From assembly GCA_903835685.1 (NCBI GenBank), contig CAILNX010000054.1, positions 124,001 to 188,000 on the forward strand: a DNA stretch of 64,000 bases, written 5' to 3'. The translations under genes and the position numbers were made by a program. Source of the stretch: an uncultured delta proteobacterium. GTDB lineage: Bacteria; Desulfobacterota; Desulfovibrionia; Desulfovibrionales; Desulfovibrionaceae. Below the pieces are notes generated by a model. That model had not been told where the DNA came from, did no database searches, and saw only the letters and a list, made by a program, of their open reading frames with translations. Position 1 is the stretch's first letter. The number at the start of each line of letters is the position of its first letter. This document shows, piece by piece, positions 1 through 64,000 of the stretch.

Positions 1-74
1 GGCTGCCGACAGCCCGGCGGTTTCTGGACCGGGTGATTTCCGTGACCAAGACGGGCAAGGAGGCCAAGCCATGA
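1..74 (+). CDS. C-terminal tail of an upstream gene (partial)
   Basis: An open frame enters from the left edge (first whole codon at 3) and ends at the TGA at 72-74. It encodes about 23 residues ending TGKEAKP. The stop overlaps the ATG of the next gene as ATGA, which is typical of translationally coupled genes, so the peroxiredoxin is probably not the first gene of its operon. Too little is visible to name the protein. Confidence 0.5.
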   Translation, partial: LPTARRFLDRVISVTKTGKEAKP

Positions 75-673
75 ATACCCGGCGTCTGTGGGCAACCGCT
101 CTTTTGGGGTTGACCCTGTGCGTGTCTGTCCAGGCCCTGGCCCAGGAGGATGCCCGGTTCCAGGGGAGCATCTATCAGGTCGGGACGCTCAAGCCCGTGG
201 ACAGCGTGCTCAAGGTGCGGGTCGGGGACCCTGCCCCGGACTTCACCCTGCCGACCATCCAGGGAACCACGGTCAGCCTGGCCGAATTCAAGGGCAAGAA
301 GAACGTGGTGTTGTCCTTTGTCCCGGCGGCCTGGACCCCGGTGTGTTCCGGGCAGTGGCCGGGCTACAACATCGTGCGCGAGATGTTCGAGGCCACGGAC
401 ACGGCCCTCATCGGCTTAAGCGTGGACAACGTGCCCACCCTGTTCGCCTGGGTCAAACAGATGGGCGGGTTGTGGTTCACGGTGGCCTCGGATTTTTACC
501 CGCATGGCCGCACGGCCGAGGCCTACGGGATCTTGCGCTCCACCGGCGAGGCCGAACGGAGCCTGTTTCTCATCGATAAGCAGGGGATCATCCGCTATCT
601 CGACGTGCACGACATCAACAGCCGCCCGGACCTGGGGGCCTTGATCAAGGCCATGCGCTCCCTGCCCAAGTGA
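71..673 (+). CDS. Secreted peroxiredoxin (AhpC/TSA, thioredoxin fold)
   Basis: Peroxiredoxins reduce peroxides through a peroxidatic cysteine. The 200-residue product starts with a cleavable Sec signal (hydrophobic stretch about 6-22, likely cleaved after AQA/LAQ near residue 25), so it should act in the periplasm. The AhpC/TSA core follows: a VGDPAPDFTLP entry strand and AAWTPVC, where C92 fits the peroxidatic cysteine (family form is usually xxFTPVC). The conserved arginine of the active site fits ERSLFLID. No second resolving cysteine is obvious in the mature domain, which suggests a 1-Cys or partner-resolved mechanism. A strong AGGAGG lies 6-7 bases before the ATG. It precedes the exosortase by about 350 bases. 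Confidence 0.88.
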   Translation: MNTRRLWATALLGLTLCVSVQALAQEDARFQGSIYQVGTLKPVDSVLKVRVGDPAPDFTLPTIQGTTVSLAEFKGKKNVVLSFVPAAWTPVCSGQWPGYNIVREMFEATDTALIGLSVDNVPTLFAWVKQMGGLWFTVASDFYPHGRTAEAYGILRSTGEAERSLFLIDKQGIIRYLDVHDINSRPDLGALIKAMRSLPK

Positions 674-1022
674 GACGGGACGCGTGTGGCCAGGGCAGGC
701 AAAAGAGACGCCTCAGGCTGGGTCTCCGGGGGAAAGGCGCGGGATTCCCGCTGATTGGCCCTCCTGCGGCAGCCAGGGTATTTCACAAGGGAATTTGGGG
801 GGATATTGCCATCTTGGCCCCTCAAGTGTATTCAGGAAAAATGGAAAGGCACCGGATATGACCCTTCCTGCGGGAGGCATCCTTCACGCGCAAGTCCGTG
901 CCGGGTCTTTTCATCTTGAGTGAAATCCATTCCTTTCCCTCGTGGGGCCGGGCCAGGGTCTTTCCAGGAGGCTGGGGCCTTTCCTGGGCCACGGATGTGT
1001 TGGCAGCCAGCGGGACTATGCG
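674..1022. other. Intergenic region upstream of the exosortase gene
   Basis: This stretch lies between the peroxiredoxin and the preferred exosortase start. Short open frames here are poor and lack ribosome-binding sites. At 756-771 there is a TGGC-N10-GC arrangement with the GG/GC spacing of a -24/-12 promoter, but four other consensus positions are missed, so it is not called. Part of the region (942-1022) is in frame with the exosortase and could be coding if a GTG at 942 is used. No clear terminator is visible. Confidence 0.4.
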
Positions 1023-2552
1023 TTGAAGCATCTTGTGACCTTTATTCTCTGGGCGGCGGCCTGGCTCTGGTTCTACTGGGCCAGCCTGACCGGTCTGGTC
1101 TCGGTCTGGAAGACCGAAGACTACGCCTATGGGTGGTTTCTCCCTTTTCTGGCCGCTGGACTGGGTCTTGAACGCTGGCGGAAATGCGCTGGCGGCGGTT
1201 GTGATCCCTCCCCTGTGAGCGGCTACATCTGTCTCGGCCTGACCCTGGGCCTGGGCCTGCTCGGCCGGGCAGGTGGCCTGGACAGCCTGAATTTCTGGTC
1301 CCTGTGGCTGTCCATCGTCACCCTGGTCTTGCTCTTATGCGGGGCCATGTCGGTCTGGAACCAGGGCTTGCCCCTCCTGATCCTGTTGTTTTGCCTGCCT
1401 GCCCCCTTGCCCTTGCGGCTGGAGATCGGCCGGACCAGCGCCATGTTTTCGGCTGAACTGGCCGCCCGTCTGCTGCACGCCGTTGGGGTGCCCGCGTTCC
1501 AGGCCGGAGAACTCCTGGATTTGGGCTTCATGCGTCTGAACGTGGCTCTGGAATGTGACGGATTCCGGTTCATGCTTCCGGGCATGATCGTGAGCCTTCT
1601 GCTCGGGATATGGGTGACCCGGGGGCTGGGACGACGGTTGATCCTGGTGGCGGCTGTTCCGTTTCTGGCTGTGCTGGCCAATGGGTTGCGCCTGGCTGCC
1701 GTGGGATATCTGGCCCGCCATGCCTCCATCCACTCGGCCCAGTCCTTTTATCATGAGGCTTCGGGGAGTGCGGTCTTCGGCCTGATGCTGGCGGCCATTC
1801 TCGGCCTGGCCCTGATCCTGCGGATGTCCAGCCGGGCCGGGGCCGGAGATCTGGAACGATTCGGAGGCCCGGGACGGGTCTGCCTGCTGACCCCTCCCCT
1901 GAACCGGGACTGCGTGCTGCATGTCCTGGTCGGGGCCATCTGTCTGGCGGCAAGCGCCCTGTCCTTTCCCCACATCGTGAGCGTCAAGGGGCAGTTCACC
2001 CGGGAGACCTTCGCAACCTTTCCGCTTGCCCTGGGAACATGGGAGCAGGATTCCGAGGCTTCGGCGCGGGAGCCGGGAGTGGTTTGGCCGGCCGACGACA
2101 CCTTGCTTCGGGTGTTCGTCTCTGCGGACAAGCAGGACCGGATCGGACTGCGCATCGCCTACCGCCTGGTGCAGCGGCCCGCGTACCATCTCCAGAGTGG
2201 GGTCACCCCCCCGGCCGGAGAGGGCTGGACGATTCTGGACCAGGGGCTTCTCCCACCAAGCGAGTCCGAAGGGAGGGATTTTCCGGTCGCGTATAGAGTT
2301 TTTGATCGCGAAGGCAAAAAAATCCTGACCTATGCCTGGGCGCGCGGACGGGGCCGGGTCTTTGTGCTGGATTGGACCAATCGCCTGGCCCTGGCCTGGG
2401 ACACCCTGCTCATGCGCCGGGCCGATGGCGCCCTGATCCGGTTGGACTTGCCCCTGCGGCCAGGGATGAGCGTGGCGGCCGGGGAAACAGTGTTGAACAG
2501 CTTTTGCCGGGAGATGAAAGACATCTTGCCCGGATTCATCCCGGAGCCCTAG
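1023..2552 (+). CDS. Exosortase fused to an EpsI domain
   Basis: Exosortases are polytopic membrane cysteine proteases/transpeptidases that process PEP-CTERM-like tails on exported proteins, and are linked to exopolysaccharide loci. About residues 1-300 hold eight or so membrane helices with the family's three catalytic elements in order: cysteine in LECDGFR, arginine in NGLRLAAVGY and histidine in SFYHEASG. Residues beyond about 330 form a soluble EpsI/DUF3485 domain (ALGTWEQ..., IAYRLVQ, GEGWTIL), here on the same chain. TTG at 1023 is chosen because it places a membrane helix (LVTFILWAAAW) at the N terminus; an in-frame GTG at 942 adds 27 low-quality residues and has no Shine-Dalgarno. The usual CSG around the cysteine is CDG here. 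The stop is directly followed by the TPR lipoprotein gene. Confidence 0.85.
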   Translation: MKHLVTFILWAAAWLWFYWASLTGLVSVWKTEDYAYGWFLPFLAAGLGLERWRKCAGGGCDPSPVSGYICLGLTLGLGLLGRAGGLDSLNFWSLWLSIVTLVLLLCGAMSVWNQGLPLLILLFCLPAPLPLRLEIGRTSAMFSAELAARLLHAVGVPAFQAGELLDLGFMRLNVALECDGFRFMLPGMIVSLLLGIWVTRGLGRRLILVAAVPFLAVLANGLRLAAVGYLARHASIHSAQSFYHEASGSAVFGLMLAAILGLALILRMSSRAGAGDLERFGGPGRVCLLTPPLNRDCVLHVLVGAICLAASALSFPHIVSVKGQFTRETFATFPLALGTWEQDSEASAREPGVVWPADDTLLRVFVSADKQDRIGLRIAYRLVQRPAYHLQSGVTPPAGEGWTILDQGLLPPSESEGRDFPVAYRVFDREGKKILTYAWARGRGRVFVLDWTNRLALAWDTLLMRRADGALIRLDLPLRPGMSVAAGETVLNSFCREMKDILPGFIPEP

Positions 2553-2592
2553 CGTGCGCGCGGTATTTTTGCCCAGAACCGATGGTGGACGC

Positions 2593-4971
2593 ATGAAAGC
2601 CCTCGTATTGACCAGATTCCTGGTCTCTCTGTTCGCGGCCCTGCTGTGTGTCGCGTCCTGCGCTCAAGGCCCGGATGATTTCATTCTTAAGGCCAAGGCG
2701 GCCATGGAGAATGGACAATGGACCGATGCCGAACTGGAATGGAAGAACGCCGTGGCCCGGGCGCCAGACTGTCTGCCGTGCAGGATATCCCTGGCCCGGA
2801 CCCTCTGGCGGCAGGGCAAGGCCGCGGCTGCCGAGGAGCAGTTCCGGGCTGTCTTGAGCCGACAGCCCGAAAATACCGAAGCCCTGGTGGGCCTGGCTGA
2901 AATGCTGGTGGCCAAGGGGCGGTTGGATGAAGCCAGACAGCATTGCCGGGTCGTGCTGGCCCGGGAGCCGGGTCAGATGGCCGCCTTGATGTTGGAAGCG
3001 TATATTCTCATTGAAAAAGGTCTCTACGAGCAGGCCCGCCAGGATATCCAGGCGCTTCTGGGGCAGGCTCCCAACAGTCCCGAGGCCTACAGTCTGCTGA
3101 GCGAAATCCATGCCCGCCAAGGCCAGTACGAGCAGGCCCGGGAGGTTCTGGGCGAGGGGCTGAAACGGCTGCCCAAGAATGAACTGCTGAACCAGCGCCT
3201 CACCGTGCTGGCCTTGTCCGAGCACCAGGGAGAGGAACCCGAGATGGCCTTGCGCGGGCTGGTGGCCTTGGACCCCGAGCGTCTGGATTATCGCTTTGCC
3301 CTGGTGGATTATTACCGGAGCGAACGCAACCTGGCCAAGGCCCGGGAGGTGCTGGAGGAGATCCTGGCCGGACAACCCGAGAGCGATCGTTACCGGCTGG
3401 CCCTGGCTGGCCTGGACGTCAGCCTCAAGGACTATGACCGGGCGGAAATGATCATCAATGAAGGGCTTCGCTTAAGCCCTGAATCCATCCCCTTGCGGTT
3501 CGCCTGGGCTGATCTGGCGGCCCTGACCGGCCGGTCCCAGGAGGCCCTGACCCTGTTGAACGATCTGCTCCGCCAGGGGCTTGGCCAACCCGAGGGTCTG
3601 GCCGCGCATCGACGCCTGGCGGCCATGCACCTGGCTGCCGGAGAAATGCAGCAGGCCATGCGCGAGGTCACCCTGGTGCTGGAGGCTTCCCCGGGCGATG
3701 CGGACATGCACCTTCTTCTGGGGCGGATGTACCTGGCCCAGGGCAAGGGCGAGGAAGCGGCCGCGCGCATCCAGGCCGCAGTCCAGGCCCGGCCCGAGAA
3801 TCCGGCCCTGCACCGCCTCCTGGCCCAGGCCCGGCTGGCCAAGCGGGACCGGGCCGGGGCTGTGGCGGCCCTGGACCGGGCCATCGCCATCGATTCTTCC
3901 TACTGGCCAGCCTGGGAAGGGCTCCTGGACGTGGCCCTGGATTTCGGGGACCTGCCCAAGGCCTTGGCGGAACTGCGCCGCCTGCGCCAGTTGCGACCCG
4001 ACGACCCCCTGATCGGGGCCAAGATCGGCGATCTGGCCCTGCTCCTGGGGGACACCAAGGTGGCCCAGGAGGAGTTCGAGACCCTGGTGGCCCGCTTTCC
4101 CCGCAATGCCCTGGGATATTTGAAGCTCGGGCAACTGGCCCTCATGCGCAAGCAGTACCCCGAGGCCTCGGGCCTGTTCGACCAGGCCCTGTCTCTGGCG
4201 CCCAAGTCCGTGCTGGCCATGGAAGGCAAGCTGGCCGCGCACCTGGCTCGGCGCTGGCAATCCGAGGCCCTGTCCTATATCCGCCGCCGTTTGGACGAGA
4301 CCCCCAACAGTCCGTTCCTCTACGCCCAGCTCGGCCGGGTGGAGACGGCCCGCAAGCTGTACGCCGAGGCGGCCGAGGACCTGGCCAAGGCCCAGGTGTT
4401 GGCCCCGGACTGGGCCGCGCCAATGCTTCAGCAGGTGACCCTGGCCGTGGAGTCCGGGCAGGTGGAGGCCACCCTGGCCAGATTCGAAGGGATGCTCAAG
4501 GCCCGGCCGGATTCCCTGCCCGTGGCCTTTGCCCTGGCCGTGCTGGCCGAGCAGGACAAGCAGTATGACCGGGCCAAGGACACCTATGCGGCCATCCTGG
4601 CCAAGAATCCGTCCTTTGCCCCGGCAGCCAACAATCTGGCCTGGCTTCTGGCCACCCGGACCGGCGGGCCCGAGGACCTGCGCAAGGCCATGGAATGGGG
4701 CAAAATCGCGGTTCGCTCCGGCCTGCCCGAGGCCTGGGACACCCTGGGCGTGGCCCAACTGGCCCAGGGCCAGATTCCCGAGGCCCTGCTCTCCCTGGCA
4801 CTGGCCAAGGTGCTCAAGCCGGATTTCCCCTCGGCGGATTTCCACGCCGCCCAGGCCTATCTGAAGAAAGAGGATCGGGCCAAGGCCCGGGAGGTTCTGG
4901 CCGAGGCCCTGAAGTCCGAAGCGGATTTCCCGGAACGGGCTGAAGCCGAACGCCTCCTCTCCTCGCTCTAA
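2593..4971 (+). CDS. PrsT-like TPR-repeat lipoprotein of the PEP-CTERM/exosortase system
   Basis: The product has about 792 residues and is almost entirely tandem tetratricopeptide repeats (recurring A-x2-L-x-L-x2-G / P-x-N-x2-A helices), a length near that of the PEP-CTERM system TPR lipoprotein family. The start at 2593 gives a lipoprotein signal: KALVLTR, a hydrophobic core and a lipobox VASC followed by AQ, so it is probably lipid-anchored and faces the periplasm. An upstream GTG at 2554 would put 13 polar residues before the signal and is not favoured; GGTGGA precedes the chosen ATG. It begins 40 bases after the exosortase and is surely co-transcribed. The function is known only by association: exosortase-linked secretion and EPS assembly, probably as a scaffold. 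Confidence 0.85.
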   Translation: MKALVLTRFLVSLFAALLCVASCAQGPDDFILKAKAAMENGQWTDAELEWKNAVARAPDCLPCRISLARTLWRQGKAAAAEEQFRAVLSRQPENTEALVGLAEMLVAKGRLDEARQHCRVVLAREPGQMAALMLEAYILIEKGLYEQARQDIQALLGQAPNSPEAYSLLSEIHARQGQYEQAREVLGEGLKRLPKNELLNQRLTVLALSEHQGEEPEMALRGLVALDPERLDYRFALVDYYRSERNLAKAREVLEEILAGQPESDRYRLALAGLDVSLKDYDRAEMIINEGLRLSPESIPLRFAWADLAALTGRSQEALTLLNDLLRQGLGQPEGLAAHRRLAAMHLAAGEMQQAMREVTLVLEASPGDADMHLLLGRMYLAQGKGEEAAARIQAAVQARPENPALHRLLAQARLAKRDRAGAVAALDRAIAIDSSYWPAWEGLLDVALDFGDLPKALAELRRLRQLRPDDPLIGAKIGDLALLLGDTKVAQEEFETLVARFPRNALGYLKLGQLALMRKQYPEASGLFDQALSLAPKSVLAMEGKLAAHLARRWQSEALSYIRRRLDETPNSPFLYAQLGRVETARKLYAEAAEDLAKAQVLAPDWAAPMLQQVTLAVESGQVEATLARFEGMLKARPDSLPVAFALAVLAEQDKQYDRAKDTYAAILAKNPSFAPAANNLAWLLATRTGGPEDLRKAMEWGKIAVRSGLPEAWDTLGVAQLAQGQIPEALLSLALAKVLKPDFPSADFHAAQAYLKKEDRAKAREVLAEALKSEADFPERAEAERLLSSL

Positions 4972-5079
4972 GGGACCGGCCCGGAACGTCTCCCGCTCGC
5001 AGGCAGACTGCCTCCCAAGCCACATCCCTCCCCCCAGTTGAGCTTTGGTCTCTGGTCAACAGTTCGACACGTCAACGGG

Positions 5080-5817
5080 TCAGGGCTTTTTCCGGCCGGT
5101 GATGGCCCAGTGCACCTGGCGGCAGACGCCCATGAGCATGTCGAATTCCGTTCGGCGCAGAGTGAAGCGGGCCAGGAAGCGGCGGATGGGGATCATCCAA
5201 TAGTCGTGGTTGTCCGGGGGCAGGAAGTCGATGGCCGCCAGGGTCTGGTGGATGTTGGCGATCAGGGCCTCCTGCTCGGCGTGGGAGCAGGCTTTCGGCC
5301 CTGGGGCCTCGGCTGCGGGCGCGGAGTCCAGGGCGGCCTTGCGGCATTCGTAGAGCAGGATGAGCACGGCCTGGGCCAGGTTCAGCGAGGTCCCCTGGGC
5401 GTGGGTGGGGATGGTGACCAACTGGTGGCAGAGCACGGTCTCTTCGTTGGTCAGCCCGGCGTCTTCCGGGCCGAAGACCAGGGCCACGCGGCTTCCCTCG
5501 GCCGCCTTGGCCAGAACCGCGCGGGCGGCCTGCTCCGGGGCCTGCATGGATTTGCGCCAGCCCCCGGTGCGGGCCGTGGTCCCCAGGACATACTGGAAGT
5601 CGGCCAGGGCCGAGGCCAGATCAGGGTGCACCCGGGCGCTCTCCAGCACATGTTGGGCCTGGACCGTGGCCATGGGCAGGGCGCGCTGAAGATCAAGCTC
5701 CCGGGGGGCCACCAGGACCAGATTCGGGCAGCCCATGTTCATTAAGGCCCGGGCAGAGGCCCCGATGTTCTCAGGGTACTTGGGCCGCACCAGGACCACG
5801 GCCAGAAAGTCCAGCAT
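5080..5817 (-). CDS. trmJ: tRNA (cytidine/uridine-2'-O-)-methyltransferase TrmJ-like
   Basis: TrmJ methylates the ribose of nucleotide 32 in tRNA using S-adenosylmethionine. The 245-residue protein is a SPOUT/TrmH-family enzyme: it opens with VVLVRPKYPENIGASARA (the conserved NIG-x3-R motif), then has VFGPEDAGLTNEE (the SAM-knot GPE motif) and IPTHAQGTSLNLAQAV (the knot's SLN). The C-terminal extension is typical of the TrmJ group. It is the last gene of a minus-strand run, five bases after the zinc-ribbon gene, and converges with the TPR lipoprotein gene. No hairpin with a T-run follows the stop. Substrate assignment is by family; closely related group members could methylate another position. 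Confidence 0.88.
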   Translation of the reverse strand: MLDFLAVVLVRPKYPENIGASARALMNMGCPNLVLVAPRELDLQRALPMATVQAQHVLESARVHPDLASALADFQYVLGTTARTGGWRKSMQAPEQAARAVLAKAAEGSRVALVFGPEDAGLTNEETVLCHQLVTIPTHAQGTSLNLAQAVLILLYECRKAALDSAPAAEAPGPKACSHAEQEALIANIHQTLAAIDFLPPDNHDYWMIPIRRFLARFTLRRTEFDMLMGVCRQVHWAITGRKKP

Positions 5818-5822
5818 GCCCG

Positions 5823-6881
5823 CTACTTCTTGTCGCTGGGTTCCGGCGCGGGGTCTTCCGCCCCGATCACGGTGATGCCGAATTCCTTCAAACTTTCCGG
5901 AGGATTGGCAAAGATGAGCATGAAGGGAACGTCCATGCCCGGCTTGATGAAGGTGTTGTTGGTCAGGATGCCCACCTCGGCGTTCAGCCCTTTCTCGATC
6001 TCGTCCAGGGTCTGCACCTGGAGTTGGAAATGGGACAGGGTGTTGCCGCAGATCTGCTTTTTGGCCACCAGGACATTGCCCTGGGCGTCATAGATGGAGG
6101 CCTCCACCCGGATCATTTCCTTGGGGGTGGTGAAATCATTGCCGGCCTTGCCGTCCACCACGAAAATCTGGCCGACCTTTTCATTGGTCACGTAATATTG
6201 GCGCACGTTTTTCAGGGAGATGCTCTTGGTGCGTTCGGCCTGGGTCTGGGCCGGAGGCTGGGGCGGGGCGGCCAAAGCGGTCGGGGTTGGGGCGGGCTGG
6301 GCCGTGGCGTTGGCCATGGCGTCCTTGGTGGAGGTGCTCGGGGCCTGGGGCTTGGACAGGAAAAAGTATCCGGCCCCGCCTCCGCCCAGCAGCAGGAGGC
6401 CAGCAGCCAGGAGGATGACCAGGTTCTTGCGGCTCAGTTCGAATTTCTTTTTTTCAGGCTTGGGCTGCTCCAGGTTGAAGCCTTCAGTCGGAACGCCCTG
6501 GGCCTGGAAATTGTCGTCTTCCTGGCGGGATGACGGTTGGTCCTCGCCCCCGAAGTCCATGTCGTCAGCGCTGGGCCGGGACGGCCCAGGGGCCGGTGAA
6601 GTGGCCGGAGAGTCGGAGAAAAGGTCGTCCAGGGAATCGTCGTCGCTCTTCTGGGAGGGGGCTGGTCTTGAGCCCGAAGGACTGCCGCCCAGACCGGCCA
6701 GCTCATCGTCCAGGGAGGAGGACAGGGAGTCGGGCAGGTCGTCCTTTAAGGACTCGGGCCGGGGTTTTTGGGCCAGGAACACGTTCCCGCATTTGGAACA
6801 TTTGACCTTGGCCCCAGCCTCGGGGATCTTTGCGTCAGGCAGGTTGTATTTGGTCTGGCATTTTCCGCATTGGACGATCAT
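5823..6881 (-). CDS. Zinc-ribbon membrane protein with C-terminal DUF3426
   Basis: Residues 1-40 are an MJ0042-type zinc ribbon with two CxxC pairs (VQCGKCQTKY and VKCSKCGNVF). A long acidic, serine- and proline-rich linker follows (about 45-165), then one membrane helix near 175-195 (NLVILLAAGLLLLGGGG). A proline/alanine linker leads to a C-terminal domain of about 120 residues like DUF3426 (SISLKNVRQYYVTNEK, ASIYDAQGN). The topology suggests a cytoplasmic zinc ribbon and an external beta domain. The family is common in Proteobacteria and its function is unknown. It lies between hpt and trmJ in the same direction. Confidence 0.8.
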   Translation of the reverse strand: MIVQCGKCQTKYNLPDAKIPEAGAKVKCSKCGNVFLAQKPRPESLKDDLPDSLSSSLDDELAGLGGSPSGSRPAPSQKSDDDSLDDLFSDSPATSPAPGPSRPSADDMDFGGEDQPSSRQEDDNFQAQGVPTEGFNLEQPKPEKKKFELSRKNLVILLAAGLLLLGGGGAGYFFLSKPQAPSTSTKDAMANATAQPAPTPTALAAPPQPPAQTQAERTKSISLKNVRQYYVTNEKVGQIFVVDGKAGNDFTTPKEMIRVEASIYDAQGNVLVAKKQICGNTLSHFQLQVQTLDEIEKGLNAEVGILTNNTFIKPGMDVPFMLIFANPPESLKEFGITVIGAEDPAPEPSDKK

Positions 6882-6910
6882 GACTGCTCTCTTTGTTGGG
6901 CAAAAAAGAT

Positions 6911-7432
6911 CTATCCCTGCACCAGTTCGTACACAGCGTCCAGGCCCCGGTAGCGTTCGGCGTGATCCATGCCGTAGCCGACCAGAAAGCCCTTGGACAG
7001 TTCAAATCCGGCGAAGTCCACCGTGATGTCCACGGCCCTTCTTTCCCTCTTATCAATAAGCGCGCAAACTTTCAAACTGCGAGGGCCCCGCTGGCCAAGG
7101 GTTTCCTTGAGAAAGGCCAGGGAGCATCCGGTATCCACGATGTCCTCCACGATGAGGACATGGCGGTCGGCAATGGGTGTCTCTATGTCCGTGAAGGTCA
7201 AGGAGCCCGATGGGGCGCAGCCCTCCTGATAGGTGGACAGGCGCAGGAAATCGATGAAGGCCTCAATGGTCAACTGGCGCATGAGATCAGCGAAGAACAG
7301 GTAGGCCCCTTTGAGCACGCAGATGAGCACCACGGGCTCGGACCCGTAGTGTTCGGATACTTCCTTGGCCAGTTCCCGTACCCGAGCCGCGATGTCCTCG
7401 GCGCTGATGACTTTGTGCAGAAGCGGGGGCAC
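6911..7432 (-). CDS. hpt: Hypoxanthine phosphoribosyltransferase
   Basis: This purine-salvage enzyme joins hypoxanthine or guanine to PRPP to make IMP or GMP. At 173 residues it has the usual family length. VLIVEDIVDTGCS (about 92-104) is the PRPP-binding loop, ICVLKGAYLFFADL is the N-terminal signature, and FELSKGFLVGYGMD is the purine-binding end with the conserved valine and aspartate. It lies two bases after the N-acetylglutamate synthase gene and is followed by the zinc-ribbon gene, in a mixed housekeeping operon. Confidence 0.93.
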   Translation of the reverse strand: MPPLLHKVISAEDIAARVRELAKEVSEHYGSEPVVLICVLKGAYLFFADLMRQLTIEAFIDFLRLSTYQEGCAPSGSLTFTDIETPIADRHVLIVEDIVDTGCSLAFLKETLGQRGPRSLKVCALIDKRERRAVDITVDFAGFELSKGFLVGYGMDHAERYRGLDAVYELVQG

Positions 7433-7434
7433 GG

Positions 7435-7899
7435 CTACAAATCCATGACCATGGCGGTTTCGTCGCAGTCTGGGAATTTCGGGCAGTTCAGACAGTCGGC
7501 CCAGACCTTTTGGGGCAGGCTGTCCTTGCCCACCTCCTCAAAACCCAGGTGCTGGAAAAACGAGGTCTGGTTGGTCAGGACGAACACCTTGAATATCCCC
7601 AGGGTGAGGGCCTCGCTCAAGCAGGCCTCCACCAGAAGCTTGCCCAGGCCTTTCTTGCGGTGTTCCTTGGCCACGACCAGGGAGCGCACTTCGGCCAGGT
7701 CTTCCCAGCAGATTTGCAGGGCCACGCAGCCCATGACTTCCTCATCCTCGGACACGGCCACGTAGAAATCGCGCAGATGGCTGTAGAGATGGTTGAAGGC
7801 CCGGGGCAGGACCATGCCGTCGTCGCTGGCGGAGCAGCGCAGGATGATGCCGTGCATGGCCTTCACGTCCCGGATCAAGGCTTTGCGGATAATGGTCAC
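7435..7899 (-). CDS. Short-form N-acetylglutamate synthase (GNAT fold)
   Basis: The 154-residue protein is a single GNAT acetyltransferase domain. VRSLVVAKEHRKKGLGKLLV is the acetyl-CoA binding motif A (R-x2-G-x-G/A variant). The C terminus carries PQKVWADCLNCPKFPDCDE, a cysteine-containing signature of short, stand-alone amino-acid N-acetyltransferases that catalyse the first step of arginine synthesis without the kinase-like domain of classical ArgA. Its start overlaps the stop of the TlpA-like gene by four bases. The function is inferred from this family signature; no other arg gene is in the window. Confidence 0.78.
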   Translation of the reverse strand: MTIIRKALIRDVKAMHGIILRCSASDDGMVLPRAFNHLYSHLRDFYVAVSEDEEVMGCVALQICWEDLAEVRSLVVAKEHRKKGLGKLLVEACLSEALTLGIFKVFVLTNQTSFFQHLGFEEVGKDSLPQKVWADCLNCPKFPDCDETAMVMDL

Positions 7900-8381
7900 T
7901 TCTTGGTCTCCAAAAGCTTGCGGATCGCTGCGTTGAGTTGGGCCGTGGTCAGGAAGCCGCTGTGCTTATATGCGATTTGCCCGTCCGGTGCAAAGAAAAC
8001 GAATCCGGGTACGCCCTGGATGTCAAAGGCGTCGGAGGTCCCCCGCTGGGCGTGGTATATGGGGTAGTTGAGAGTTTTTGACCCGAAAAAGGCCCGGACT
8101 TCGTCCACGGAGTCATCCACGGACACGCCGACCAGGGTCAGCTCCTCCGGGGAAAAGGTCTCGCGCAACCCGATGAGTTCGGAAAATTCCATGCGGCATG
8201 GCCCGCACCAAGTGGCCCAGAAATTCACCAGGACGGCCTTGCCCTTGGACTTGGCGGCCAGATCCAGGATGGTTTCCGGACTGGCCGGGGGGTAGTCCTT
8301 GGCCGGGGGTGATCCGCCGCAGCCCCCTGCCAGCAGGCCGAGGACAAGGGCCAGAACCCCGAGAAACGCGCGCATGGGCAT
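7896..8381 (-). CDS. TlpA/ResA-like thioredoxin-fold lipoprotein
   Basis: The 161-residue product begins with a lipoprotein signal ending LLAGGC (lipidated C21). A thioredoxin fold follows with WATWCGPC (C59/C62), the active-site pair of TlpA/ResA-type periplasmic thiol-disulfide reductases. IQGVPGFVFFAPDG contains the cis-proline loop. Such proteins reduce disulfides, often during cytochrome c maturation, although no cytochrome biogenesis gene is beside it. It sits between tatD and the N-acetylglutamate synthase gene, overlapping the latter by four bases. A GGAG lies just before the ATG. Confidence 0.87.
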   Translation of the reverse strand: MPMRAFLGVLALVLGLLAGGCGGSPPAKDYPPASPETILDLAAKSKGKAVLVNFWATWCGPCRMEFSELIGLRETFSPEELTLVGVSVDDSVDEVRAFFGSKTLNYPIYHAQRGTSDAFDIQGVPGFVFFAPDGQIAYKHSGFLTTAQLNAAIRKLLETKK

Positions 8382-8426
8382 GGTGCTCCTTTGGCTTGGT
8401 TGGTGTGCTGTAGCAAAAAAGCCGGA

Positions 8427-9257
8427 TCAGGCCAAGAGTCCGAAAAATCGCCGGGCGTTGGTCGCCGCTGCTTCCCAAACCTCACCGAGGTCGATCCCTC
8501 GGGCCTGGGCCACGGCCTGGGCGGTAAAAACCAGGTAGGCCGGTTCATTGCGCTTGCCCCGATACGGTTCCGGGGTCAGATAGGGGCAGTCGGTCTCCAG
8601 CAGCAGCCGGTCCAGGGGGATGCCCTGGACTGCGTCGCGCATCTCCGCATTGGCCGCGTAGGTCACTGGACCGGGCACCGAGAGGCTCCAGCCCTGGGCC
8701 AGGATGCGTCCGGCCAGGGAGGCGTCCCCTCCGAAACAGTGCCAGAGCAGGGGATAGCCGGAAAACCCCTGGTCCAGGAGCAGGGCCAGGGTCTCTTCGG
8801 TGGCGTTGCGGCTGTGGATGACCACGGGCCGCTCCAGTTCCCGGGCCAGGGCCAACTGGGCGCGGAAGGCGGCCGCCTGGGTCTCGCGCGGCGTGGCGTC
8901 CCAGTAGAAGTCCAGGCCGATCTCGCCCACGGCCCGCAGACGCTCGTCCCGGGCAAAGGCCTCGCGCATGGCCTGGGCCTCTGCCGGGCCGAATCCCTGG
9001 CAGTCGTTGGGATGGGCGCCCAGCACGAAAAACACCTCGGGCCGGTCGGCGAACAGGGCGGCGTTTTTCCGGTAGGCCTCGACCCCGAGAAAGACGTTGC
9101 CCACCTGGACCACCCCGCAGGCCCTGGCCCGGTCCAGCACAGGACCGACGCCTTCGGTGAAATGCTCCAGGTCCAAGTGGGCGTGGGAATCCACCCCGCA
9201 AGGAGGCAGGGCCAGGCTTTCCGGGGACGGGCGCTCGGTCTTCTTTTTTTTGCCCAT
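8427..9257 (-). CDS. tatD: TatD-family metal-dependent DNase/hydrolase
   Basis: TatD proteins are TIM-barrel metal hydrolases with 3'-5' exonuclease activity. The 276-residue protein shows the metal ligands in order: HAHLD (H25, H27), GEIGLDFYW, HSRNATEE, the HCFGG segment and LETDCPYLTPEP. After a lysine-rich N terminus, the family core fills the chain. An alternative start a few residues downstream is possible. It heads the minus-strand housekeeping run; a hairpin at 9270-9296 separates it from the glycosyltransferase gene. Confidence 0.88.
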   Translation of the reverse strand: MGKKKKTERPSPESLALPPCGVDSHAHLDLEHFTEGVGPVLDRARACGVVQVGNVFLGVEAYRKNAALFADRPEVFFVLGAHPNDCQGFGPAEAQAMREAFARDERLRAVGEIGLDFYWDATPRETQAAAFRAQLALARELERPVVIHSRNATEETLALLLDQGFSGYPLLWHCFGGDASLAGRILAQGWSLSVPGPVTYAANAEMRDAVQGIPLDRLLLETDCPYLTPEPYRGKRNEPAYLVFTAQAVAQARGIDLGEVWEAAATNARRFFGLLA

Positions 9258-9269
9258 ACAGACGTGCGC

Positions 9270-9296
9270 GGGGGGCCACTTGAACAGCGGCCCCCC
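9270..9296. repeat. GC-rich hairpin between glycosyltransferase gene and tatD
   Basis: GGGGGGCC (9270-9277) and GGCCCCCC (9289-9296) form a perfect 8-bp stem with an 11-base loop. It lies 13 bases before tatD on the minus strand. No T-run follows it on the minus strand, so it may be a processed or rho-linked end for the upstream gene, or a 5' leader structure for tatD. Confidence 0.5.
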
Positions 9297-9332
9297 GATC
9301 TCCTTTTATCTCAAATGAAGTATGGCTGTTGG

Positions 9333-10361
9333 TCAGGGAGTCAACCGCTTCCAGAGGGCCAGGATCTGAGCGCGCTGCTGGTCCAGGCCATAGGCGGCCG
9401 CAGTCTGCTGCCCGGCCGCAAGGGTCCGGGCCAGCTCTTCGGGCCGGGTCTTCCACCATTCCAGGGCGGTTTCCAGATTCAGGGCCGCGTCCAGCACATC
9501 GGCATCGGCCGACCACAGACCGTTTCCGGCCCAGTGCACGGGCCGCAGGGGCCACCAGGGTCTGAACCGAGCCTCGTGCTCCCGGGCCTGGCGCATGTAA
9601 TCCCAGCCCCCGAATCCGGAAAATCCCACCGGCAGGCAGCCGCAGGCCAGGGCCTCCAGAGGCGGCAGGGGGCAGCCCTCGGGAAAGCCCGAGGCCAGGA
9701 ACACGTGGCTGTCCTGAAGGACCCGGGCCACGCCCGGGGCGTCCAGGCCGGAAATCTCGGCGAACTCCACCTCCCGGGTCAGGGTGCGGTTCCTGGACTG
9801 GAAAATGGCCCGCACCTGCTGGACCAAGGCCTTGTTCTTGCGGGGCATGTAGGCCACCCGCAGCCGGTCGCTTGGTTTTTCCGCCGGGGCGCAAAAGGTG
9901 GCCAGATCAATGCCCGGCCGCAGGATGTCAGGCCGCGGGATGTCTGGGGTCTGGCCCTGCATTCCGGGCACGGTCTGCTCGATGAACCAGGCCACGGGCT
10001 GGGACACGGCCAGAAAGCGCAGGGGCAGGCTGGCCAAGTTCAGGTCCGGGGGCAGGGAGGAAAAAAGGTAGGCCCAGTTCTGGCAGTAGAGCAGGCAGCG
10101 CGATTTGGCCGCAAGACCCGGGGCCAGAGCGTTCACCCACCCTTCCGGGACCAGCCAGATGTCCTCCGGGGTCAGGTTCAGCTCGGCCCAGGGAATTTCC
10201 GGGATCATCCCGGCATAGGCCTGGGGCGCCCAGCCGCCCTTTTCCCGGGGCACCAGAAAGGCCGCCTGTCCCGCCTGGCGCAGATGGGCCGCGATCTGGA
10301 ACAGGACGGCCACCCCGCCCACGGGTTTGTGCACCGGGGGGAGAAAGATGAAGGTGCGCAT
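9333..10361 (-). CDS. Glycosyltransferase-like protein (GT-B fold)
   Basis: The product has about 342 residues. The N terminus FIFLPPVHKPVGGVAVLFQIA resembles the first Rossmann strand of GT4-type glycosyltransferases, with the glycine-rich loop. The C-terminal half holds FPEGCPLPPLEALACGCLPVG, the E-x7-E/EALACG donor-nucleotide motif of the same families. The sugar and acceptor are unknown. The frame runs open to 10643, but ATG 10361 is preferred because coding quality and the family N terminus begin there. It is divergent from pstS and may add sugars to surface polysaccharide. Confidence 0.72.
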   Translation of the reverse strand: MRTFIFLPPVHKPVGGVAVLFQIAAHLRQAGQAAFLVPREKGGWAPQAYAGMIPEIPWAELNLTPEDIWLVPEGWVNALAPGLAAKSRCLLYCQNWAYLFSSLPPDLNLASLPLRFLAVSQPVAWFIEQTVPGMQGQTPDIPRPDILRPGIDLATFCAPAEKPSDRLRVAYMPRKNKALVQQVRAIFQSRNRTLTREVEFAEISGLDAPGVARVLQDSHVFLASGFPEGCPLPPLEALACGCLPVGFSGFGGWDYMRQAREHEARFRPWWPLRPVHWAGNGLWSADADVLDAALNLETALEWWKTRPEELARTLAAGQQTAAAYGLDQQRAQILALWKRLTP

Positions 10362-10576
10362 GGCCCCAGGCCAAAGCACAAACGCCCGGGTTTGGCAAGG
10401 ATCAAGTCGCGGGGCGTGGTCCCGCGAACCGTTCAATGAATGGTGGGCACACTCCCAGGCGCGGGAGAACAACGTATGGTATCCTGAGTCCTGGCCCTGG
10501 CCCGTGGCCTGGTGGCCGTTCCTGGGAATTCCTATTAGTTTTCCAGGAAAAGAGTATTCGCTGGACCTTTTCCTGG

Positions 10577-10609
10577 CTGTAACATTACGGTAACAAAGCA
10601 GGCTTAGCT
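10577..10609 (+). promoter_or_regulatory. Pho box and promoter of pstS
   Basis: CTGTAAC (10577-10583) and CGGTAAC (10588-10594) are direct repeats whose starts are 11 bases apart, the spacing of PhoB boxes (consensus CTGTCAT-N4-CTGTCAT). A TTAGCT at 10604-10609 lies at the expected -10 distance. The start codon of pstS is about 50 bases downstream after GGAGG. PhoB-type activation under phosphate limitation is inferred. Confidence 0.7.
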
Positions 10610-10657
10610 TTCCAGTGCGCCCAGAATCACTCCAACCAACCAATCACTGGAGGCATT

Positions 10658-11473
10658 ATGAAGAAGATCATTTACTCCCTTGCGGTCCTGCTCATGTCCC
10701 TGTCCGTGGTCACGGCCCAGGCCGACACCACCATTACGGTCAAAGGCTCCACCACGGTGCAGCCGGCCATGCAGAAGGTGGCCGAAGCCTACATGAAGGC
10801 CAAGCCCGGGGTGAACATCTCCATTTCCGCGAGCGGTTCCGGCGACGGGGCCAAGGCCCTTATCGACAAGAGCACGGACATCGCCATGATGTCCCGGGAG
10901 ATCAAAGAAGGCGAAATCAAACAGGCCAATGGAAATGGCGTGACCCCAAAACTCACGGTCATCGCCTTTGACTGCATCGTGCCGGTGGTGAATCCGGCCA
11001 ATAAGGTCAAGGACCTGACCCCGGCCCAGCTCAAGGACATCTACACCGGCAAGGTCACCGACTGGAAGGACCTGGGCGGCGACGCGGGCAAGATCGTGGT
11101 GGTTTCCCGCGACTCCTCTTCCGGGACCTATGAGTTCTGGGGTGAGCATGTCCTCAAGGGCGAGCGGGTTTTTGCCGGCGCCCTGCTGCAGGCCTCCAGC
11201 GGCGCGGTGGTCCAGACCGTGGCCAAGAACAAGTACGCCGTCGGCTACGTGGGTCTGGCCTATGCCCAGAACAAGGAAGTGAAGCCCGTGACCGTGTCCG
11301 GCGTGGTGGGATCGGTCGCCAACGTGCTGAACAAGTCCTACCCGGTTACCCGGACTCTGAATCTGTACACCGATGGTGAGCCCAAAGGCGAGCCGGGCGC
11401 GTTCATCACCTTCTTCCTGAGCCCCGAAGGCCAGAAGTTGGTCGCCGCTTCTGATTACGTTCCGGTCAAGTAG
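10658..11473 (+). CDS. pstS: Periplasmic phosphate-binding protein
   Basis: PstS captures phosphate in the periplasm for the PstCAB transporter. The 271-residue precursor has a signal peptide cleaved after AQA (residue 22). The mature part begins DTTITVKGSTTVQP, the phosphate-loop motif of the family; SISASGSGDGAKAL and SRDSSSGTYEFW are the other two ligand loops. A good GGAGG lies upstream of the ATG. It is the first gene of pstS-pstC-pstA, behind a Pho box. Confidence 0.95.
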   Translation: MKKIIYSLAVLLMSLSVVTAQADTTITVKGSTTVQPAMQKVAEAYMKAKPGVNISISASGSGDGAKALIDKSTDIAMMSREIKEGEIKQANGNGVTPKLTVIAFDCIVPVVNPANKVKDLTPAQLKDIYTGKVTDWKDLGGDAGKIVVVSRDSSSGTYEFWGEHVLKGERVFAGALLQASSGAVVQTVAKNKYAVGYVGLAYAQNKEVKPVTVSGVVGSVANVLNKSYPVTRTLNLYTDGEPKGEPGAFITFFLSPEGQKLVAASDYVPVK

Positions 11474-11498
11474 CAACGAGTTTCACGCGTTTGAAATC

Positions 11499-11526
11499 AG
11501 GCGGGGCGGTTCGCGCCGTCCCGCCT
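11499..11526 (+). promoter_or_regulatory. Stable hairpin between pstS and pstC
   Basis: AGGCGGGGCGG (11499-11509) pairs with CCGTCCCGCCT (11516-11526) around a 6-base loop, an 11-bp stem with one G-T pair. No T-run follows, so it is not a simple terminator. Such structures after the binding-protein gene of ABC operons often protect the upstream mRNA and lower transporter expression; that role is inferred here. Confidence 0.6.
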
Positions 11527-11575
11527 TACTCCCCGTCTTCGGGCGGGTTTCCTGTTTGACTCAACCGGGGATCAT

Positions 11576-12475
11576 ATGGCCAGCGCAAAGGACCGGCAGG
11601 GCAAGGAACGGGTCATCAAGGCCTTCTTTTTCGGGACCGCCTTCATTTCCGTCGTGGTCCTGGCCCTCATCATGCTCTTCTTGTTCATGGAAGGCCTGCC
11701 CACGTTCCGTTTCATCAGCCCAGGGCACTTCCTGTTCGGCTCCGACTGGTACCCCACGGACGAGAACCCGGATTTCGGGATTTTCCCCCTGCTCATGGGG
11801 TCCGTGACCGTGACCGCCCTGTCCTCGCTCATCGCCATCCCCCTGGGCATCATGACCGCCATCTATCTGGCCGAGATCGCCACCCCCCGGGTGCGGGAAG
11901 TGATCAAGCCCATGGTCGAACTGTTGGCCTCGTTGCCCTCGGTGGTCATCGGCTTCTTCGGCATGGTGGTGGTCGCGCCCTTCCTGCAGAACGTCCTGGA
12001 CATTCCCGTGGGACTCAACCTGTTCAACGCCGCGCTCATGCTGGCCTTCATGTCCGTGCCGACCATCACCAGCGTGTCCGAGGACGCCATCCATTCCGTG
12101 CCCCGGGAATTGCGCGAGGCCTCTCTGGCCCTGGGGGCCACCCAGTTCGAGACCATCGCCAAGGTGGTCATTCCGGCCTCGCTCTCCGGGATCAGCACGG
12201 CCGTGATCCTGGGCATGTCCCGGGCCATCGGCGAAACCATGGTCGTGCTCATGGTGGCCGGAGGCGCGGCCTTGGTGCCCGGTTCGATCTTCGACCCCAT
12301 CCGGCCCATGCCTTCGTCCATCGCAGCGGAGATGGCCGAGGCCCCCTTCCGCAGCCAACATTACTACGCGTTGTTCGCCATAGCCATCGTGCTCTTCCTG
12401 ATGACTTTCCTCTTCAACCTGGCGGCGGACTATATCTCCAACAAGCACAAGCAGGTCGGGGCCGCGACCTTGTAG
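11576..12475 (+). CDS. pstC: Phosphate ABC transporter permease PstC
   Basis: PstC is one of the two membrane subunits of the high-affinity phosphate importer. The 299-residue protein has about six membrane helices and a periplasmic stretch near 45-65. The cytoplasmic EAA loop that docks with the ATPase is PRELREASLALGATQFETIAKVVIP. ETMVVLMVAGG is the conserved charged segment in a later helix. Order and direction match pstS-pstC-pstA. The gene follows pstS by about 100 bases containing a hairpin. Confidence 0.93.
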   Translation: MASAKDRQGKERVIKAFFFGTAFISVVVLALIMLFLFMEGLPTFRFISPGHFLFGSDWYPTDENPDFGIFPLLMGSVTVTALSSLIAIPLGIMTAIYLAEIATPRVREVIKPMVELLASLPSVVIGFFGMVVVAPFLQNVLDIPVGLNLFNAALMLAFMSVPTITSVSEDAIHSVPRELREASLALGATQFETIAKVVIPASLSGISTAVILGMSRAIGETMVVLMVAGGAALVPGSIFDPIRPMPSSIAAEMAEAPFRSQHYYALFAIAIVLFLMTFLFNLAADYISNKHKQVGAATL

Positions 12476-12493
12476 GCCGATTGGGAGCATGCC

Positions 12494-13453
12494 ATGAATA
12501 CCGGACAAAACATCATCGCCGGAATGCCCATGACCAATAAACTGGAAGCCCGTACCCCGACCGTGAGCGCTGGACGCAAACCGACTCCGTCGCATTCCTT
12601 CATCAAGGGCCGCACCCTGTTGCAGCACATTTTTTTCGGGATGTTTCGCGGGGCCGTGGTCATCAACGCCCTGGCCCTGGCCATCATCGTGGGCTTTCTG
12701 CTGTGGTATGGATTCCCGGCCCTGAGCTGGACCTTCATTTCTTCCCCGCCCACGGACTCCATGACCAAGGGCGGTATCCTGCCCTGCATCGTGGGCACGG
12801 TTCTGCTCAGCCTGGGGGCCATGTTCGTGGCCATGCCCCTGGGGGTGAGCGCGGCCATCTACCTGCATGAGTACGCCCGGCCGGGGAAGATGCTGCGGAT
12901 CATTCGTCTGGGGGTCAATAATCTGGCCGGGGTGCCCTCCGTGGTTTTCGGCCTGTTCGGCCTGGCCCTGTTCGTGACCTGGATGGGGCTTGGCGTGAGC
13001 ATCCTGTCCGGCTCCCTGACCCTGGGCTTTTTGATCCTGCCGGTCATCATCGGCACGGCCGAGGAGGCCCTGCGCTCCGTGCCCCAGACCTATCGGGAGG
13101 CCTCCCTGGGCCTGGGGGCCACCAAGTGGCAGACCATCTCCAAGGTGGTCCTGCCCGCCGCCCTGCCCGGCATGCTCACCGGGGCCATCCTGTCCTTGAG
13201 CCGGGCCGCCGGAGAGACCGCAGCCATCATGTTCACAGCCGCAGTGTTCTTCACCCCGGTCATGCCCAAGTCGATATTCAGCGATGTCATGGCCCTCCCG
13301 TATCACATCTACGTGCTGGCCACGGCCGGGACCAACATCGAACTGACCCGGCCCCTGCAGTATGGCACCTCGTTGGTGCTCATCTTCCTGGTCCTGGGCA
13401 TGAACCTGGTGGCCATCGTGCTGCGGGCCAAGCTCCGCCGCAAGATGGGCTAA
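12494..13453 (+). CDS. pstA: Phosphate ABC transporter permease PstA
   Basis: PstA pairs with PstC to form the membrane channel. The 319-residue protein has an N-terminal cytoplasmic extension of about 45 residues, longer than in many PstA proteins, then about six helices. Its EAA loop is VPQTYREASLGLGATKWQTISKVVLP, with GETAAIMFTAA following. The start at 12494 may be long; an in-frame ATG 12 residues later is an alternative. The next plus-strand gene is a glycosyltransferase, so the ATPase PstB and the regulator PhoU are absent from this cluster. Confidence 0.92.
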   Translation: MNTGQNIIAGMPMTNKLEARTPTVSAGRKPTPSHSFIKGRTLLQHIFFGMFRGAVVINALALAIIVGFLLWYGFPALSWTFISSPPTDSMTKGGILPCIVGTVLLSLGAMFVAMPLGVSAAIYLHEYARPGKMLRIIRLGVNNLAGVPSVVFGLFGLALFVTWMGLGVSILSGSLTLGFLILPVIIGTAEEALRSVPQTYREASLGLGATKWQTISKVVLPAALPGMLTGAILSLSRAAGETAAIMFTAAVFFTPVMPKSIFSDVMALPYHIYVLATAGTNIELTRPLQYGTSLVLIFLVLGMNLVAIVLRAKLRRKMG

Positions 13454-13531
13454 AGACCTTGCCTCCGGTTTGAGACCCGTCCCGGCAGGCCCTTGACAGC
13501 AGAGGCTCCGGGGCCGTAGCTCCCAGGAAGC

Positions 13532-14557
13532 ATGCGCTTTTGTGGGGGGTGGGGTTTGAAAATCTGCTGGATCGGCGTCCCCTATTTTTCATCCGCCCTG
13601 AAGGACCTGGGGGTGGAGCTTCTGCCCCTTCCGGCCCGTTTCCCGAAATTCTGGACCTGGGAAGAGATCGTCCAGGCCCTGGGGACCGCCCCGGATCTCC
13701 TGGTCCTGGGTGACTTAAGCCTTCCGCCCTTCCTCCCGGGCATCGAGTCCTTTCCCTGCCTCACGGCCTTCTATTGCGTGGATTCCCACATCCATTCCTG
13801 GCACCCCTTGTACGCCCAGGCCTTTGACCTCTGCCTGGTCAGCCTGCGGGATCATATTCCCTGGTTTCTGGGGCAAGGGAGCGACCCGGCCCGGGTCCTC
13901 TGGTCTCCGCCCTACAGCCCGGACCAGGACGGCCCTGGCCCTGGCCCCAAGGAATTCGATCTGCTCTTCAACGGGACCGTGGACCCGGTGACCACCCCTG
14001 GCCGCAAGGCCTTTCTGGATATTTTGGCCTCGCGGCTGCCCGGGCTGGTTGTGCGGAAAGGACCGTACCGGGACTATTTTCATCGGGCCAAACTGGTCCT
14101 GAACATCGCCGAGGCCGCGGACTTGAATTTCCGGGTCTTTGAGGCCCTGGGCTGCGGGGCCTGTCTGCTGACCCCGGCCGTGGGCCACGGCCAGGACGAG
14201 CTGTTCACCGACGGGCAGGACCTTTTCCTGTACCAGCCCGGGGACGTGGAAGGCCTGTGCGCACACGTGGCTCGTCTGCTGGCTGACCCGGCCTTGCGGG
14301 AACAGGTGGGGGCCGCGGGCCTGGACCGGGTGCAGGCCGGGCACAAGGCCCGGCATCGGGCGATACGATTTCTGGAATGGGTGGGCGGGTTCACCGCCCG
14401 GGGCCTGGTCGCGGCCCGATGCGCCAGCGCATCGGCCATCCATCAGACCGTGCTGCGGCCCCTGTATCTGCATTGGAGCGAGGCCTTGGCCGACAACCCG
14501 GCAGCGGCCCGGGCCTATCTGACGGCCGCAGGACCTCGGCGGCGTCCGTCCGCCTGA
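13532..14557 (+). CDS. CgeB-like glycosyltransferase family protein
   Basis: The product has up to 341 residues. The C-terminal part fits the CgeB/Glyco_trans_1_2 group: an FNGTVDP loop, LVLNIAEAADLNFRVFEALGCGACLLTP (donor-site E-x7-E type motif) and DLFLYQPGDVEGL. The N terminus is a short Rossmann-like domain. ATG 13532 gives the listed coordinates, but TTG 13556 is at least as likely: it starts MKICWIG, a clean first beta strand, right after a GTGGGGGGTGGGG purine tract. Substrate unknown. It follows pstA by 78 bases and may or may not be co-transcribed. Confidence 0.7.
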   Translation: MRFCGGWGLKICWIGVPYFSSALKDLGVELLPLPARFPKFWTWEEIVQALGTAPDLLVLGDLSLPPFLPGIESFPCLTAFYCVDSHIHSWHPLYAQAFDLCLVSLRDHIPWFLGQGSDPARVLWSPPYSPDQDGPGPGPKEFDLLFNGTVDPVTTPGRKAFLDILASRLPGLVVRKGPYRDYFHRAKLVLNIAEAADLNFRVFEALGCGACLLTPAVGHGQDELFTDGQDLFLYQPGDVEGLCAHVARLLADPALREQVGAAGLDRVQAGHKARHRAIRFLEWVGGFTARGLVAARCASASAIHQTVLRPLYLHWSEALADNPAAARAYLTAAGPRRRPSA

Positions 14558-14567
14558 TCCACTGATA

Positions 14568-15977
14568 TCAATAATGTTTCTTGATGCCGTGCTTGCGGAG
14601 CAGGGCGTAGAGGCGGGAGGGTGAAAGCCCGGAAATCGCCATGGCTTTTTTCATGTCTCCGGCGGCAAAGGCCACCAATTTTCGGAGATAGGCCTCTTCG
14701 GCCCGGGTGAACGTCTCTTCCCGGAACTGGCTTAAGGTCGGGAAACTCTGGGAAAAATCAGCCTCGCCCAACCCCGACGGACCAGAAGTCGGCCCTTGGC
14801 CCGGGATGGAGGCCTTGGCCGCCTCGATGCGGATGTGGGTGGGCAGGTGGTGGGGATAGAGGACCTCGGCGTCCCGGTGGGCAAAGAGGGTCTGCTCCAG
14901 GGTGTTGAACAGCTCGCGGATGTTTCCGGGCCACTGGTAGGATTGCAGGGCCCGATAGAATTCCGGGGATATTTCGCGCAGGGGGATGCCGTAGCGCCGG
15001 GACAAGACGGCCAGGCCGTAATGGGCCAGGGCCGGAATGTCCTCGTTGCGCTCGCGCAAGGGGGGCAGCTCCAGGGTGAAGCTGCGCAGCCGGTAGAGCA
15101 GGTCCTGGCGGAAGCGCCCCTTGGCGGCCAGGTCTTCCAGGTCCCGGTTGGTGGCTGCCAGCAGACGGAAATCGCTCTTGATTTCACCCCCGCCCAAGGG
15201 CCGGAAGGACCGCTCCTGAAGCACCCGCAAAAAGGATTTCTGCAATTCCGGCGGCAATTCCCCCACTTCGTCCAGAAACAGGGTTCCGGTGTCCGCCTGC
15301 TTGATGAGCCCGACCCGGGCCTTGTCCGCGCTGGTGAAGGCCCCCTTTTCATATCCGAAAAGCACGCTTTCCACCAAGGTGTCCGGGATGGAGGCGCAGT
15401 CCACGGTGATAAAGGGGCCTGATTTTCGCGGGCTGTTCAAATGCATGGCCCGGGCGAAGAGCTCCTTGCCCGTGCCGGTCTCACCCTGGATGAGCACGTT
15501 CATGTCGCTGGACGCGGCCCGGGCGGCCATCTCCATGCAGGCCGAGATTTTCGGGCCTTCGCCGATGATGCCTTCCCGGGTGAAAGGAGGGGCGCTGGTC
15601 TGGGCGGCTTTCTGGGCGCGATAGTCCAGGACCCGCTTGATGTGGGTGGTATACTCGTTGATCCCGGCCGGTTTTTGGAGATAGTCCCAGGCCCCGTTTT
15701 TGATGGCCTTTTCCGCGCTGGCCGCATCGCCCCGGCCGGTGATGACCAGCACCTCGGGCGGGTTGGGCAGGCCGAGAAATCGGGGCAACAGGTCGAGCCC
15801 GTCCCCATCAGGCAGGAGCATGTCCAAAAGGACCACGTCGCAGGGCGCGTCCTTGGCCATGGCCAAGCCCTGGGCAAAGGTGGCCGCCTCCTGGGACTGA
15901 TGACCCAGACGGGCCACGATGGCGGCCAGCAACTCCCGCAGGCTCTCGTCGTCGTCAATGATGAGGATGGTGGCCAT
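14568..15977 (-). CDS. Sigma54-dependent response regulator (NtrC family)
   Basis: The 469-residue protein has a receiver domain (1-120; D52 is the predicted phosphoacceptor in LLDMLLP), a sigma54-activator AAA+ domain (about 135-365; Walker A GETGTGKE, Walker B GTLFLDEVGE, arginine-finger region) and a Fis-type HTH at the C terminus (MAISGLSPSRLYALLRKHGI). The sigma54-contact loop reads GAFTSA instead of GAFTGA, a change at a position that is normally invariant. It follows the amidase gene by five bases on the minus strand, so both are probably one transcript. No partner kinase is adjacent. Confidence 0.9.
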   Translation of the reverse strand: MATILIIDDDESLRELLAAIVARLGHQSQEAATFAQGLAMAKDAPCDVVLLDMLLPDGDGLDLLPRFLGLPNPPEVLVITGRGDAASAEKAIKNGAWDYLQKPAGINEYTTHIKRVLDYRAQKAAQTSAPPFTREGIIGEGPKISACMEMAARAASSDMNVLIQGETGTGKELFARAMHLNSPRKSGPFITVDCASIPDTLVESVLFGYEKGAFTSADKARVGLIKQADTGTLFLDEVGELPPELQKSFLRVLQERSFRPLGGGEIKSDFRLLAATNRDLEDLAAKGRFRQDLLYRLRSFTLELPPLRERNEDIPALAHYGLAVLSRRYGIPLREISPEFYRALQSYQWPGNIRELFNTLEQTLFAHRDAEVLYPHHLPTHIRIEAAKASIPGQGPTSGPSGLGEADFSQSFPTLSQFREETFTRAEEAYLRKLVAFAAGDMKKAMAISGLSPSRLYALLRKHGIKKHY

Positions 15978-15982
15978 AAAGT

Positions 15983-17806
15983 TTACCGGGTCGCCACGTG
16001 TTCGATCTGGGTTTTGTAGGCCAGCACGCCGGTGACAATGCCCTTGGCCAGGAGATTCAGGTACTTGTCCGAGCCCAGGCGGCGGGCCTCGGCCCTGTTG
16101 GTCAGGTAGCCCAACTCCACGAGCACAGACGGCATCTTGGCCCCCATGAGCACGTAGAAGGGGGCCTCGCGCACCCCGTGGTCCAGAATGGGAAAGGTGG
16201 GACCCACGGTATACACGGCCTTGGCCTGGATGCTCCCGGCCGCGTCCCGGCTCTCCTTGAGTTTGGAGCTGAGCATGAGGTCGGTCAGAATCACCTGAAG
16301 ATCACTGATGTTTTTTGGTTCCTGGGCGTTTTCCCGGGCGGCCACGGATACGGCGTGCTTGGAACTGGCCAGGTTCAAGCTGTAGGTCTCGATCCCGCTG
16401 ATGCCCGGGTTTTTGTTGGCGTTGCAGTGGATGGATATGAACATGTCCGCCTTGTTCGCGTTGGCCTGCGAGGTTCTCTCTTCCAAGGGAATGTATTTGT
16501 CCGAGGTGCGGGTGTAGTGCACGGACAAGCCCCTGCGCTCCAGGAGCCCGCCCAGGATTCTGGCGAATTTCAGGTTCAGGTCTTTTTCCACCAGGCCATT
16601 GGCCTGGGCGCCCGGGTCATTGCCCCCGTGTCCGGGATCGATCATGATGCGGCGCACCGTCAGACCCAGTTGCTCCACCAGGTCGGCGGCCATCTTCCGG
16701 CTGCCTTCGGGAGGCACGTACCGGGGGGGCTTTTTGCCCTTGCCCGTGGCGGGCGGCGGCGAGGTCTCCGCCTCCTCCGCAACTCCTTCCGCAGGGGCAG
16801 CGCCCGGCGCGTACACGTCCACCAGCACCCGGAAGGGGTTGGTCAGGCGGGTGACCTTGAATTCCTGGCGATCCTTCAAGTCAAAGAGAACCTGGACCGT
16901 GTCCGGGCTGTTCTGCCCGGACCTGATCTTGTTCAGATGTCCATCGGCTACGGTGATCTTGGAAGGGACCTTGGAGCTCAAGGTCGCGCCCTGCAGGGTG
17001 AGGGACAGGTGTCTGGGCTGTTTCGACCCCTGGGGCAGGGACTTCTCGCGGCACGTGACCTCCCCGTCCAGGGCCAGGGTGACCCGGGTGTATTCCTTGC
17101 CGCTGGCGTAATTGATGGAGCCCAGCATGGCCGGGACCTTTGACTGGGGCGGAGTGGGCGATGCAGACGTGTCGGTCCCGGACTTGGCTCCCTTGTCTTT
17201 CTTGCCCCGGCTCTCGGTCTGTGGCTGGGGTTCCTGGAGGCTGGCTCCCATGCCGCGCAACTCCTCCCGGGCCTTGGGAGCCAGGCTGGAGTGCTTGTGG
17301 GCCTTGACCAGGGCGCGGAAGTCCGTTGCCGCCTGCTCGGGCAGGTCCAGCTTGAGCCGGATGCGGCCTCGGCGATAGAGGATATCGTCCATGTCCCGCT
17401 GGTCCGGGAATTCGTTCACTGATTTACTGTAGTATTCTTCGGCCTTGAGCAGGTCGGCCTTCATGCCGCTGGCCTTGCCCAGGCTTTCGTGCACGCGGCC
17501 GAGGTAGAAAAGAGATTTGGCCGCGTAGGGTCCCTTGGGATTGGCCTTGTACAGGGCGGAGAATTCCTGTTCGACCCGTTCCCAATGCACGCGCAGGGCG
17601 GCTTTCTTGCGGTTTTCAGCCACGGCCTGGAAATGCTGGCGGGCCTGATTATATCCCTCTCGTTCCGAGGCCGCCACGGCTTGGCCCGCATCCAGGCAGA
17701 CCAGCAGCAGAAGGGGAACAAGGACCGCCAGGAGGAGTCCCGGCCTGGGCAGGGGTCGTTTTCCGACCGGAAGGGGAAAGGTGGTGGTCATGGGGCGTGT
17801 GCCCAT
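15983..17806 (-). CDS. N-acetylmuramoyl-L-alanine amidase (AMIN + Amidase_3)
   Basis: These periplasmic zinc amidases cut the bond between muramic acid and the stem peptide, mostly at division. The 607-residue product has an N-terminal signal/membrane segment (about 21-46), a helical TPR-like region (50-200), an AMIN domain near 230-325 (targeting to peptidoglycan/septum) and an Amidase_3 domain from about 385: IMIDPGHGGNDPGA, DLNLKFAR, FISIHCNAN and VELGYLTNR supply the zinc ligands and the catalytic glutamate. The TPR-like N-terminal segment is longer than in AmiC of E. coli. It precedes a sigma54 response regulator by five bases. Confidence 0.88.
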   Translation of the reverse strand: MGTRPMTTTFPLPVGKRPLPRPGLLLAVLVPLLLLVCLDAGQAVAASEREGYNQARQHFQAVAENRKKAALRVHWERVEQEFSALYKANPKGPYAAKSLFYLGRVHESLGKASGMKADLLKAEEYYSKSVNEFPDQRDMDDILYRRGRIRLKLDLPEQAATDFRALVKAHKHSSLAPKAREELRGMGASLQEPQPQTESRGKKDKGAKSGTDTSASPTPPQSKVPAMLGSINYASGKEYTRVTLALDGEVTCREKSLPQGSKQPRHLSLTLQGATLSSKVPSKITVADGHLNKIRSGQNSPDTVQVLFDLKDRQEFKVTRLTNPFRVLVDVYAPGAAPAEGVAEEAETSPPPATGKGKKPPRYVPPEGSRKMAADLVEQLGLTVRRIMIDPGHGGNDPGAQANGLVEKDLNLKFARILGGLLERRGLSVHYTRTSDKYIPLEERTSQANANKADMFISIHCNANKNPGISGIETYSLNLASSKHAVSVAARENAQEPKNISDLQVILTDLMLSSKLKESRDAAGSIQAKAVYTVGPTFPILDHGVREAPFYVLMGAKMPSVLVELGYLTNRAEARRLGSDKYLNLLAKGIVTGVLAYKTQIEHVATR

Positions 17807-17895
17807 CCTTCGGCCCGATTCCGGGTGCGGTTTGGCGCAGGGTGGCGCAGGTGCTTCCGATCCCCCGGAAGGGGTTTTTCTCCGATAGTATTTAT

Positions 17896-17917
17896 TCTAG
17901 AAAAAAGCTAGATACTC
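17896..17917. repeat. AT-rich inverted repeat in the amidase/epimerase divergent region
   Basis: TCTAG (17896-17900) and CTAGA (17908-17912) form an inverted repeat in the 220-base gap between divergent genes. AGTAT upstream and ATACT downstream extend the symmetry with a small bulge. It could be an operator for either gene; no strong promoter hexamers can be placed with confidence. The rest of the gap shows nothing else that can be supported. Confidence 0.3.
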
Positions 17918-18027
17918 CTGGTGAGATTTAAGACCCATTGGCATACTTGAATTTTTCACCATTGCATGCCGCCCCGCGATGGCGTAATGCAGGAAGAACA
18001 TCAACCCCTGAAACCCCGGGTTGCACC

Positions 18028-18942
18028 ATGAAGCGAGTGATTGTCACCGGAGGGACCGGGTTCATCGGTCGGCCCCTGTGTCGGCTCCTGGCCGAAACCG
18101 GCTATGAAGTCTTGGCCCTGACCCGCCACCCAGACCGCAGCCGCAAGCTCTTTGGCCGCGGCGTGGCCTGTCTGGGCTGGGACGGGAAAAGCGCCAAGAG
18201 TTGGGTGGACGTGGCCAGCGGGGCCTTGGCCATCATCAACCTGGCCGGGGACAACATCGGCCAGGGGCGCTGGAACACGGGGAAAAAGCAGGCCATCCTG
18301 CACAGCCGTCTGGAGGCCGGGCGGGCCGTGGCCCGGGCCGTGGAACGGGCCAAGGAGAAACCGCAGGTGGTGATCCAGGCCTCGGCTGTTGGATACTACG
18401 GTTCCACCGAGGCCTTGGTGGACGAGAACGCCCCGGCCGGGCAGGGATTTCTGGCCGAGGTGGCCGCCCAGTGGGAAGGCTCCACCGCCCCAGTGGAAAA
18501 GGAAGGGGTCCGCCGGGTGGTCATCCGTACCGGCATGGTCCTGGGCCAGGGCGGGGCCTTGGCCCAGATGCTGCCCTCCTTCAAAATGTTCCTGGGCGCG
18601 GTGTTCGGCAGCGGGCAGCAGGGCGTGTCCTGGATGCACCTGCGCGACGAGGTTGGGGCCATCAAACATCTCATGGAACTCAAAGAAGCCAGCGGACCCT
18701 ACAATTTGACCTCCTTGAACCCCGTGACCCATGAAGCATTCTGCCAGACCCTGGCCTCGGTGCTGAAGCGGCCCTGCAAGCTGCGCATCCCGGCCCCCCT
18801 GGCCCGGCTGCTTCTGGGCGAGATGGCCGACCAGCTTCTTCTTTCGGGCCAGTTCGTGGATCCGTCCCGGCTCATCGCCTCGGGCTACAAATACGAGTTC
18901 TCCGGCCTGCGGGCTGCTCTCGAAGACATCCTGGCCAGGTGA
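18028..18942 (+). CDS. TIGR01777-family NAD(P)-dependent epimerase (SDR39U1/YfcH-like)
   Basis: An extended-SDR protein of 304 residues. KRVIVTGGTGFIGRPL is the TGxxGxxG nucleotide-binding motif; INLAGDNIGQGRW, SAVGYYGS (with the YYG of this family) and a C-terminal DUF1731-like segment (NPVTHEAFCQTLASVLKRP, LLGEMADQLLLSGQFV) place it in the TIGR01777 group. The substrate is not known for the family. ATG 18028 is chosen because the Rossmann strand starts there; the frame's earlier start at 17938 adds unrelated residues. Four bases separate it from the NtrX-like regulator gene. Confidence 0.87.
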   Translation: MKRVIVTGGTGFIGRPLCRLLAETGYEVLALTRHPDRSRKLFGRGVACLGWDGKSAKSWVDVASGALAIINLAGDNIGQGRWNTGKKQAILHSRLEAGRAVARAVERAKEKPQVVIQASAVGYYGSTEALVDENAPAGQGFLAEVAAQWEGSTAPVEKEGVRRVVIRTGMVLGQGGALAQMLPSFKMFLGAVFGSGQQGVSWMHLRDEVGAIKHLMELKEASGPYNLTSLNPVTHEAFCQTLASVLKRPCKLRIPAPLARLLLGEMADQLLLSGQFVDPSRLIASGYKYEFSGLRAALEDILAR

Positions 18943-18945
18943 TCC

Positions 18946-20340
18946 ATGCCCTGCCGCATCCTCATTGTTGACGACGAGAAACCCATCCGCTCTTCCTTGC
19001 GCGGGATTCTGGAGGACGAAGGGCACCAGGTTTGCGAGGCGGCCAGCGGCGAGGCGGCCTTCACCCTGCTGGACAGCGAGCAGCCCGAGCTCATCTTCCT
19101 GGATATCTGGCTCCCGGGTCTGGACGGCCTGACCGTCCTGGAACGAATTCGCCAGTTGGGGCTGGACACACCCGTGATCATGATCTCCGGGCATGGCAAC
19201 ATCGAGACCGCTGTGCAGGCCATCAAGAAAGGGGCCTTTGACTTCATCGAGAAGCCCCTGTCTTTGGAAAAGGTCATCATCTGCGCCAACAAGGCCCTGG
19301 AAATGGCCATGCTCCGACGGGAGAACGAGGCCCTGCGAACGCGTATCGGTCTGGCCCCGGTCATCGGTCTGACCGGCGAATCCTTAAGCATCGCGGCCCT
19401 GCGGGAGACCATCACCCAGGTGGCCCCCACGGACGCCTGGGTGCTCATCACCGGGGAAAACGGAACCGGCAAGGAGATCGTGGCCCGGTCCATACACCGG
19501 GAAAGCAGGCGCAGCGACAAGCCCCTGGTGGAGGTGAATTGCGCGGCCATCCCTGAGGAGCTCATCGAATCCGAACTGTTCGGGCACGAAAAAGGGGCCT
19601 TCACCGGCGCAGACCGAGCCCAGGCCGGGAAATTCGAACTGGCCGACAACGGGACCCTGTTCCTGGACGAGATCGGGGACATGAGCCTGAAGACCCAGGC
19701 CAAGATTTTGCGCATCATCCAGGAACAGCGGTTTGAGCGGGTGGGCGGCCGCAAGACCATCACCGTGGATGTCCGGGTCATCGCGGCCACCAACAAGGAC
19801 CTACCGACCGAGATCAAGGCCGGGACCTTCCGGGAAGACCTCTACTACCGGCTCAAGGTCTTCCCTCTGGAGGTGCCGCCGCTTCGGGAGCGGGCCAGCG
19901 ACATCCCCTTGCTTATCGACGAGTTCAACGCCGGGTTCGCCCGGCAGCATGGGTTTAGGCCCGTGGTCTTCACCCCCGAGGCCTTGAAGGCCTTGAACGT
20001 CCATCCTTGGCCGGGAAACGTGCGGGAACTGAAGAATTTCGTGGAGCGCATGATCATCATGCACGCTGGAAAGACCCTGGAGCCCGAGGATTTGCCCCCG
20101 GAGATCACTGCCGGACTTTTGGGCGCGCCTGGGGAAGAGGCCGAGGAAGCAGCCATTCAGGACGCCCTGGACAGCGAGTCCTCGGATTTGAAGCAGGCCC
20201 GGGCCAGGTTCGAGGCCCGTTTCCTGGAGGCCAAGCTCAAGGACTGCGGGGGCAATGTGAGCCGTTTGGCCGAGGCCGTGGGCATGGACCGAAGCGCCCT
20301 GCACCGCAAGCTCAAGTCCCTGAATATCCAGGCTGATTAG
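18946..20340 (+). CDS. NtrX-like sigma54 response regulator
   Basis: The 464-residue protein has a receiver (D53 in FLDIWLPGLDG), a complete sigma54 AAA+ domain (Walker A GENGTGKE, intact GAFTGA, Walker B GTLFLDEIGD) and a C-terminal HTH ending VGMDRSALHRKLKSL. The FDFIEKPLSLEKV linker and the MDRSALHRKLK helix are typical of NtrX. In NtrYX systems the kinase is NtrY, but none is adjacent; the only neighbour is the TIGR01777 gene. Targets cannot be read from the sequence; one sigma54-type promoter lies at 32492-32507. Confidence 0.9.
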   Translation: MPCRILIVDDEKPIRSSLRGILEDEGHQVCEAASGEAAFTLLDSEQPELIFLDIWLPGLDGLTVLERIRQLGLDTPVIMISGHGNIETAVQAIKKGAFDFIEKPLSLEKVIICANKALEMAMLRRENEALRTRIGLAPVIGLTGESLSIAALRETITQVAPTDAWVLITGENGTGKEIVARSIHRESRRSDKPLVEVNCAAIPEELIESELFGHEKGAFTGADRAQAGKFELADNGTLFLDEIGDMSLKTQAKILRIIQEQRFERVGGRKTITVDVRVIAATNKDLPTEIKAGTFREDLYYRLKVFPLEVPPLRERASDIPLLIDEFNAGFARQHGFRPVVFTPEALKALNVHPWPGNVRELKNFVERMIIMHAGKTLEPEDLPPEITAGLLGAPGEEAEEAAIQDALDSESSDLKQARARFEARFLEAKLKDCGGNVSRLAEAVGMDRSALHRKLKSLNIQAD

Positions 20341-20467
20341 CCTCGGCTGCCCTGGGTCGCGGGGAGTATGGGGCGAGAGTGGGACCCGGGGCTGTCCGCG
20401 CCCGGCCGCCTCAGCCCGGCCAGGCGTACGCTCGGGTTCTACCCCAGAAGGCTGATGACCCAAAAGA

Positions 20468-20499
20468 GAAGAATAAGAATAATTATTTCTTATTCTTGC
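20468..20499 (+). repeat. 32-bp AT-rich palindromic element, copy 1
   Basis: A near-perfect palindrome with arms AAGAATAAG (20469-20477) and CTTATTCTT (20489-20497) around an AT core. The same 32 bases occur in reverse complement at 61323-61354. It lies in the gap between the ends of the converging NtrX-like gene and the small membrane protein gene. Its base composition contrasts sharply with the surroundings. Confidence 0.85.
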
Positions 20500-20537
20500 G
20501 CACTCATGAAAGACACTGTCAATTCGTGAGCGTGATG

Positions 20538-20699
20538 CTAAAGCGTGTGGATCAGGAGCAGGTTCACCAAGCCGTGAGCCAGCACGGCCAGGGCCACCAC
20601 CTGCCCCATGCGGCGCGTCTCGCGATTGGTGCCCGTCTTGATCCGGTCCTTCAAGCCCTTGATGTCCACGCTGCCGGTTTTTCCCAATATCCAGACCAT
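20538..20699 (-). CDS. Small membrane protein, 53 residues, unknown function
   Basis: A short frame from ATG (20699) to TAG (20538). It is preceded by AAGGAGGTGACGT, one of the strongest Shine-Dalgarno sites in the window, at ideal spacing. The product starts MVWILGKTGSVDIKG, has a basic middle (KDRIKTGTNRETRR) and one predicted helix at about 31-50 (MGQVVALAVLAHGLVNLLLI), so it is probably an inner-membrane protein with the basic part in the cytoplasm. I do not recognise a family. It lies downstream of no gene on its strand and converges with the NtrX-like gene. Confidence 0.65.
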   Translation of the reverse strand: MVWILGKTGSVDIKGLKDRIKTGTNRETRRMGQVVALAVLAHGLVNLLLIHTL

Positions 20700-20808
20700 A
20701 CGTCACCTCCTTGCTTGGTGAGGCCCGACCATATCCGGCGCGAGCGTCAGGTGGGCGTCAGGTCAATGCCGGGCGGGTGACGTTTGGGTGAGGATGCCAG
20801 CGAGGGGC

Positions 20809-22572
20809 TCAGGCTAGCGGCCCGAAACGGCCGACCTCCTGTTGCAGGGTTTCAGCGGCCTGTCCCAGGCGTTCGGTGATGGCCTTAAACGCCCGCACAC
20901 TCTCATTGGTGCTCATGACCGTCTGGGCCAGGGAGGCCATGGCCTGGCTGATCTGATCCGCGCTCAAGGCCTGGGCGTCCATGCCTCCGGATACGGTCGT
21001 AAACTGCGGCCCCAGCCCGCCCACCTTGGCCATGATCTCCTCCAGGCGGTGGCCGATGCCCACCACCACCTCCACGCTGCCCCGCACCCCTTCCTGGTAC
21101 TTGTCCATCTCCATGACTCCCTGGGTCACAGCCGAGTGCATCTCCTGGACCATGCCCTCGATGTCCTCGGCCGCCAGGGCGGTTTGATCGGCCAGGCGGC
21201 GGATCTCCCGGGCCACCACCGCAAAGCCCTTGCCGAAATCCCCGGCCTTCTCGGCCTCGATGGCTGCGTTCAAGGACAACAAATTCGTCTGATCCGCGAT
21301 CTTGGCGATGGTGGTCAGGATGGAGTTGATGTTCGTGGCCTTGTCATTGATGACCGAAAGCCGTTTGGAGATAAGGGCCGTGGTGGTGATGAGCCCGCGC
21401 AGGTTCTGCTCCCGCTCGCTCACGCCCTGGCGCACGTCCTCGGCCATGGAGGCCGCTTCGCCCACGGTGCCGCCCACCTGGGCCATGGTCTCGGCCAGTT
21501 CGTGGGCGGTCTTGGATATCTGGCGGGAGGTGGCGGTCACTTCATTGGCCGAAGAGGCCTGAAGACCCACCGAGGACTCCAGGCTCTGGGCCTGGGCCGT
21601 TATCTGTCCGGCGCTGGCCGCGATGCGCAGCCCGGCCTCGCGCATGTCCGTGAGCAGGGTGGTCAGATGCCGGGTCATGTCTCCAAAGGCCAGCAGAAGA
21701 TCCCTGACCTCCAGGCCGGGCTTCCCGCCCTGTGCCAGGCCGCCCTGGGCCTGGGCCGGATCGTCCTGGGCCAGGCGGGCCACCTTGTCCACCTGCCCCT
21801 GGGCCACCAGCCGGGCCAGGCCCGTGACCCGGGCCATGGGCCGAAAGACCCGGTTCAAGGCCACCCACAGGCCGCTTAAGCAGATCAGAAAGGCGGCCGC
21901 CCCGGTACCGGCCACCAAAAGGGCCACGTGACGAGCCTTGTCCGCCAGAGGGGCCAGGGGCAGGGTGACGATCTCCGCGCTCTCCACCCGCTCCTGGAGC
22001 CGTCCGAAGCCCCGGTCCTTGTCCGCAGGGTACTGGTCGCGCAGGGCCCTGGGCGCGTTTTCCGGTCGACCGTGGCATTGAAGACAGGCGGGCTTGTTCA
22101 CCTCGCCAATGGCCATGACCAGGTATTCGGCCTGGTCGATGCGGCGCACCCCCTCCCACACCGGGTTCTCCCCCGCCCCCTTGTCCAGGGTGTCGAGGAG
22201 GGCGATGATCTCGGCCTCGGCCTCGGTGGCCAGGTTCCTGGGATTGCGCGGCTTGAGGGAGGCCGTGCGGAAGGTGGTCTGGCCCCGGTCCTCACCGCTC
22301 AGCCGGGCCGAGACCGCATTGGCCAGATGGGAGGAGGACTGGAGTTCGGGCATGAAGGCGTCCGGGCCAACCAGGGTGGTGGCCTTGGGGCGGACCACCT
22401 CCCGGGCCTGGCTGCGCACGGCGTGCATGGTGGCCAGCAGGAGCCGGGCCTTGCCCCGGCCTTCCTCGAACAGGGCTTGGCGGGCCGAGTCCGCCGCACT
22501 GAACGCGGCCACAGTGAAAAAGGCCGCCAGGAGCGCGGCAGCGGAAAGCAGAATGGTGGTCTTGGTGTTCAT
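20809..22572 (-). CDS. Methyl-accepting chemotaxis protein with haem-binding DUF3365 sensor
   Basis: About 587 residues: a membrane helix (8-27), a periplasmic sensor of about 200 residues, a second helix (near 220-240), a HAMP-like segment and a long cytoplasmic coiled coil with the conserved hairpin ([25 protein letters not shown]). The sensor contains [10 protein letters not shown] (C163, C166, H167), a CxxCH c-type haem site characteristic of DUF3365 (Tll0287-like) domains, so redox or gas sensing is likely. ATG 22572 is chosen over the upstream in-frame ATG, which would overlap the previous gene. It is the last gene of the Wsp-like operon, 10 bases after the phosphatase regulator. Confidence 0.88.
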
Positions 22573-22582
22573 GCTCACGCCC

Positions 22583-23779
22583 TCATGCCCTGAAGTCGAA
22601 CTCCACCATGGAAAAATCATCCATAAAGGCGTCATTCCCCTGAAGGCTTCGGGCCTTTTCAATGAGCCCGTCGATGGTTGAGGTCCCCGGGGAAACGGGT
22701 CGGGCCATGAATTCCACGAATTCCTCGAAGGTCCACATGAGCCCGTCCTCTTTCTTTTTCAGTTCGTACACCCCGTCGCTGAAAACCAGAAGCCGGGACG
22801 GGGCAGTGATAGGCACGGTGCGGCTCTCGTAAACCATGTCCGGCATGCCGCCCACGAACAACCCCTGGGTGCGCAGTTCCTCCACCTTGGATGGCTTTCC
22901 TCCAGATGAGGTGAGCAGCAGGGCCGGAGGATGCCCGGCCGTGGCAAAGGTCAGGGTCGCCGCTGATTTGTCATACATTCCGTACCACATAGTGAAATAG
23001 AGATCGTTATACTTTTCCATCTGAAAGGTGCTGTTCAGGGCGGCCAGGACCGCTTCCGGCCGGGTGAAATCCACGCCCGGCAGACTTTCGGTGGTCAGGA
23101 CATTGGCCACGGTGGCCGAGAGCAGGGCCGAACCCACTCCATGGTCGCACACATCCAGCAGGTAGATGATCAACCGGTCCTGATCCAGCCAGTGGTATCC
23201 GAAGGAGTCCCCGCCCAGGGAGGAGGAGGGGATGAAGCGCCAGGTCGTTTTCAGAAAGGCCTCGTCCATCTCGGCCGGAAGCAGCGAGCGTACGTATTCA
23301 GCGGCCTTGGTCAGTTCCCGCTGCAAGGCCTGGTAGGCCTCGTTGCGTTCCAGCAGATTGATGAACCCCTGGGAATGATGGCGCAGCCGGGCCACCACCT
23401 CCACCCGATCCGGCAGTTTGACCAGGTAGTCATTGGCCCCCATGGCAAAGGCCTCGGCCTTGGTCGCGGGCTCCTCCTTGGTGGAGAGCACGATGAGGGG
23501 GATGTCCCGCAGGCGGGGGTCGGCGCGCATGAAGCGGACCAGGGTCAGGCCGTCGATGTCCGGCATGACCAGGTCCAGGAGGATCACCGTGGGCTTGAAC
23601 TCAAGGGCCGCCGGGATGGCCTGGGCCGGGTCAGTGACAAAGGTGAAGACGATGTCCGTCTCCGGGGCCAGCATGCGGCGCACGGCCTCGGCCACGATGG
23701 GCTGGTCGTCCACCAGGAGGACCCGCACGCTATGCGCGGGAAGGGCGTTTAACGCGGGATCGGGTTGAGCTTGAGTCAT
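22583..23779 (-). CDS. Response regulator with PP2C-type (RsbU/SpoIIE) phosphatase output
   Basis: 398 residues: receiver domain (about 17-140; D69 in [10 protein letters not shown] is the predicted phosphoacceptor, VDD acidic pair at 23-25), a coiled linker and a C-terminal PP2C serine phosphatase ([51 protein letters not shown] supply the metal-binding aspartates). Such proteins dephosphorylate STAS-domain anti-sigma antagonists. ATG 23779 follows AGGAG at good spacing. It occupies the operon position where WspR (a diguanylate cyclase) is found in pseudomonads, 49 bases after the CheB-like gene. A STAS/RsbW pair is encoded at 51445-52207. Confidence 0.9.
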
Positions 23780-23828
23780 GGTGCTCCTGTACAGCGTGGG
23801 CTGATGTGCTTCTTTGTGGAACGCGGCG

Positions 23829-24863
23829 CTAGAGCCGGGCCAGCCGTTGTTGGTGGAAATGGCGGACCAGGGCCGGGGCGATGCTGTCCAGTCCCAGAAT
23901 TTCGTCCACCGCATCGAGTTCCACGGCCGCCTTGGGCATGCCGTAGACCACGCAGGTGCCTTCGTCCTGGGCCAGGGTACGCCAGCCCTTGCGCCGAAGC
24001 TCCAAGAGGCCCCGAGCCCCGTCCCGGCCCATGCCGGTCAGGATCGCGGCCACGGACCTGGGATAGCCGCTGTGGGCCAGGGAGGAAAGAAACACGTCCA
24101 CCGAAGGGCGGTAGGGGGTGTCCAGGGGGTGAGAACTGTAGCCCAGGGTCAAATCCTTCTCCATGATCAAATGCTGGTCCCCTCCGGCCAGAAGGACCTC
24201 CCCGGCCCGGGGCTGGTCGCCAGACTGGGCCAGGCGCACCGTGAGCCGGGTGTGGCCGCCCAGCCACTCGGCCAGTCCTTGCACGAAACGGGAGTCCACA
24301 TGCTGGACCACGACCAGGGGCGCGGGAAAATCCTCGGGCAGGCCGCCCAGGATCTCGCCCAAGGCCATGGGGCCACCCGTGGAGCAGCCCAGGGCGACCA
24401 GGGCCGGAGCAGGCCGCGATACCGGGGACATGGTCTGGGTCGGCAGGGGGGCTGGCTCCGCGCCCCGTTTGCCCAGGAGTTTGGACAGGAGGTCCAACTT
24501 GGCCAGAAGCTCGCTGGCCCCGGCAATGGACCCGTCGTCAGCCAGGGTCGGGGTGCACACCGCGTCCAGGGCTCCGTGGCCCATGGCCTCGAAAACCAGG
24601 GCCGCGTTGCCTTCCACCGTGGCCGTGACCACCAATACGGCGCAGGGGCACTCGCGCATGATCAGCCGAGTGCTCTCCACCCCGTCCAGCACCGGCATGA
24701 TCAGGTCCATGAGGATGACATCAGGGGTGTCGGTGCGGCAGAGGGTCAGGGCCTGGCGTCCGTCCACCGCGACCCAGGCCACCACATGCTCCGGGGCCAG
24801 GGCCAGGGTCCGCTTGAGGATCTCCATGGCAATGGGCAGGTCGTTGACAATGGCCACCCTCAT
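23829..24863 (-). CDS. cheB: CheB-like methylesterase response regulator (WspF-type)
   Basis: CheB removes methyl groups from receptor glutamates to reset the array. The 344-residue protein has a receiver (D53 in LMDLIMP) and a methylesterase domain with the catalytic triad S161 (GCSTGGP), H188 (QHVDSRF) and D281 (TGMGRDGA). The N terminus is RVAIVNDLP: an ND replaces the usual DD acidic pair, a feature shared with WspF proteins. It overlaps the CheA stop by four bases. Confidence 0.92.
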   Translation of the reverse strand: MRVAIVNDLPIAMEILKRTLALAPEHVVAWVAVDGRQALTLCRTDTPDVILMDLIMPVLDGVESTRLIMRECPCAVLVVTATVEGNAALVFEAMGHGALDAVCTPTLADDGSIAGASELLAKLDLLSKLLGKRGAEPAPLPTQTMSPVSRPAPALVALGCSTGGPMALGEILGGLPEDFPAPLVVVQHVDSRFVQGLAEWLGGHTRLTVRLAQSGDQPRAGEVLLAGGDQHLIMEKDLTLGYSSHPLDTPYRPSVDVFLSSLAHSGYPRSVAAILTGMGRDGARGLLELRRKGWRTLAQDEGTCVVYGMPKAAVELDAVDEILGLDSIAPALVRHFHQQRLARL

Positions 24864-27220
24864 GGCCCTTCCTCCCGGTCCAGGGCCGGGCCGATCAAGT
24901 CGGCCACGGCCGTGAGCAGGGTCCGGTCGTCGAAGCTGGACTTGGTCAGATAGGCGTCGGCCCCGGCCTCAAGGCCCAGCAGACGGTCCTCCTCCCGGTC
25001 CTTGTAGGACACGATGAGCACGGGCAGGGAGGCCAGGGCCGTATCGCCCCGGATGCGCCGGATCAGTTCCACGCCGTTTAAGCGAGGCATGTCCACGTCC
25101 GTGATGATCAGGTCGTAGGTGGCGGCCAGGGCGGCGTTGAGCCCGTCCATGCCGTCCACGGCCGTGTCCACGGAATATCCCTGGGTTTCCAGGAGCTTGC
25201 GTTCAACTTCCCGCACCGTGAGGGAGTCGTCCACCACCAGGATGCGTTTGGGCGCGCGGTCCCGGCTGGCCTTGGCCTCCTCCAGCTTCTTCAACCGGCC
25301 GCCCTGGAGGAGATTGTCCACCGAGCGGACCAGGTCGTCCACATCCAGGATGAAGACCGGGGACCCGTCCACCAGCCGGGCCACAGCCTGAACGTCCGGG
25401 ACCTTTCCCAGACGCGGGTCCAAGGGCCGGACCACCAGGTCCTCTTCGCCCAGGAAACGGTCCACGGCCAGGGCGTGCCGGGACAGGCGGTCGGAGATGA
25501 CCATGATGCTTAAGGTCTCGCTTAAGGGGCGAACCGGAAAGTCCAGAATCTGGGCCGCGCTGACCAGGCCGATGTTCTGTCCCTCATAGGGAAGGTATTG
25601 GCGGTCCTCGACTATGAGAATGTCCTGGATGGGGACCGCGTCGATGCGGTCGATGCGGCTTAAGGGAACGGCGTAGGGATGCCCGGCCACCTCCACCAGC
25701 AGGGTGCGCAGCACGGACAGGGTGATCGGAAGTTGGAGGACAAAGGTAGTGCCTTGGCCTGGTTCGGATTCGATGCGAACCGTGCCGCCCACGGCCTGGA
25801 TGGTGGAGTGGACCACGTCCAGGCCCACACCCCGGCCAGAAATCTCGGTCAGGGCCAGGGCGGTGGAAAAGCCCGGAAGAAAGAGAAATTCCATGAGCTC
25901 GGCAGGCTGCATGCGCTCGGCCATCTCCGAACCGGCCAGGCCTCGCTCGGCCACCTTGGCCCGGATGCGGGTCAGGTCCACACCCTGGCCGTCGTCGGCA
26001 GCGGTGATGGTCAGCAGACCAGCCCGGTGGCGGGCGCTCAGTTTGATGGTCCCGGTCTCGGGCTTTCCGGCCGCCAGACGCTCGGCCGGGGATTCCAGGC
26101 CGTGGTCCACGGCGTTGCGCAGGATGTGGTTCAAGGGGGCTTCCAGCTTCTCCAGGATGTCCCGGTCCACCCGGGTGTCCTGGCCCGTAAGGTCCAGCCT
26201 GATCTTTTTGCCCAGACTCCGGGCCAGGTCGCGCACCGTGCGCGGAAAGGCCGCGCACCCCTCGGAAAACGGGCGCATCCGGCTTTGCACCACTTCGTTA
26301 TACAGACGGTCCACCAAATTGTCCGCCCGGCGCGAATAGGATTCGAAATCAACCATGAGTTCCGCCAGGATGGCCGTGCACCGCGCCGAGGCTTCCTTGG
26401 CCCCGGCAGTGATGGAGGTCTGTCCCTTTTGGGGGGCAACCGGCCCGTCGCAAGGGGTGCTGCCCTCATCCAGCCGTTCCAGGGCCAAGGCCAAGGCCCG
26501 ATGGGAGTCCTTCAAGCCCGAGAGGCTGCGGGAAAAATTCGCCAGGCGGGCGGATTCGATGAGATATTCCCCGGCAAAGGCCATGATCCGGTCCAGATTC
26601 CGGGTGGACACGCGCACCATGCCGTCCTGGGGTGCTGGTCCCGAGGCCGGGGTCTGGGCCGGATCGGCAGGAGAAACGGGTTTTTGCGTCTCGGTCGGGA
26701 CCGCTGGCTGGACTTCCCTGGTTGCCTGGGCCGGAGCCTCGGTCTTTGGGGCAGGTTCCCCAGGCGCAGGTTGGGCCGAGGACGCGGGAGCGGCCGGAGA
26801 TGGAGGCGCGGCCAATTCCCGCGGGTCGGCCAGGCGGGTCAGCAGGGCGGCTATTTCCGGCTCAAGCTCGGCCAGGCGGCTCGGAATGCCAGCGGCCTCG
26901 CTCTCAGCCAGGCGGGAGAAGATGTCCACGGCCGTGAGCAGGACATCCACCCGGCCCGGGGTCAGGGCCAGTCGGCCCTTCTGGGCGGCCACCAGCATAT
27001 CTTCCATCTCGTGGGCCAGGGTCACCACCCGGTCCAGGCCCACGATGCGGGCCGCGCCCTTGATGGAATGGGCCGCGCGCATGAGCGGCTCGATGCGCTC
27101 CGGAGGCAGGGAGGCCATGTCCTCGGCCGACTCCAGGGCCACCAGGCCCAGGCTCAAGGCCTCGGCGTGGGTCCGGGCCTCGGTGCGGAAGAGGTCGAGC
27201 ATGAACAGGTCTTCAGGCAT
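24860..27220 (-). CDS. cheA: Hybrid CheA histidine kinase with C-terminal receiver (WspE-type)
   Basis: The 786-residue protein has an Hpt domain (H51 in RAAHSIKGAARI), an Ala/Pro-rich linker (about 135-205), a dimerisation segment, an HATPase domain (N box HILRNAVDHGLES, G1 DDGQGVDL, G2 GRGVGLDVV), a CheW-like regulatory domain (near 500-625) and a terminal receiver (RILVVDDSLTVREVE, ITDVDMPR). A receiver fused to CheA is the layout of WspE, which phosphorylates both its output regulator and WspF. It lies 13 bases after a WspD-like gene and overlaps cheB by four bases. Confidence 0.93.
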   Translation of the reverse strand: MPEDLFMLDLFRTEARTHAEALSLGLVALESAEDMASLPPERIEPLMRAAHSIKGAARIVGLDRVVTLAHEMEDMLVAAQKGRLALTPGRVDVLLTAVDIFSRLAESEAAGIPSRLAELEPEIAALLTRLADPRELAAPPSPAAPASSAQPAPGEPAPKTEAPAQATREVQPAVPTETQKPVSPADPAQTPASGPAPQDGMVRVSTRNLDRIMAFAGEYLIESARLANFSRSLSGLKDSHRALALALERLDEGSTPCDGPVAPQKGQTSITAGAKEASARCTAILAELMVDFESYSRRADNLVDRLYNEVVQSRMRPFSEGCAAFPRTVRDLARSLGKKIRLDLTGQDTRVDRDILEKLEAPLNHILRNAVDHGLESPAERLAAGKPETGTIKLSARHRAGLLTITAADDGQGVDLTRIRAKVAERGLAGSEMAERMQPAELMEFLFLPGFSTALALTEISGRGVGLDVVHSTIQAVGGTVRIESEPGQGTTFVLQLPITLSVLRTLLVEVAGHPYAVPLSRIDRIDAVPIQDILIVEDRQYLPYEGQNIGLVSAAQILDFPVRPLSETLSIMVISDRLSRHALAVDRFLGEEDLVVRPLDPRLGKVPDVQAVARLVDGSPVFILDVDDLVRSVDNLLQGGRLKKLEEAKASRDRAPKRILVVDDSLTVREVERKLLETQGYSVDTAVDGMDGLNAALAATYDLIITDVDMPRLNGVELIRRIRGDTALASLPVLIVSYKDREEDRLLGLEAGADAYLTKSSFDDRTLLTAVADLIGPALDREEGP

Positions 27221-27233
27221 TTGCGCTCCTGGT

Positions 27234-27917
27234 TCAGCTCATGGCCCGGCGCAGGGCCGTAAAGAACAGATCCTCGTCCAGCAGGCTGACCCGCTCCTGG
27301 CCCAGGAGCACGATGCCCCGGGTATAGGTGGCCGGGGAGCGCAGGACGGTCGCGGGCGCGGGCTGAACGGCCGAGGGCAGGAAGCGGGAAAGGCCCAGGG
27401 CCTCGTCCACGGCAAAGGCGTATGGCTCGGGCAGGCGATCCGAGGCCTGGACCCTGTCGGGCTCCACCAGGATGAAGCGGGGGAACCCCTGCCTCGGCCC
27501 GGTTTCGGGCAGGTCCGTGACTCCGAGCAGGGCGCGTACCGAGATGCAGGGGACCACCTCGCCCTGGAGCACGGTCATGCCCTGAAAGATGGCTGCATTC
27601 CTGTGGGGCACGGGCCGGACGGGTCTGGGCGAGAACACGCCCCGGATGCAGCGGGGGGGCAGCCCCAGATGCTCCGCTCCCATGCGGAAGACCGCGGCGC
27701 ACTGGGTCCCTTCCAGGGACTGGCGGCCTTCCTGGGCCAGGGTCTGGGTCCATTCCTCCTGGTAGCCTTCGGGAGGATCGCGGTCAAAAAGCCGCAGGCC
27801 CGCCTCGGTGAACACCGGACAGGTGCGGCAGTGGATGAAGTCGGCCAGATTGGGGCAGGACTTGTCCCCTTCGTGGCCGATGCGTCTCCAGCAGGGTGTG
27901 GTGCTGTTCTGGATCAT
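27234..27917 (-). CDS. CheW-like adaptor with cysteine-rich N terminus (WspD-type)
   Basis: The 227-residue protein couples receptors to CheA through its CheW domain (about 75-220; FQGMTVLQGEVVPCISVRALLG is the core). The first 45 residues carry CWRRIGHEGDKSCP and HCRTCPVF, four cysteines spaced as in WspD proteins, possibly a metal site. It overlaps the cheR stop by four bases and precedes cheA, as in wsp operons. Confidence 0.85.
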   Translation of the reverse strand: MIQNSTTPCWRRIGHEGDKSCPNLADFIHCRTCPVFTEAGLRLFDRDPPEGYQEEWTQTLAQEGRQSLEGTQCAAVFRMGAEHLGLPPRCIRGVFSPRPVRPVPHRNAAIFQGMTVLQGEVVPCISVRALLGVTDLPETGPRQGFPRFILVEPDRVQASDRLPEPYAFAVDEALGLSRFLPSAVQPAPATVLRSPATYTRGIVLLGQERVSLLDEDLFFTALRRAMS

Positions 27918-29164
27918 GTCCGGGCCTGCCCGTTTGTGCCGCCTTTGGTCCGTTCAAGACGCTGGCGCAGACGCCGGGCCTTGGCCGGGTCCTGGCGGCT
28001 CTCGGCCAGCAGGGCCATGTGGGCCAGGGCCTCTCCCTGGTTCGGGTCCAGGTACAGGGCCTTGCGAAAGCATTCCTCGGCCAGGGCGGTCTGGTCCATG
28101 GCCTGGTGTATCTCGCCCAGCAGCAGATACAGGTCCGCGCTGGGGGCGTGCCGGGCCAGAAGCAGGCTGCACTGTTCGGCGGCCTCCTGCAACCTGCCCT
28201 GGTCCGCCCACTTACGGGCCTCGGCCAGCAGATCCAGGGGCACCGGCCGGGCCTCGGGCTTCCCGCTCGTCGCGAGAGATTCATGGTCGGCCTGGGCCGG
28301 GGCGTGGGGCGGCGTGCGGCGGGCCTTTGGGGCTGGCCGGGCCAGGGGTGTTCCAGGCGCGGCGGCCCGATCCGATGGCGAACGGGGGGTATAGGCCAGG
28401 GCTCCGGCCCGTCCCACGGGCTCAAATTGTTCCAGAAGCAGGGGCATGGCCTCGGCCGAGCTTACGAAGAGCAGCCCATCGGGCCAAAGAGCATGGGCCA
28501 TTTGCTTCAGCAGGGCCGTTTTGTGCGCTTGGTCCAGATAAATGAGCAAATTTCGGCAAAATATGGCCTCGAATCCGGTCAGGTCCTTCCAGAATTCGTC
28601 CTGGACCAGATTGGCGAGGCCGAAGGTGATGGTCTCCCTGACCCGCTGGTCCGGGGTCAGCCCGTCCGGGACCGGGAGGAAATAGTCCTGAAAGGGCGCG
28701 GGCAGGCCCTGCCGGAAGGAGGCCGGGCCGTACACGGCCCGCTGAGCCCGGGCCAGGGCCAGGGCGCTGATGTCCACGGCCGTGATGCGGATGTCCTCAG
28801 GGACAAGCCCGGCCTGGAGCAGGGCCAGGGCGATGGAGCAGGGCTCCTCGCCCGAGGAGCAGGGTGCGGACAGGACCCGGAAGGGACGTTTGCCCGGGGA
28901 TTCCCGGACCCGCTGCTGGAGCGGGACAAAGGCGTCCATGTCCCGGAAAAACCAGGTTTCCGGCACGACCACCAGTTCGACCAGGGCCGCAAGCTCATCG
29001 GGTTCACCGCGCAGGATGGGCTGATACTCCTGGGTTGAGCGGCAGTCTCTGGCCCGTACGCGTTCGGCCACCATCCGTTTCAGCAGGGGCAGGCCGATGG
29101 AGTGCGGGTCCAGCCCCAGGGTGGCGTTGAGCAGGGCCAGGATGGGGTCCATGTCCTCAATCAT
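27914..29164 (-). CDS. cheR: CheR methyltransferase with C-terminal TPR region (WspC-type)
   Basis: CheR methylates receptor glutamates using S-adenosylmethionine. About 416 residues: an N-terminal helical domain, the SAM-binding fold (VVPETWFFRD, LSAPCSSGEEPCSIAL, AIFCRNLLIYLD) and, after a proline-rich linker, tetratricopeptide repeats from about residue 330 (LLLARHAPSADLYLLLGEIH). CheR-TPR is the WspC architecture. ATG 29164 (or 29170, two residues longer) is chosen because the methyltransferase starts there; either overlaps the CheW stop slightly. The frame's upstream extension to 29362 is inside cheW and not credible. Confidence 0.9.
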   Translation of the reverse strand: MIEDMDPILALLNATLGLDPHSIGLPLLKRMVAERVRARDCRSTQEYQPILRGEPDELAALVELVVVPETWFFRDMDAFVPLQQRVRESPGKRPFRVLSAPCSSGEEPCSIALALLQAGLVPEDIRITAVDISALALARAQRAVYGPASFRQGLPAPFQDYFLPVPDGLTPDQRVRETITFGLANLVQDEFWKDLTGFEAIFCRNLLIYLDQAHKTALLKQMAHALWPDGLLFVSSAEAMPLLLEQFEPVGRAGALAYTPRSPSDRAAAPGTPLARPAPKARRTPPHAPAQADHESLATSGKPEARPVPLDLLAEARKWADQGRLQEAAEQCSLLLARHAPSADLYLLLGEIHQAMDQTALAEECFRKALYLDPNQGEALAHMALLAESRQDPAKARRLRQRLERTKGGTNGQART

Positions 29165-29633
29165 CGGCATTGTCCCGGGTGAAAAGGAGGGCCCTGACTT
29201 CGGGCGGCAGAAGATGGGCGGGCTCCACGATGTGGACCAGCCCCTGGGCGTCGTGGGCCACAGGCCCGAGCCAACGGGCCTCGGGGTTGTCCAGCCCGGT
29301 GTCGTCGAAGTCCGAGGGGGACAGCCGGACGGTTTCCGTGACCCGCTCGGCCAAAAGACCAAGGAGGTGAGGAGCGGCCTTGGGTTTGTCCTCCTGCCGG
29401 TAGTCCGCCAGGATGACCCGGGTGCTCATGTGCCGGACGCAGGGCTGTCCCAGGGCCAGGAGGCAGAGGTCCAGGACCGGGACCAGGTGGCCGCGATAAT
29501 TCATGAGGCCCGCCAGCCACTCCGGGGCCTTGGGGGGCATGGACAAGGCCGCCAGCGGGACCACTTCCCGGATTTCAGCGGCCCGCAGCCCGAAGCGCCG
29601 CTCTCCGAGTCGAAAGGTCAGGACCAGCATCAC
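29157..29633 (-). CDS. CheW-like adaptor (WspB-type)
   Basis: This 158-residue, single-domain CheW protein links the receptor to Che[24 protein letters not shown] and [15 protein letters not shown] are the two typical CheW segments. The C-terminal half is somewhat divergent. It overlaps the receptor gene by four bases and cheR by eight, showing tight translational coupling. Confidence 0.87.
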
Positions 29634-31345
29634 CGGCTCACCCGAAAACGGGACATTTCCTGCTGCAGGCCCTGGGTGGCCTGGTTCAGCCGCAGGGCCG
29701 TCTTGTTGAACTCGCGAGCGGAACCGGCGGTCTGCCCGGCGGTGTCGGTCAGTTCGGTCATGGCCAGGCTGATCTGGGCCGCGCCTTCGGCCTGGGCGTG
29801 CATGCTCGAAGCCACCAGATCGAAACGGAAACTGATGGCCTGGACGTGGCTCAAAATACGTTCCAGGCCGTCGCGCAAGGGAAGGGTGCGCTCCTGGCCC
29901 AGGGTCACATCCCGGGCGAAGAGGTCCATGGCTTGGGAACTGCTCTGGGCCGCTTGGCCCATGGCCTCCACCAGACCCTCGATCTGAAGGGCGGCCACAG
30001 CGGTCTGATCGGCCAGCTTGCGGATTTCCTCGGCCACCACGGCAAAGCCAAGGCCGAATTCCCCGGCTTTTTCCGCCTCAATGGCCGCGTTGAGCGACAG
30101 CAGGTTGGTCCGATCCGCGACCTTGGTGATGGCGGTGAGGGCGCCAGCGGTCTGCTGGGTCTTGTCCAGCAACTCGCCCAGGGTGACCTTGAGGGTTTCG
30201 GCCCCTTGGGCCAGATGGGTGATGGTGGCCGTGAGCTCTCCCAGCCCGGCCTGGCCCTCGTCGGCCAGAAGGGCGGTGTCCGTGGCCGTGCCATGCACCT
30301 CGTCCACAGTGACCAGAAGATCGTTGGTAGTGGCCGCTATCTCCCGGGTGGTGGCGCTGGCCTGGCTCACGGCCTGGGCCTGTCGGTTCACCGACTCCTC
30401 CATCTGCCTGGCCTGGGCGGATATTTCCGTGGCCGAGGTGGTCACCAGGATGCCGGATCGGCGGACCTGGCCCAACAGGGAGTCCAGGTTCTCGGCCATG
30501 GTCCGAAAGGCCGTGAGCAGTTGCGTGGGCTCATCCCTTTCCCCTCTCCCGGCCTTGTCCTTGCCGGTCAGGGCTTCGAGCTGGAGTTTGGCCTCGCCCA
30601 GATCCCCGCTGGCGATGAGCCCGGCAATGGCCGCGCTTTTGGAGATGGGTCTGGCGATGACTCCGCCGGTGTAGACCGCAGCGGCCAGAACCAGCCCCAG
30701 GAGCAGGGCTCCGGCCACCATGAGCCGGGAGTTCTGCTCCCGGATGGACTGGGCCAGACGGGAGCGGATGTCGTGGAAATCGTCGGCGTAGGCCCCCACC
30801 CCGATGACCCAGTTCCAGGGCTTGAAGGCCAGCACGGCCGCCGCCTTTTCCCTGGGCGCGGTTTCTCCGGGGTTGGCCCAGGGGTATTTGTGAATGAACG
30901 GCTGGCCCGGAAGTGCGGTCAGGGCCTGGGAGATCATGGTCTGCACAAAGGGGTTGCCTTGGGCGTCCTGGGCCTCCCAGAGGTTTTCCCCGTCCCTGAG
31001 CCCGTTCTGGGACAGGATGTAGTTCCCCCGTTTTTCTCCAGTGGCCTCAAGAATCCAGATATATCCGCTTTTACCCACTTTCCGGGCACCCAGGGCTTCG
31101 CGAACCGCGACCTTGGCCCCAGGGCGCTCATTGTCGTCAGAGAGGTCGTTGGCGGTCTTGCACAGGGTATAGGCCTCGGAAGCAATGGAGAGAATCTGGG
31201 TTCGGGCGATGTCCCCCATGGCCTCCGAGGTCAACTGATCGGTTTCCCGGCCGAGGCTGGCATTGAGCAGGAACATGGTCAGGACCGGCAGAGCCGCGGC
31301 AAGACAGGCCAAGCCGATGATCTTGTCCTTCAAAGTGAGGCTCAT
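29630..31345 (-). CDS. Methyl-accepting chemotaxis protein with Cache sensor (WspA position)
   Basis: 571 residues: a membrane helix (about 8-28), a periplasmic single-Cache-type sensor (about 35-200; [34 protein letters not shown]), a second helix (210-230), then a long signalling coiled coil with the invariant hairpin tip ([25 protein letters not shown]). The sensor has the Y-x-W...PWNWVIG signature of sCache_2 domains. It starts the operon; AGGAGA lies 4-9 bases before the ATG. Upstream, TTGATT and TAAAGA with a 17-base spacer could be a weak promoter (minus strand, about 31400-31437). In Wsp systems this gene encodes the surface-sensing receptor; here the ligand is unknown. Confidence 0.9.
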
Positions 31346-31613
31346 GCGCGATCTCCTGCGGCCAGCGGGTGAGAGGCCCGGCCAGGCTGGGGTATTTCTT
31401 CTTCCAATCTTTAGGGGGTTTGTACACTGAAATCAATGGGCTTTCCAATCCCGCTGCAGAGGCGGTCGGTCGGCCGGTAGGAGGAAGAAATGGAGGGGGA
31501 GGCGGCCTGGTAAGGCCACGAAATGTCGAAAAAAATTAAAATGTACCCAGGGACATAAAGTCCGGGGCCGAAGGTGACGATAGAGAAATTGTCGGCGGCG
31601 AGGGTCCAAAGGA
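31346..31613. other. Intergenic region upstream of the Wsp-like operon
   Basis: The region holds the leader of the minus-strand chemosensory operon and becomes AT-richer to the right (31525-31550). On the plus strand a perfect AGGAGGAAGAA precedes an ATG at 31490 that opens a seven-codon frame (MEGEAAW) ending at 31513; whether this is a leader peptide or chance is not clear. No terminator or strong promoter can be set with confidence. Confidence 0.35.
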
Positions 31614-31883
31614 ATGGAGAACCCCTTGCGCTTCACTAACGTCTTCTTCAGCCATCAAGGACGATGGGAGCGGGACATGTACTACCACGGCTTTTCCACC
31701 GCGACTGTGAGTGCGTCCAAATTCTGGACGGTATATGACGATCAACTCATAACCCTGCTGTTTTCGAAGATCATCACCAAGACTTCGCAGGCGAAAACGG
31801 GCGGGGAGGACCTGACCAGCGATATTGTGAATAATCTGTTTGATCTCTGCTTCTATATCAACAACGATTACCACGTCTGCTGA
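31614..31883 (+). CDS. Hypothetical protein, possible orphan ORF in AT-richer patch
   Basis: The 89-residue product (MENPLRFTNVFFSHQG... ending NNDYHVC) is rich in aromatic and beta-branched residues and matches no family I recognise. Codon use is less GC-biased than in all neighbours. AAAGGA lies just before the ATG, and a strong hairpin (TCGGGGAGGC 31887-31896 with GCCTCCCCGA 31911-31920) follows the stop, both in favour of a real gene. Against it, an overlapping minus-strand frame of 112 residues (31536-31874) is also open. Possibly acquired or degraded. Confidence 0.35.
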   Translation: MENPLRFTNVFFSHQGRWERDMYYHGFSTATVSASKFWTVYDDQLITLLFSKIITKTSQAKTGGEDLTSDIVNNLFDLCFYINNDYHVC

Positions 31884-31921
31884 ACATCGGGGAGGCGCGC
31901 TGCATGAGCGGCCTCCCCGAG

Positions 31922-31943
31922 AAAAAAGGGGATACGGCCCCTT
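31922..31943 (-). terminator. Rho-independent terminator of the CII-like gene
   Basis: On the minus strand AAGGGG, a short loop and CCCCTT are followed by a T-run (A-run at 31922-31927 on the plus strand), directly after the stop of the CII-like gene. Confidence 0.7.
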
Positions 31944-31947
31944 GGGT

Positions 31948-32448
31948 TCAGCCAGCCATGGCCAGGACCGGGGCAGCCCTGTGCCCGATTTCGGCGTCGG
32001 CCTGGGTGGCCTGCTTGCGCAGATAATGGATCATGGTCATGATCGCGGTCATGGCCTCGTGCCCGTATTTCTCCACGTCCAGAATCACCCGCTGATCCGA
32101 CTCCCCGCCTTTCAGGGCCGCTTTCAGGGCCTTGGCGTACTTCCCGAAGCCGTCCATGAGGTCCAGGGCCATGAGCGTGGCCTGGTCCGCGTCCTTGATG
32201 TCCAACTGGTAGGGCACCAGCAAGAAGCCCATGGCATTGGCCAGATAGGTCAGGGGCTGGATGTTGTCCGTGGCCAGCATCAGGGGGATGAGGCCGTCCA
32301 CACCCACCTTGGCCCCGCTGTCATCGGGGTTGATTTCGCGCATCAGGGTTGGATAGGGCTTGCTCACTTCCTGGGCGATGTCCCGGGCGGATTTTTCGGA
32401 TTTAAGCACCGCTTCCTGGATGATCCGGGTCAATTCGTGCTGCATCAT
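31948..32448 (-). CDS. Phage regulatory CII-like protein (CP76-type)
   Basis: The 166-residue protein resembles the phage CII/CP76 regulatory family: an N-terminal helical HTH-like part (ELTRIIQEAVLKSEKSARDIAQEV, KPYPTLMREINPDD), then LIPLMLATDNIQPLTYLANAMGFLLVP, the most typical segment. The rest is helical. No other phage gene is near, so it looks domesticated. A strong -24/-12 type promoter (32492-32507) lies 44 bases upstream and a terminator follows the stop, so it forms its own unit. Confidence 0.7.
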   Translation of the reverse strand: MMQHELTRIIQEAVLKSEKSARDIAQEVSKPYPTLMREINPDDSGAKVGVDGLIPLMLATDNIQPLTYLANAMGFLLVPYQLDIKDADQATLMALDLMDGFGKYAKALKAALKGGESDQRVILDVEKYGHEAMTAIMTMIHYLRKQATQADAEIGHRAAPVLAMAG

Positions 32449-32491
32449 ATGGTGGGTCTCCTCTCAATCTGAAGTTGGAATGACCTGTTAA

Positions 32492-32507
32492 AGCCAGAAT
32501 CATGCCA
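32492..32507 (-). promoter_or_regulatory. Sigma54-type (-24/-12) promoter of the CII-like gene
   Basis: On the minus strand TGGCATGATTCTGGCT matches the sigma54 consensus TGGCACG-N4-TTGCW at every position but two, with the invariant GG and GC correctly spaced. The start of transcription would be near 32480, giving a leader of about 30 bases. TGACAAATGTCA (32524-32535), an inverted repeat with 5-bp arms, lies 17 bases further upstream and could be an operator. Confidence 0.7.
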
Positions 32508-32553
32508 GTTGGGATGCCTCAGGTGACAAATGTCATGAGGCTGAAATCATATC

Positions 32554-32591
32554 AAAAAATAAAGAAAGCCCGGAGCCTTGGCCCCGGGCTT
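32554..32591 (-). terminator. Rho-independent terminator of dapF
   Basis: On the minus strand AAGCCCGG and CCGGGCTT form an 8-bp stem followed by a T-rich tract (TCTTTATTTTTT). It lies about 70 bases after the dapF stop and closes the helicase-EamA-dapF transcript. Confidence 0.85.
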
Positions 32592-32661
32592 ATGCTGCAT
32601 GGTGGTAATTAGTGGTGTAAAACAGGAATGAGTGTGATATGATAAATCAGCAGTGGGGGAA

Positions 32662-33507
32662 TCATCCTCTGGGGATTGAGAGACGCCATCGCCCGGAAAA
32701 AACCATCTCAGCCGCGCCCTCCAGAAAGACCGCACCCTCGCGCAAGGCCACGCCCAGCACCTCGCCACCGGTGGTCTTCAGGCCTGCTTCATCCCCGGTA
32801 AATCCCAGGGCCTGGGCCGCGATCTGGCTGGCAGCAGCCCCGGTGCCGCAGGCATAGGTCTCCCCCTCCACCCCGCGTTCATAGGTGCGCAGGAGCATTT
32901 CCGTCGGGTTCAGCACCTGGACAAAATTGGCGTTGGTCCCGGCCGGGGCGAAGCGGGGATGAAAGCGCACGGCCCGGCCCAGGGCGGCCACGTCCACCTG
33001 GGCCACGTCAGGGAAAAAGATGACCGCATGGGGCACGCCGGTGTTCACGAAATGGGCGGTCAGGGCCTGGCCGTCCACGTCCAGGGGGATGTTCAATTCG
33101 AGGTCCCGGGGCGCGGGCAGACGCACCCGCACCCTGTTTGTCCCGGCCAGGACTTCGGCCTCGATGGGGCCTGCGTCCGAGCCAAAGACGTGCCGGGCCG
33201 GGGCCAGGCCCAGGGTGTGAGCCAGGCGGGCCGCACAGCGCGAGGCGTTCCCGCACATCTCGGCTCGGGAGCCGTCGGAATTGAAGAAGTGCCAGCGGTA
33301 GTCCAGGCCGCTTTCGGCCGGGGCCTCTTCCAGGAAGAATATCCCGTCGGCGTAAATCCCAAAGGCCCGGCGGCAGGCCTGTACGGCCAGCCCGGGCATT
33401 TCTGCCAGGGGAATTTGGGCCGTACGGTTGTCCACGGCGATGAAATCATTGCCGCAGCCCTGCATCTTGAAGAACTCAATGTATTCGCCAAATGTGTCGC
33501 GCATCAT
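32662..33507 (-). CDS. dapF: Diaminopimelate epimerase
   Basis: DapF converts LL- to meso-diaminopimelate for lysine and peptidoglycan synthesis. The 281-residue protein has the two catalytic cysteines in their usual contexts: MCGNASRC (near residue 83) and YACGTGAAA (near 220). FFKMQGCGNDFIAVD at the N terminus is the family start. GGAGTC precedes the first ATG. It follows the EamA gene by 46 bases and ends in a strong terminator. Confidence 0.94.
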   Translation of the reverse strand: MMRDTFGEYIEFFKMQGCGNDFIAVDNRTAQIPLAEMPGLAVQACRRAFGIYADGIFFLEEAPAESGLDYRWHFFNSDGSRAEMCGNASRCAARLAHTLGLAPARHVFGSDAGPIEAEVLAGTNRVRVRLPAPRDLELNIPLDVDGQALTAHFVNTGVPHAVIFFPDVAQVDVAALGRAVRFHPRFAPAGTNANFVQVLNPTEMLLRTYERGVEGETYACGTGAAASQIAAQALGFTGDEAGLKTTGGEVLGVALREGAVFLEGAAEMVFSGRWRLSIPRG

Positions 33508-33553
33508 GACTCCAAGTTAATCAATGAAATTGCCGTTGTCCAGCCTCGTCCCA

Positions 33554-34441
33554 TCAGGGCTTAAGCTGGGATACGAGCATGCCGAGGAGCATCAGGCCGC
33601 AGCCTATAAGGGCGCGCAGTCCCAGGGTCTCGTCCAGGATCACCCACCCGGCCAGGGCCGCGAACAGGCCTTCCATGCTCAGGATGATGGAGGCGTGGGC
33701 GGGGTGAGCGTCCCTCTGGGCCACCACCTGGAGGGTGTAGGCCACGCCCACGGAGAGAAGCCCGCCATAGAGAATGGGCACGGCCGCATCCAAAATGGCC
33801 TGCCCGGACACGATCTCCGTGCAGGCGGCGGTGGCGAGGCTCAACACCGAGCAGACCAGGAACTGGGCCTGGGCCAGGCGCACGGGGTCCATGCGCGGGG
33901 AAAGCCGACCGATGAGCAGCACATGCCCGGCCCAGCACCCTGCGCCCAGAAGCTCCAGAAAATCCCCATGGGCTATGGTGAACTCCTCAGTGACGCTCAG
34001 GAAATAGAGCCCGACGGAGGCCAGGACCGCGCCCACCCAGGTCCCCCACCCGGGCCGCTGGCCCAGAAAGAGGCCCAGGAGTGGGACGATGACCACGTAG
34101 AGTCCGGTGATGAACCCGGCCTTGCCCGCCGTGGTGGTCACGATGCCCACCTGCTGGAGGGTGGCCCCGGCGAACAGGGCCAGCCCGGCCAGTCCCCCGG
34201 CCCAGACATAGGTCCAGACTGTGGCCTTGCGCACCATGGCTCCCGGGGCCTCGCTCGGGCGTCCCGAACGCAGGATCAGGGGGGTCAGGGCCAGCCCGCC
34301 CAGGGCGAAGCGAACCCCGTTGAAGGCCATGGGGCCGATGTGCTCCATGCCCACGCGCTGGGCCACAAAGGCCGCACCCCAGATCAGGGCCGTGAGCAGG
34401 AGCAGGAGATCAGCCCGAAGGGTCCGGGAATCCAGGGACAT
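33554..34441 (-). CDS. EamA/DMT-family permease
   Basis: The 295-residue protein has ten hydrophobic helices in two related halves, the EamA (drug/metabolite transporter) pattern; SRTLRADLLLLLTALIWGAAFVAQR is the typical first helix and GWVILDETLGLRALIGCGLMLLG the typical end of the second repeat. The substrate cannot be predicted. It starts six bases after the helicase stop, with TAAGGAG across the junction, so the two are co-translated. An exporter role for an amino acid is possible given dapF next to it, but this is only positional. Confidence 0.85.
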   Translation of the reverse strand: MSLDSRTLRADLLLLLTALIWGAAFVAQRVGMEHIGPMAFNGVRFALGGLALTPLILRSGRPSEAPGAMVRKATVWTYVWAGGLAGLALFAGATLQQVGIVTTTAGKAGFITGLYVVIVPLLGLFLGQRPGWGTWVGAVLASVGLYFLSVTEEFTIAHGDFLELLGAGCWAGHVLLIGRLSPRMDPVRLAQAQFLVCSVLSLATAACTEIVSGQAILDAAVPILYGGLLSVGVAYTLQVVAQRDAHPAHASIILSMEGLFAALAGWVILDETLGLRALIGCGLMLLGMLVSQLKP

Positions 34442-34447
34442 GACTCC

Positions 34448-37400
34448 TTACCAGTCCACGGGCAGCTTCACTTTCTGCCCGGCCTTGTTGGTGAACAGGA
34501 CGTGCTTGTTGGCCCGCCCGAAGAGATAGACATCCCGGGTGATGGCCACGTCCGCCCGGCAGTATTCGTCGATCAGGTCCATTCTTCCTTCTTTCCACCA
34601 GGCCAAGGCCTGCAATCCGTCTGCGGTCTTGCCCGCGTCCAGGGTGGCTTCGGCGATGTTGTCCAGCTTCAGCCGATAGCCCAGGCGACCGTATATATGG
34701 GTCAAAAGGTCCAGGGTGGGCAGCTTGCGGTACTCGAAGCGATGCACTCCGGCCAGGACCGCGTAGTCGAAGCGCGAAATATTAAAACCCACCACCAGGT
34801 CGAATTCGAGCAAGCGCTCGGCCAGCTCCGGGACCCTTTCTTCCTCATAACTGAAAAATTCATCCTTGCCCGAGTCATAGAGCACGGCCACGGACACGCC
34901 CATGCGGTCGGCCCGGTTCCAGCCGCCGACCTCCAGGGCCGAACGGCGGGTCTCGATGTCCAGGACCCCGAAGCGCAGCGGCCCGGGCCGCATCTCCATT
35001 GGCAGCATCATTTCTTCCACGACGCCAAACACCTCCACGGTTTCGCGAATCCCAGGCAACAACACCTCGGCCTTCGCCTTTTTCTCCCCGCCGCCATCTT
35101 TGGCCACTTTCGCCTGCCGCTCGCCCCACCCATACCCAAAAGTTTTGGGGGAGGGAGAGGGGTCCAGGGGAGAGGGAACCCCTTTTCCCAAAAAGGGGTT
35201 CCCTCTCCCCTGGTCTTGCTCTTCTCCCATTCCCCGCACCATCCCCTCCAGCATCAACCGGGCAGCGGCCTTGTCCATGGGGCGGTTGCCGGACCCGCAT
35301 TTGGGGGAATGCACGCAGGAGGGGCAGCCCAGTTCGCAGGGGCATCCGGCCACGACGGCCAGGGTGGAGCGCAGGAGGTCTCCGGCGTGGCGGAAGGCCT
35401 GGCGGGCCAGCCCGGCCCCTCCGGGCAGGCCGTCGTATATGAACACGGCCGGGCCGTCCACCTGGGGATGAAAGGGGGTGGAGATGCCGCCCAGGTCATT
35501 GCGGTCGGCCAGGACCAGCAGCGGAAGGATGCCGATGGCAGCATGCTCCAGGGCGTGGATGCCGCCCATGAAATGGAGCTGGGCCTCTTCAGTGGCCCGC
35601 ATCAGGGGCTTGGGGATCTCGAACCACAGACCTTCGGTCTCGAAGATCAGGGGGGGCAGGTCCAGGGGCACCAGGGTCAGCAGCGCCCCGCCCCGGACCT
35701 GGCGCTTTTCATAGCCGGTGACCTGGTCCGTGACCCTGAGCCGACCAAAGGCGACCCGGGTCCCGCCCAGGTCGGCCTGGCCCTGGATGTCCAGGATTTC
35801 CGTGGATTTCTCCCCCCGGGTGCGGGTGTAGTAGCCCACCCGGGCGGGCGCGGCGCGCACCGTGGCTGTGCTGAAATCCAGCTCGGTGATCAGATAGGTC
35901 TTGCCCCGGTGCAGATACACGGCTCCGGGGTGGGTCTCGGTGTGCGCCCGAAGGCCATCGATCAGGCCGATGACCTTGCCGGTGGTGGTGTCCTCGATGG
36001 TCATGGTCCGGCCGGCGCCGCGCAGGTCCACGTCCTGATGGGGCCGCTTGGCCGCCGCGTGCAGTTCCCACCCGTCGGCCGAGCGTAGGAGCAGTCCCCG
36101 GTCGGCCATGTCCTGGGCCAGGGAGAGGACGGCGGGCGCGGCCAGGAAATCCTCCAGTTCCGGGCCAGGACCCAGGCGCAGGGGGAGCTCGGCTGCGGCG
36201 CAGACCAGGTGGCGCTCCAGGATGACCGGGTTGTGGGGATTGACCACGGCATCCTCGGGCGGCCGGGAAAAGAAATCATCGGGATTGCGCATGAAATACT
36301 GGTCCAGGGCGTCCTCCTGGGCCACCAGGGCCAGGACGCTGTCGCGCTGAGCCCGGCCCACCCGGCCCCCGCGCTGCCAGGTCTGCATGATGGTGCCGGG
36401 GTAGCCCACCAGGATGCACAGATCCAGGCCACCGATGTCGATGCCCAGTTCCAGGGCGCTGGTGGAGATCACGGCCAGGAGTTCACCCGAAGTCATGCGG
36501 GCCTCGATCTCCCGGCGCTCGGCAGGCAGGAACCCGGCCCGGTAGGCGCTGATGCGGCCCTTGAATTTGCCCGAGCGTTCGGCGGCCCACAGGGCGATGA
36601 GTTCGGTCATCTTGCGGGACTGGGTGTACACGATGGTGCGCAGGCCCTGTTCCAGCCCGGCCTGGAGGAGTTGGATGGCCGCTCCGGACGGGCTTTCCTC
36701 GGGATTGAGGAAAAGCACGTGGCGTCTGGCCCGGGCCGCGCCGGACTCGGTCACGGCCGTGACCGGCAGGCCGGTCAGTTCGGCGCAGAGTTCGGCCGGA
36801 TTGCCCACGGTGGCCGAGGAAAAGATGAAGGTGGGCTCGGACCCGTAATAGCGGCAGATGCGCAGGAGCCGCCGGAAGACCTGGGCCATGTGCGCGCCCA
36901 TGACCCCCCGGTAGGTGTGTACCTCGTCCACCACCACGTAGGAGAGCCCGGCGAAGAATTTGGCCCAGGTCCCGTGGTGGGCCAGAAGGGAGAGGTGGAC
37001 CATCTCCGGGTTGGTCATGAGCACATTGGGCAGGGTCTTGCGGACCTTCTCCCGATCCGAGGGCTTGGTGTCCCCGTCGTACAAGGCGGCCCGGGGGCCG
37101 GGCGCGGGCAGGAGTCCGGCCAGTTCGCCAAAGGCCCGCCACTGGTCCTGGGCCAAGGCCTTCAAGGGGAAGAGGTACAGGGCTCGGGCTTCGGGATTGG
37201 CCAGGACCGCCTCAATGACCGGGAGATTGTAGACCAGGGTCTTGCCGCTGGCCGTGGGCGTGGCGATGACCACGTGGCTGCCCTCACGGGCCAGGTCCAT
37301 GGCCTGGGTCTGGTGGGCGTAAAGGCGGTCCACGCCAAGGGCCCTTACGGCGGCGGCCAGGGCTTTCGGCCAGGGCCGGGCCGGGTCGGCGTAGCAGGCC

Positions 37401-37507
37401 TCGGCCCCCGGAAGAATCCGGTGGTGCACGATCTGGGGACCCAGGCGGGGCGAATCTTTGAGGGCGTCGATGTACGCCTGGATGGTGGAGGACATGGCTT
37501 GAGGCAA
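34448..37507 (-). CDS. MrfA-like DEAD-box helicase fused to an MrfB-like 3'-5' exonuclease
   Basis: 1019 residues. The N-terminal 480 hold a superfamily 2 helicase (Q-like YAHQTQAM, Walker A ATPTASGKT, VVVDEVHTYRG, SSATVGNP, GRVGRAQR). A DUF1998/MZB region follows, with CPCELGCPSC and CG near 720-735 as a four-cysteine zinc site. After a linker (about 755-800) comes an RNase H-like exonuclease from about 840 (LDIETRR, VGFNISRFDYAVL, YCRADVAITRD: a DEDD set). In Bacillus the helicase (YprA/MrfA) and the exonuclease (YprB/MrfB) are separate proteins for excision of mitomycin lesions; here they are one chain. The linker is encoded by a palindromic repeat (35136-35213). Confidence 0.88.
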   Translation of the reverse strand: MPQAMSSTIQAYIDALKDSPRLGPQIVHHRILPGAEACYADPARPWPKALAAAVRALGVDRLYAHQTQAMDLAREGSHVVIATPTASGKTLVYNLPVIEAVLANPEARALYLFPLKALAQDQWRAFGELAGLLPAPGPRAALYDGDTKPSDREKVRKTLPNVLMTNPEMVHLSLLAHHGTWAKFFAGLSYVVVDEVHTYRGVMGAHMAQVFRRLLRICRYYGSEPTFIFSSATVGNPAELCAELTGLPVTAVTESGAARARRHVLFLNPEESPSGAAIQLLQAGLEQGLRTIVYTQSRKMTELIALWAAERSGKFKGRISAYRAGFLPAERREIEARMTSGELLAVISTSALELGIDIGGLDLCILVGYPGTIMQTWQRGGRVGRAQRDSVLALVAQEDALDQYFMRNPDDFFSRPPEDAVVNPHNPVILERHLVCAAAELPLRLGPGPELEDFLAAPAVLSLAQDMADRGLLLRSADGWELHAAAKRPHQDVDLRGAGRTMTIEDTTTGKVIGLIDGLRAHTETHPGAVYLHRGKTYLITELDFSTATVRAAPARVGYYTRTRGEKSTEILDIQGQADLGGTRVAFGRLRVTDQVTGYEKRQVRGGALLTLVPLDLPPLIFETEGLWFEIPKPLMRATEEAQLHFMGGIHALEHAAIGILPLLVLADRNDLGGISTPFHPQVDGPAVFIYDGLPGGAGLARQAFRHAGDLLRSTLAVVAGCPCELGCPSCVHSPKCGSGNRPMDKAAARLMLEGMVRGMGEEQDQGRGNPFLGKGVPSPLDPSPSPKTFGYGWGERQAKVAKDGGGEKKAKAEVLLPGIRETVEVFGVVEEMMLPMEMRPGPLRFGVLDIETRRSALEVGGWNRADRMGVSVAVLYDSGKDEFFSYEEERVPELAERLLEFDLVVGFNISRFDYAVLAGVHRFEYRKLPTLDLLTHIYGRLGYRLKLDNIAEATLDAGKTADGLQALAWWKEGRMDLIDEYCRADVAITRDVYLFGRANKHVLFTNKAGQKVKLPVDW
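35136..35213. repeat. Palindromic repeat element inside the helicase-exonuclease gene
   Basis: Two inverted repeats lie side by side: CCCAAAA/TTTTGGG (35136-35150, one-base centre) and a perfect 23-bp arm pair (35164-35186 with 35191-35213, four-base loop). They keep the reading frame open and encode a Gly/Pro/Ser-rich linker (RGNPFLGKGVPSPLDPSPSP) between the DUF1998 and exonuclease domains. This has the look of a mobile palindromic repeat family inserted in frame; other copies are not in the window. Confidence 0.8.
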
Positions 37508-37584
37508 GAGGTAACGCCGGGCCAGGGGAAAGGCAAGGTGGTCAGGTTCGTTTCAAAAAAATCACATTTTCTTCACTTTGCCCC

Positions 37585-37618
37585 TTGACCCGGCTTCCAT
37601 CGTGCTTATCTCTATAAT
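37585..37618 (+). promoter_or_regulatory. Promoter of the structured RNA
   Basis: TATAAT (37613-37618) is a perfect -10 box in an AT-richer stretch. TTGACC (37585-37590) resembles a -35 box; the spacer to TATAAT is 22 bases, but TATCTC at 37607 gives 16. The start of transcription would be close to 37620-37625. Confidence 0.6.
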
Positions 37619-37619
37619 T

Positions 37620-38068
37620 ACCATCGGGGCAGTCCCGCTGGATCGGTTGAACCCCTAACGGAGGTTGGAATCGAATAAACACTGTCTCCCATACCAGGCG
37701 CAACGAGGCGCCCCGTAGGGAGGGCCACCGGTAGGCGATTGAGTCGCCCAGAAAAGCCGAAAGGCTACGCGAGGCGAACGGCCGGTCGGATCCGGCAAGC
37801 AGAACCGGTTGGCTCTTCCGTTGATGACTAAAACGTGAGCATCATCGGAAGAAGAGCAGAGAGATTCGACCAGTGTTCAGTCGAGAGCAAAGTTGAAGTT
37901 TTTTGTACCGGTACAGCGACAAGACGAGTTCATGCAGACAGAGCAACCGTCTTTAGGAAAACCTAGGTTGAGAAGAGCGAATCAGGCTTCACCAGCGTAA
38001 AAGCTCTGAATCTGAAACGTCAAAGGCATAAGGCCCCGTCGTGGTAACGCGACGGGGCCTCTTTTTTG
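37620..38068 (+). ncRNA. Structured noncoding RNA of about 450 nt, class not recognised
   Basis: No plausible coding frame covers this stretch, yet it has a promoter at its left end and a perfect terminator at its right. It is full of short helices: GGGG/CCCC (37626/37652), CTCCC/GGGAG (37686/37718) enclosing GGCGC/GCGCC, GGCGA/TCGCC (37734/37744), AGCC-GAAA-GGCT (37755-37766, GNRA loop), GCCGG/CCGGC (37781/37792), CTTCCG/CGGAAG enclosing TGATG/CATCA (37815-37851), TCGAC/GTCGA (37866/37880), CAACC/GGTTG enclosing TAGG-AAAA-CCTA (37944-37970) and AGAGC/GCTCT (37974/38003). Length is close to RNase P or tmRNA, but the conserved GAGGAAAGTC of RNase P and the tmRNA ends and tag are not found. It is divergent from the helicase gene and converges with dnaE. 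Confidence 0.7.
38031..38067 (+). terminator. Rho-independent terminator of the structured RNA
   Basis: AGGCCCCGTC (38031-38040) pairs perfectly with GACGGGGCCT (38051-38060) over a 10-base loop, then C and six T. The stem may also help end dnaE transcripts from the other strand, though no T-run follows on that side. Confidence 0.9.
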
Positions 38069-38100
38069 GCCTGTTCCGGGCCAGGCATCCCCTCTCGGGG

Positions 38101-41100
38101 TCAGGCCGCGGGGCGGCAGCCAGCCAGGAGCCCGGCCTGCCAGGCCTCGATTTCCTTCCAGAAGTCCGGCCCGGGCTGGACCTTGAATATTTCCCCCAGG
38201 GTCAGGGAGCAGAGGCACTGGTCCAGGCGCACCTGCACCTTGACCGGGACGTGGCCGGGGTAGCGGGCCAGGATGGCCTTGAGCCCCTCCAGGTCATCGA
38301 CGCCCGGGTCCTGGGGGCTCAAGGGCACCAGCACGGGTGCCGCAGCCTGGCTCACGCTCTCGGTCAGCAGGGTCATGGACTCGGCCAGGATCTTGACCGC
38401 GCGCGGGCCGTCGTCCCCATCCCCTTGGTCCTTGTTGTCGATTTTGGCCACCACCAGGAGCGGCTGGTCGTTGCCCAAAAGGTGCTTCACCAGGGCATAG
38501 ACCTGGGGCAGGATGGTCATCTCGCCAATGGCCGAGAGATCCTCAATCCCGCAAAAGGCCATCTTGTCCCCTTTCTTGGTGATGTATTCCTTGACCGCAG
38601 TGACGATGAGCGCGGTCTTGACCTGCGAGCCGTTGGCCATCTCCCGGCATTCGTCCAGAGGGGTCACGTGCAGGCGGCGCAGGTCCCGCTGAAAGGCCAG
38701 GAGGGGATGGCTGCTCAAAAAAAAGCCCAGGGCCTCTTTTTCCAGGCGCAGCTTTTCCTCATCCGGCCATTCCGGGGTGGACAGCTCTTCCAGGCGCGGC
38801 CCCGGGACCTTGGTCTCCGCCCCGCCGCCCCCGAGCATGCCCAGCATGGAGATCATGCCGCTGGCCTCGGACTTGGCCTTGGCCTGGCCGTGGGACACGG
38901 CCTTGTCCAGGGAGGCCAGGAGCCCGGCCCGGGTGGGGCCGAAATGGTCCATGCCCCCGCTGGTGATGAGATACTCAATGACCCGCTTGGTGCATTTGCG
39001 CAAATTCACCCGGGCGCAGAAGTCCACCAGGTCCAGATACGGCCCATTCGTCTCCCGCTCGGCGATGATTTCCCGGATGGCCTCCTCGCCCACGTTCTTG
39101 ATGCCGCCCAGGCCGAAGATGATGTTGCCCTCGATGATGGAGAAGCGGAGCTGGCTTACGTTGATGTCGGGCTTGAGCACGGTCAGGCCCATTTCCCGGC
39201 AGGCGTTGATGTACTTGAAGACCTTGTCCTGGTTCTCCTGCTCCGAGCTGATGAGCGCGGCCATGAACTCCACGGGAAAATGGGCTTTCAGGTAGGCGGT
39301 GAAATAGGAGATGAGGGCATAGGCCGCGCTGTGGGACTTGTTGAACCCGTACTCGGCGAACTTCTCCATCAAATCGAAGATGTCGTTGGCCTGCTTCTCG
39401 GGAATGTCTTTGGCCCGCGCGCCTTCCAGGAACCGCTGGCGCTGGGCGGCCATCTCGGCCGCGTTCTTCTTGCCCATGGCCCGGCGCAGGAGGTCGCCCT
39501 CACCCAGGGAGTACCCGGCCAGGACCTGGGCGATGTTCATGACCTGTTCCTGGTACACGATGACCCCGTAGGTGGGCCTTAAGCAGTCTTCCAGGAGCGG
39601 GTGGGGGTACTCGACCTTGACCTCGCCATGCTTGCGCATGATGAATTCCTCGACCATGCCCGAGCCTAAGGGGCCGGGCCGGTACAGGGCCAGCATGGCG
39701 ATGATGTCCTCGAAGCAGTTGGGTTTGAGCATGCGCAGGTATTTGCGCATGCCCGAGCTTTCCACCTGGAACACGCCGTCGGTGTCCCCCCGGGAGAAGG
39801 TTTCATAGGCCTTCTGGTCGGTCAGGGCCAGGGTGTCCAGGTCCGGGGCCTTCTTGCCCTGGCCCCGGATGAGCTCCAGGCAGTCCTCGATGACGGTCAT
39901 GTTGCGCAGGCCCAGAAAGTCGAACTTGATGAGCCCGACCTTTTCCACCCGCTTCATGTCGAACTGGGTGACGGTCTCACCCTTCTTCCCCTTGTACAGC
40001 GGGAGGTACTCGGTCATGGGCTTGTCCGAGATGACCACCCCGGCCGCATGGGTGGAGGCGTGGCGGCAGAGGCCTTCCAGGCGGCGGGACACGTCCAGGA
40101 GCTTCTTGATCCGGGCGTCGCCGTTGGCCAGAATCTGGATCTCCGGCTCCTTTTCCAGGGCCTTGGCAATGGTCATTTTCAGCTCGTCCGGGATGAGCTT
40201 GGCGATCTTGTCCGTCTCGCCAAAGCTCATGCCCAGGGCCCGGCCCACGTCCCGAACCACGGCCTTGGCCTTCATGGTCCCAAAGGTGGTGATCTGGGCC
40301 ACGGAGTCCTCGCCGTACTTCTCGGACACGTAGCGGATGACCTCGGTGCGACGGCGCTCGCAGAAGTCCACGTCGATGTCCGGCATGCTCACCCGCTCCA
40401 CGTTCAGGAAGCGCTCGAACAGCAGGTTGTACGGGATGGGGTCCAAGTTGGTGATGCGCAAGGCCCAGGCCACCAGTGACCCGGCCGCTGATCCGCGGCC
40501 CGGACCGACCGGGATGCCATTGTCCTTGGCCCAGTTGATGAAATCCTGCACGATGAGGAAATAGGCCTGGAAGCCCATCTTGGCGATGACCTCCAACTCG
40601 TATTCCAGACGCTCCCAGTAGGCGGGCCCGTCCACTTCATAGGTGATCTGGGCCAGGCGCTTCTTCAAGCCCTCCCGGGCCAGTTTCTGGAATTCCGTCT
40701 CAATGGTCATGCCCTCGGCCAGGGCATAGGCCGGGAAATGGTGCTTGCCGAGCTCGAGCTCCAGGTTGCAGGCCTCGGCGATGCGCTGGGTGTTCTCAAT
40801 GGCCGCCGGGCAGTGGGCAAAGGCCGCCTCCATCTCCTCCGGGGCCTTGAAATAGAGCTCCCTGGTCTCGAAATGCATGCGCCGGGGCGTGTCCACCGTG
40901 GTGGCGGTCTGAATGCACAAAAGGAGATCGTGGGCCTCGTAGTCGTCAGCGCTCAAGTAATGGCAGTCGTTGGTGGCCACCAGGGGCAGGCCTGTGCGCT
41001 TGGCGGTCTCCAGGAGCAGGTCGTTGACCCGGTACTGCTCCACGAGCTTGTTGTCCTGGAGTTCGAGATAGAAATTCCCGGGAAACAGGGACGCGTATTC

Positions 41101-41583
41101 CCGGGCCCTCTCCACCCCGGCCTCCAGCCCCTCGTTCATGAGCGTGCGCGGGACCTCTCCGGCCAGGCAGGCGGACAGGGCGATGAGCCCTTCCCCGTGC
41201 TGCTTCAACAGCTCCTTGTCCACCCGGGGTTTGTAGTGGAAGCCTTCGATGTAGCCCTTGGAGACCATGCGCACCAGGTTCCGGTACCCGGTCAGGTCCT
41301 TGGCCAGGAGCACCAGATGGTGGCCGGCCTCGCCCGAGGATTTGGCGGTCTTCTGGGTGCGGCTGCCCGGGGCCACGTAGACCTCGCAACCGATAATGGG
41401 TTTCAAGCCCGCGTCCTTGGCCGTCATGTAGAAGGTCAGGGCTCCGAACATGTTGCCGTGGTCGGTGATGGCCACGGCAGGCATGCCGAAGTCCTTGGCC
41501 TTGCGGCACAAATCCTTCAAGCGGATGGCCCCGTCGAGCAGGCTGTATTCGGTATGGCAGTGGAGATGGACAAAATCAGACAT
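38101..41583 (-). CDS. dnaE: DNA polymerase III alpha subunit
   Basis: The replicative polymerase subunit. 1160 residues, the usual DnaE length. The N-terminal PHP domain has HLHCHTEYSLLDG and ITDHGNM with intact metal ligands. The C-family polymerase core has GPGRGSAAGSLVAW and PDIDVDFCERRR, with the catalytic aspartates. Finger, tandem helix-hairpin-helix and OB-fold regions follow (near 1000-1080), with a short C-terminal tail. It is transcribed alone toward the structured RNA. The ATG follows a GGGGG tract. Confidence 0.96.
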   Translation of the reverse strand: MSDFVHLHCHTEYSLLDGAIRLKDLCRKAKDFGMPAVAITDHGNMFGALTFYMTAKDAGLKPIIGCEVYVAPGSRTQKTAKSSGEAGHHLVLLAKDLTGYRNLVRMVSKGYIEGFHYKPRVDKELLKQHGEGLIALSACLAGEVPRTLMNEGLEAGVERAREYASLFPGNFYLELQDNKLVEQYRVNDLLLETAKRTGLPLVATNDCHYLSADDYEAHDLLLCIQTATTVDTPRRMHFETRELYFKAPEEMEAAFAHCPAAIENTQRIAEACNLELELGKHHFPAYALAEGMTIETEFQKLAREGLKKRLAQITYEVDGPAYWERLEYELEVIAKMGFQAYFLIVQDFINWAKDNGIPVGPGRGSAAGSLVAWALRITNLDPIPYNLLFERFLNVERVSMPDIDVDFCERRRTEVIRYVSEKYGEDSVAQITTFGTMKAKAVVRDVGRALGMSFGETDKIAKLIPDELKMTIAKALEKEPEIQILANGDARIKKLLDVSRRLEGLCRHASTHAAGVVISDKPMTEYLPLYKGKKGETVTQFDMKRVEKVGLIKFDFLGLRNMTVIEDCLELIRGQGKKAPDLDTLALTDQKAYETFSRGDTDGVFQVESSGMRKYLRMLKPNCFEDIIAMLALYRPGPLGSGMVEEFIMRKHGEVKVEYPHPLLEDCLRPTYGVIVYQEQVMNIAQVLAGYSLGEGDLLRRAMGKKNAAEMAAQRQRFLEGARAKDIPEKQANDIFDLMEKFAEYGFNKSHSAAYALISYFTAYLKAHFPVEFMAALISSEQENQDKVFKYINACREMGLTVLKPDINVSQLRFSIIEGNIIFGLGGIKNVGEEAIREIIAERETNGPYLDLVDFCARVNLRKCTKRVIEYLITSGGMDHFGPTRAGLLASLDKAVSHGQAKAKSEASGMISMLGMLGGGGAETKVPGPRLEELSTPEWPDEEKLRLEKEALGFFLSSHPLLAFQRDLRRLHVTPLDECREMANGSQVKTALIVTAVKEYITKKGDKMAFCGIEDLSAIGEMTILPQVYALVKHLLGNDQPLLVVAKIDNKDQGDGDDGPRAVKILAESMTLLTESVSQAAAPVLVPLSPQDPGVDDLEGLKAILARYPGHVPVKVQVRLDQCLCSLTLGEIFKVQPGPDFWKEIEAWQAGLLAGCRPAA

Positions 41584-41856
41584 GCTGGCCCCCGGGTTGC
41601 GGACCTGTCGGCCCGACCGTCCTGACCTTACCCCAAGGGGACAGGGATGAAAAGCGACAGCGCTCCGGTCCCTGCGGCAGAGGTGATTGATCCCATGGCA
41701 GGGCCATTTCCCCGTGACATTTCGGCGGACATTTTGTATGCATCGCGGCTATCTGCGTTCGCATAATAGGCCCGCGAGGCCTGATTCTCCGGCCGGTGAG
41801 TGAGCGCTGACAAATGTTGAGTCCGCAACGACGCCACAGCAAAGGGGGGCCGCTCC
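41584..41856. other. Divergent regulatory region between dnaE and the HTH-cupin gene
   Basis: The 273-base gap separates two divergent genes. GACATTT and GACATTTT occur 15 bases apart (about 41716-41738), and a TGCGTTCGCA palindrome (41755-41764) touches a CATAAT that could be a -10 box for the plus-strand operon. These are possible operators for the HTH-cupin protein encoded next door; the assignment is only positional. No gene is seen here. Confidence 0.35.
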
Positions 41857-42426
41857 ATGGATACGAAAAAAGTGGGTGGGCGCATCCGCGTTTACCGGGA
41901 ACAGAAAAAATTGAGCCTCGACGAATTCAGCCAGCGCACGGGAATTCCCGTGGATTTCCTGGCCGCCGTGGAATCCGGGACCGTGCAGGCCCCCTTAGGA
42001 CCTCTGGTGAAGATCGCCCGGGTCCTGGGCCAGCGTCTGGGCACCTTCCTGGACGACCAGGTCACCGGCGATCCCCTCATCGTGCGCGCCGGCGAGCGCA
42101 TGAAGCAGCTTCAGTCCCATTGCCAGGGGGCGGAGAAGCCCGCCTACGATTACTACTCCCTGGGCCAGGGCAAGAGCGACCGGCACATGGAGCCCTTTTT
42201 CATCGAGATCGACCCCTCCTCGGAAAAGAACACCGACCTGGCCTCCCACGAGGGCGAGGAGTTCATCGTGGTGGTCTCGGGCAGGCTCCGGGTGGTCTAC
42301 GGCAAGGAGGACAAGGTGCTGGAGCCAGGCGACAGCGTGTATTTCAATTCCGTGGTGCCGCATCTGGTGTGCACCTCGGGCGGCCAGAAGGCCGAGATTT
42401 TCGCCGTGATTTACATTCCGGAGTAG
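41857..42426 (+). CDS. XRE-family regulator with cupin sensor domain (first copy)
   Basis: 189 residues: an N-terminal HTH (GGRIRVYREQKKLSLDEFSQRTGIP, FLAAVESG) and a C-terminal cupin (about 110-189; HEGEEFIVVVSGRLRVVYG and GDSVYFNSVVPH supply the metal-binding set). HTH-cupin proteins usually sense a small molecule or metal and repress adjacent genes. The stop is followed at once by an acyl-CoA ligase gene, which suggests it controls its own operon. The second half of the operon repeats this gene pair. Confidence 0.88.
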   Translation: MDTKKVGGRIRVYREQKKLSLDEFSQRTGIPVDFLAAVESGTVQAPLGPLVKIARVLGQRLGTFLDDQVTGDPLIVRAGERMKQLQSHCQGAEKPAYDYYSLGQGKSDRHMEPFFIEIDPSSEKNTDLASHEGEEFIVVVSGRLRVVYGKEDKVLEPGDSVYFNSVVPHLVCTSGGQKAEIFAVIYIPE

Positions 42427-42444
42427 ATGGCAGGAGCAATGAGC

Positions 42445-44091
42445 ATGGAACGGACGGCAGTGAGAGAAATAACCCTGGGTCGGCTTCTGGACGAGACCAT
42501 CGAGAAATTCCCGGACAACGACTGCCTGGTCTATGTGGACCGGGATTTCCGGCTTACCTACCGGCAGTTCGGGGATTTGGTGGACAAGGTGGCCAAGGGG
42601 CTCATGGGGCTGGGACTTGGGCGCGGGGACAAGCTGGCCGTGTGGGCCACCAACGTGCCCTACTGGGTGGTCCTGCAGTTCGCCACGGCCAAGGCCGGGG
42701 TGATCCTGCTCACGGTCAACACCCACTACCGCACCCACGAGCTGGAATACCTGCTCAAGCAGTCCGAGACAGAGAACCTCATGCTCATCGAGTCCTTTCG
42801 GGACAACGACTACATGGGCATGGTCTACGAGCTGGTCCCGGAATTGCGCGCCCAGGAGCGGGGGTACTTGCACAGCGAAAAGTTTCCCTTTCTCAAGCGG
42901 GTGTTCTTCATGGGCCAGGAAAAGCACCGGGGCATGTACTCCATCCCGGAGGTCATCGCCATGGGGGCCATGGTCTCCGACGAGGAGTACGAGGCCCGCC
43001 AGGCCGAACTGGACCCCCACGACGTGGTGAACATGCAGTACACCTCGGGCACCACGGGATTCCCCAAGGGGGTCATGCTCACCCACTCCAACGTGGGCAA
43101 CAACGGGTACTGGATCGGCCAGAACCAGGCCTTCACCCACAAGGACCGGGTCTGCCTGCCCGTGCCCCTGTTCCACTGTTTCGGCTGCGTCCTGGGCGTG
43201 CTGGCGGCCATCAACCACGGGGCCACCCTGGTCATCCTGGAGCAGTTCGATCCCTTGCAGGCCATGGCTGCCGTGGACCAGGAGAAGTGCACGGCCCTCT
43301 ACGGGGTGCCCACCATGTACATCTCCATCCTTGAACACAAGATGTTCTCCAAATTCGACTACAGCTCCCTGCGCACCGGGATCATGGCCGGGTCACCCTG
43401 CCCGGTGCCGGTCATGCGCCAGGTCATCGAACAGATGAACATGCGCGAGATCACCATCTGCTACGGGCTCACCGAGGGCTCCCCGGTCATGACCCAGACC
43501 TCGGTGGACGAGGACATCCGTCACCGCACGGAAACCGTGGGTCCGGCCATGCCCGGGATCGAGGTGCGGGTGGTGGACCCGGAGACCAACCAGGAGGTCC
43601 CGCGCGGGACCCAGGGCGAGGTGGTCTGCCGGGGCTACAACGTCATGAAGGGCTACTACAAGAACCCCGAGGCCACGGCCAAGGCCATCGATTCCGAGGG
43701 CTGGCTGCATTCCGGGGACCTGGGGGTCATGGACCAGGACGGCTACCTGGCCATCACCGGGCGGCTCAAGGACATGATCATTCGGGGCGGGGAGAACGTC
43801 TATCCCCGGGAGATCGAGGAATTCCTCTACAGCATGCCCGGGGTCTCCGACGTCCAGGTGGCCGGGGTGCCCAGCCGCAAGATGGGCGAGGAAGTGGGGG
43901 CCTTCATCAAACTCAAGCCCGGGGCCTCCCTGGAGCCCGAGGACATCGCGGACTACTGCCGGGGCAAGATCTCCCGGTACAAGGTCCCCAAGTACGTGAC
44001 ATTTGTGGAAGAATATCCCATGACCGCCAGCGGCAAGATCCAGAAATTCAAGCTGCGGGAGATGGCCCAGGAGTTGTTCCCCGAGGCCTGA
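42445..44091 (+). CDS. AMP-forming acyl-CoA ligase (FadD-like)
   Basis: Activates a carboxylic acid to its CoA thioester via an acyl-adenylate. About 548 residues: YTSGTTGFPKGVMLTH is the P-loop motif, CYGLTEGSP the adenylate motif, GRLKDMIIRGGENVYP the hinge, and TASGKIQKFK carries the catalytic lysine. ATG 42445 is preferred because AGGAG ends 8 bases before it; ATG 42427, which directly follows the upstream stop, and 42439 are less well placed. It lies within the HTH-cupin/ligase operon. The FadD-like sequence suggests a medium- or long-chain acid, but this is not provable. Confidence 0.88.
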   Translation: MERTAVREITLGRLLDETIEKFPDNDCLVYVDRDFRLTYRQFGDLVDKVAKGLMGLGLGRGDKLAVWATNVPYWVVLQFATAKAGVILLTVNTHYRTHELEYLLKQSETENLMLIESFRDNDYMGMVYELVPELRAQERGYLHSEKFPFLKRVFFMGQEKHRGMYSIPEVIAMGAMVSDEEYEARQAELDPHDVVNMQYTSGTTGFPKGVMLTHSNVGNNGYWIGQNQAFTHKDRVCLPVPLFHCFGCVLGVLAAINHGATLVILEQFDPLQAMAAVDQEKCTALYGVPTMYISILEHKMFSKFDYSSLRTGIMAGSPCPVPVMRQVIEQMNMREITICYGLTEGSPVMTQTSVDEDIRHRTETVGPAMPGIEVRVVDPETNQEVPRGTQGEVVCRGYNVMKGYYKNPEATAKAIDSEGWLHSGDLGVMDQDGYLAITGRLKDMIIRGGENVYPREIEEFLYSMPGVSDVQVAGVPSRKMGEEVGAFIKLKPGASLEPEDIADYCRGKISRYKVPKYVTFVEEYPMTASGKIQKFKLREMAQELFPEA

Positions 44092-44128
44092 TCGTTCGGG
44101 GCGCGGGTAAACCAGCAAGGAGAGTGGC

Positions 44129-44680
44129 ATGCAAGAGGCTTACAAGGAGATCGCCCCCCGCCTGATCGGGCTGCGCGACGCGCTCAATTTGAGCGTGGAG
44201 GACCTGGCCCGCATGGTCGGCGTGGAGCCGTCCGAGGTGGAGCGCTACGAATCCGGGTCCCAGGAGATTCCCGTGGGCTACCTGATGAAGGTGGCCCAGG
44301 CCTGCGACACGGACCTGACCGTGCTCATTTCCGGGGCCGAGTCCCACCTGAAGACCTATTCCGTGGTCAAGAAGGGCCACGGGCTCTCGGTGGAGCGCCG
44401 CAAGGACTACGACTACCGCCACCTGGCCTTCAAGTTCACCGGCCGCAAGATGGAGCCCTTCCTGATCACGGTGCCTCCCAAGGAGGAGTCCCAGCTCAGC
44501 TTCAACTCCCACCCGGGCCAGGAATTCATCCACGTGCTGGAGGGGCGGTTGGAAATCCGCATCGGGGACAAGATCGAAATCCTGACCTCGGGCGACTCCC
44601 TGTACTTCGCGTCCCGCACCCCCCACTCCCTGCGCGGCCTGGACGGGGCCAGCGCGGTGTTCCTGGACGTCATCATCTAG
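44129..44680 (+). CDS. XRE-family regulator with cupin sensor domain (second copy)
   Basis: 183 residues with the same layout as the protein at 41857-42426: HTH (IGLRDALNLSVEDLARMVGV, VERYESG) and cupin (HPGQEFIHVLEGRLEIRIGD, GDSLYFASRTPH). The two are clearly related but not near-identical, so the duplication is old. AAGGAG precedes the ATG. It is paired with the acyl-CoA ligase that follows 32 bases later. Confidence 0.88.
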   Translation: MQEAYKEIAPRLIGLRDALNLSVEDLARMVGVEPSEVERYESGSQEIPVGYLMKVAQACDTDLTVLISGAESHLKTYSVVKKGHGLSVERRKDYDYRHLAFKFTGRKMEPFLITVPPKEESQLSFNSHPGQEFIHVLEGRLEIRIGDKIEILTSGDSLYFASRTPHSLRGLDGASAVFLDVII

Positions 44681-44712
44681 CCCGTGCGCCGCACTTCATG
44701 AGGGGGAAGGAC

Positions 44713-46374
44713 ATGGAAAGATTACGGCCCAAAAGCTACGAGGAATTCATCCAGCAATTCCGTATGGATATTCCGGAAAACTACAATTTCGCCTTTGACC
44801 TGGTGGACAAGACGGCTCAGGATGACCCTACCCGCCCGGCCATGGTCCATGTGGGTCCCGAGGGTGAGCGCCGGGAATTCGACTTCGCCTTTTTCCGTTC
44901 GGCCTCCAGCCGCCTGGCCAACGCCTTGGCGGGTCAGGGCATCGGCAAGGGCGACCGGATCATGCTCATCCTCTACCGCCGGGTGGAGTACTGGGTGGCC
45001 ATGCTGGCCCTGCACAAGATCGGGGCCATCCCCATCCCCTCCCCCTCGCTGCTTACGGTGCACGACATCGAGTACCGGGTGAATTTCGCCAAGATGAAGG
45101 CGGCCATCGTGGAGGACTCCATCACGGATCGGATCGAGGAGGCCCGGGCCACATGCCCCACCCTGACCACCTTCGTGCAGGTGGGGGACAAACCCCTGCC
45201 CGGCGGCTGGCTGAACTATGCGGCCATCTGCCAGGCGGCCTCGGACGATCTCCCCCGGCCCTCCAAGCGGGAAGCCCCGGGCGGCCGGGACCCCATGGTC
45301 ATCTTCTTCTCCTCCGGGACCACGGGCAACCCCAAGATGGTCCTGCACAACTACACCTATCCCCTGTCCCACTACACCACGGCCGCCTACTGGCACGACA
45401 TCAAGCCCGGGGACCTGCACCTGACCCTGTCCGACACGGGCTGGGCCAAGTCCGTGTGGGGCAAGTTCTACGGCCAGTGGATGGCCGAGGGGGTGATCTT
45501 TGTCTGGGATTTCCGGGGCAAGTTCGACCCCAAGGAGCTTTTGGGCATCCTGGCCAAGCACCAGGTGACCACCTTCTGCGCCCCGCCCACGGTCTACCGC
45601 TTCCTGGTGCGCGAGGACCTTTCGCCCTATGATCTCTCCAAGCTGCGCCACTGCACCACGGCCGGGGAACTCCTGAACGACTCGGTGTTCCTGGACTGGC
45701 AAAAATCCACGGGCCTAGCCATCCACGAAGGTTACGGCCAGACCGAGACCACCTTGCAGTTGGCCACCTATCCCTGGATGACCCCCAAGCCGGGATCCGT
45801 CGGCAAGCCTTCCCCGGGCTGGGACCTGGTCCTTTTGGACCCGGAGTGCAATCCGGTGTCCCCGGGCGAGGAGGGAGAAATCTGCATCCGGCTGAAAGAC
45901 GACGGGGTGCTGGGGCTTTTCGACGGCTATCTGGACGAGCCGGATCGCACGGCCAAGGTGGTGGTGGACGGGTACTACCACACCGGGGACAAGGCCTGGA
46001 TCGACGAGGACGGCTACTACTGGTTTCTGGGCCGCACCGACGACCTGATCAAGAGTTCGGGCTACCGCATCGGACCTTTTGAGGTGGAGAGCGCCCTGGT
46101 GGCCCACGAGGCGGTCATTGAGGCTGCGGTCACCGGCATCCCGGACCCGGTGCGGGGCATGGCGGTCAAGGCCACGGTGGTCCTGGCCCCGGGCTACGAG
46201 GGGTCCGAAGCCATGACCAAGGACCTCCAGAACCACGTGAAGAAGGTCACGGCCCCGTACAAGTATCCCCGGATCATCGAATACGTGGCCGAACTGCCCA
46301 AGACCATCAGCGGCAAGATCAAGCGCGGCGAGATTCGGGAGCGGGATTTGGAGAAGATGAAGGCCGGGAAATAG
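44713..46374 (+). CDS. AMP-forming acyl-CoA synthetase (acetyl/medium-chain type)
   Basis: 553 residues with the adenylate-forming motifs FFSSGTTGNPKMVLHN, HEGYGQTETT, GRTDDLIKSSGYRIGPFEVES and the catalytic lysine in TISGKIKRGE. It is more like the acetyl-CoA synthetase/medium-chain group than the FadD-like ligase upstream (DTGWAKSVWGKFYGQW is characteristic). Start chosen at 44713, after GGGGGAAGG; an in-frame ATG at 44698 is the alternative. It ends the operon before a strong terminator. Substrate unknown. Confidence 0.88.
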   Translation: MERLRPKSYEEFIQQFRMDIPENYNFAFDLVDKTAQDDPTRPAMVHVGPEGERREFDFAFFRSASSRLANALAGQGIGKGDRIMLILYRRVEYWVAMLALHKIGAIPIPSPSLLTVHDIEYRVNFAKMKAAIVEDSITDRIEEARATCPTLTTFVQVGDKPLPGGWLNYAAICQAASDDLPRPSKREAPGGRDPMVIFFSSGTTGNPKMVLHNYTYPLSHYTTAAYWHDIKPGDLHLTLSDTGWAKSVWGKFYGQWMAEGVIFVWDFRGKFDPKELLGILAKHQVTTFCAPPTVYRFLVREDLSPYDLSKLRHCTTAGELLNDSVFLDWQKSTGLAIHEGYGQTETTLQLATYPWMTPKPGSVGKPSPGWDLVLLDPECNPVSPGEEGEICIRLKDDGVLGLFDGYLDEPDRTAKVVVDGYYHTGDKAWIDEDGYYWFLGRTDDLIKSSGYRIGPFEVESALVAHEAVIEAAVTGIPDPVRGMAVKATVVLAPGYEGSEAMTKDLQNHVKKVTAPYKYPRIIEYVAELPKTISGKIKRGEIRERDLEKMKAGK

Positions 46375-46423
46375 CCGGTTTTTGCACCCGTCCCAACCGG
46401 GCGGGACCATGGGGTCACGACAG

Positions 46424-46455
46424 GGAGCGCGCTGGAAATAGCGCGCTCCTTTTTT
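46424..46455 (+). terminator. Rho-independent terminator of the HTH-cupin/ligase operon
   Basis: GGAGCGCGCT (46424-46433) pairs perfectly with AGCGCGCTCC (46440-46449) over a 6-base loop, followed by six T. The T-run reaches the stop codon of the convergent HD-GYP gene. Confidence 0.93.
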
Positions 46456-47233
46456 ACGGGCCGGTCAGGTCGAACTCCGGCCCGTTTTCGGAAATCTCCT
46501 GGATGAAGGCCTCCACCAACGCCTGGTCCAACTGGGTCCCGGCGATCTTGCGCAGGATGGCCAGGGCCTGGTCCACGGTCTTGCCCTGGCGGTAGGGCCG
46601 GGTGGTGGTCATGGCGTCAAAGCAGTCAGCCACGCTGATGATGCTCGCGCCAAAAGGAATCTGGTCGGCTTTGAGCCCGTAGGGATAGCCGCTCCCGTCG
46701 GGCCGCTCGTGGTGGGCGCTGACGTATTCCAGGGCCGAGCCCAGAAAGTCCAGTTCTTTCAGGATGTCGAATCCGCTGATGGGGTGCTGGCGGATCTCGC
46801 GCAAGAGGTCCTCGGACAGGGCGGCGTTCTCGTCGGTGAAGACTCGGTCGCTGCACCCGATTTTGCCGATGTCGTGCAGGATGCCTGCTATCCTGATGGT
46901 CCGCACCTCGTCCTCATCCAGGCCCAGGCGTTTGGCCAGGCGCTCGGCATAGGCCCCCACCCGGGTTCCGTGGCCCTCGGTGTAGACGTCCCGCGCGCCC
47001 AGGGCGTTGGCCGTGGCGGTCACGGTTTTGAGCACGTTCTCGCGCAGGCGTTCGTTCAACTGCTCCAGATAGAATTCCCGGGCCTCGATCTTGACCATCA
47101 TCAGGCCCACGGCCTCGGCCAGGTCCCGGATTTCATCCGGGAACTCGTCCCGGGTCAGCTCCATGATCTCGCCTGAGTATTCCCCCTGGGCAATGTTCTT
47201 GATGATGGCCAGGAGCCGGTTTTTTCCCTTCAT
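46454..47233 (-). CDS. HD-GYP domain protein (probable cyclic-di-GMP phosphodiesterase)
   Basis: 259 residues: a HAMP-like helical N terminus without a membrane segment (IAQGEYSGEIMELTRDEFPDEI) and an HD-GYP domain from about residue 70. HGTRVGAYAERLAKRLGL, ILHDIGKIG, HHERPDGSGYPYGL and SVADCFDAMTTTRPYR are the metal and signature motifs, all intact, so phosphodiesterase activity is plausible. It follows folD by seven bases and is the last gene of its operon. A HAMP-like part on a soluble protein may sense another partner or be a remnant of a larger receptor. Confidence 0.9.
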   Translation of the reverse strand: MKGKNRLLAIIKNIAQGEYSGEIMELTRDEFPDEIRDLAEAVGLMMVKIEAREFYLEQLNERLRENVLKTVTATANALGARDVYTEGHGTRVGAYAERLAKRLGLDEDEVRTIRIAGILHDIGKIGCSDRVFTDENAALSEDLLREIRQHPISGFDILKELDFLGSALEYVSAHHERPDGSGYPYGLKADQIPFGASIISVADCFDAMTTTRPYRQGKTVDQALAILRKIAGTQLDQALVEAFIQEISENGPEFDLTGP

Positions 47234-47240
47234 GACCCGC

Positions 47241-48116
47241 TTACGCCTTTCGGCCGTTTAGGCCCGTGTGCAGCCGGAAGGCCTGCACGGTGTTGACCAG
47301 GAGTTGGGCGATGGTCATGGGGCCGATGCCGCCCGGAACCGGGGTCAGGGCCGAGACGTGGTCCTTGATCCCCTCGAAATCGCAGTCGCCCACCAGGCCC
47401 AGGAGCGTCCGGTTGATGCCCACGTCCACCACCACGGCCCCTTCCTTGACCATGTCCCGGGTCACGAACTTGGGCTTGCCAATGGCCGCGAACAGGAAAT
47501 CCGCCTGGCGGCAGGCCTCGGCCAGGTCCTGGGTCCGGGAGTGGCAGAGGGTGACCGTGGCGTCGCCCTGGGGGCCGGGCTGGGCCAGCATGAGGGCCAG
47601 GGGCTTGCCCACGATGTTGCTGCGGCCGAGCACCACGGCCTTTTTTCCGGACGGGGAGAGGCCGTAGCGGGCCAAAAGGGTCATGACCCCGGCCGGGGTG
47701 CAGGGCCTAAATCCCGGCAGGCCCAGGGTGAGGCGGCCCATATTCACCGGGTGGAACCCGTCCACGTCCTTGTCCGGGGAGAGGAGCTCCAGGCAGCGGC
47801 GGCTGTCCAGGTGCCGGGGAATGGGGAGTTGGAGCAGGATGCCGTCCACGGCCGGGTCGGCGTTTAAGTCCCGGATGATGCCCTCCAGATGCTCCTGGGT
47901 GGTCTCGGCCGGAAGGCGGAACTCCTGGGAGACTATCCCTGCGTCCTTGCAGGCCAGACCCTTGTTGCGCACATAGACCTGGGAGGCCGGGTCCTCGCCG
48001 ACCAGGATCACGGTCAGCCCGGGCGCGCGGCCCTGGGCTGCGGCCAGTGCGGCCACCTCGGTCTTGAGTTCGGCCCGTATGGCCAGGGCCGTGGCCTTTC
48101 CATCCAGAAGAATCAT
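47241..48116 (-). CDS. folD: Methylenetetrahydrofolate dehydrogenase/cyclohydrolase
   Basis: FolD interconverts methylene-, methenyl- and formyl-tetrahydrofolate. The 291-residue protein has the family signatures: VGEDPASQVYVRNKGLACKDAGI with the catalytic lysine, GILLQLPIPRHLD, PCTPAGVMTLL, VVLGRSNIVGKPLALML (NADP site) and PVPGGIGPMTIAQLL. One-carbon folate chemistry is central to sulfate reducers and acetogens. Its start overlaps the NlpC/P60 stop by four bases. Confidence 0.95.
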   Translation of the reverse strand: MILLDGKATALAIRAELKTEVAALAAAQGRAPGLTVILVGEDPASQVYVRNKGLACKDAGIVSQEFRLPAETTQEHLEGIIRDLNADPAVDGILLQLPIPRHLDSRRCLELLSPDKDVDGFHPVNMGRLTLGLPGFRPCTPAGVMTLLARYGLSPSGKKAVVLGRSNIVGKPLALMLAQPGPQGDATVTLCHSRTQDLAEACRQADFLFAAIGKPKFVTRDMVKEGAVVVDVGINRTLLGLVGDCDFEGIKDHVSALTPVPGGIGPMTIAQLLVNTVQAFRLHTGLNGRKA

Positions 48117-49585
48117 TGGGGAGCCTCCGTGTCATCGATGCTATCCGCGCTGCTGACCGGACGGGCCAGCAGGGTCATGCCCCGTACCCGGTTCAGCAGG
48201 GTGCTCTTGGGGTCCACGTTGGGCAGTTCCAGGCCGGGCTCCAGGGTGGTGATGACCATGCGCCCGATGATCTTGCGGCCCTCGCGCTGGTCCTTGTCCC
48301 GGGTGCGCACCCCCCAGATGGTGTGCAGCATCACGGCCCGGCCGTTCTTCTGCCCGATGTAAAGCAGGATATGGCCGGGCAGGGGGATGAGGGTGGCGAA
48401 GGGCAGGCCGTTTTGCAGGATGGTCCGCTCCTTGTCCTGGGCGCTCATCTGGTCCAGGGGGACATACGTCCCGGCCTTGGCCTGGGACCCGGAATTGCGC
48501 GGGAGCCAGAGGCCCAGGGGGGCGAAAAGGTCCTTTTGCATGGACGAGCAGTCCCGGTCGCCGAAGAGTCCGCCCCAGCCGTAATCGGCCTGGCCGGGCT
48601 CGGCCATCATGCGCTGGGCCAGCAGGGCCAGGTTGCGGGCCGTGGGGGCCAGGGGCAGGGCCATGGCCTGGGTCTGGGGCAGGGTGGCGCGCTTGAGCAG
48701 GGCGTTGCCGCTCTCGTCCGCAGCCGGGACCAGGATTTCCACCCCGCGTTCACTGCTGGATTCCAGGGGGTGTACAGCGCCGATCCCGGAACGGAAGCGG
48801 AAGACCCCGGCCTGGTCCGTGACCGGCACGTCCTCGGCCACCACCGCGGCCAGGGGCGCGGAGCGATAGGCAGCCTCGAACCGGGCGTCCACAAAGGCCA
48901 GGTCCTGGGCGCGTACCCAGCCCAGGGCATGGGGGGATTCGCACAGATACCAGGCCCGGTCCCGGGTGGCCTGGGTCACGTAGCAAGGGGTCCCGGCCCA
49001 CAGGGCGGAATTTTGCAGATAGTCGAAGGGAAAGCCCTCTCCGGCCTTGGCGAAATCATAGAAGACCGGGCGATCCGTGGGCATCTGGCGCAGGTCCGTG
49101 CGGCGCAGGGTCACGGCCTTGAGGCCCAAGGAGGGATAGGTGTCCAGACCGGCCTCGGATTCCAGGCGGGCTGCCCAGGCCGGGGACCGGGCCAGGGTGT
49201 TTTCCCCGAAAATGGGCCTCTGGGCATAGGCCCGGAAGGGGCGCTGGACTTCGGCCAGGCCATAGCTCGGACGGGTCCGGCTCCAGGGCGCGTAGTGCCG
49301 CTCCAGGAAACGGCTCAAGGCCTGGGCCGATTGGGCCTGGTCCATGAAGGGCCGCTCCGCCGTGCGTGCGTCCAGATAGGCGGCCGGGTCCTGGGACAGG
49401 TCCAACAGGTCGCGCACCTCCTGGACGGGCGAAGGAACAGGGATGGCCGGGGCCTTGGCGCAGGCCGAGAGCCAGAGGGCCAGGGCCAGGTGCAGGACCA
49501 GCCCAAGGGCCGGTCGGAGTGTCGGTCCCGGGCTCGGCCGTGGAGTCTGGGCGGCCCGGATGGGTTGATACGGATCGCGGTTCAT
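48113..49585 (-). CDS. NlpC/P60-type cell-wall hydrolase lipoprotein with SH3 domains
   Basis: 490 residues with a lipoprotein signal (hydrophobic stretch ending LWLSAC), two bacterial SH3-like domains in the middle (about 150-330) and a C-terminal papain-like domain: DYGWGGLFGDRDCSS holds the catalytic cysteine and LPGHILLYIGQ...VMLHTIWG the catalytic histidine. Such enzymes cut peptide bonds in the cell wall stem. ATG 49585 is chosen because it opens the signal; the longer frame to 49831 lies inside the upstream gene. Overlaps: four bases with the decarboxylase gene, four with folD. Confidence 0.85.
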   Translation of the reverse strand: MNRDPYQPIRAAQTPRPSPGPTLRPALGLVLHLALALWLSACAKAPAIPVPSPVQEVRDLLDLSQDPAAYLDARTAERPFMDQAQSAQALSRFLERHYAPWSRTRPSYGLAEVQRPFRAYAQRPIFGENTLARSPAWAARLESEAGLDTYPSLGLKAVTLRRTDLRQMPTDRPVFYDFAKAGEGFPFDYLQNSALWAGTPCYVTQATRDRAWYLCESPHALGWVRAQDLAFVDARFEAAYRSAPLAAVVAEDVPVTDQAGVFRFRSGIGAVHPLESSSERGVEILVPAADESGNALLKRATLPQTQAMALPLAPTARNLALLAQRMMAEPGQADYGWGGLFGDRDCSSMQKDLFAPLGLWLPRNSGSQAKAGTYVPLDQMSAQDKERTILQNGLPFATLIPLPGHILLYIGQKNGRAVMLHTIWGVRTRDKDQREGRKIIGRMVITTLEPGLELPNVDPKSTLLNRVRGMTLLARPVSSADSIDDTEAPQ

Positions 49586-50415
49586 TGGGACTTTTCCTCG
49601 GGCCGGTCGCCTTCCACGGCGCGGGTTTCCTGGCTCATGTCCCGGTTCAGGTCCAGACCCAGGAAATCGCCCTCGGCAGGCAGGACCATGGAAAATTCCC
49701 GGATGGCGGCCACGCTGGCGCTCAAGTCCTCCAGGGCCAGGTCCAGGACATGGCCCCCGGCCCGGCGGTCGGCCGTGAGAAAATGCCAATGATAGCCCGG
49801 GACGTTCAGGCCCCCGGCATAGGCCGGGCATTTGAGCCCCACCAGGGTGCCCTGCACGTCCTTGAACTCGAACACGGCCTGGGATTTCACCACCTCGGCC
49901 AGGGGAGGATAGGGCTTTTCCTGGCGGGGGACGCTGCGGGCCTTGAGAAAGGAGAACCGGCCGTCCACGCGCAGGGCGTAGAACAGGTTGGGGGAGGGCA
50001 GGGCTTGGTCCAGCCGCTGCTCCAGGTCCGCCAGGCTGGCCGCCCGGCCCAGCGCTGTCTGGCTGCCGGGATGGAAAAAGGTCACGCAGGCAAAGGGGGT
50101 CCGGGCCGTGTCCGGCATGACCCTCACCGCGCCGCTCACCGGGACCTGATAGACCACCCCGTCCAGGACCACCATCTCCCCGTCCAGGGCCTCGAAGGTG
50201 CCCAGGCCGAAGTCTCCGTGCTGTTTCAGTTCCGCCAGGCTGACCTGGCCGTCGTATCCCCCGGACAACAGGGCGCTTAAGGTGGAGACCTGGAAGAGGC
50301 CCTGGGCCTGGGCCGGAGACTGGCCCAGAGCCAAGAGACCCAGGACGAGGAGACCCAGGAGGAAAGGGCGCAGGGCCGGGCAGGCCGAGAGGCGGGGCAA
50401 GGACAAGGTTCTCAC
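49582..50415 (-). CDS. Exported alpha-acetolactate decarboxylase
   Basis: This enzyme converts acetolactate to acetoin. The 277-residue precursor has a Sec signal (RTLSLPRLSACPALRP then a leucine-rich core, cleaved after AQA near residue 37). Family motifs are intact: GTFEALDGEMVVLDG, FARGGH-like GLKCPAYAGG, and GYHWHFLTADRRAGGHVLD, which supplies the three zinc histidines. A GTG start at 50415 follows GGAGAA at six bases; the frame's ATG at 50469 adds 18 residues ahead of the signal. Export is unusual for this cytoplasmic-type pathway step, though known in some Gram-positive bacteria. No acetolactate synthase is in the window. Confidence 0.87.
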   Translation of the reverse strand: MRTLSLPRLSACPALRPFLLGLLVLGLLALGQSPAQAQGLFQVSTLSALLSGGYDGQVSLAELKQHGDFGLGTFEALDGEMVVLDGVVYQVPVSGAVRVMPDTARTPFACVTFFHPGSQTALGRAASLADLEQRLDQALPSPNLFYALRVDGRFSFLKARSVPRQEKPYPPLAEVVKSQAVFEFKDVQGTLVGLKCPAYAGGLNVPGYHWHFLTADRRAGGHVLDLALEDLSASVAAIREFSMVLPAEGDFLGLDLNRDMSQETRAVEGDRPEEKSQ

Positions 50416-50517
50416 ACGTTCTCCAGAAAAAAGCGGTCCATGAAGGGGCCGGAAAGCAGGTGGACCCATGGGCCGTCCGGGTTTTGGCGGCTTTGGTCCC
50501 TCCTGTCGAGGCCCTGG

Positions 50518-50546
50518 GATATGACCCGCTCCGGGGAGCAGGTCAA
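50518..50546 (-). promoter_or_regulatory. Promoter with overlapping palindrome upstream of the decarboxylase operon
   Basis: On the minus strand TTGACC (50541-50546) and CATATC (50518-50523) are separated by 17 bases. A near-perfect 22-bp palindrome (50523-50544; arms GACCTGCTCC and GGAGCGGGTC, one mismatch) fills the spacer, as expected of a repressor operator. Transcription would start near 50511, giving a leader of about 95 bases. Confidence 0.55.
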
Positions 50547-50564
50547 GCCCCGGGGGACAATGGG

Positions 50565-50596
50565 AAAAAAGCCTGCCGAATCAATGGCCGGGCAGG
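50565..50596 (-). terminator. Rho-independent terminator after the DsbA-fold lipoprotein gene
   Basis: On the minus strand CCTGCC (50591-50596) pairs with GGCAGG (50572-50577) and is followed by C and six T. It lies about 30 bases after the lipoprotein stop and separates the STAS/RsbW operon from the decarboxylase promoter. Confidence 0.75.
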
Positions 50597-50627
50597 GTGA
50601 AGGGGACATGGATCCAGGCCTGCCGGT

Positions 50628-51458
50628 TCAAGGGGAGGTGCGGGGCTGGCCGAGAAGGGCCAGGACCTGGAGGAAATCCTCCATCTCGGGCTGGCCGTTT
50701 AAGATGATCCCGCGCAGGAGATACACGGGCGAGGCCGTGAGCCCGAAGCGCCGGGCCTCGGCGCGGTCGGCGGCCAGGCGGTCGGCCGTGGCCTGGGAGT
50801 GCCGGTCGCGCTCCAAGGCCCCAGGCTCGGCCCCCAGGGACAGGGCCAGGGCCACCAGGGCCTCTTCCCGGGCCTTGGCCGGGGCCGGGTTGGTCACGGC
50901 CATGAATTCCTTCTGGCGGGCCAGGACCTGGTCGTGGAAGCGCCAGGCCAGGTCCGGGTTTTGCCGGGCCAGGGCCTCGAACAGGGCCGAGGCGGGCTGG
51001 GAAAGTTCCTCAAATCCCAGGGGCAGGTGCTTGACCAGGATGCGCACGTTTTTCGGCCGGGCTTGAAGCAGGTCGCGCAGGACCGGGGCGTTCTGGGCGT
51101 ACACCGGGTTGAGCAGGTCGATGTAGGCCACCATGGTCACGGGCGCGTCAGTCCGGCCGCGCACGGGCATGCCCGGGAGCAGGACGGGCTGGCGCGGGGA
51201 GGCCATCTGTTCCTTCCAGCCCTGGACCTTGGCCTGGCGCTGCTTCTCCTCGAATCCGGCCTGGGACAGGTCAAAGACCGTGTCACCCCGGGCCGAGAGC
51301 GGGTCCAGGACCAGTTCCGGATGGGCGCGGAAGGCCTGGCGGACATCCTCGGGCGTGAGGGCAGGGGCTTTGGGGGCGCAGGCCCAGAGGGTCGAGAGGG
51401 TTACGAGGGTCAGAACGGCCGAACAGGATGCACGGCCCGAAAGGCTAAGGGGACGCAA
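50628..51458 (-). CDS. DsbA-fold lipoprotein lacking the CXXC active site
   Basis: 276 residues: lipoprotein signal ending STLWAC, a helical part with VRQAFRAHPELVL, then a DsbA/thioredoxin_4-like domain (APVTMVAYIDLLNPVY, VRILVKHLPLGFEELSQPASALFEAL, FGLTASPVYLLRG). Where related proteins have CPxC the sequence is LNPVY, so both redox cysteines are gone although the cis-proline loop (ASPVY) is kept. It should bind rather than oxidise. TTG 51458 is chosen: GGAGG lies six bases upstream and the signal starts there. It overlaps the RsbW-like gene by 14 bases. Confidence 0.78.
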   Translation of the reverse strand: MRPLSLSGRASCSAVLTLVTLSTLWACAPKAPALTPEDVRQAFRAHPELVLDPLSARGDTVFDLSQAGFEEKQRQAKVQGWKEQMASPRQPVLLPGMPVRGRTDAPVTMVAYIDLLNPVYAQNAPVLRDLLQARPKNVRILVKHLPLGFEELSQPASALFEALARQNPDLAWRFHDQVLARQKEFMAVTNPAPAKAREEALVALALSLGAEPGALERDRHSQATADRLAADRAEARRFGLTASPVYLLRGIILNGQPEMEDFLQVLALLGQPRTSP

Positions 51459-51864
51459 GGCGGGCCTCCAGGGAAAGAATATTGGACTGGTCTTCCCGAC
51501 GGTAGGACACTTGGTCCATGAAACGTTTGATGAAAAAAACGCCCAGGCCGCCCACGCCGCGCTCCTCAACGTCCTGGGAGAGGTCCGGGGCATGTGCCCT
51601 GGTGGGGTCAAAAGGCTGGCCCTGGTCGCGGATATCCAGGCGGAACATCCCTCCTTCGCTCCGGCATTCCACGCTCACCATGCCTGGCCCGGCCGGATAG
51701 GCATAGGAGGCCACATTGACCAGGGCCTCCTCGGCGGCCAGTTCCAGGCCGCTGAGCCGCTCAGGGGGAAAACCTCCGGCCCGGGCCTCATCCAGGATGA
51801 AGCCGATGAGCTCCGGCAGGCTGTCCAGGGTGGCCGGGCGGGAAAGCCGGACGGTTTGTGCCAC
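51445..51864 (-). CDS. RsbW-like anti-sigma factor/serine kinase
   Basis: 139 residues forming one HATPase_c_2 domain: N box ELAAEEALVNVASYAY, G1 DIRDQGQPFDP and G2 RGVGGLGVFFIKRFMD. Such proteins bind a sigma factor or other target and phosphorylate a STAS antagonist. The antagonist gene lies directly upstream (10 bases). Its target is not encoded next to it. The stop is inside the ribosome-binding region of the DsbA-fold lipoprotein, so expression is coupled. Confidence 0.9.
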   Translation of the reverse strand: MAQTVRLSRPATLDSLPELIGFILDEARAGGFPPERLSGLELAAEEALVNVASYAYPAGPGMVSVECRSEGGMFRLDIRDQGQPFDPTRAHAPDLSQDVEERGVGGLGVFFIKRFMDQVSYRREDQSNILSLEARLASP

Positions 51865-51874
51865 GGGGGGGCCT

Positions 51875-52207
51875 CTAGAGCTTGGCGACGGCCTCGTTCA
51901 CTGTGGGGTAGATCTCGAACATGGAGCCGAAGCCGGAGATGTCAAAGACCTCCTTGACCATGCCCGAGAGGCTGGCGAAGACGATCTGGCCGTTCACCGC
52001 CTTGATCTTCTTGGCCGTGGATAGGATGCTGCGCAGGCCCGCGCTGGAAATGTACTCCAGGCCGGCCAAGTCGGCCACGAACTTCCGGTCCCCGCCGGAG
52101 ATATAGGGGTCGAATCCCTTCTCGAATTCAGGGGCGGTGACCGCGTCCATGCGTCCCTTGACGCTCATCACCACCACGCCCTGGTCCTTTTTCGCGCTCA
52201 ACTCCAT
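51875..52207 (-). CDS. STAS-domain anti-sigma factor antagonist
   Basis: 110 residues, a single STAS domain of the SpoIIAA/RsbV type. GLEYISSAGLRSIL contains the serine that the kinase phosphorylates (second S of SSAG). It is the first gene of the partner-switching operon, with AAGGAGG just before the ATG. In such systems a PP2C phosphatase reactivates the antagonist; the only PP2C protein in the window is the response regulator at 22583-23779. Confidence 0.93.
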   Translation of the reverse strand: MELSAKKDQGVVVMSVKGRMDAVTAPEFEKGFDPYISGGDRKFVADLAGLEYISSAGLRSILSTAKKIKAVNGQIVFASLSGMVKEVFDISGFGSMFEIYPTVNEAVAKL

Positions 52208-52326
52208 GGGTATCCTCCTTGGATAGGCCCGAGGGCCTGGAAAATCAGCTTCACGAGCATGGCTCCCCTATGCCCTGTCCCCGGGGAAAAATAAAGCCTC
52301 GTCAGGGGTTAAAACCAGGGGCCGGG

Positions 52327-52743
52327 TCATTTTTTCAGCCCGGCAAAGGCCGGATAGGGCACATCGTCAGTCGGGTCGTAAACCCCTTCATAATATTCGA
52401 TGACCTGGAGCGGCTCAAGGGCCTCGAAGCGGTGGGCCAGGCCAGGGCGCACCGTGACCTTCATGCCGGGCTCCAGAGGGGTCTCACGGGTTTGGCCGGT
52501 CTGGGGGTCAGCGGTGCGCAGCAGGCCTTTTCCGGCGATGATGTAGAAATGCTCGGTCTTGATCCGGTGCACATGGCCGCCCCGGAACCGTCCCTCCCCG
52601 GGCAGCAGGGAGAAATAGGCCAAGTGGTCCAGGCGCTGGCCGTCCTCGATGAGGGCCAGTTCGCCCCTCTCCTGGATGAGCCGTTTCTGGCGGGCAAAGG
52701 CCTCGGTCTCGGGCAGGCGGGAAAGGAGGAGTCTTTCGTCCAT
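52327..52743 (-). CDS. Cupin-domain protein
   Basis: 138 residues with an N-terminal helix (DERLLLSRLPETEAFARQKR) and a cupin core: GGHVHRIKTEHFYIIAGKG and PGMKVTVRPGLAHRFEA carry the histidine set for a metal. The cupin fold covers sugar isomerases, dioxygenases and binding proteins, so function is open; the H-x-H...E/Y-x-G pattern is not specific. ATG 52743 is used; the frame's longer extension runs into antisense of the metalloprotease gene. It is divergent from that gene. Confidence 0.75.
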   Translation of the reverse strand: MDERLLLSRLPETEAFARQKRLIQERGELALIEDGQRLDHLAYFSLLPGEGRFRGGHVHRIKTEHFYIIAGKGLLRTADPQTGQTRETPLEPGMKVTVRPGLAHRFEALEPLQVIEYYEGVYDPTDDVPYPAFAGLKK

Positions 52744-52842
52744 GGGCCTTCCTTGGGGTTCCTGTGCGGTTGGCCCATCATAGGGCTTGGAGTCCGGGAG
52801 AATCAAGGGTAAAAGCGGAACGGCGGAAAGGAGGGTGGGGTC

Positions 52843-53631
52843 TTGGAGCTTCCCGAGTACACGATCCGGCCCAGCGCACGGGCCACCCGGGTGGTTTTGT
52901 CCATCCGGCCGCGCCAGGGCTTGGAAGTCGTGGTTCCCATGGGCTACGACCCCTCCCGGGTCCCGGACATCGTGCGTCGCCGTCTGTCCTGGGTGCGCAA
53001 ACACCTGTCCCGTCTGGCCGACTCTCCTGCCGACGCGCCGGAGGCGGGCTCCCTGCCCGATATCCTGCATTTCCAGGCCGCTGGCGTGGCCTACCCCCTG
53101 GCCTATGTGGCAAAGCCCACCCGGGGCGTGCGCCTGGTGGAGAACGCCGGGCGGGTCCTGCTGGCCGGAAAGGTCGAGGACCTAGCGGCCTGTCACGCAA
53201 CCCTGCGCGGATTCGTGCGCCGCAAGGCTGCGGCCGTGCTCCCCGGGATGCTGGCCGATCTGGCCGGGCGCACGAATCTTTCCTACGAGGCGGCCCGGGT
53301 GCGCATGCAGCGTTCGCGGTGGGGGAGCTGCTCGGCCGCAAACGTCATCAACTTAAACGCCAAGCTCCTGTTCCTCCCGGCCCATCTGGCCGAGCACGTC
53401 CTGCTGCACGAGCTTTGCCACACCCGGCACCACCATCACCGGGCCACGTTCTGGAAGCTGGTGGAGCGCTTTTCCCCGGACTGGCGGGACATGGAGCGGG
53501 AGCTCCGGCAGGCCTGGCGGCATGTGCCCGGCTGGGTGGATGGGGACTGTCTCTCGCAGCAGGACGAGCGCGGCTCCTTGTGTGGCCCTGGTGACTCAAG
53601 AACGGGCCAGAAAAATAATAAAAATAAATAG
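52843..53631 (+). CDS. YgjP/DUF45-like metalloprotease (HExxH-type)
   Basis: 262 residues. The N-terminal part (RATRVVLSIRPRQGLEVVVP) and RMQRSRWGSCSAANVINLNAKLLFLP are characteristic of the YgjP/DUF45 family. LLHELCHTRHHHH near residue 187-199 is the HExxH zinc motif, with DWRDMERELRQ after it. The TTG start is supported by GGAGGG seven bases upstream; no better start is in frame. Family members are predicted zinc metallopeptidases, often near restriction systems, but none is seen here. The C-terminal tail (SRTGQKNNKNK) is lysine/asparagine-rich and encoded by AT-rich DNA, probably not conserved. Confidence 0.83.
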   Translation: MELPEYTIRPSARATRVVLSIRPRQGLEVVVPMGYDPSRVPDIVRRRLSWVRKHLSRLADSPADAPEAGSLPDILHFQAAGVAYPLAYVAKPTRGVRLVENAGRVLLAGKVEDLAACHATLRGFVRRKAAAVLPGMLADLAGRTNLSYEAARVRMQRSRWGSCSAANVINLNAKLLFLPAHLAEHVLLHELCHTRHHHHRATFWKLVERFSPDWRDMERELRQAWRHVPGWVDGDCLSQQDERGSLCGPGDSRTGQKNNKNK

Positions 53632-53663
53632 TTATGCCTGTTGTGGGTTCGAGCTGAGCCGGT

Positions 53664-54581
53664 TCAACTCCCCGAGGCTTCAGCAACTTCGATTCCCCCG
53701 GCAAACTGGCGGCCCAACTCCTCCTCCACAGTACTCGGCGCGTAGCCCAGGGCGCGGGCCTTGCCGCTGTCCAGGGACACGTCCCGGGCTCGGGGCGCGG
53801 GCATGGGCACGTCGCTGCGCAGGCAGGGACTTAAGGCCATGTCTGGCCGCCCCAGGACCCGGCGCAATATTTCTCCGAAGGCGTAGCGGGACAGCCGCTC
53901 GGTCCCGCCCAGGTGCAGCAGGCCGCAGGCCCCCTGTTCCATAATCAGTGTCAGGGCCAGGGCCAGGCCCCGGGCCCCGTCCGCACCGCTCACCGGGGTC
54001 CGCCACTCGTCCGTGAAGAGTTTCAGTTCCCGGCCCTCGGCCACGGCCTTCAGCATGAAATTCAGGAAGGAGGGGTTCACCGGGCCGCTCGGGCCGTACA
54101 TGAGGGGCATCCGGCACACGGCTGCCCCGGGGTGGCGGGCCAGAACCTCGGCCTCAGCCAGGGCCTTGTGCTCCCCGTACAGGCTGATGGGGTTGGGTGG
54201 GTCAGCCTCCTGGTACGGGGCCGCTTCACCGTCAAAGACCAGGTCCGTGGAGGTGAAGACCAAGGGCAGGCCTTGGTCTGCGCAGAGCTGGGCCAGAAAG
54301 GCCGTGGCATCCAGGTTCACGGCCCGGGAAAGCTCGGGGCGTTTCTGGCATTCATTGGGATTGGATAGGGCCGCCGCATGGATGACCGCCTGGGGTTCAA
54401 ATTCGCGGAAAAAGGCTCGCACTTGGGACTGGTCGGCCAGGTCCAGCCGGACGCACCGAGCCTGGCCCTCAGGTGGGGTATTGGTCAGGCAGGTCCCAAT
54501 GATTTCATACTGATGGGCGAAGAGATTCAGGAAGTTGAAGCCCAAAAAACCGCTGGCCCCGGTGAACAGAAGTCTGGTCAT
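53664..54581 (-). CDS. RmlD-like sugar-nucleotide reductase (extended SDR)
   Basis: 305 residues of the RmlD/dTDP-4-dehydrorhamnose reductase type. TRLLFTGASGFLGFNFL is the NAD(P) motif; VIHAAALSNPNECQ, FTSTDLVFDGEAAPY and NPISLYGEHKALAEAEVL (Y-x3-K) are the catalytic segments. The sugar substrate is not certain: members also act as epimerases or in other nucleotide-sugar pathways. No other rml gene is in the window. It converges with the metalloprotease gene. Confidence 0.8.
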   Translation of the reverse strand: MTRLLFTGASGFLGFNFLNLFAHQYEIIGTCLTNTPPEGQARCVRLDLADQSQVRAFFREFEPQAVIHAAALSNPNECQKRPELSRAVNLDATAFLAQLCADQGLPLVFTSTDLVFDGEAAPYQEADPPNPISLYGEHKALAEAEVLARHPGAAVCRMPLMYGPSGPVNPSFLNFMLKAVAEGRELKLFTDEWRTPVSGADGARGLALALTLIMEQGACGLLHLGGTERLSRYAFGEILRRVLGRPDMALSPCLRSDVPMPAPRARDVSLDSGKARALGYAPSTVEEELGRQFAGGIEVAEASGS

Positions 54582-54679
54582 GGCGAAAGGGTCCCTCCTG
54601 GAAAGCGCCCTGGACTGGTATCGCGCCCGGGGGACTCAGGCAAGGGCTGGCGGCCCTGGTCCGTGGGCGAAAAAAGTGC

Positions 54680-54708
54680 TTGCCAACCTCGGGTCCGATG
54701 TATATATC
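54680..54708 (+). promoter_or_regulatory. Promoter of the tRNA-Val gene
   Basis: TTGCCA (54680-54685) and TATATC (54703-54708) with a 17-base spacer, or TATATA at 54701 with a 15-base spacer. The tRNA starts 10 bases after the -10 box, so transcription starts close to its 5' end. Confidence 0.65.
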
Positions 54709-54718
54709 CCATTCCCCT

Positions 54719-54794
<76 letters not shown>

Positions 54795-54805
54795 CCGGCC
54801 CGCAC

Positions 54806-54835
54806 GCGGCCCCCTCCCAGGGGGCCGCTTTTTTT
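54806..54835 (+). terminator. Rho-independent terminator after tRNA-Val
   Basis: GCGGCCCCC (54806-54814) and GGGGGCCGC (54820-54828) form a perfect 9-bp stem with a 5-base loop, followed by seven T. The tRNA is therefore a stand-alone unit. Confidence 0.95.
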
Positions 54836-54939
54836 GTTCCGGCTGAAGGCCCTTCCAAAAGAAGCCCCTTTGCCCTATGCTTTTAGGTCATTGCGCCACC
54901 ACACAAACGGCCCATGGGCCACGCACGCGAGGAGCAGTC

Positions 54940-56130
54940 ATGCGCGTTTTGTCCAAGCAGGTGACCGGATATATGGAAAAATCCTCCTGGATTCGGCGGA
55001 TGTTCGAGGCCGGGATGGAGCTCAAGAAGAAATACGGGGCCGAGGCCGTGTGCGATTTTTCCCTGGGCAACCCGGACCTGCCCCCGCCCCCGGAAGTGGG
55101 TGTGGCCCTGCGCGAGATCGCCGAGGAGGTCTGCCGCCCCTTTGGCCTGGGGTACATGCCCAATTTCGGCTACCCCTTTGTGCGTGAGAGCCTGGCCGGG
55201 GAGATATCCAAGGAGCAGGGCGTGCCCATCACGGCCCAGGACTTGGTCATCACCTGCGGCGCGGCCGGGGCCATCAACACCGTGTACCGGGCCGTGCTGG
55301 AGCCGGGCGACGAGGTGGTCTGCCCCGCGCCCTATTTCGTGGAATACGGGTTCTACGCCGAGAACCACGGGGGCAGCTTGCGGCCCGTGCCCACCAACCC
55401 CACGGATTTCAGCCTGGACCTTTCGGCCATGGACGCGGCCATCACGGACAAGACCCGGGTGGTGCTCATCAATTCGCCCAACAACCCCACGGGCCGGGTC
55501 TACACCCTGGCGGAACTGAAAGGTCTGACGGACATCCTCCTGCGCCATAATAAGGGCCGGGAGCGCCCCATCTTCCTCATCGCGGACGAGCCCTACCGTT
55601 TCCTGGCCTATGACGGGGCGGTCGTTCCCTCCCTGCTGCCCCTGTATCCCTACACGGTGGTGGTCAGCTCCTTTTCCAAGAATCTGTCCCTGGCCGGTGC
55701 CCGAGTGGGCTACGCCCTCATCAATCCGGACATGCCGGAAAAGACCCAGATGCATGACGGCATTGTCCTGGCCAACCGCATCCTGGGATTCGTCAACGCC
55801 CCGGCCCTGGCCCAGCTCCTGGTGCACAAGGCCGCCGGCAGCCAGGTGGACGTGGGCCGCTACCAGGGCCGCCGGGACGCCATGGCCAAGGTCCTCACCG
55901 AGACGGGCTACACTTTCGCCAAGCCGTCCGGGGCCTTCTACTTCTTCCCCCAGGCCCCGGGCGGGGACGACGTGCGCTTCGTGAACCTGCTCCTGGAGGA
56001 AAAAATCCTGGGTGTGCCCGGATCGGGATTCGGTGCGCCGGGCTATTTCCGCTTGGCCTTTTGCGTGGCCCAGGAAGTCATCAACCGCTCCCGGGAGGGC
56101 TTTGCCCGGGCCATGGCCAAGGTCAGCTAG
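54940..56130 (+). CDS. Class I aminotransferase (aspartate aminotransferase family)
   Basis: PLP-dependent transamination. 396 residues: DFSLGNPDLPPPPE and YMPNFGYPFVRESLA at the N-terminal arm, CGAAGAINTVYRAVLEPGDEV, SPNNPTGRVY (substrate and PLP binding), IADEPYRF and SSFSKNLSLAGARVGY, where the lysine (near 245) forms the internal aldimine. The substrate is probably aspartate or another small amino acid, but the subgroup is not clear. ATG 54940 follows GAGGAGC. ispE starts 14 bases after the stop. Confidence 0.88.
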   Translation: MRVLSKQVTGYMEKSSWIRRMFEAGMELKKKYGAEAVCDFSLGNPDLPPPPEVGVALREIAEEVCRPFGLGYMPNFGYPFVRESLAGEISKEQGVPITAQDLVITCGAAGAINTVYRAVLEPGDEVVCPAPYFVEYGFYAENHGGSLRPVPTNPTDFSLDLSAMDAAITDKTRVVLINSPNNPTGRVYTLAELKGLTDILLRHNKGRERPIFLIADEPYRFLAYDGAVVPSLLPLYPYTVVVSSFSKNLSLAGARVGYALINPDMPEKTQMHDGIVLANRILGFVNAPALAQLLVHKAAGSQVDVGRYQGRRDAMAKVLTETGYTFAKPSGAFYFFPQAPGGDDVRFVNLLLEEKILGVPGSGFGAPGYFRLAFCVAQEVINRSREGFARAMAKVS

Positions 56131-56144
56131 GGTTGGACTGCGCA

Positions 56145-57008
56145 ATGATCACCGCCTGCTGCTCGCTGACCGCCCCGGCCAAGGTCAATCTCTACCTGGA
56201 CATCCTGGGGGTCCTGCCGGGCGGCTACCACGAGCTGAACACCCTGTTCCATCCCCTGACCGCCCCGGCCGACACCCTGGAGATTTCGCCTGGTCCAGCC
56301 GGGCAGGGCTGTTTGGTGGACTCGGGCCTGCCGGGCCTGGACGGGCCGGACAACCTCATCGTCAAGGCCTGGCGGCGGTTCGGCGAAGCCACGGGTTTTC
56401 TGCCGGACCTCTCGGTGAAGCTCACCAAGCACATCCCCATGGGCGCGGGCCTGGGTGGGGGCAGTTCCGATGCGGCGGCCATGCTCACCTATCTGAACAG
56501 TCAGGCCGGGGAAAGCGCCCTGGCCCCGGACAGGCTGTCCGAACTGGCTGCGGGCATCGGCGCGGACACCCCGTTTTTTCTCCTGGGAGTTCCGGCCTGG
56601 GCCGGGGGCATCGGTGAGAAACTGACCCCGGCCCAGGTGGACCTTACGGGGGTCAGCCTGGTCCTGATCTGCCCTCGGGCGCACGTGTCCACGCCCTGGG
56701 CCTACAAGGAATGGGACCGCTGTTTTTCGGCCCCGGATAGCTTCTTGACAAGCCCTGGTGCCGCTGCTATGGGGACTCTCTTTCTTGAACGGCTGACCTT
56801 GTACAACGCCTTTGAGCGGGTGGTTTTTGACCGCTGGCCTGGTCTGCGGACGATCAAGGAAAAGCTCATTGCCTTGGGCGCCTGCGGAGCCGCCATGAGC
56901 GGCAGCGGGGCCAGTGTTTTTGGCCTTTTCAGGGATCGGGCCAGGGCGGTCATGGCCGCGCATTCCTTTGCGGCTGCGTCTATCCCGGCATATGTGAATC
57001 ATTTCTGA
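56145..57008 (+). CDS. ispE: 4-diphosphocytidyl-2-C-methyl-D-erythritol kinase
   Basis: IspE phosphorylates an intermediate of the MEP isoprenoid pathway. 287 residues. TAPAKVNLYLDILG is the start of this GHMP kinase; IPMGAGLGGGSSDAAAML is the ATP-binding loop and GAAMSGSGASVFGLF the third motif. ATG 56145 is used because the N-terminal motif begins a few residues later; the longer frame start inside the upstream gene is not supported. Three bases after its stop begins tRNA-Gln, then prs. Confidence 0.94.
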   Translation: MITACCSLTAPAKVNLYLDILGVLPGGYHELNTLFHPLTAPADTLEISPGPAGQGCLVDSGLPGLDGPDNLIVKAWRRFGEATGFLPDLSVKLTKHIPMGAGLGGGSSDAAAMLTYLNSQAGESALAPDRLSELAAGIGADTPFFLLGVPAWAGGIGEKLTPAQVDLTGVSLVLICPRAHVSTPWAYKEWDRCFSAPDSFLTSPGAAAMGTLFLERLTLYNAFERVVFDRWPGLRTIKEKLIALGACGAAMSGSGASVFGLFRDRARAVMAAHSFAAASIPAYVNHF

Positions 57009-57011
57009 TGT

Positions 57012-57087
57012 TGGGGTGTCGCCAAGTTGGTAAGGCAACGGGTTTTGGTCCCGTTATTCGAGGGTTCGAGTCCTTCCACCCCAGCCA
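57012..57087 (+). tRNA. tRNA-Gln (TTG)
   Basis: A 76-nt cloverleaf starting with T, as tRNA-Gln does: acceptor TGGGGTG/CACCCCA, anticodon stem ACGGG/CCCGT with loop TTTTGGT (anticodon TTG), T stem GAGGG/CCTTC with loop TTCGAGT, encoded CCA (57085-57087). It is embedded between ispE and prs with almost no spacer, so it is processed from a longer transcript; the ispE-tRNA-Gln-prs order is common in Proteobacteria. Confidence 0.95.
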
Positions 57088-57119
57088 TTTTTCATGCTTT
57101 TGCGACACGAGGTACATCT

Positions 57120-58064
57120 ATGCCCATGCACGGCGACTTGAAGATTATTACCGGTTCGGCCAACACTGCCCTGGCCGAAGCCATCTGCGAACATCTGGGC
57201 ATGCGGCTGACCACGGTGCTGAAAGAGACTTTCAGCGACGGTGAGATCCGCATCGAAATCGGGGCTAACGTGCGCGGCGACGATGTGTTCATCATCCAGC
57301 CCACCTGTTCCCCGGTCAATTTTCATCTCATGGAGCTTCTGCTCATGCTGGACGCGCTCAAGCGCGCCAGCGCCCGCCGGGTCACGGCCGTGGTTCCCTA
57401 CTACGGGTACGCCCGGCAGGACCGCAAGGTGGTCCCCCGCGCGCCCATCAGCGCCAAGCTGGTGGCCGACTGCCTGACCGCCGCGGGCATGCAGCGCCTG
57501 GTGACCATCGACCTGCACGCCGGGCAGATCCAGGGCTTCTTCAATGTGCCCGTGGACAACCTGTACGCCGCGCCGGTCCTTTTGCACTATCTGCAACAGA
57601 GAAACGACAACGTCATCATCGTGTCCCCGGACGCGGGCGGCGTGGAACGCGCCCGGGCCTACGCCAAGCGCCTCAAGGTCGGCCTGGCCATCGTGGACAA
57701 GCGCCGGGACTCGCCCAACCAGGCCCAGGCCATGCACGTCATCGGCGACGTGCGGGACAAGGTGGCCGTGGTCCTGGACGACATGATCGACACGGCCGGG
57801 ACCATCTGCGCGGCCGGGACCGTGCTACTGGAGAACGGGGCCAAGGAAGTGCTGGCCTGCGCCACGCATCCGGTCCTGTCCGGCCCGGCCATCGAGCGGC
57901 TGGAAGCCTCCGACCTTTCCGAGGTCATCGTCACCGACACCATCCCACTGCGCGACGGGGCCAAGAGTTGCTCCAAGATCAAGCAGCTCTCGGTGGCCGG
58001 AATTTTGGCCAAGGCCATCAACAACATTCACACCGAATCCTCGGTGAGCGTATTGTTCGTCTAA
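57120..58064 (+). CDS. prs: Ribose-phosphate pyrophosphokinase (PRPP synthetase)
   Basis: Makes PRPP from ribose 5-phosphate and ATP for purines, pyrimidines, histidine and NAD. 314 residues. [10 protein letters not shown] is the ATP-binding flexible loop, [20 protein letters not shown] the PRPP synthase signature and [12 protein letters not shown] the ribose-phosphate loop. ATG 57120 follows GAGG at 8 bases; a second ATG two codons later is possible. The product would be used by hpt of this window among others. Confidence 0.95.
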
Positions 58065-58134
58065 GAATCCCCCGCCCGCGCCCCGAATGCCGCAAGGTGG
58101 GGCTTACGGCGCTTAAAGAAGGAGAATTATCATC

Positions 58135-58743
58135 ATGGCTGAACTTCAGACTTTGAAAGTCCAGGCCCGTAGCGGGCTCGGCAAGGAAGCCAACCGCAAG
58201 CTGCGTCAGGAGAGCCTGGTTCCCGGCGTGTACTACAATGCCAAGGGTGAGAACATCGCCCTCCAGGTCCAGGGCCTCCCCCTGTCCAAGCTGTTCCACA
58301 AGATCGGCTCCTCCCGGGTCTTCGACCTGATCATCGGCGAGGAAGCCACGGCCCGTCCGGCCCTGATCTGGAAGCTCCAGCACAACCCGGTGAAGAGCAA
58401 CATCATCCATGTGGACTTCCTGGGCGTGGACCTGGACAAGGCCATCAAGGTGCATGTGCCCGTGGAAGTGACCGGCAAGCCCAAGGGCTTGGTCAAGGGC
58501 GGACGCCTGGAAATCTTCCGCGAGACCGTGGAAGTGCTGGCCAAGCCCCTGTCCATCCCCGACGCCGTCGTGGTGGATGTCACGGACCTGGACTTGAACG
58601 AGAGCTATCTCATTTCCGAACTGCCCGTGATTGAGGGCGTGAAGTTCATCTATGATGACAACTTCGCGGTTGTGGGCGTGGTCGTGCCCACCGAGCAGGC
58701 CGAAGGCGGCGAGGCCGCCAGTGCCGAAGCGGCTGTGGAATAG
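58135..58743 (+). CDS. rplY: Ribosomal protein bL25 (Ctc-type)
   Basis: 202 residues, the two-domain Ctc/TL5 form: a 5S rRNA-binding domain (LKVQARSGLGKEANRKLRQESLVPGVYYN) and a C-terminal beta domain (about 95-180), with an acidic Ala/Glu tail. AAGGAGAA precedes the ATG. A GCCCC/GGGGC hairpin lies in the 70-base gap after prs. Followed by pth, the usual neighbour. Confidence 0.94.
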   Translation: MAELQTLKVQARSGLGKEANRKLRQESLVPGVYYNAKGENIALQVQGLPLSKLFHKIGSSRVFDLIIGEEATARPALIWKLQHNPVKSNIIHVDFLGVDLDKAIKVHVPVEVTGKPKGLVKGGRLEIFRETVEVLAKPLSIPDAVVVDVTDLDLNESYLISELPVIEGVKFIYDDNFAVVGVVVPTEQAEGGEAASAEAAVE

Positions 58744-58770
58744 TCCTTTTTCGCGCACGAACCCTTTCCG

Positions 58771-58834
58771 GGCGCCCGCTTTGAAGCCTTCCTCCGCAGG
58801 GTGGGAGAAAGCCTTTTGCTTCAAGGCGGGCGTC
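58771..58834 (+). promoter_or_regulatory. Long inverted repeat between rplY and pth
   Basis: GCCCGCTTTGAAGC (58774-58787) pairs with GCTTCAAGGCGGGC (58818-58831) with one G-T pair; three more pairs extend it to 58771 and 58834. The loop is 30 bases. No T-run follows. The right arm ends 11 bases before the pth ATG, which has no clear Shine-Dalgarno, so the stem covers the region where a ribosome would land. Confidence 0.6.
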
Positions 58835-58845
58835 TTCCTTTGCCC

Positions 58846-59487
58846 ATGAACGCAGGCGGACTGATCGTGGGTCTGGGCAATCCCGGCCCGCGCTACGAAC
58901 ACACCCGGCACAACATCGGCTTCCTGGCCGTTGACGCCGTCCTGGCCCTGGCCGCCACCCGCAAAAGCATGCGCCTGGACATGGTCAAGCGTACCCCGGA
59001 TTTCGACCTCTGGTCCTTTTGCCCCGTGGGAGCGCAAAAAGGGACCTTCCTCCTGGCCAAGCCCCAGACCTTCATGAACTTAAGCGGCCGGGCCGTTTCC
59101 TCCATCTGCGCAAGCCACGGCCTCTCCCCGGAGCAGGTCCTGGTCCTCCATGACGAACTGGACCTGCCCCTGGGCCGCATGAAGCTCAAGCAGGGCGGTG
59201 GGGCCAATGGCCACAACGGGATCAGCTCCATCGAAGAGGAATTGGTCAGCCCGGCCTTCTTTCGCCTGCGCCTGGGCATCGGTCGGCCGACCGCCCCGGT
59301 CGGTGCGCCCGAAGGGACGTTCCCTGGCTCGGTCACGGACTATGTCCTGGGCGATTTCGCCCCGGAGGAAATGGAGCTGGTGCGTCAGGTCCTGCCTGCG
59401 GCCTGGAAGGGCCTGGACCTCTTCTACCGGCGGGGCCAGGCCATGGCCGTGCAATTCGTGAACGCCTTTCGACCCGAGGAGGCTTAA
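58846..59487 (+). CDS. pth: Peptidyl-tRNA hydrolase
   Basis: Releases tRNA from prematurely dropped peptidyl-tRNAs. 213 residues. LIVGLGNPGPRYEHTRHNIGF carries the catalytic histidine and asparagine, KPQTFMNLSGRAV and DELDLPLGRMKLKQGGGANGHNGISS the other family motifs. ATG 58846 is used because the fold starts at LIVGLGNPG; an earlier frame start at 58801 is inside the inverted repeat. The Memo fusion gene starts two bases after the stop. Confidence 0.95.
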   Translation: MNAGGLIVGLGNPGPRYEHTRHNIGFLAVDAVLALAATRKSMRLDMVKRTPDFDLWSFCPVGAQKGTFLLAKPQTFMNLSGRAVSSICASHGLSPEQVLVLHDELDLPLGRMKLKQGGGANGHNGISSIEEELVSPAFFRLRLGIGRPTAPVGAPEGTFPGSVTDYVLGDFAPEEMELVRQVLPAAWKGLDLFYRRGQAMAVQFVNAFRPEEA

Positions 59488-59489
59488 GC

Positions 59490-61277
59490 ATGTCTGACGC
59501 TCTCCCGGCCCTGCGGCCGGACCTGGAGTTCATCCCCGTGACCCACGAGGGACGTCGGCTGTTTCTGGTGCGCGACCCTCTGGGTCTGGTGCGCGAGGGA
59601 TACGCCCTGGACGCCCGGCTCGGCCCCCTGCTGGCCCGGCTGGACGGGACGGCCACGGTCAAGGACCTCCAGACCGAGTGGATGCGCCAGGATTGTTCGG
59701 CCCTGGCCTCCACCCTGGACATGGCCTCCCTGGTGGCTGATTTCGACGCGGTCTTTCTCCTGGACTCCCCGACCTTCCGTCAGGCCCGGTCCCGGGTGGT
59801 GGCCCAGTTCGCCGCCGAATCCGCGCGTCCGGCCTTTCTGCTCGGCAAGGCCTATCCCGAGGAGCCCGCAGCCCTGTCCGCGCTCCTGGACGATATCCTC
59901 GGGCCACCCCAGGCCCCCGGCCAAACATTGCCACGCGCCCTGGTGGCCCCGCATATCGATCTGGAGGTTGGCCGGGGGGCTTATGCCCGGGCCTACGGGC
60001 GACTTCGGGGAGGCACGGCCCGCCGGGTCGTGGTCCTGGGCGTGGGGCATGGACTGGAAAGCGGCCTCTTCTGCCTGTCGGGTAAGGATTTTCAGACCCC
60101 GCTTGGGGTGACGAAAGCGGACAGCCCGGCCTGCGAGGCCCTGCGCCAGGCCGGAGCCGGGGTCCTCTCGACCGATGACTTCGCCCACCGGGCCGAGCAT
60201 TCCATCGAATTTCAGCTCCTCTTTCTGCAACATCTCCTGGGGCCTCAGTCCTTCAGCCTGGTTCCTATTCTCTGCGGTCCTGCCAGGTTAAGTCTGAGCC
60301 AGTACTCCCGGCCGGAGTTCCTGCGGGTGGCCGGCCGGTTCCTGCTCGCCCTGGAAAAGGTCTGCGCCGAGCCCGGGACCCTGGTCGTGGCTGGAGTGGA
60401 CTTTTCGCACATCGGCCCGAAATTCGGGCACGAGTGCCCGGCCGCCAGCCTGGAGGTTGAGGCCATGGCCCATGACCAGCGGCTCCTTGAGTTGTGCGCG
60501 ACCCGGGATGCCGACGGGTTCTGGGCCGAATCGGCCCGAGTCCAGGACCGGTTCAATGTCTGCGGCTTCTCCGCCCTGGCCACCCTGCTGGAGGTCCTGC
60601 CCCAAGGCCCGGGCCAGGTCCTGGGCTACGACCTGTGGCGGGAAGCGCCCACCGAGTCGGCCGTGGGCTTCGGGGCCGTGGTTTTTCCCGCCGAACAGGG
60701 CGAGGCCCAGCCCGGGAAGAAATCTACAGGCGTCGAATCGTTCATCATGCGCAAGGTCCAGGTCGAGGACTCGGACAAGCGCATGGTCTTTGGGGGAACG
60801 CCCGAGGAGCTTCGGCCGGACATGGCCCGAACCGGCAACGTGGTCCTGGTCGGATTGCCCGGAAGCGGACGGCGGACCCTGGGGCAAAGCCTGGCCCAGA
60901 CCCTGGGTCGGACCTTCGTGGATCTGGAGGCCCAGCCGGAAACGGCTGAGGCCAGCGCGCTCCTGGAAAATCTGGGACAGGAAGGCGGTCGGGTGATCCG
61001 CTTCCCGGCCGACCTGCTGCGCCGGGCCGGTGTGGTGGAGGCCCTGCGCCAGGCCGGGGTGGTCTTCTACCTCTCGGCCGACCTGCCCTTGCTGCTCTCA
61101 CGACAGTTCGCCGGGGCCAGCGATATCCCGGAGGAGACCCGCAAGGCCTTGGGCCGCCACTTGGACGAGCTGGAGCCCCTGGCCATGGCCGCCCTGCATT
61201 TCATCCTGCGGGCCGACGAGGAGGCCGGGGACCTGGTGCAGGACGCCCTGGAGAAGATCAGGATGGCCGAAAGATAA
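59490..61277 (+). CDS. Memo-family (AmmeMemoRadiSam protein B) protein fused to a shikimate-kinase-like domain
   Basis: 595 residues. About 1-130 is an unassigned N-terminal region (LDGTATVKDLQTEWM resembles a winged-helix-like part). About 145-400 is a Memo domain: ALVAPHIDLEVGRGAYARAY, VVLGVGHG, HRAEHSIEFQLLFLQHLL and VDFSHIGPKFGHE include the histidines of the putative metal site. About 445-590 is a P-loop kinase-like domain (VVLVGLPGSGRRTLGQSLAQTLGRTFVDLE) close to shikimate kinase, but the Walker A lysine is arginine (GSGRRT), so ATP use is doubtful. Function is unknown; no AMMECR1 or radical SAM partner is in the window. Confidence 0.82.
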   Translation: MSDALPALRPDLEFIPVTHEGRRLFLVRDPLGLVREGYALDARLGPLLARLDGTATVKDLQTEWMRQDCSALASTLDMASLVADFDAVFLLDSPTFRQARSRVVAQFAAESARPAFLLGKAYPEEPAALSALLDDILGPPQAPGQTLPRALVAPHIDLEVGRGAYARAYGRLRGGTARRVVVLGVGHGLESGLFCLSGKDFQTPLGVTKADSPACEALRQAGAGVLSTDDFAHRAEHSIEFQLLFLQHLLGPQSFSLVPILCGPARLSLSQYSRPEFLRVAGRFLLALEKVCAEPGTLVVAGVDFSHIGPKFGHECPAASLEVEAMAHDQRLLELCATRDADGFWAESARVQDRFNVCGFSALATLLEVLPQGPGQVLGYDLWREAPTESAVGFGAVVFPAEQGEAQPGKKSTGVESFIMRKVQVEDSDKRMVFGGTPEELRPDMARTGNVVLVGLPGSGRRTLGQSLAQTLGRTFVDLEAQPETAEASALLENLGQEGGRVIRFPADLLRRAGVVEALRQAGVVFYLSADLPLLLSRQFAGASDIPEETRKALGRHLDELEPLAMAALHFILRADEEAGDLVQDALEKIRMAER

Positions 61278-61322
61278 GGCCTGGAATCTTGTTCCAGAAC
61301 GAGCAGCGCATCGCATAAGAGA

Positions 61323-61354
61323 GCAAGAATAAGAAATAATTATTCTTATTCTTC
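61323..61354 (-). repeat. 32-bp AT-rich palindromic element, copy 2
   Basis: The exact reverse complement of 20468-20499. It lies between the ends of the convergent Memo-fusion and fabH genes, about 50 bases after the Memo stop and before a standard terminator. Confidence 0.85.
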
Positions 61355-61405
61355 CGCTTCGCTTGAGGCAGTCTGGTGGTGGGAGTCGAGATTTTGAAGA
61401 ATCGA

Positions 61406-61433
61406 GGGGAGTCCGGGAACGGGCTCCCCTTTT
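61406..61433 (+). terminator. Rho-independent terminator after the Memo-fusion gene
   Basis: GGGGAGTCCG (61406-61415) pairs with CGGGCTCCCC (61420-61429), with one G-T pair, over a 4-base loop, followed by four T. It ends the aspartate aminotransferase-to-Memo transcript. Confidence 0.88.
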
Positions 61434-61437
61434 CGCG

Positions 61438-62430
61438 TCAGAAGCGGATGAGGGCCGAGCCCCAGGTGAACCCGCCCCCGAAGGTGGCGATGAGCACCAG
61501 TTGGCCGTCCTTGATGGACCCCAGGGCGCGGGCCTCGGCCAGGGCCAGGGGGATGGAGGCGGCCGAGGTGTTGCCGTAGCGGTCCACGTTGACGAAGACC
61601 TTTTCATCAGGGAACCTGAGCTTCTTGCCCACGGCCTCGATGATGCGCAGGTTGGCCTGGTGGGGGATGAGCACGTCCACGTCTTCCGGGGTCAGGCCGT
61701 GCCTGGCCAGCAGGGTCTCGCAGATGGCGCACATGGAGCGCACGGCGTGCTTGTAGACCTCGCGGCCGTTCATCTGGACGTAGTTCTCATGCCCCACCAC
61801 GTCGCCGATCTTGTAGGGGTGGCCCGAGTAGCCGCCCTTGATGGTCAGAAGCGGGCCGTAGGTCCCGTCCGCGGCCAGTTGCATGTCCAGGAGGCGCGCG
61901 CCCTTGTTGGCCGGGGTGTCGGCGGCCAAGATGGCCACTCCGGCCCCGTCCCCGAAGAGCACGCAGGTGCCTCGGTCGGTCCAGTCCGTGCGCGAGGTGA
62001 GCACCTCGGCCCCCACCACCAGGACCCGGGCCTCGGGATGCAGGGCCACCAGGCCGCGCGCGGCCTCCAGGGAGTAGACGAACCCGGAGCAGGCCGCGTT
62101 CAGGTCAAAGGCCGGGACGCCCTCCAGCCCGAGCTTCTTGGCCAGGACAACGCCGGCCGAGGGTACCGAGGTGTCCGGGGTGACCGTGGCCACCACCACA
62201 TGGGTCAGGTCCTTGGCCGTAAGCCCGGCATTGTCCAGGGCCATGTGGGTGGCGGCCAGGGCCATGTCCGTGCAGACCTCGCCGGGCGCGACCATATGGC
62301 GCTCCCGGATGCCCGTGCGGGTGATGATCCACTCGTCAGTGGTATCGACGAACTTCACCAGGTCAGCGTTGGTCAGAATTCGTGCCGGGGCGTAAAACCC
62401 CAGACCCTGTATGGCGAAGGTGCTGCTCAT
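61438..62430 (-). CDS. fabH: 3-oxoacyl-ACP synthase III
   Basis: FabH starts fatty-acid synthesis by condensing acetyl-CoA with malonyl-ACP. 330 residues. DLNAACSGFVYSLEAA contains the catalytic cysteine; VLIPHQANLRI and RYGNTSAASIPLAL provide the histidine and asparagine. FYAPARILTNADL at the N terminus is typical. It follows plsX by 38 bases and ends the yceD-rpmF-plsX-fabH cluster. Confidence 0.96.
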   Translation of the reverse strand: MSSTFAIQGLGFYAPARILTNADLVKFVDTTDEWIITRTGIRERHMVAPGEVCTDMALAATHMALDNAGLTAKDLTHVVVATVTPDTSVPSAGVVLAKKLGLEGVPAFDLNAACSGFVYSLEAARGLVALHPEARVLVVGAEVLTSRTDWTDRGTCVLFGDGAGVAILAADTPANKGARLLDMQLAADGTYGPLLTIKGGYSGHPYKIGDVVGHENYVQMNGREVYKHAVRSMCAICETLLARHGLTPEDVDVLIPHQANLRIIEAVGKKLRFPDEKVFVNVDRYGNTSAASIPLALAEARALGSIKDGQLVLIATFGGGFTWGSALIRF

Positions 62431-62468
62431 GATTGGTGTGGGTCGGCAGTTGGGAAGGGTGTGGCGGT

Positions 62469-63524
62469 TCAGCCCGCGACCTGTTTGGCGGGGCGGGTCT
62501 GACGCCGCAGGGACGCGAGTTCGGCGTTGGCCTCAAACCCGGCCACGAGTTGATCCAGGGCCTTGTTGCGCACAAAGGTGGCGGCCATCTCCACGGCCCG
62601 CTGGATGCCCGTGGCGTTGGACTTGCCGTGGCAGACCAGGGCGATGCGCTCCAGTCCCAGAAGCGGGGCTCCACCGTATTCATTGGGGTCCATGAGCTGG
62701 GCGAACCGCTTGAAGGCGCGCATGGCCAGCATGGCCCCGGCCTTGGAGATGATGTCCCCTTTCAGTTCGGTTTTGAGCATCCGGCCCAGGGACCTGGACA
62801 GGCCTTCGGCCAGCTTCAAGGCCACGTTGCCCACAAACCCGTCGCAGACCACCACGTCCACCTCTCCGGAAAAGATGTCCCGGCCTTCGACATTTCCCAG
62901 GAAGTTGAGGGAGGAATTCTTGAACAGGTCAAAGGCGGCCCGGACAACGGCATTGCCCTTGCCTTCCTCCTCTCCGATGGTCAGAAGCCCCACCCGGGGA
63001 TGAGTGATGTTTAAGACGCTTTTGGCCAGCACGTCGGCCATGATCCCGAACTGCATGAGGTGGTGGGGCTTGCAGTCCACATTGGCCCCCACATCGATGA
63101 ACACCACGGGCTTTTTTTCCGTGGGCATGATGCTGGCCAGGGCTGGCCGGTCCACGCCGTTTATGCGCCCGAGCACGAAAATGCCGCTGGCCACCGTGGC
63201 CCCGGAATGCCCGGCGGAGATCACTCCGTCGGCCCGGCCTTCCTTGACCACGCGGCAGGCCACATGGATGGAGGAGTCCTTTTTCCGGCGCAGGGCATCG
63301 GAGGGCTTCTCGTCCATGTCCACCACCTGAGAGGCGTGCTGGATTTCGATATCCAGGCCACGCACGTTCAGGGCGGACAATTCCTTCTCGATGCGCTGGG
63401 CGTCACCGACCAGCAGAAGATCAACCTTCTTCTGCCGGGCGGCGTCAGTCGCGCCTTTGATCACCACCTGGGGACCGAAGTCTCCCCCCATGGCGTCGAC
63501 GGCGATTCGCGGCTTACTCGGCAT
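62469..63524 (-). CDS. plsX: Phosphate acyltransferase PlsX
   Basis: PlsX makes acyl-phosphate from acyl-ACP for phospholipid synthesis. 351 residues. RIAVDAMGGDFGPQVVIKGA is the family start, KRKDSS-like RRKKDSSIHVA, SAGHSGATVASG, MPTEKKPVVFIDVGAN and GAPLLGLERIALVCHGKSNA are conserved. Its start overlaps the rpmF stop by 11 bases. Standard partner of fabH and rpmF. Confidence 0.96.
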   Translation of the reverse strand: MPSKPRIAVDAMGGDFGPQVVIKGATDAARQKKVDLLLVGDAQRIEKELSALNVRGLDIEIQHASQVVDMDEKPSDALRRKKDSSIHVACRVVKEGRADGVISAGHSGATVASGIFVLGRINGVDRPALASIMPTEKKPVVFIDVGANVDCKPHHLMQFGIMADVLAKSVLNITHPRVGLLTIGEEEGKGNAVVRAAFDLFKNSSLNFLGNVEGRDIFSGEVDVVVCDGFVGNVALKLAEGLSRSLGRMLKTELKGDIISKAGAMLAMRAFKRFAQLMDPNEYGGAPLLGLERIALVCHGKSNATGIQRAVEMAATFVRNKALDQLVAGFEANAELASLRRQTRPAKQVAG

Positions 63525-63696
63525 TCTCGGTGGTCAGAACCTGGCGGCCCTTGTAGGTTCCGCAGGAAGGGCAGATGCGGTGGGGCAGCGTGGGCTCCCC
63601 GCATTTGCACAGGATGACATTGGGCACGGCGACCTGGTCGTGGGACCGGCGCATGCCGCGACGGGATCTGGAAGTGCGCTTTTTGGGTAAGGCCAT
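63514..63696 (-). CDS. rpmF: Ribosomal protein bL32
   Basis: 60 residues. ALPKKRTSRSRRGMRRSHD is the classical N terminus, and CKCGEPTLPHRICPSCG has two cysteine pairs for zinc (the C+ form). AAGACC lies before the ATG; GAGGAAAAG is a plausible ribosome site. It overlaps plsX, so ribosome and lipid genes are coupled as in many bacteria. Confidence 0.96.
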   Translation of the reverse strand: MALPKKRTSRSRRGMRRSHDQVAVPNVILCKCGEPTLPHRICPSCGTYKGRQVLTTENAE

Positions 63697-63746
63697 GGTC
63701 TTTTCCTCACTGGTCTATGTATTTTGGCGAACGTCCGGCGGTTCCC

Positions 63747-64000
63747 TTAGTGGGGAACCTTCAGCGATCGGAAAACAGCCATTCTGGGGTCTGCGCTTCC
63801 CTGGGGGCAGGAGCAGACGCCCGCGTTGAGATTGGCCCCACAACGGGGGCAAAGTCCCTGGCACTCGGACCTGCACAAGGGCTTGTCCGGCAGGGCCAGG
63901 GCGAACTGTTCCCACAAAAACGCGGCCACGTCGAGTTCCGGGACGCCGCCTGCCTCGCGCAGGAACTTCTCGTCCGGGTAGCTCTCGTCCACCCCGGTCA
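63747..64000 (-). CDS. yceD: YceD-family (DUF177) protein, partial at the window edge
   Basis: About 84 C-terminal residues are visible; the frame stays open across the right edge, so the start is outside. CRSECQGLCPRCGANLNAGVCSC is the cysteine-rich signature of DUF177, a family linked to 23S rRNA accumulation, encoded upstream of rpmF in many bacteria. A GTG at 63992 is an internal codon and not a start, because the family has about 170 residues. Confidence 0.88.
   Translation of the reverse strand, partial: TGVDESYPDEKFLREAGGVPELDVAAFLWEQFALALPDKPLCRSECQGLCPRCGANLNAGVCSCPQGSADPRMAVFRSLKVPH

Follow-up and report, generated by a model that had tools for sequence, protein, structure and literature searches.

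A conserved and covarying family of stand-alone RNAs in Desulfovibrionaceae, with a long member next to dnaE

The window, by which we mean the whole 64,000-nt stretch of DNA that was analysed, holds a plus-strand RNA locus between the minus-strand genes for a helicase and DnaE (Table 1). The RNA gene and dnaE converge, leaving a gap of 34 nt between the RNA 3' end and dnaE. Judging from the sequence, this is a real, stand-alone and non-coding RNA gene, with transcription predicted from its promoter and terminator. No reading frame of more than 53 aa lies within the RNA on either strand, in line with an earlier note on this DNA, which had seen no plausible frame here; a 78-aa minus-strand frame overlaps the RNA 3' end. 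A coding role was therefore rejected, the more so as a conserved UAA after the GGAGG motif described below speaks against a start at that site. As for the neighbouring helicase, it is MrfA-like, with MZB and HRQ1 winged-helix domains and a long C-terminal extension. By eye the extension looks like a DEDD exonuclease of the YprB/MrfB type, so that the protein would be a fusion of both partners; the tail gave no NCBIfam family when searched alone and no Pfam family at E 1e-5 when the whole protein was searched.

Table 1. Positions of the RNA gene, its elements and its neighbours in the window.
Feature	Position	Strand	Basis or remark
Helicase gene	34448–37507	-	
Predicted -35 box TTGACC	37585–37590	+	sequence; homologous T(T/G)GACA 16–17 nt before TATCTT in relatives
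Predicted -10 box TATCTC	37607–37612	+	preceded by TGCT, as in relatives; TGCTTATCT conserved in relatives
RNA gene	37619–38067	+	about 440–450 nt; start predicted; fold z -5.46; no Rfam match
Conserved family core	37644–37712	+	models R1 and R2; BLAST matches before modelling
P2 hairpin AACC...GGUU	37650–37666	+	helix counts; conserved GGAGG at 37660–37664
CCAUA element before P3	37689–37693	+	column conservation A 0.95, U 0.80, A 1.00
P3 hairpin GGCGC-AACGAG-GCGCC	37697–37712	+	covariation; family loop ANYGAG
3' region, after the core	37715–38028	+	fold z -2.72 when folded alone; single-sequence only; without detectable relatives
Intrinsic terminator	38031–38067	+	13-pair stem and six T; terminator scan, sequence
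dnaE	38101–41583	-	

The earlier note had given the gene its own promoter, with TATAAT as the -10 box. A promoter is indeed recognizable, in a different register. TATAAT (37613–37618) lies 22 nt from TTGACC, which is too far, and lacks a suitably spaced -35 box; thus, the register TTGACC-N16-TATCTC fits better, and it is the one found in homologues, which carry T(T/G)GACA-N16-TATCTT within TGCTTATCTT. Transcription is predicted to start near 37619. At the other end, the terminator with six T that had been noted is present: the arms GGCCCCGUCG...CGACGGGGCC, followed by the T run, form a canonical intrinsic terminator. It is the only terminator-like site between 37000 and 38700, a region in which shuffled sequences average 1.6 such sites; taken by itself, it could have arisen by chance. 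The GNRA hairpin claimed before is also there, as GCC-GAAA-GGC near 37760.

The stretch 37620–38068 folds with a predicted energy of -178 kcal/mol, better than 100 of 100 dinucleotide shuffles, and with a z-score of -3.72 when the terminator is left out. The opposite strand gives a comparable value (z -4.89), and folding by itself therefore sets neither the strand nor the structure. We assign the strand from the predicted promoter, the T-tract and homology. For the 3' region of the window copy, which makes up two thirds of it and lacks detectable relatives, the structure comes from single-sequence folding only. A second P3-like hairpin, GGCGA-UUGAG-UCGCC, lies within it at 37734–37748; at 1 bit it is not significant.

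How far the RNA resembles known classes was the check that the earlier note had set beforehand. Searching the whole window against Rfam 15 with cmscan returned two tRNAs only, with no family at gathering score over the RNA locus, and the same held for two sets of 20 homologue loci. Relaxing the threshold to E 10 added chance-level matches only, the best over the stretch being Transposase-2 at 21.9 bits, half its gathering score. The RNA had been judged to be neither RNase P RNA nor tmRNA, and both, together with 6S RNA, are rejected here: no covariance model for them matches at the locus, and the tmRNA, RNase P RNA and 6S RNA genes of the same genome lie elsewhere, on contigs C64, C17 and C43, respectively. 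Mobile-element RNAs (OMEGA, retron, intron) were considered and set aside as well, the neighbours being a helicase gene and dnaE; phages and plasmids, searched with the RNA by BLAST, gave no match. One viral pattern match is unsupported by the covariance model and is put down to chance, as are pattern matches in Acidimicrobiales (13.8 bits) and Micrarchaeota (12.4 bits). No earlier description of the family was found in Rfam 15 or in the main texts and abstracts of the open-access papers searched. None turned up in the abstract and outline of a study of Oleidesulfovibrio alaskensis G20 ncRNAs (PMC11124144), and in the main texts of two ncRNA papers that cover 26 and 50 bacterial genomes, respectively (PMC8632094, PMC11109978), the sole Desulfo- mention is of an unrelated gcsH motif.

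What makes the locus more than a well-folding stretch is its relatives. BLAST of the window RNA against 59 related genomes gave no match at E 0.001. In a looser search of 288 genomes from this family, ten of the top matches, each from a different genome, fell on query positions 31–96, and every BLAST-matched locus that was read shows the same layout of promoter, GGAGG hairpin, CCAUA and a hairpin with the loop AACGAG. Two models, R1 (15 sequences) and R2 (60 sequences), were built partly from the loci matched. R1 gives the window core 66.1 bits and R2 gives it 62.4 bits, and these scores are not independent since the window sequence is in both training sets; the initial BLAST matches are independent.

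With R1 at E 0.01, the core is found in 102 of 285 Desulfovibrionaceae genomes and in 28 of 44 genera, leaving 183 genomes without a match, a patchy distribution. R2 at E 0.001 matched 104 of the 247 genomes searched in the order, all of them Desulfovibrionaceae, and 4 of 297 genomes in a sample of the phylum, again all Desulfovibrionaceae; as a negative control, the roughly 290 sampled phylum genomes outside the family gave no match. Carriers known by name include Solidesulfovibrio alcoholivorans DSM 5433, with a copy at L135:604-671, as well as several Pseudodesulfovibrio and other Desulfovibrionaceae. The RNA is nearly absent from the large genus g54 (about 75 genomes), where it was lost or never gained; most members of this genus keep CsrA.

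Having several copies (at least two per genome) is common. The genus g5, which holds Pseudodesulfovibrio, has two divergent types that lie a few hundred nt to a few kb apart, as if they were sibling RNAs with different roles; at seven g5 loci (L096, L084, L088, L089, L106, L119 and L133) paired paralogues combine a CGUUAA or CGAUAA type with an AAAUAA type. In the genus g25, modules of about 200 nt are arranged head to tail in tandem, 3–5 times: the 26-nt P3 element recurs five times at a spacing of 192–217 nt in one array (L013) and four times in another (L047). This genus is probably Solidesulfovibrio, given its single named species and matching contexts. The window's own genome carries a second, short copy with its own terminator (G000:C36:16577-16651, minus strand, locus L131; fold z -3.10), flanked by genes for an EamA transporter and an HD-GYP response regulator. 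Most members of the family are stand-alone RNAs of about 190–240 nt. The length of about 450 nt in the earlier note is thus close for the window copy (about 440 nt), which is exceptional in its family.

The common anatomy was read from a 28–29-member alignment of the short forms. In order, these have the promoter, a variable 5' hairpin, P2, an A-rich stretch CGNNUAAAC, CCAUA, P3 and the terminator, in which two hairpins (P5 and P6) sit inside an outer stem GUGCGC/GCGCAC ahead of the T run. P2 has the loop NAACGGA on a stem ACC/GGU, and its GGAGG is kept in 104 of 108 distinct copies. Across the broad sets, 63–71% of P2 cells are paired, and in the short-form set 83%, with changes that are mostly one-sided; P2 is thus less certain than P3. 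P3, of the form GCGA-ANYGAG-UCGC, is the best-conserved and best-covarying element: it is paired in 92–97% of cells, the GAG of its loop is 98–99% conserved and the P3-proximal A of CCAUA is invariant. Its closing pair is A-U in 76, C-G in 23, G-C in 5 and U-A in 2 of 106 copies. The same is seen on a MAFFT alignment made without reference to the structure, on which the P3 covariation score was 0.252, as against at most 0.057 in slid controls and 0.112 in shuffles. Within the terminator domain, P5 shows changes on both sides at all three pairs. One short member, folded individually, forms P2, P3 and the three-way terminator at an ordinary energy (z -0.26); the support for the structure is therefore covariation and not stability. 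In the inner modules of g25 arrays, the consensus fold pairs the GG of GGAGG with a downstream CC. Two further pairings were tried and discarded: a pseudoknot in which the P2 loop (AACGG) would pair with a downstream CCGUU, perfect in g5 and absent from the CGAAAUAAA and CGAUAA types, and GGAG with a CUCC before CCAUA, which occurs in the window and several other copies and is not general.

These observations bear out the idea of a hitherto unrecognised structured RNA gene, possibly of a new class, and both checks proposed for it in relatives, conservation and covariation, came out in its favour. We regard it as nearly certain that the family is a real and new one. It is confined to Desulfovibrionaceae, previously undescribed and without a match in Rfam 15, and the window RNA is a long member of it.

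The genes around the copies differ. Nameable neighbours include those for a U32 peptidase, VanZ, GGDEF-EAL and HD-GYP proteins, ArsP, Tim44 and M48; several flanking frames have no Pfam match, and some may be spurious, having been picked by length in GC-rich DNA. The link to dnaE that the earlier note had proposed to follow into related genomes looks incidental, other loci having other neighbours. At four loci in two lineages (L012, L051, L059 and L135) a short RNA converges with the gene of a GGDEF-EAL protein, and two copies (L131 and L107) are near HD-GYP genes. A connection with c-di-GMP was considered and dropped, as EAL, HD-GYP and response-regulator genes occur at a few loci, and at other loci there are U32 peptidase, VanZ, ArsP, Tim44 and M48 genes. 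Because copies adjoin different genes and do not lead a following gene, we consider it very probable that the RNA acts in trans.

What might such an RNA act on? We propose that it would be transcribed from its own sigma-70-type promoter, fold, end at the intrinsic terminator and then bind a protein partner, whether as a decoy or as a docking RNA, to which it would present GGAGG and the P3 hairpin. CsrA would be the first candidate partner, because Desulfovibrionaceae have CsrA and no Pfam-detectable Hfq. Thus, CsrA was found in 233 of 285 genomes of the family, and Hfq (PF17209) in none of the 285, with control genomes positive. CsrA is present in 100 of the 102 RNA-positive and 133 of the 183 RNA-negative genomes (Fisher p 5e-9, a value to be read knowing that relatives are not independent); its loss in RNA-negative genomes may just track reduced genomes. 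The window's own genome has CsrA in the gene order flgL-csrA-fliW, and the protein retains the residues equivalent to L4 and R44 in E. coli CsrA. CsrA/RsmE sites follow the consensus A/C-N-GGA. The loops of single-module copies are mostly AACGGAGG or GCAGGAGG, which resemble such sites and are compatible with them.

Other observations count against CsrA as the partner. In array modules, GGAGG can pair downstream and the upstream A is missing, and in operons of the flgL-csrA-fliW type CsrA is already antagonised by FliW. A CsrB-like sponge, as judged by GGA density, was rejected: the window RNA (449 nt) has 7 GGA against 10.9 expected, and short members have 164 against 146, a slight excess that stems from the one conserved site. 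Without general enrichment, there would be one selected site per module only, unlike in CsrB-type sponges. Overall, we assign a probability of roughly 0.45 to the full account of a trans-acting, stand-alone RNA of a new family that works by binding a protein, not necessarily CsrA. CsrA as the partner of a protein decoy is a tentative proposal. It is doubtful whether this modular RNA, with single units of about 200 nt in most lineages and tandem arrays of up to five in one genus, is a new class through which bacteria without Hfq would chiefly regulate CsrA (or ribosome initiation) by RNA.

The same GGAGG could face the ribosome instead of a protein, by pairing with the anti-Shine-Dalgarno end of 16S rRNA (CCUCC), so that the RNA would bind or occupy 30S subunits or initiating ribosomes. 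All five bases are kept, which is more than a protein site of GGA only needs; they are kept also in array modules, where the last two G lie outside P2, and the copies read have no start codon at translation-initiation distance. However, a duplex of five base pairs is weak, the bases that follow (GGAGGGUG) extend the complement to the 16S 3' end only with a bulge, and in single-module copies the pairing of the last two G in P2 explains their conservation. We consider this mode of action unlikely.

A regulatory RNA that binds mRNAs by base pairing without Hfq, through conserved unpaired stretches (GGAGGGUG, CGNNUAAAC and CCAUA), would agree with a stand-alone transcript that has a terminator, with sibling genes in multiple copies and with a conserved unpaired A-rich stretch. 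The lack of a detected Hfq among the family genomes speaks against a classical Hfq-dependent RNA, and the seed would be G-rich, which is unusual for such RNAs; this alternative, too, seems improbable. Less probable again is a housekeeping or scaffold RNA, the core of a ribonucleoprotein in which P3 with its loop ANYGAG and CCAUA would be recognised and GGAGG would be secondary: the rank of P3 in conservation and covariation and the tandem repeats of modules in one genus would suit such a role, but the RNA is missing at E 0.01 from most genomes of the family, including nearly all of g54. Finally, a role as riboswitch, as cis-regulatory leader or as antisense RNA against dnaE is highly improbable, for although the RNA is transcribed convergently towards dnaE and ends close to it, its terminator precedes dnaE, no same-strand gene follows and relatives adjoin other genes.

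Desulfovibrionaceae are environmental and gut sulfate reducers, and a conserved, multi-copy RNA in bacteria where no Hfq is found makes it a testable question which protein or target their stand-alone regulatory RNAs use. Since a cultured carrier exists in S. alcoholivorans DSM 5433, deletion and pull-down work is feasible.

Compared with known systems, the window RNA falls in a length range similar to that of tmRNA, RNase P RNA and 6S RNA. Like OLE, GOLLD, ROOL and HEARO, it is long and has a complex fold, with the window copy at about 440 nt and arrays of up to about 1 kb; unlike them, the family has most members at only about 200 nt, shows no association with phage or transposon genes at the loci examined and gives no match to their Rfam models. 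With the Hfq-dependent trans-acting sRNAs that have sibling copies, it shares short intergenic genes, a promoter, an intrinsic terminator and at least two related copies, whereas no Hfq was detected in the host family (0 of 285 genomes) and its terminator is a three-way junction in place of a simple hairpin. CsrB/CsrC and RsmX/Y/Z are likewise stand-alone, terminator-ended RNAs with CsrA in the genome, and they have GGA in a hairpin loop, as P2 would display it here. The new family differs from these in that its P3 and CCAUA have no counterpart there, it has no Rfam match, and one conserved GGA site per module takes the place of a general enrichment, the site being multiplied in one genus by tandem repetition of the whole module.
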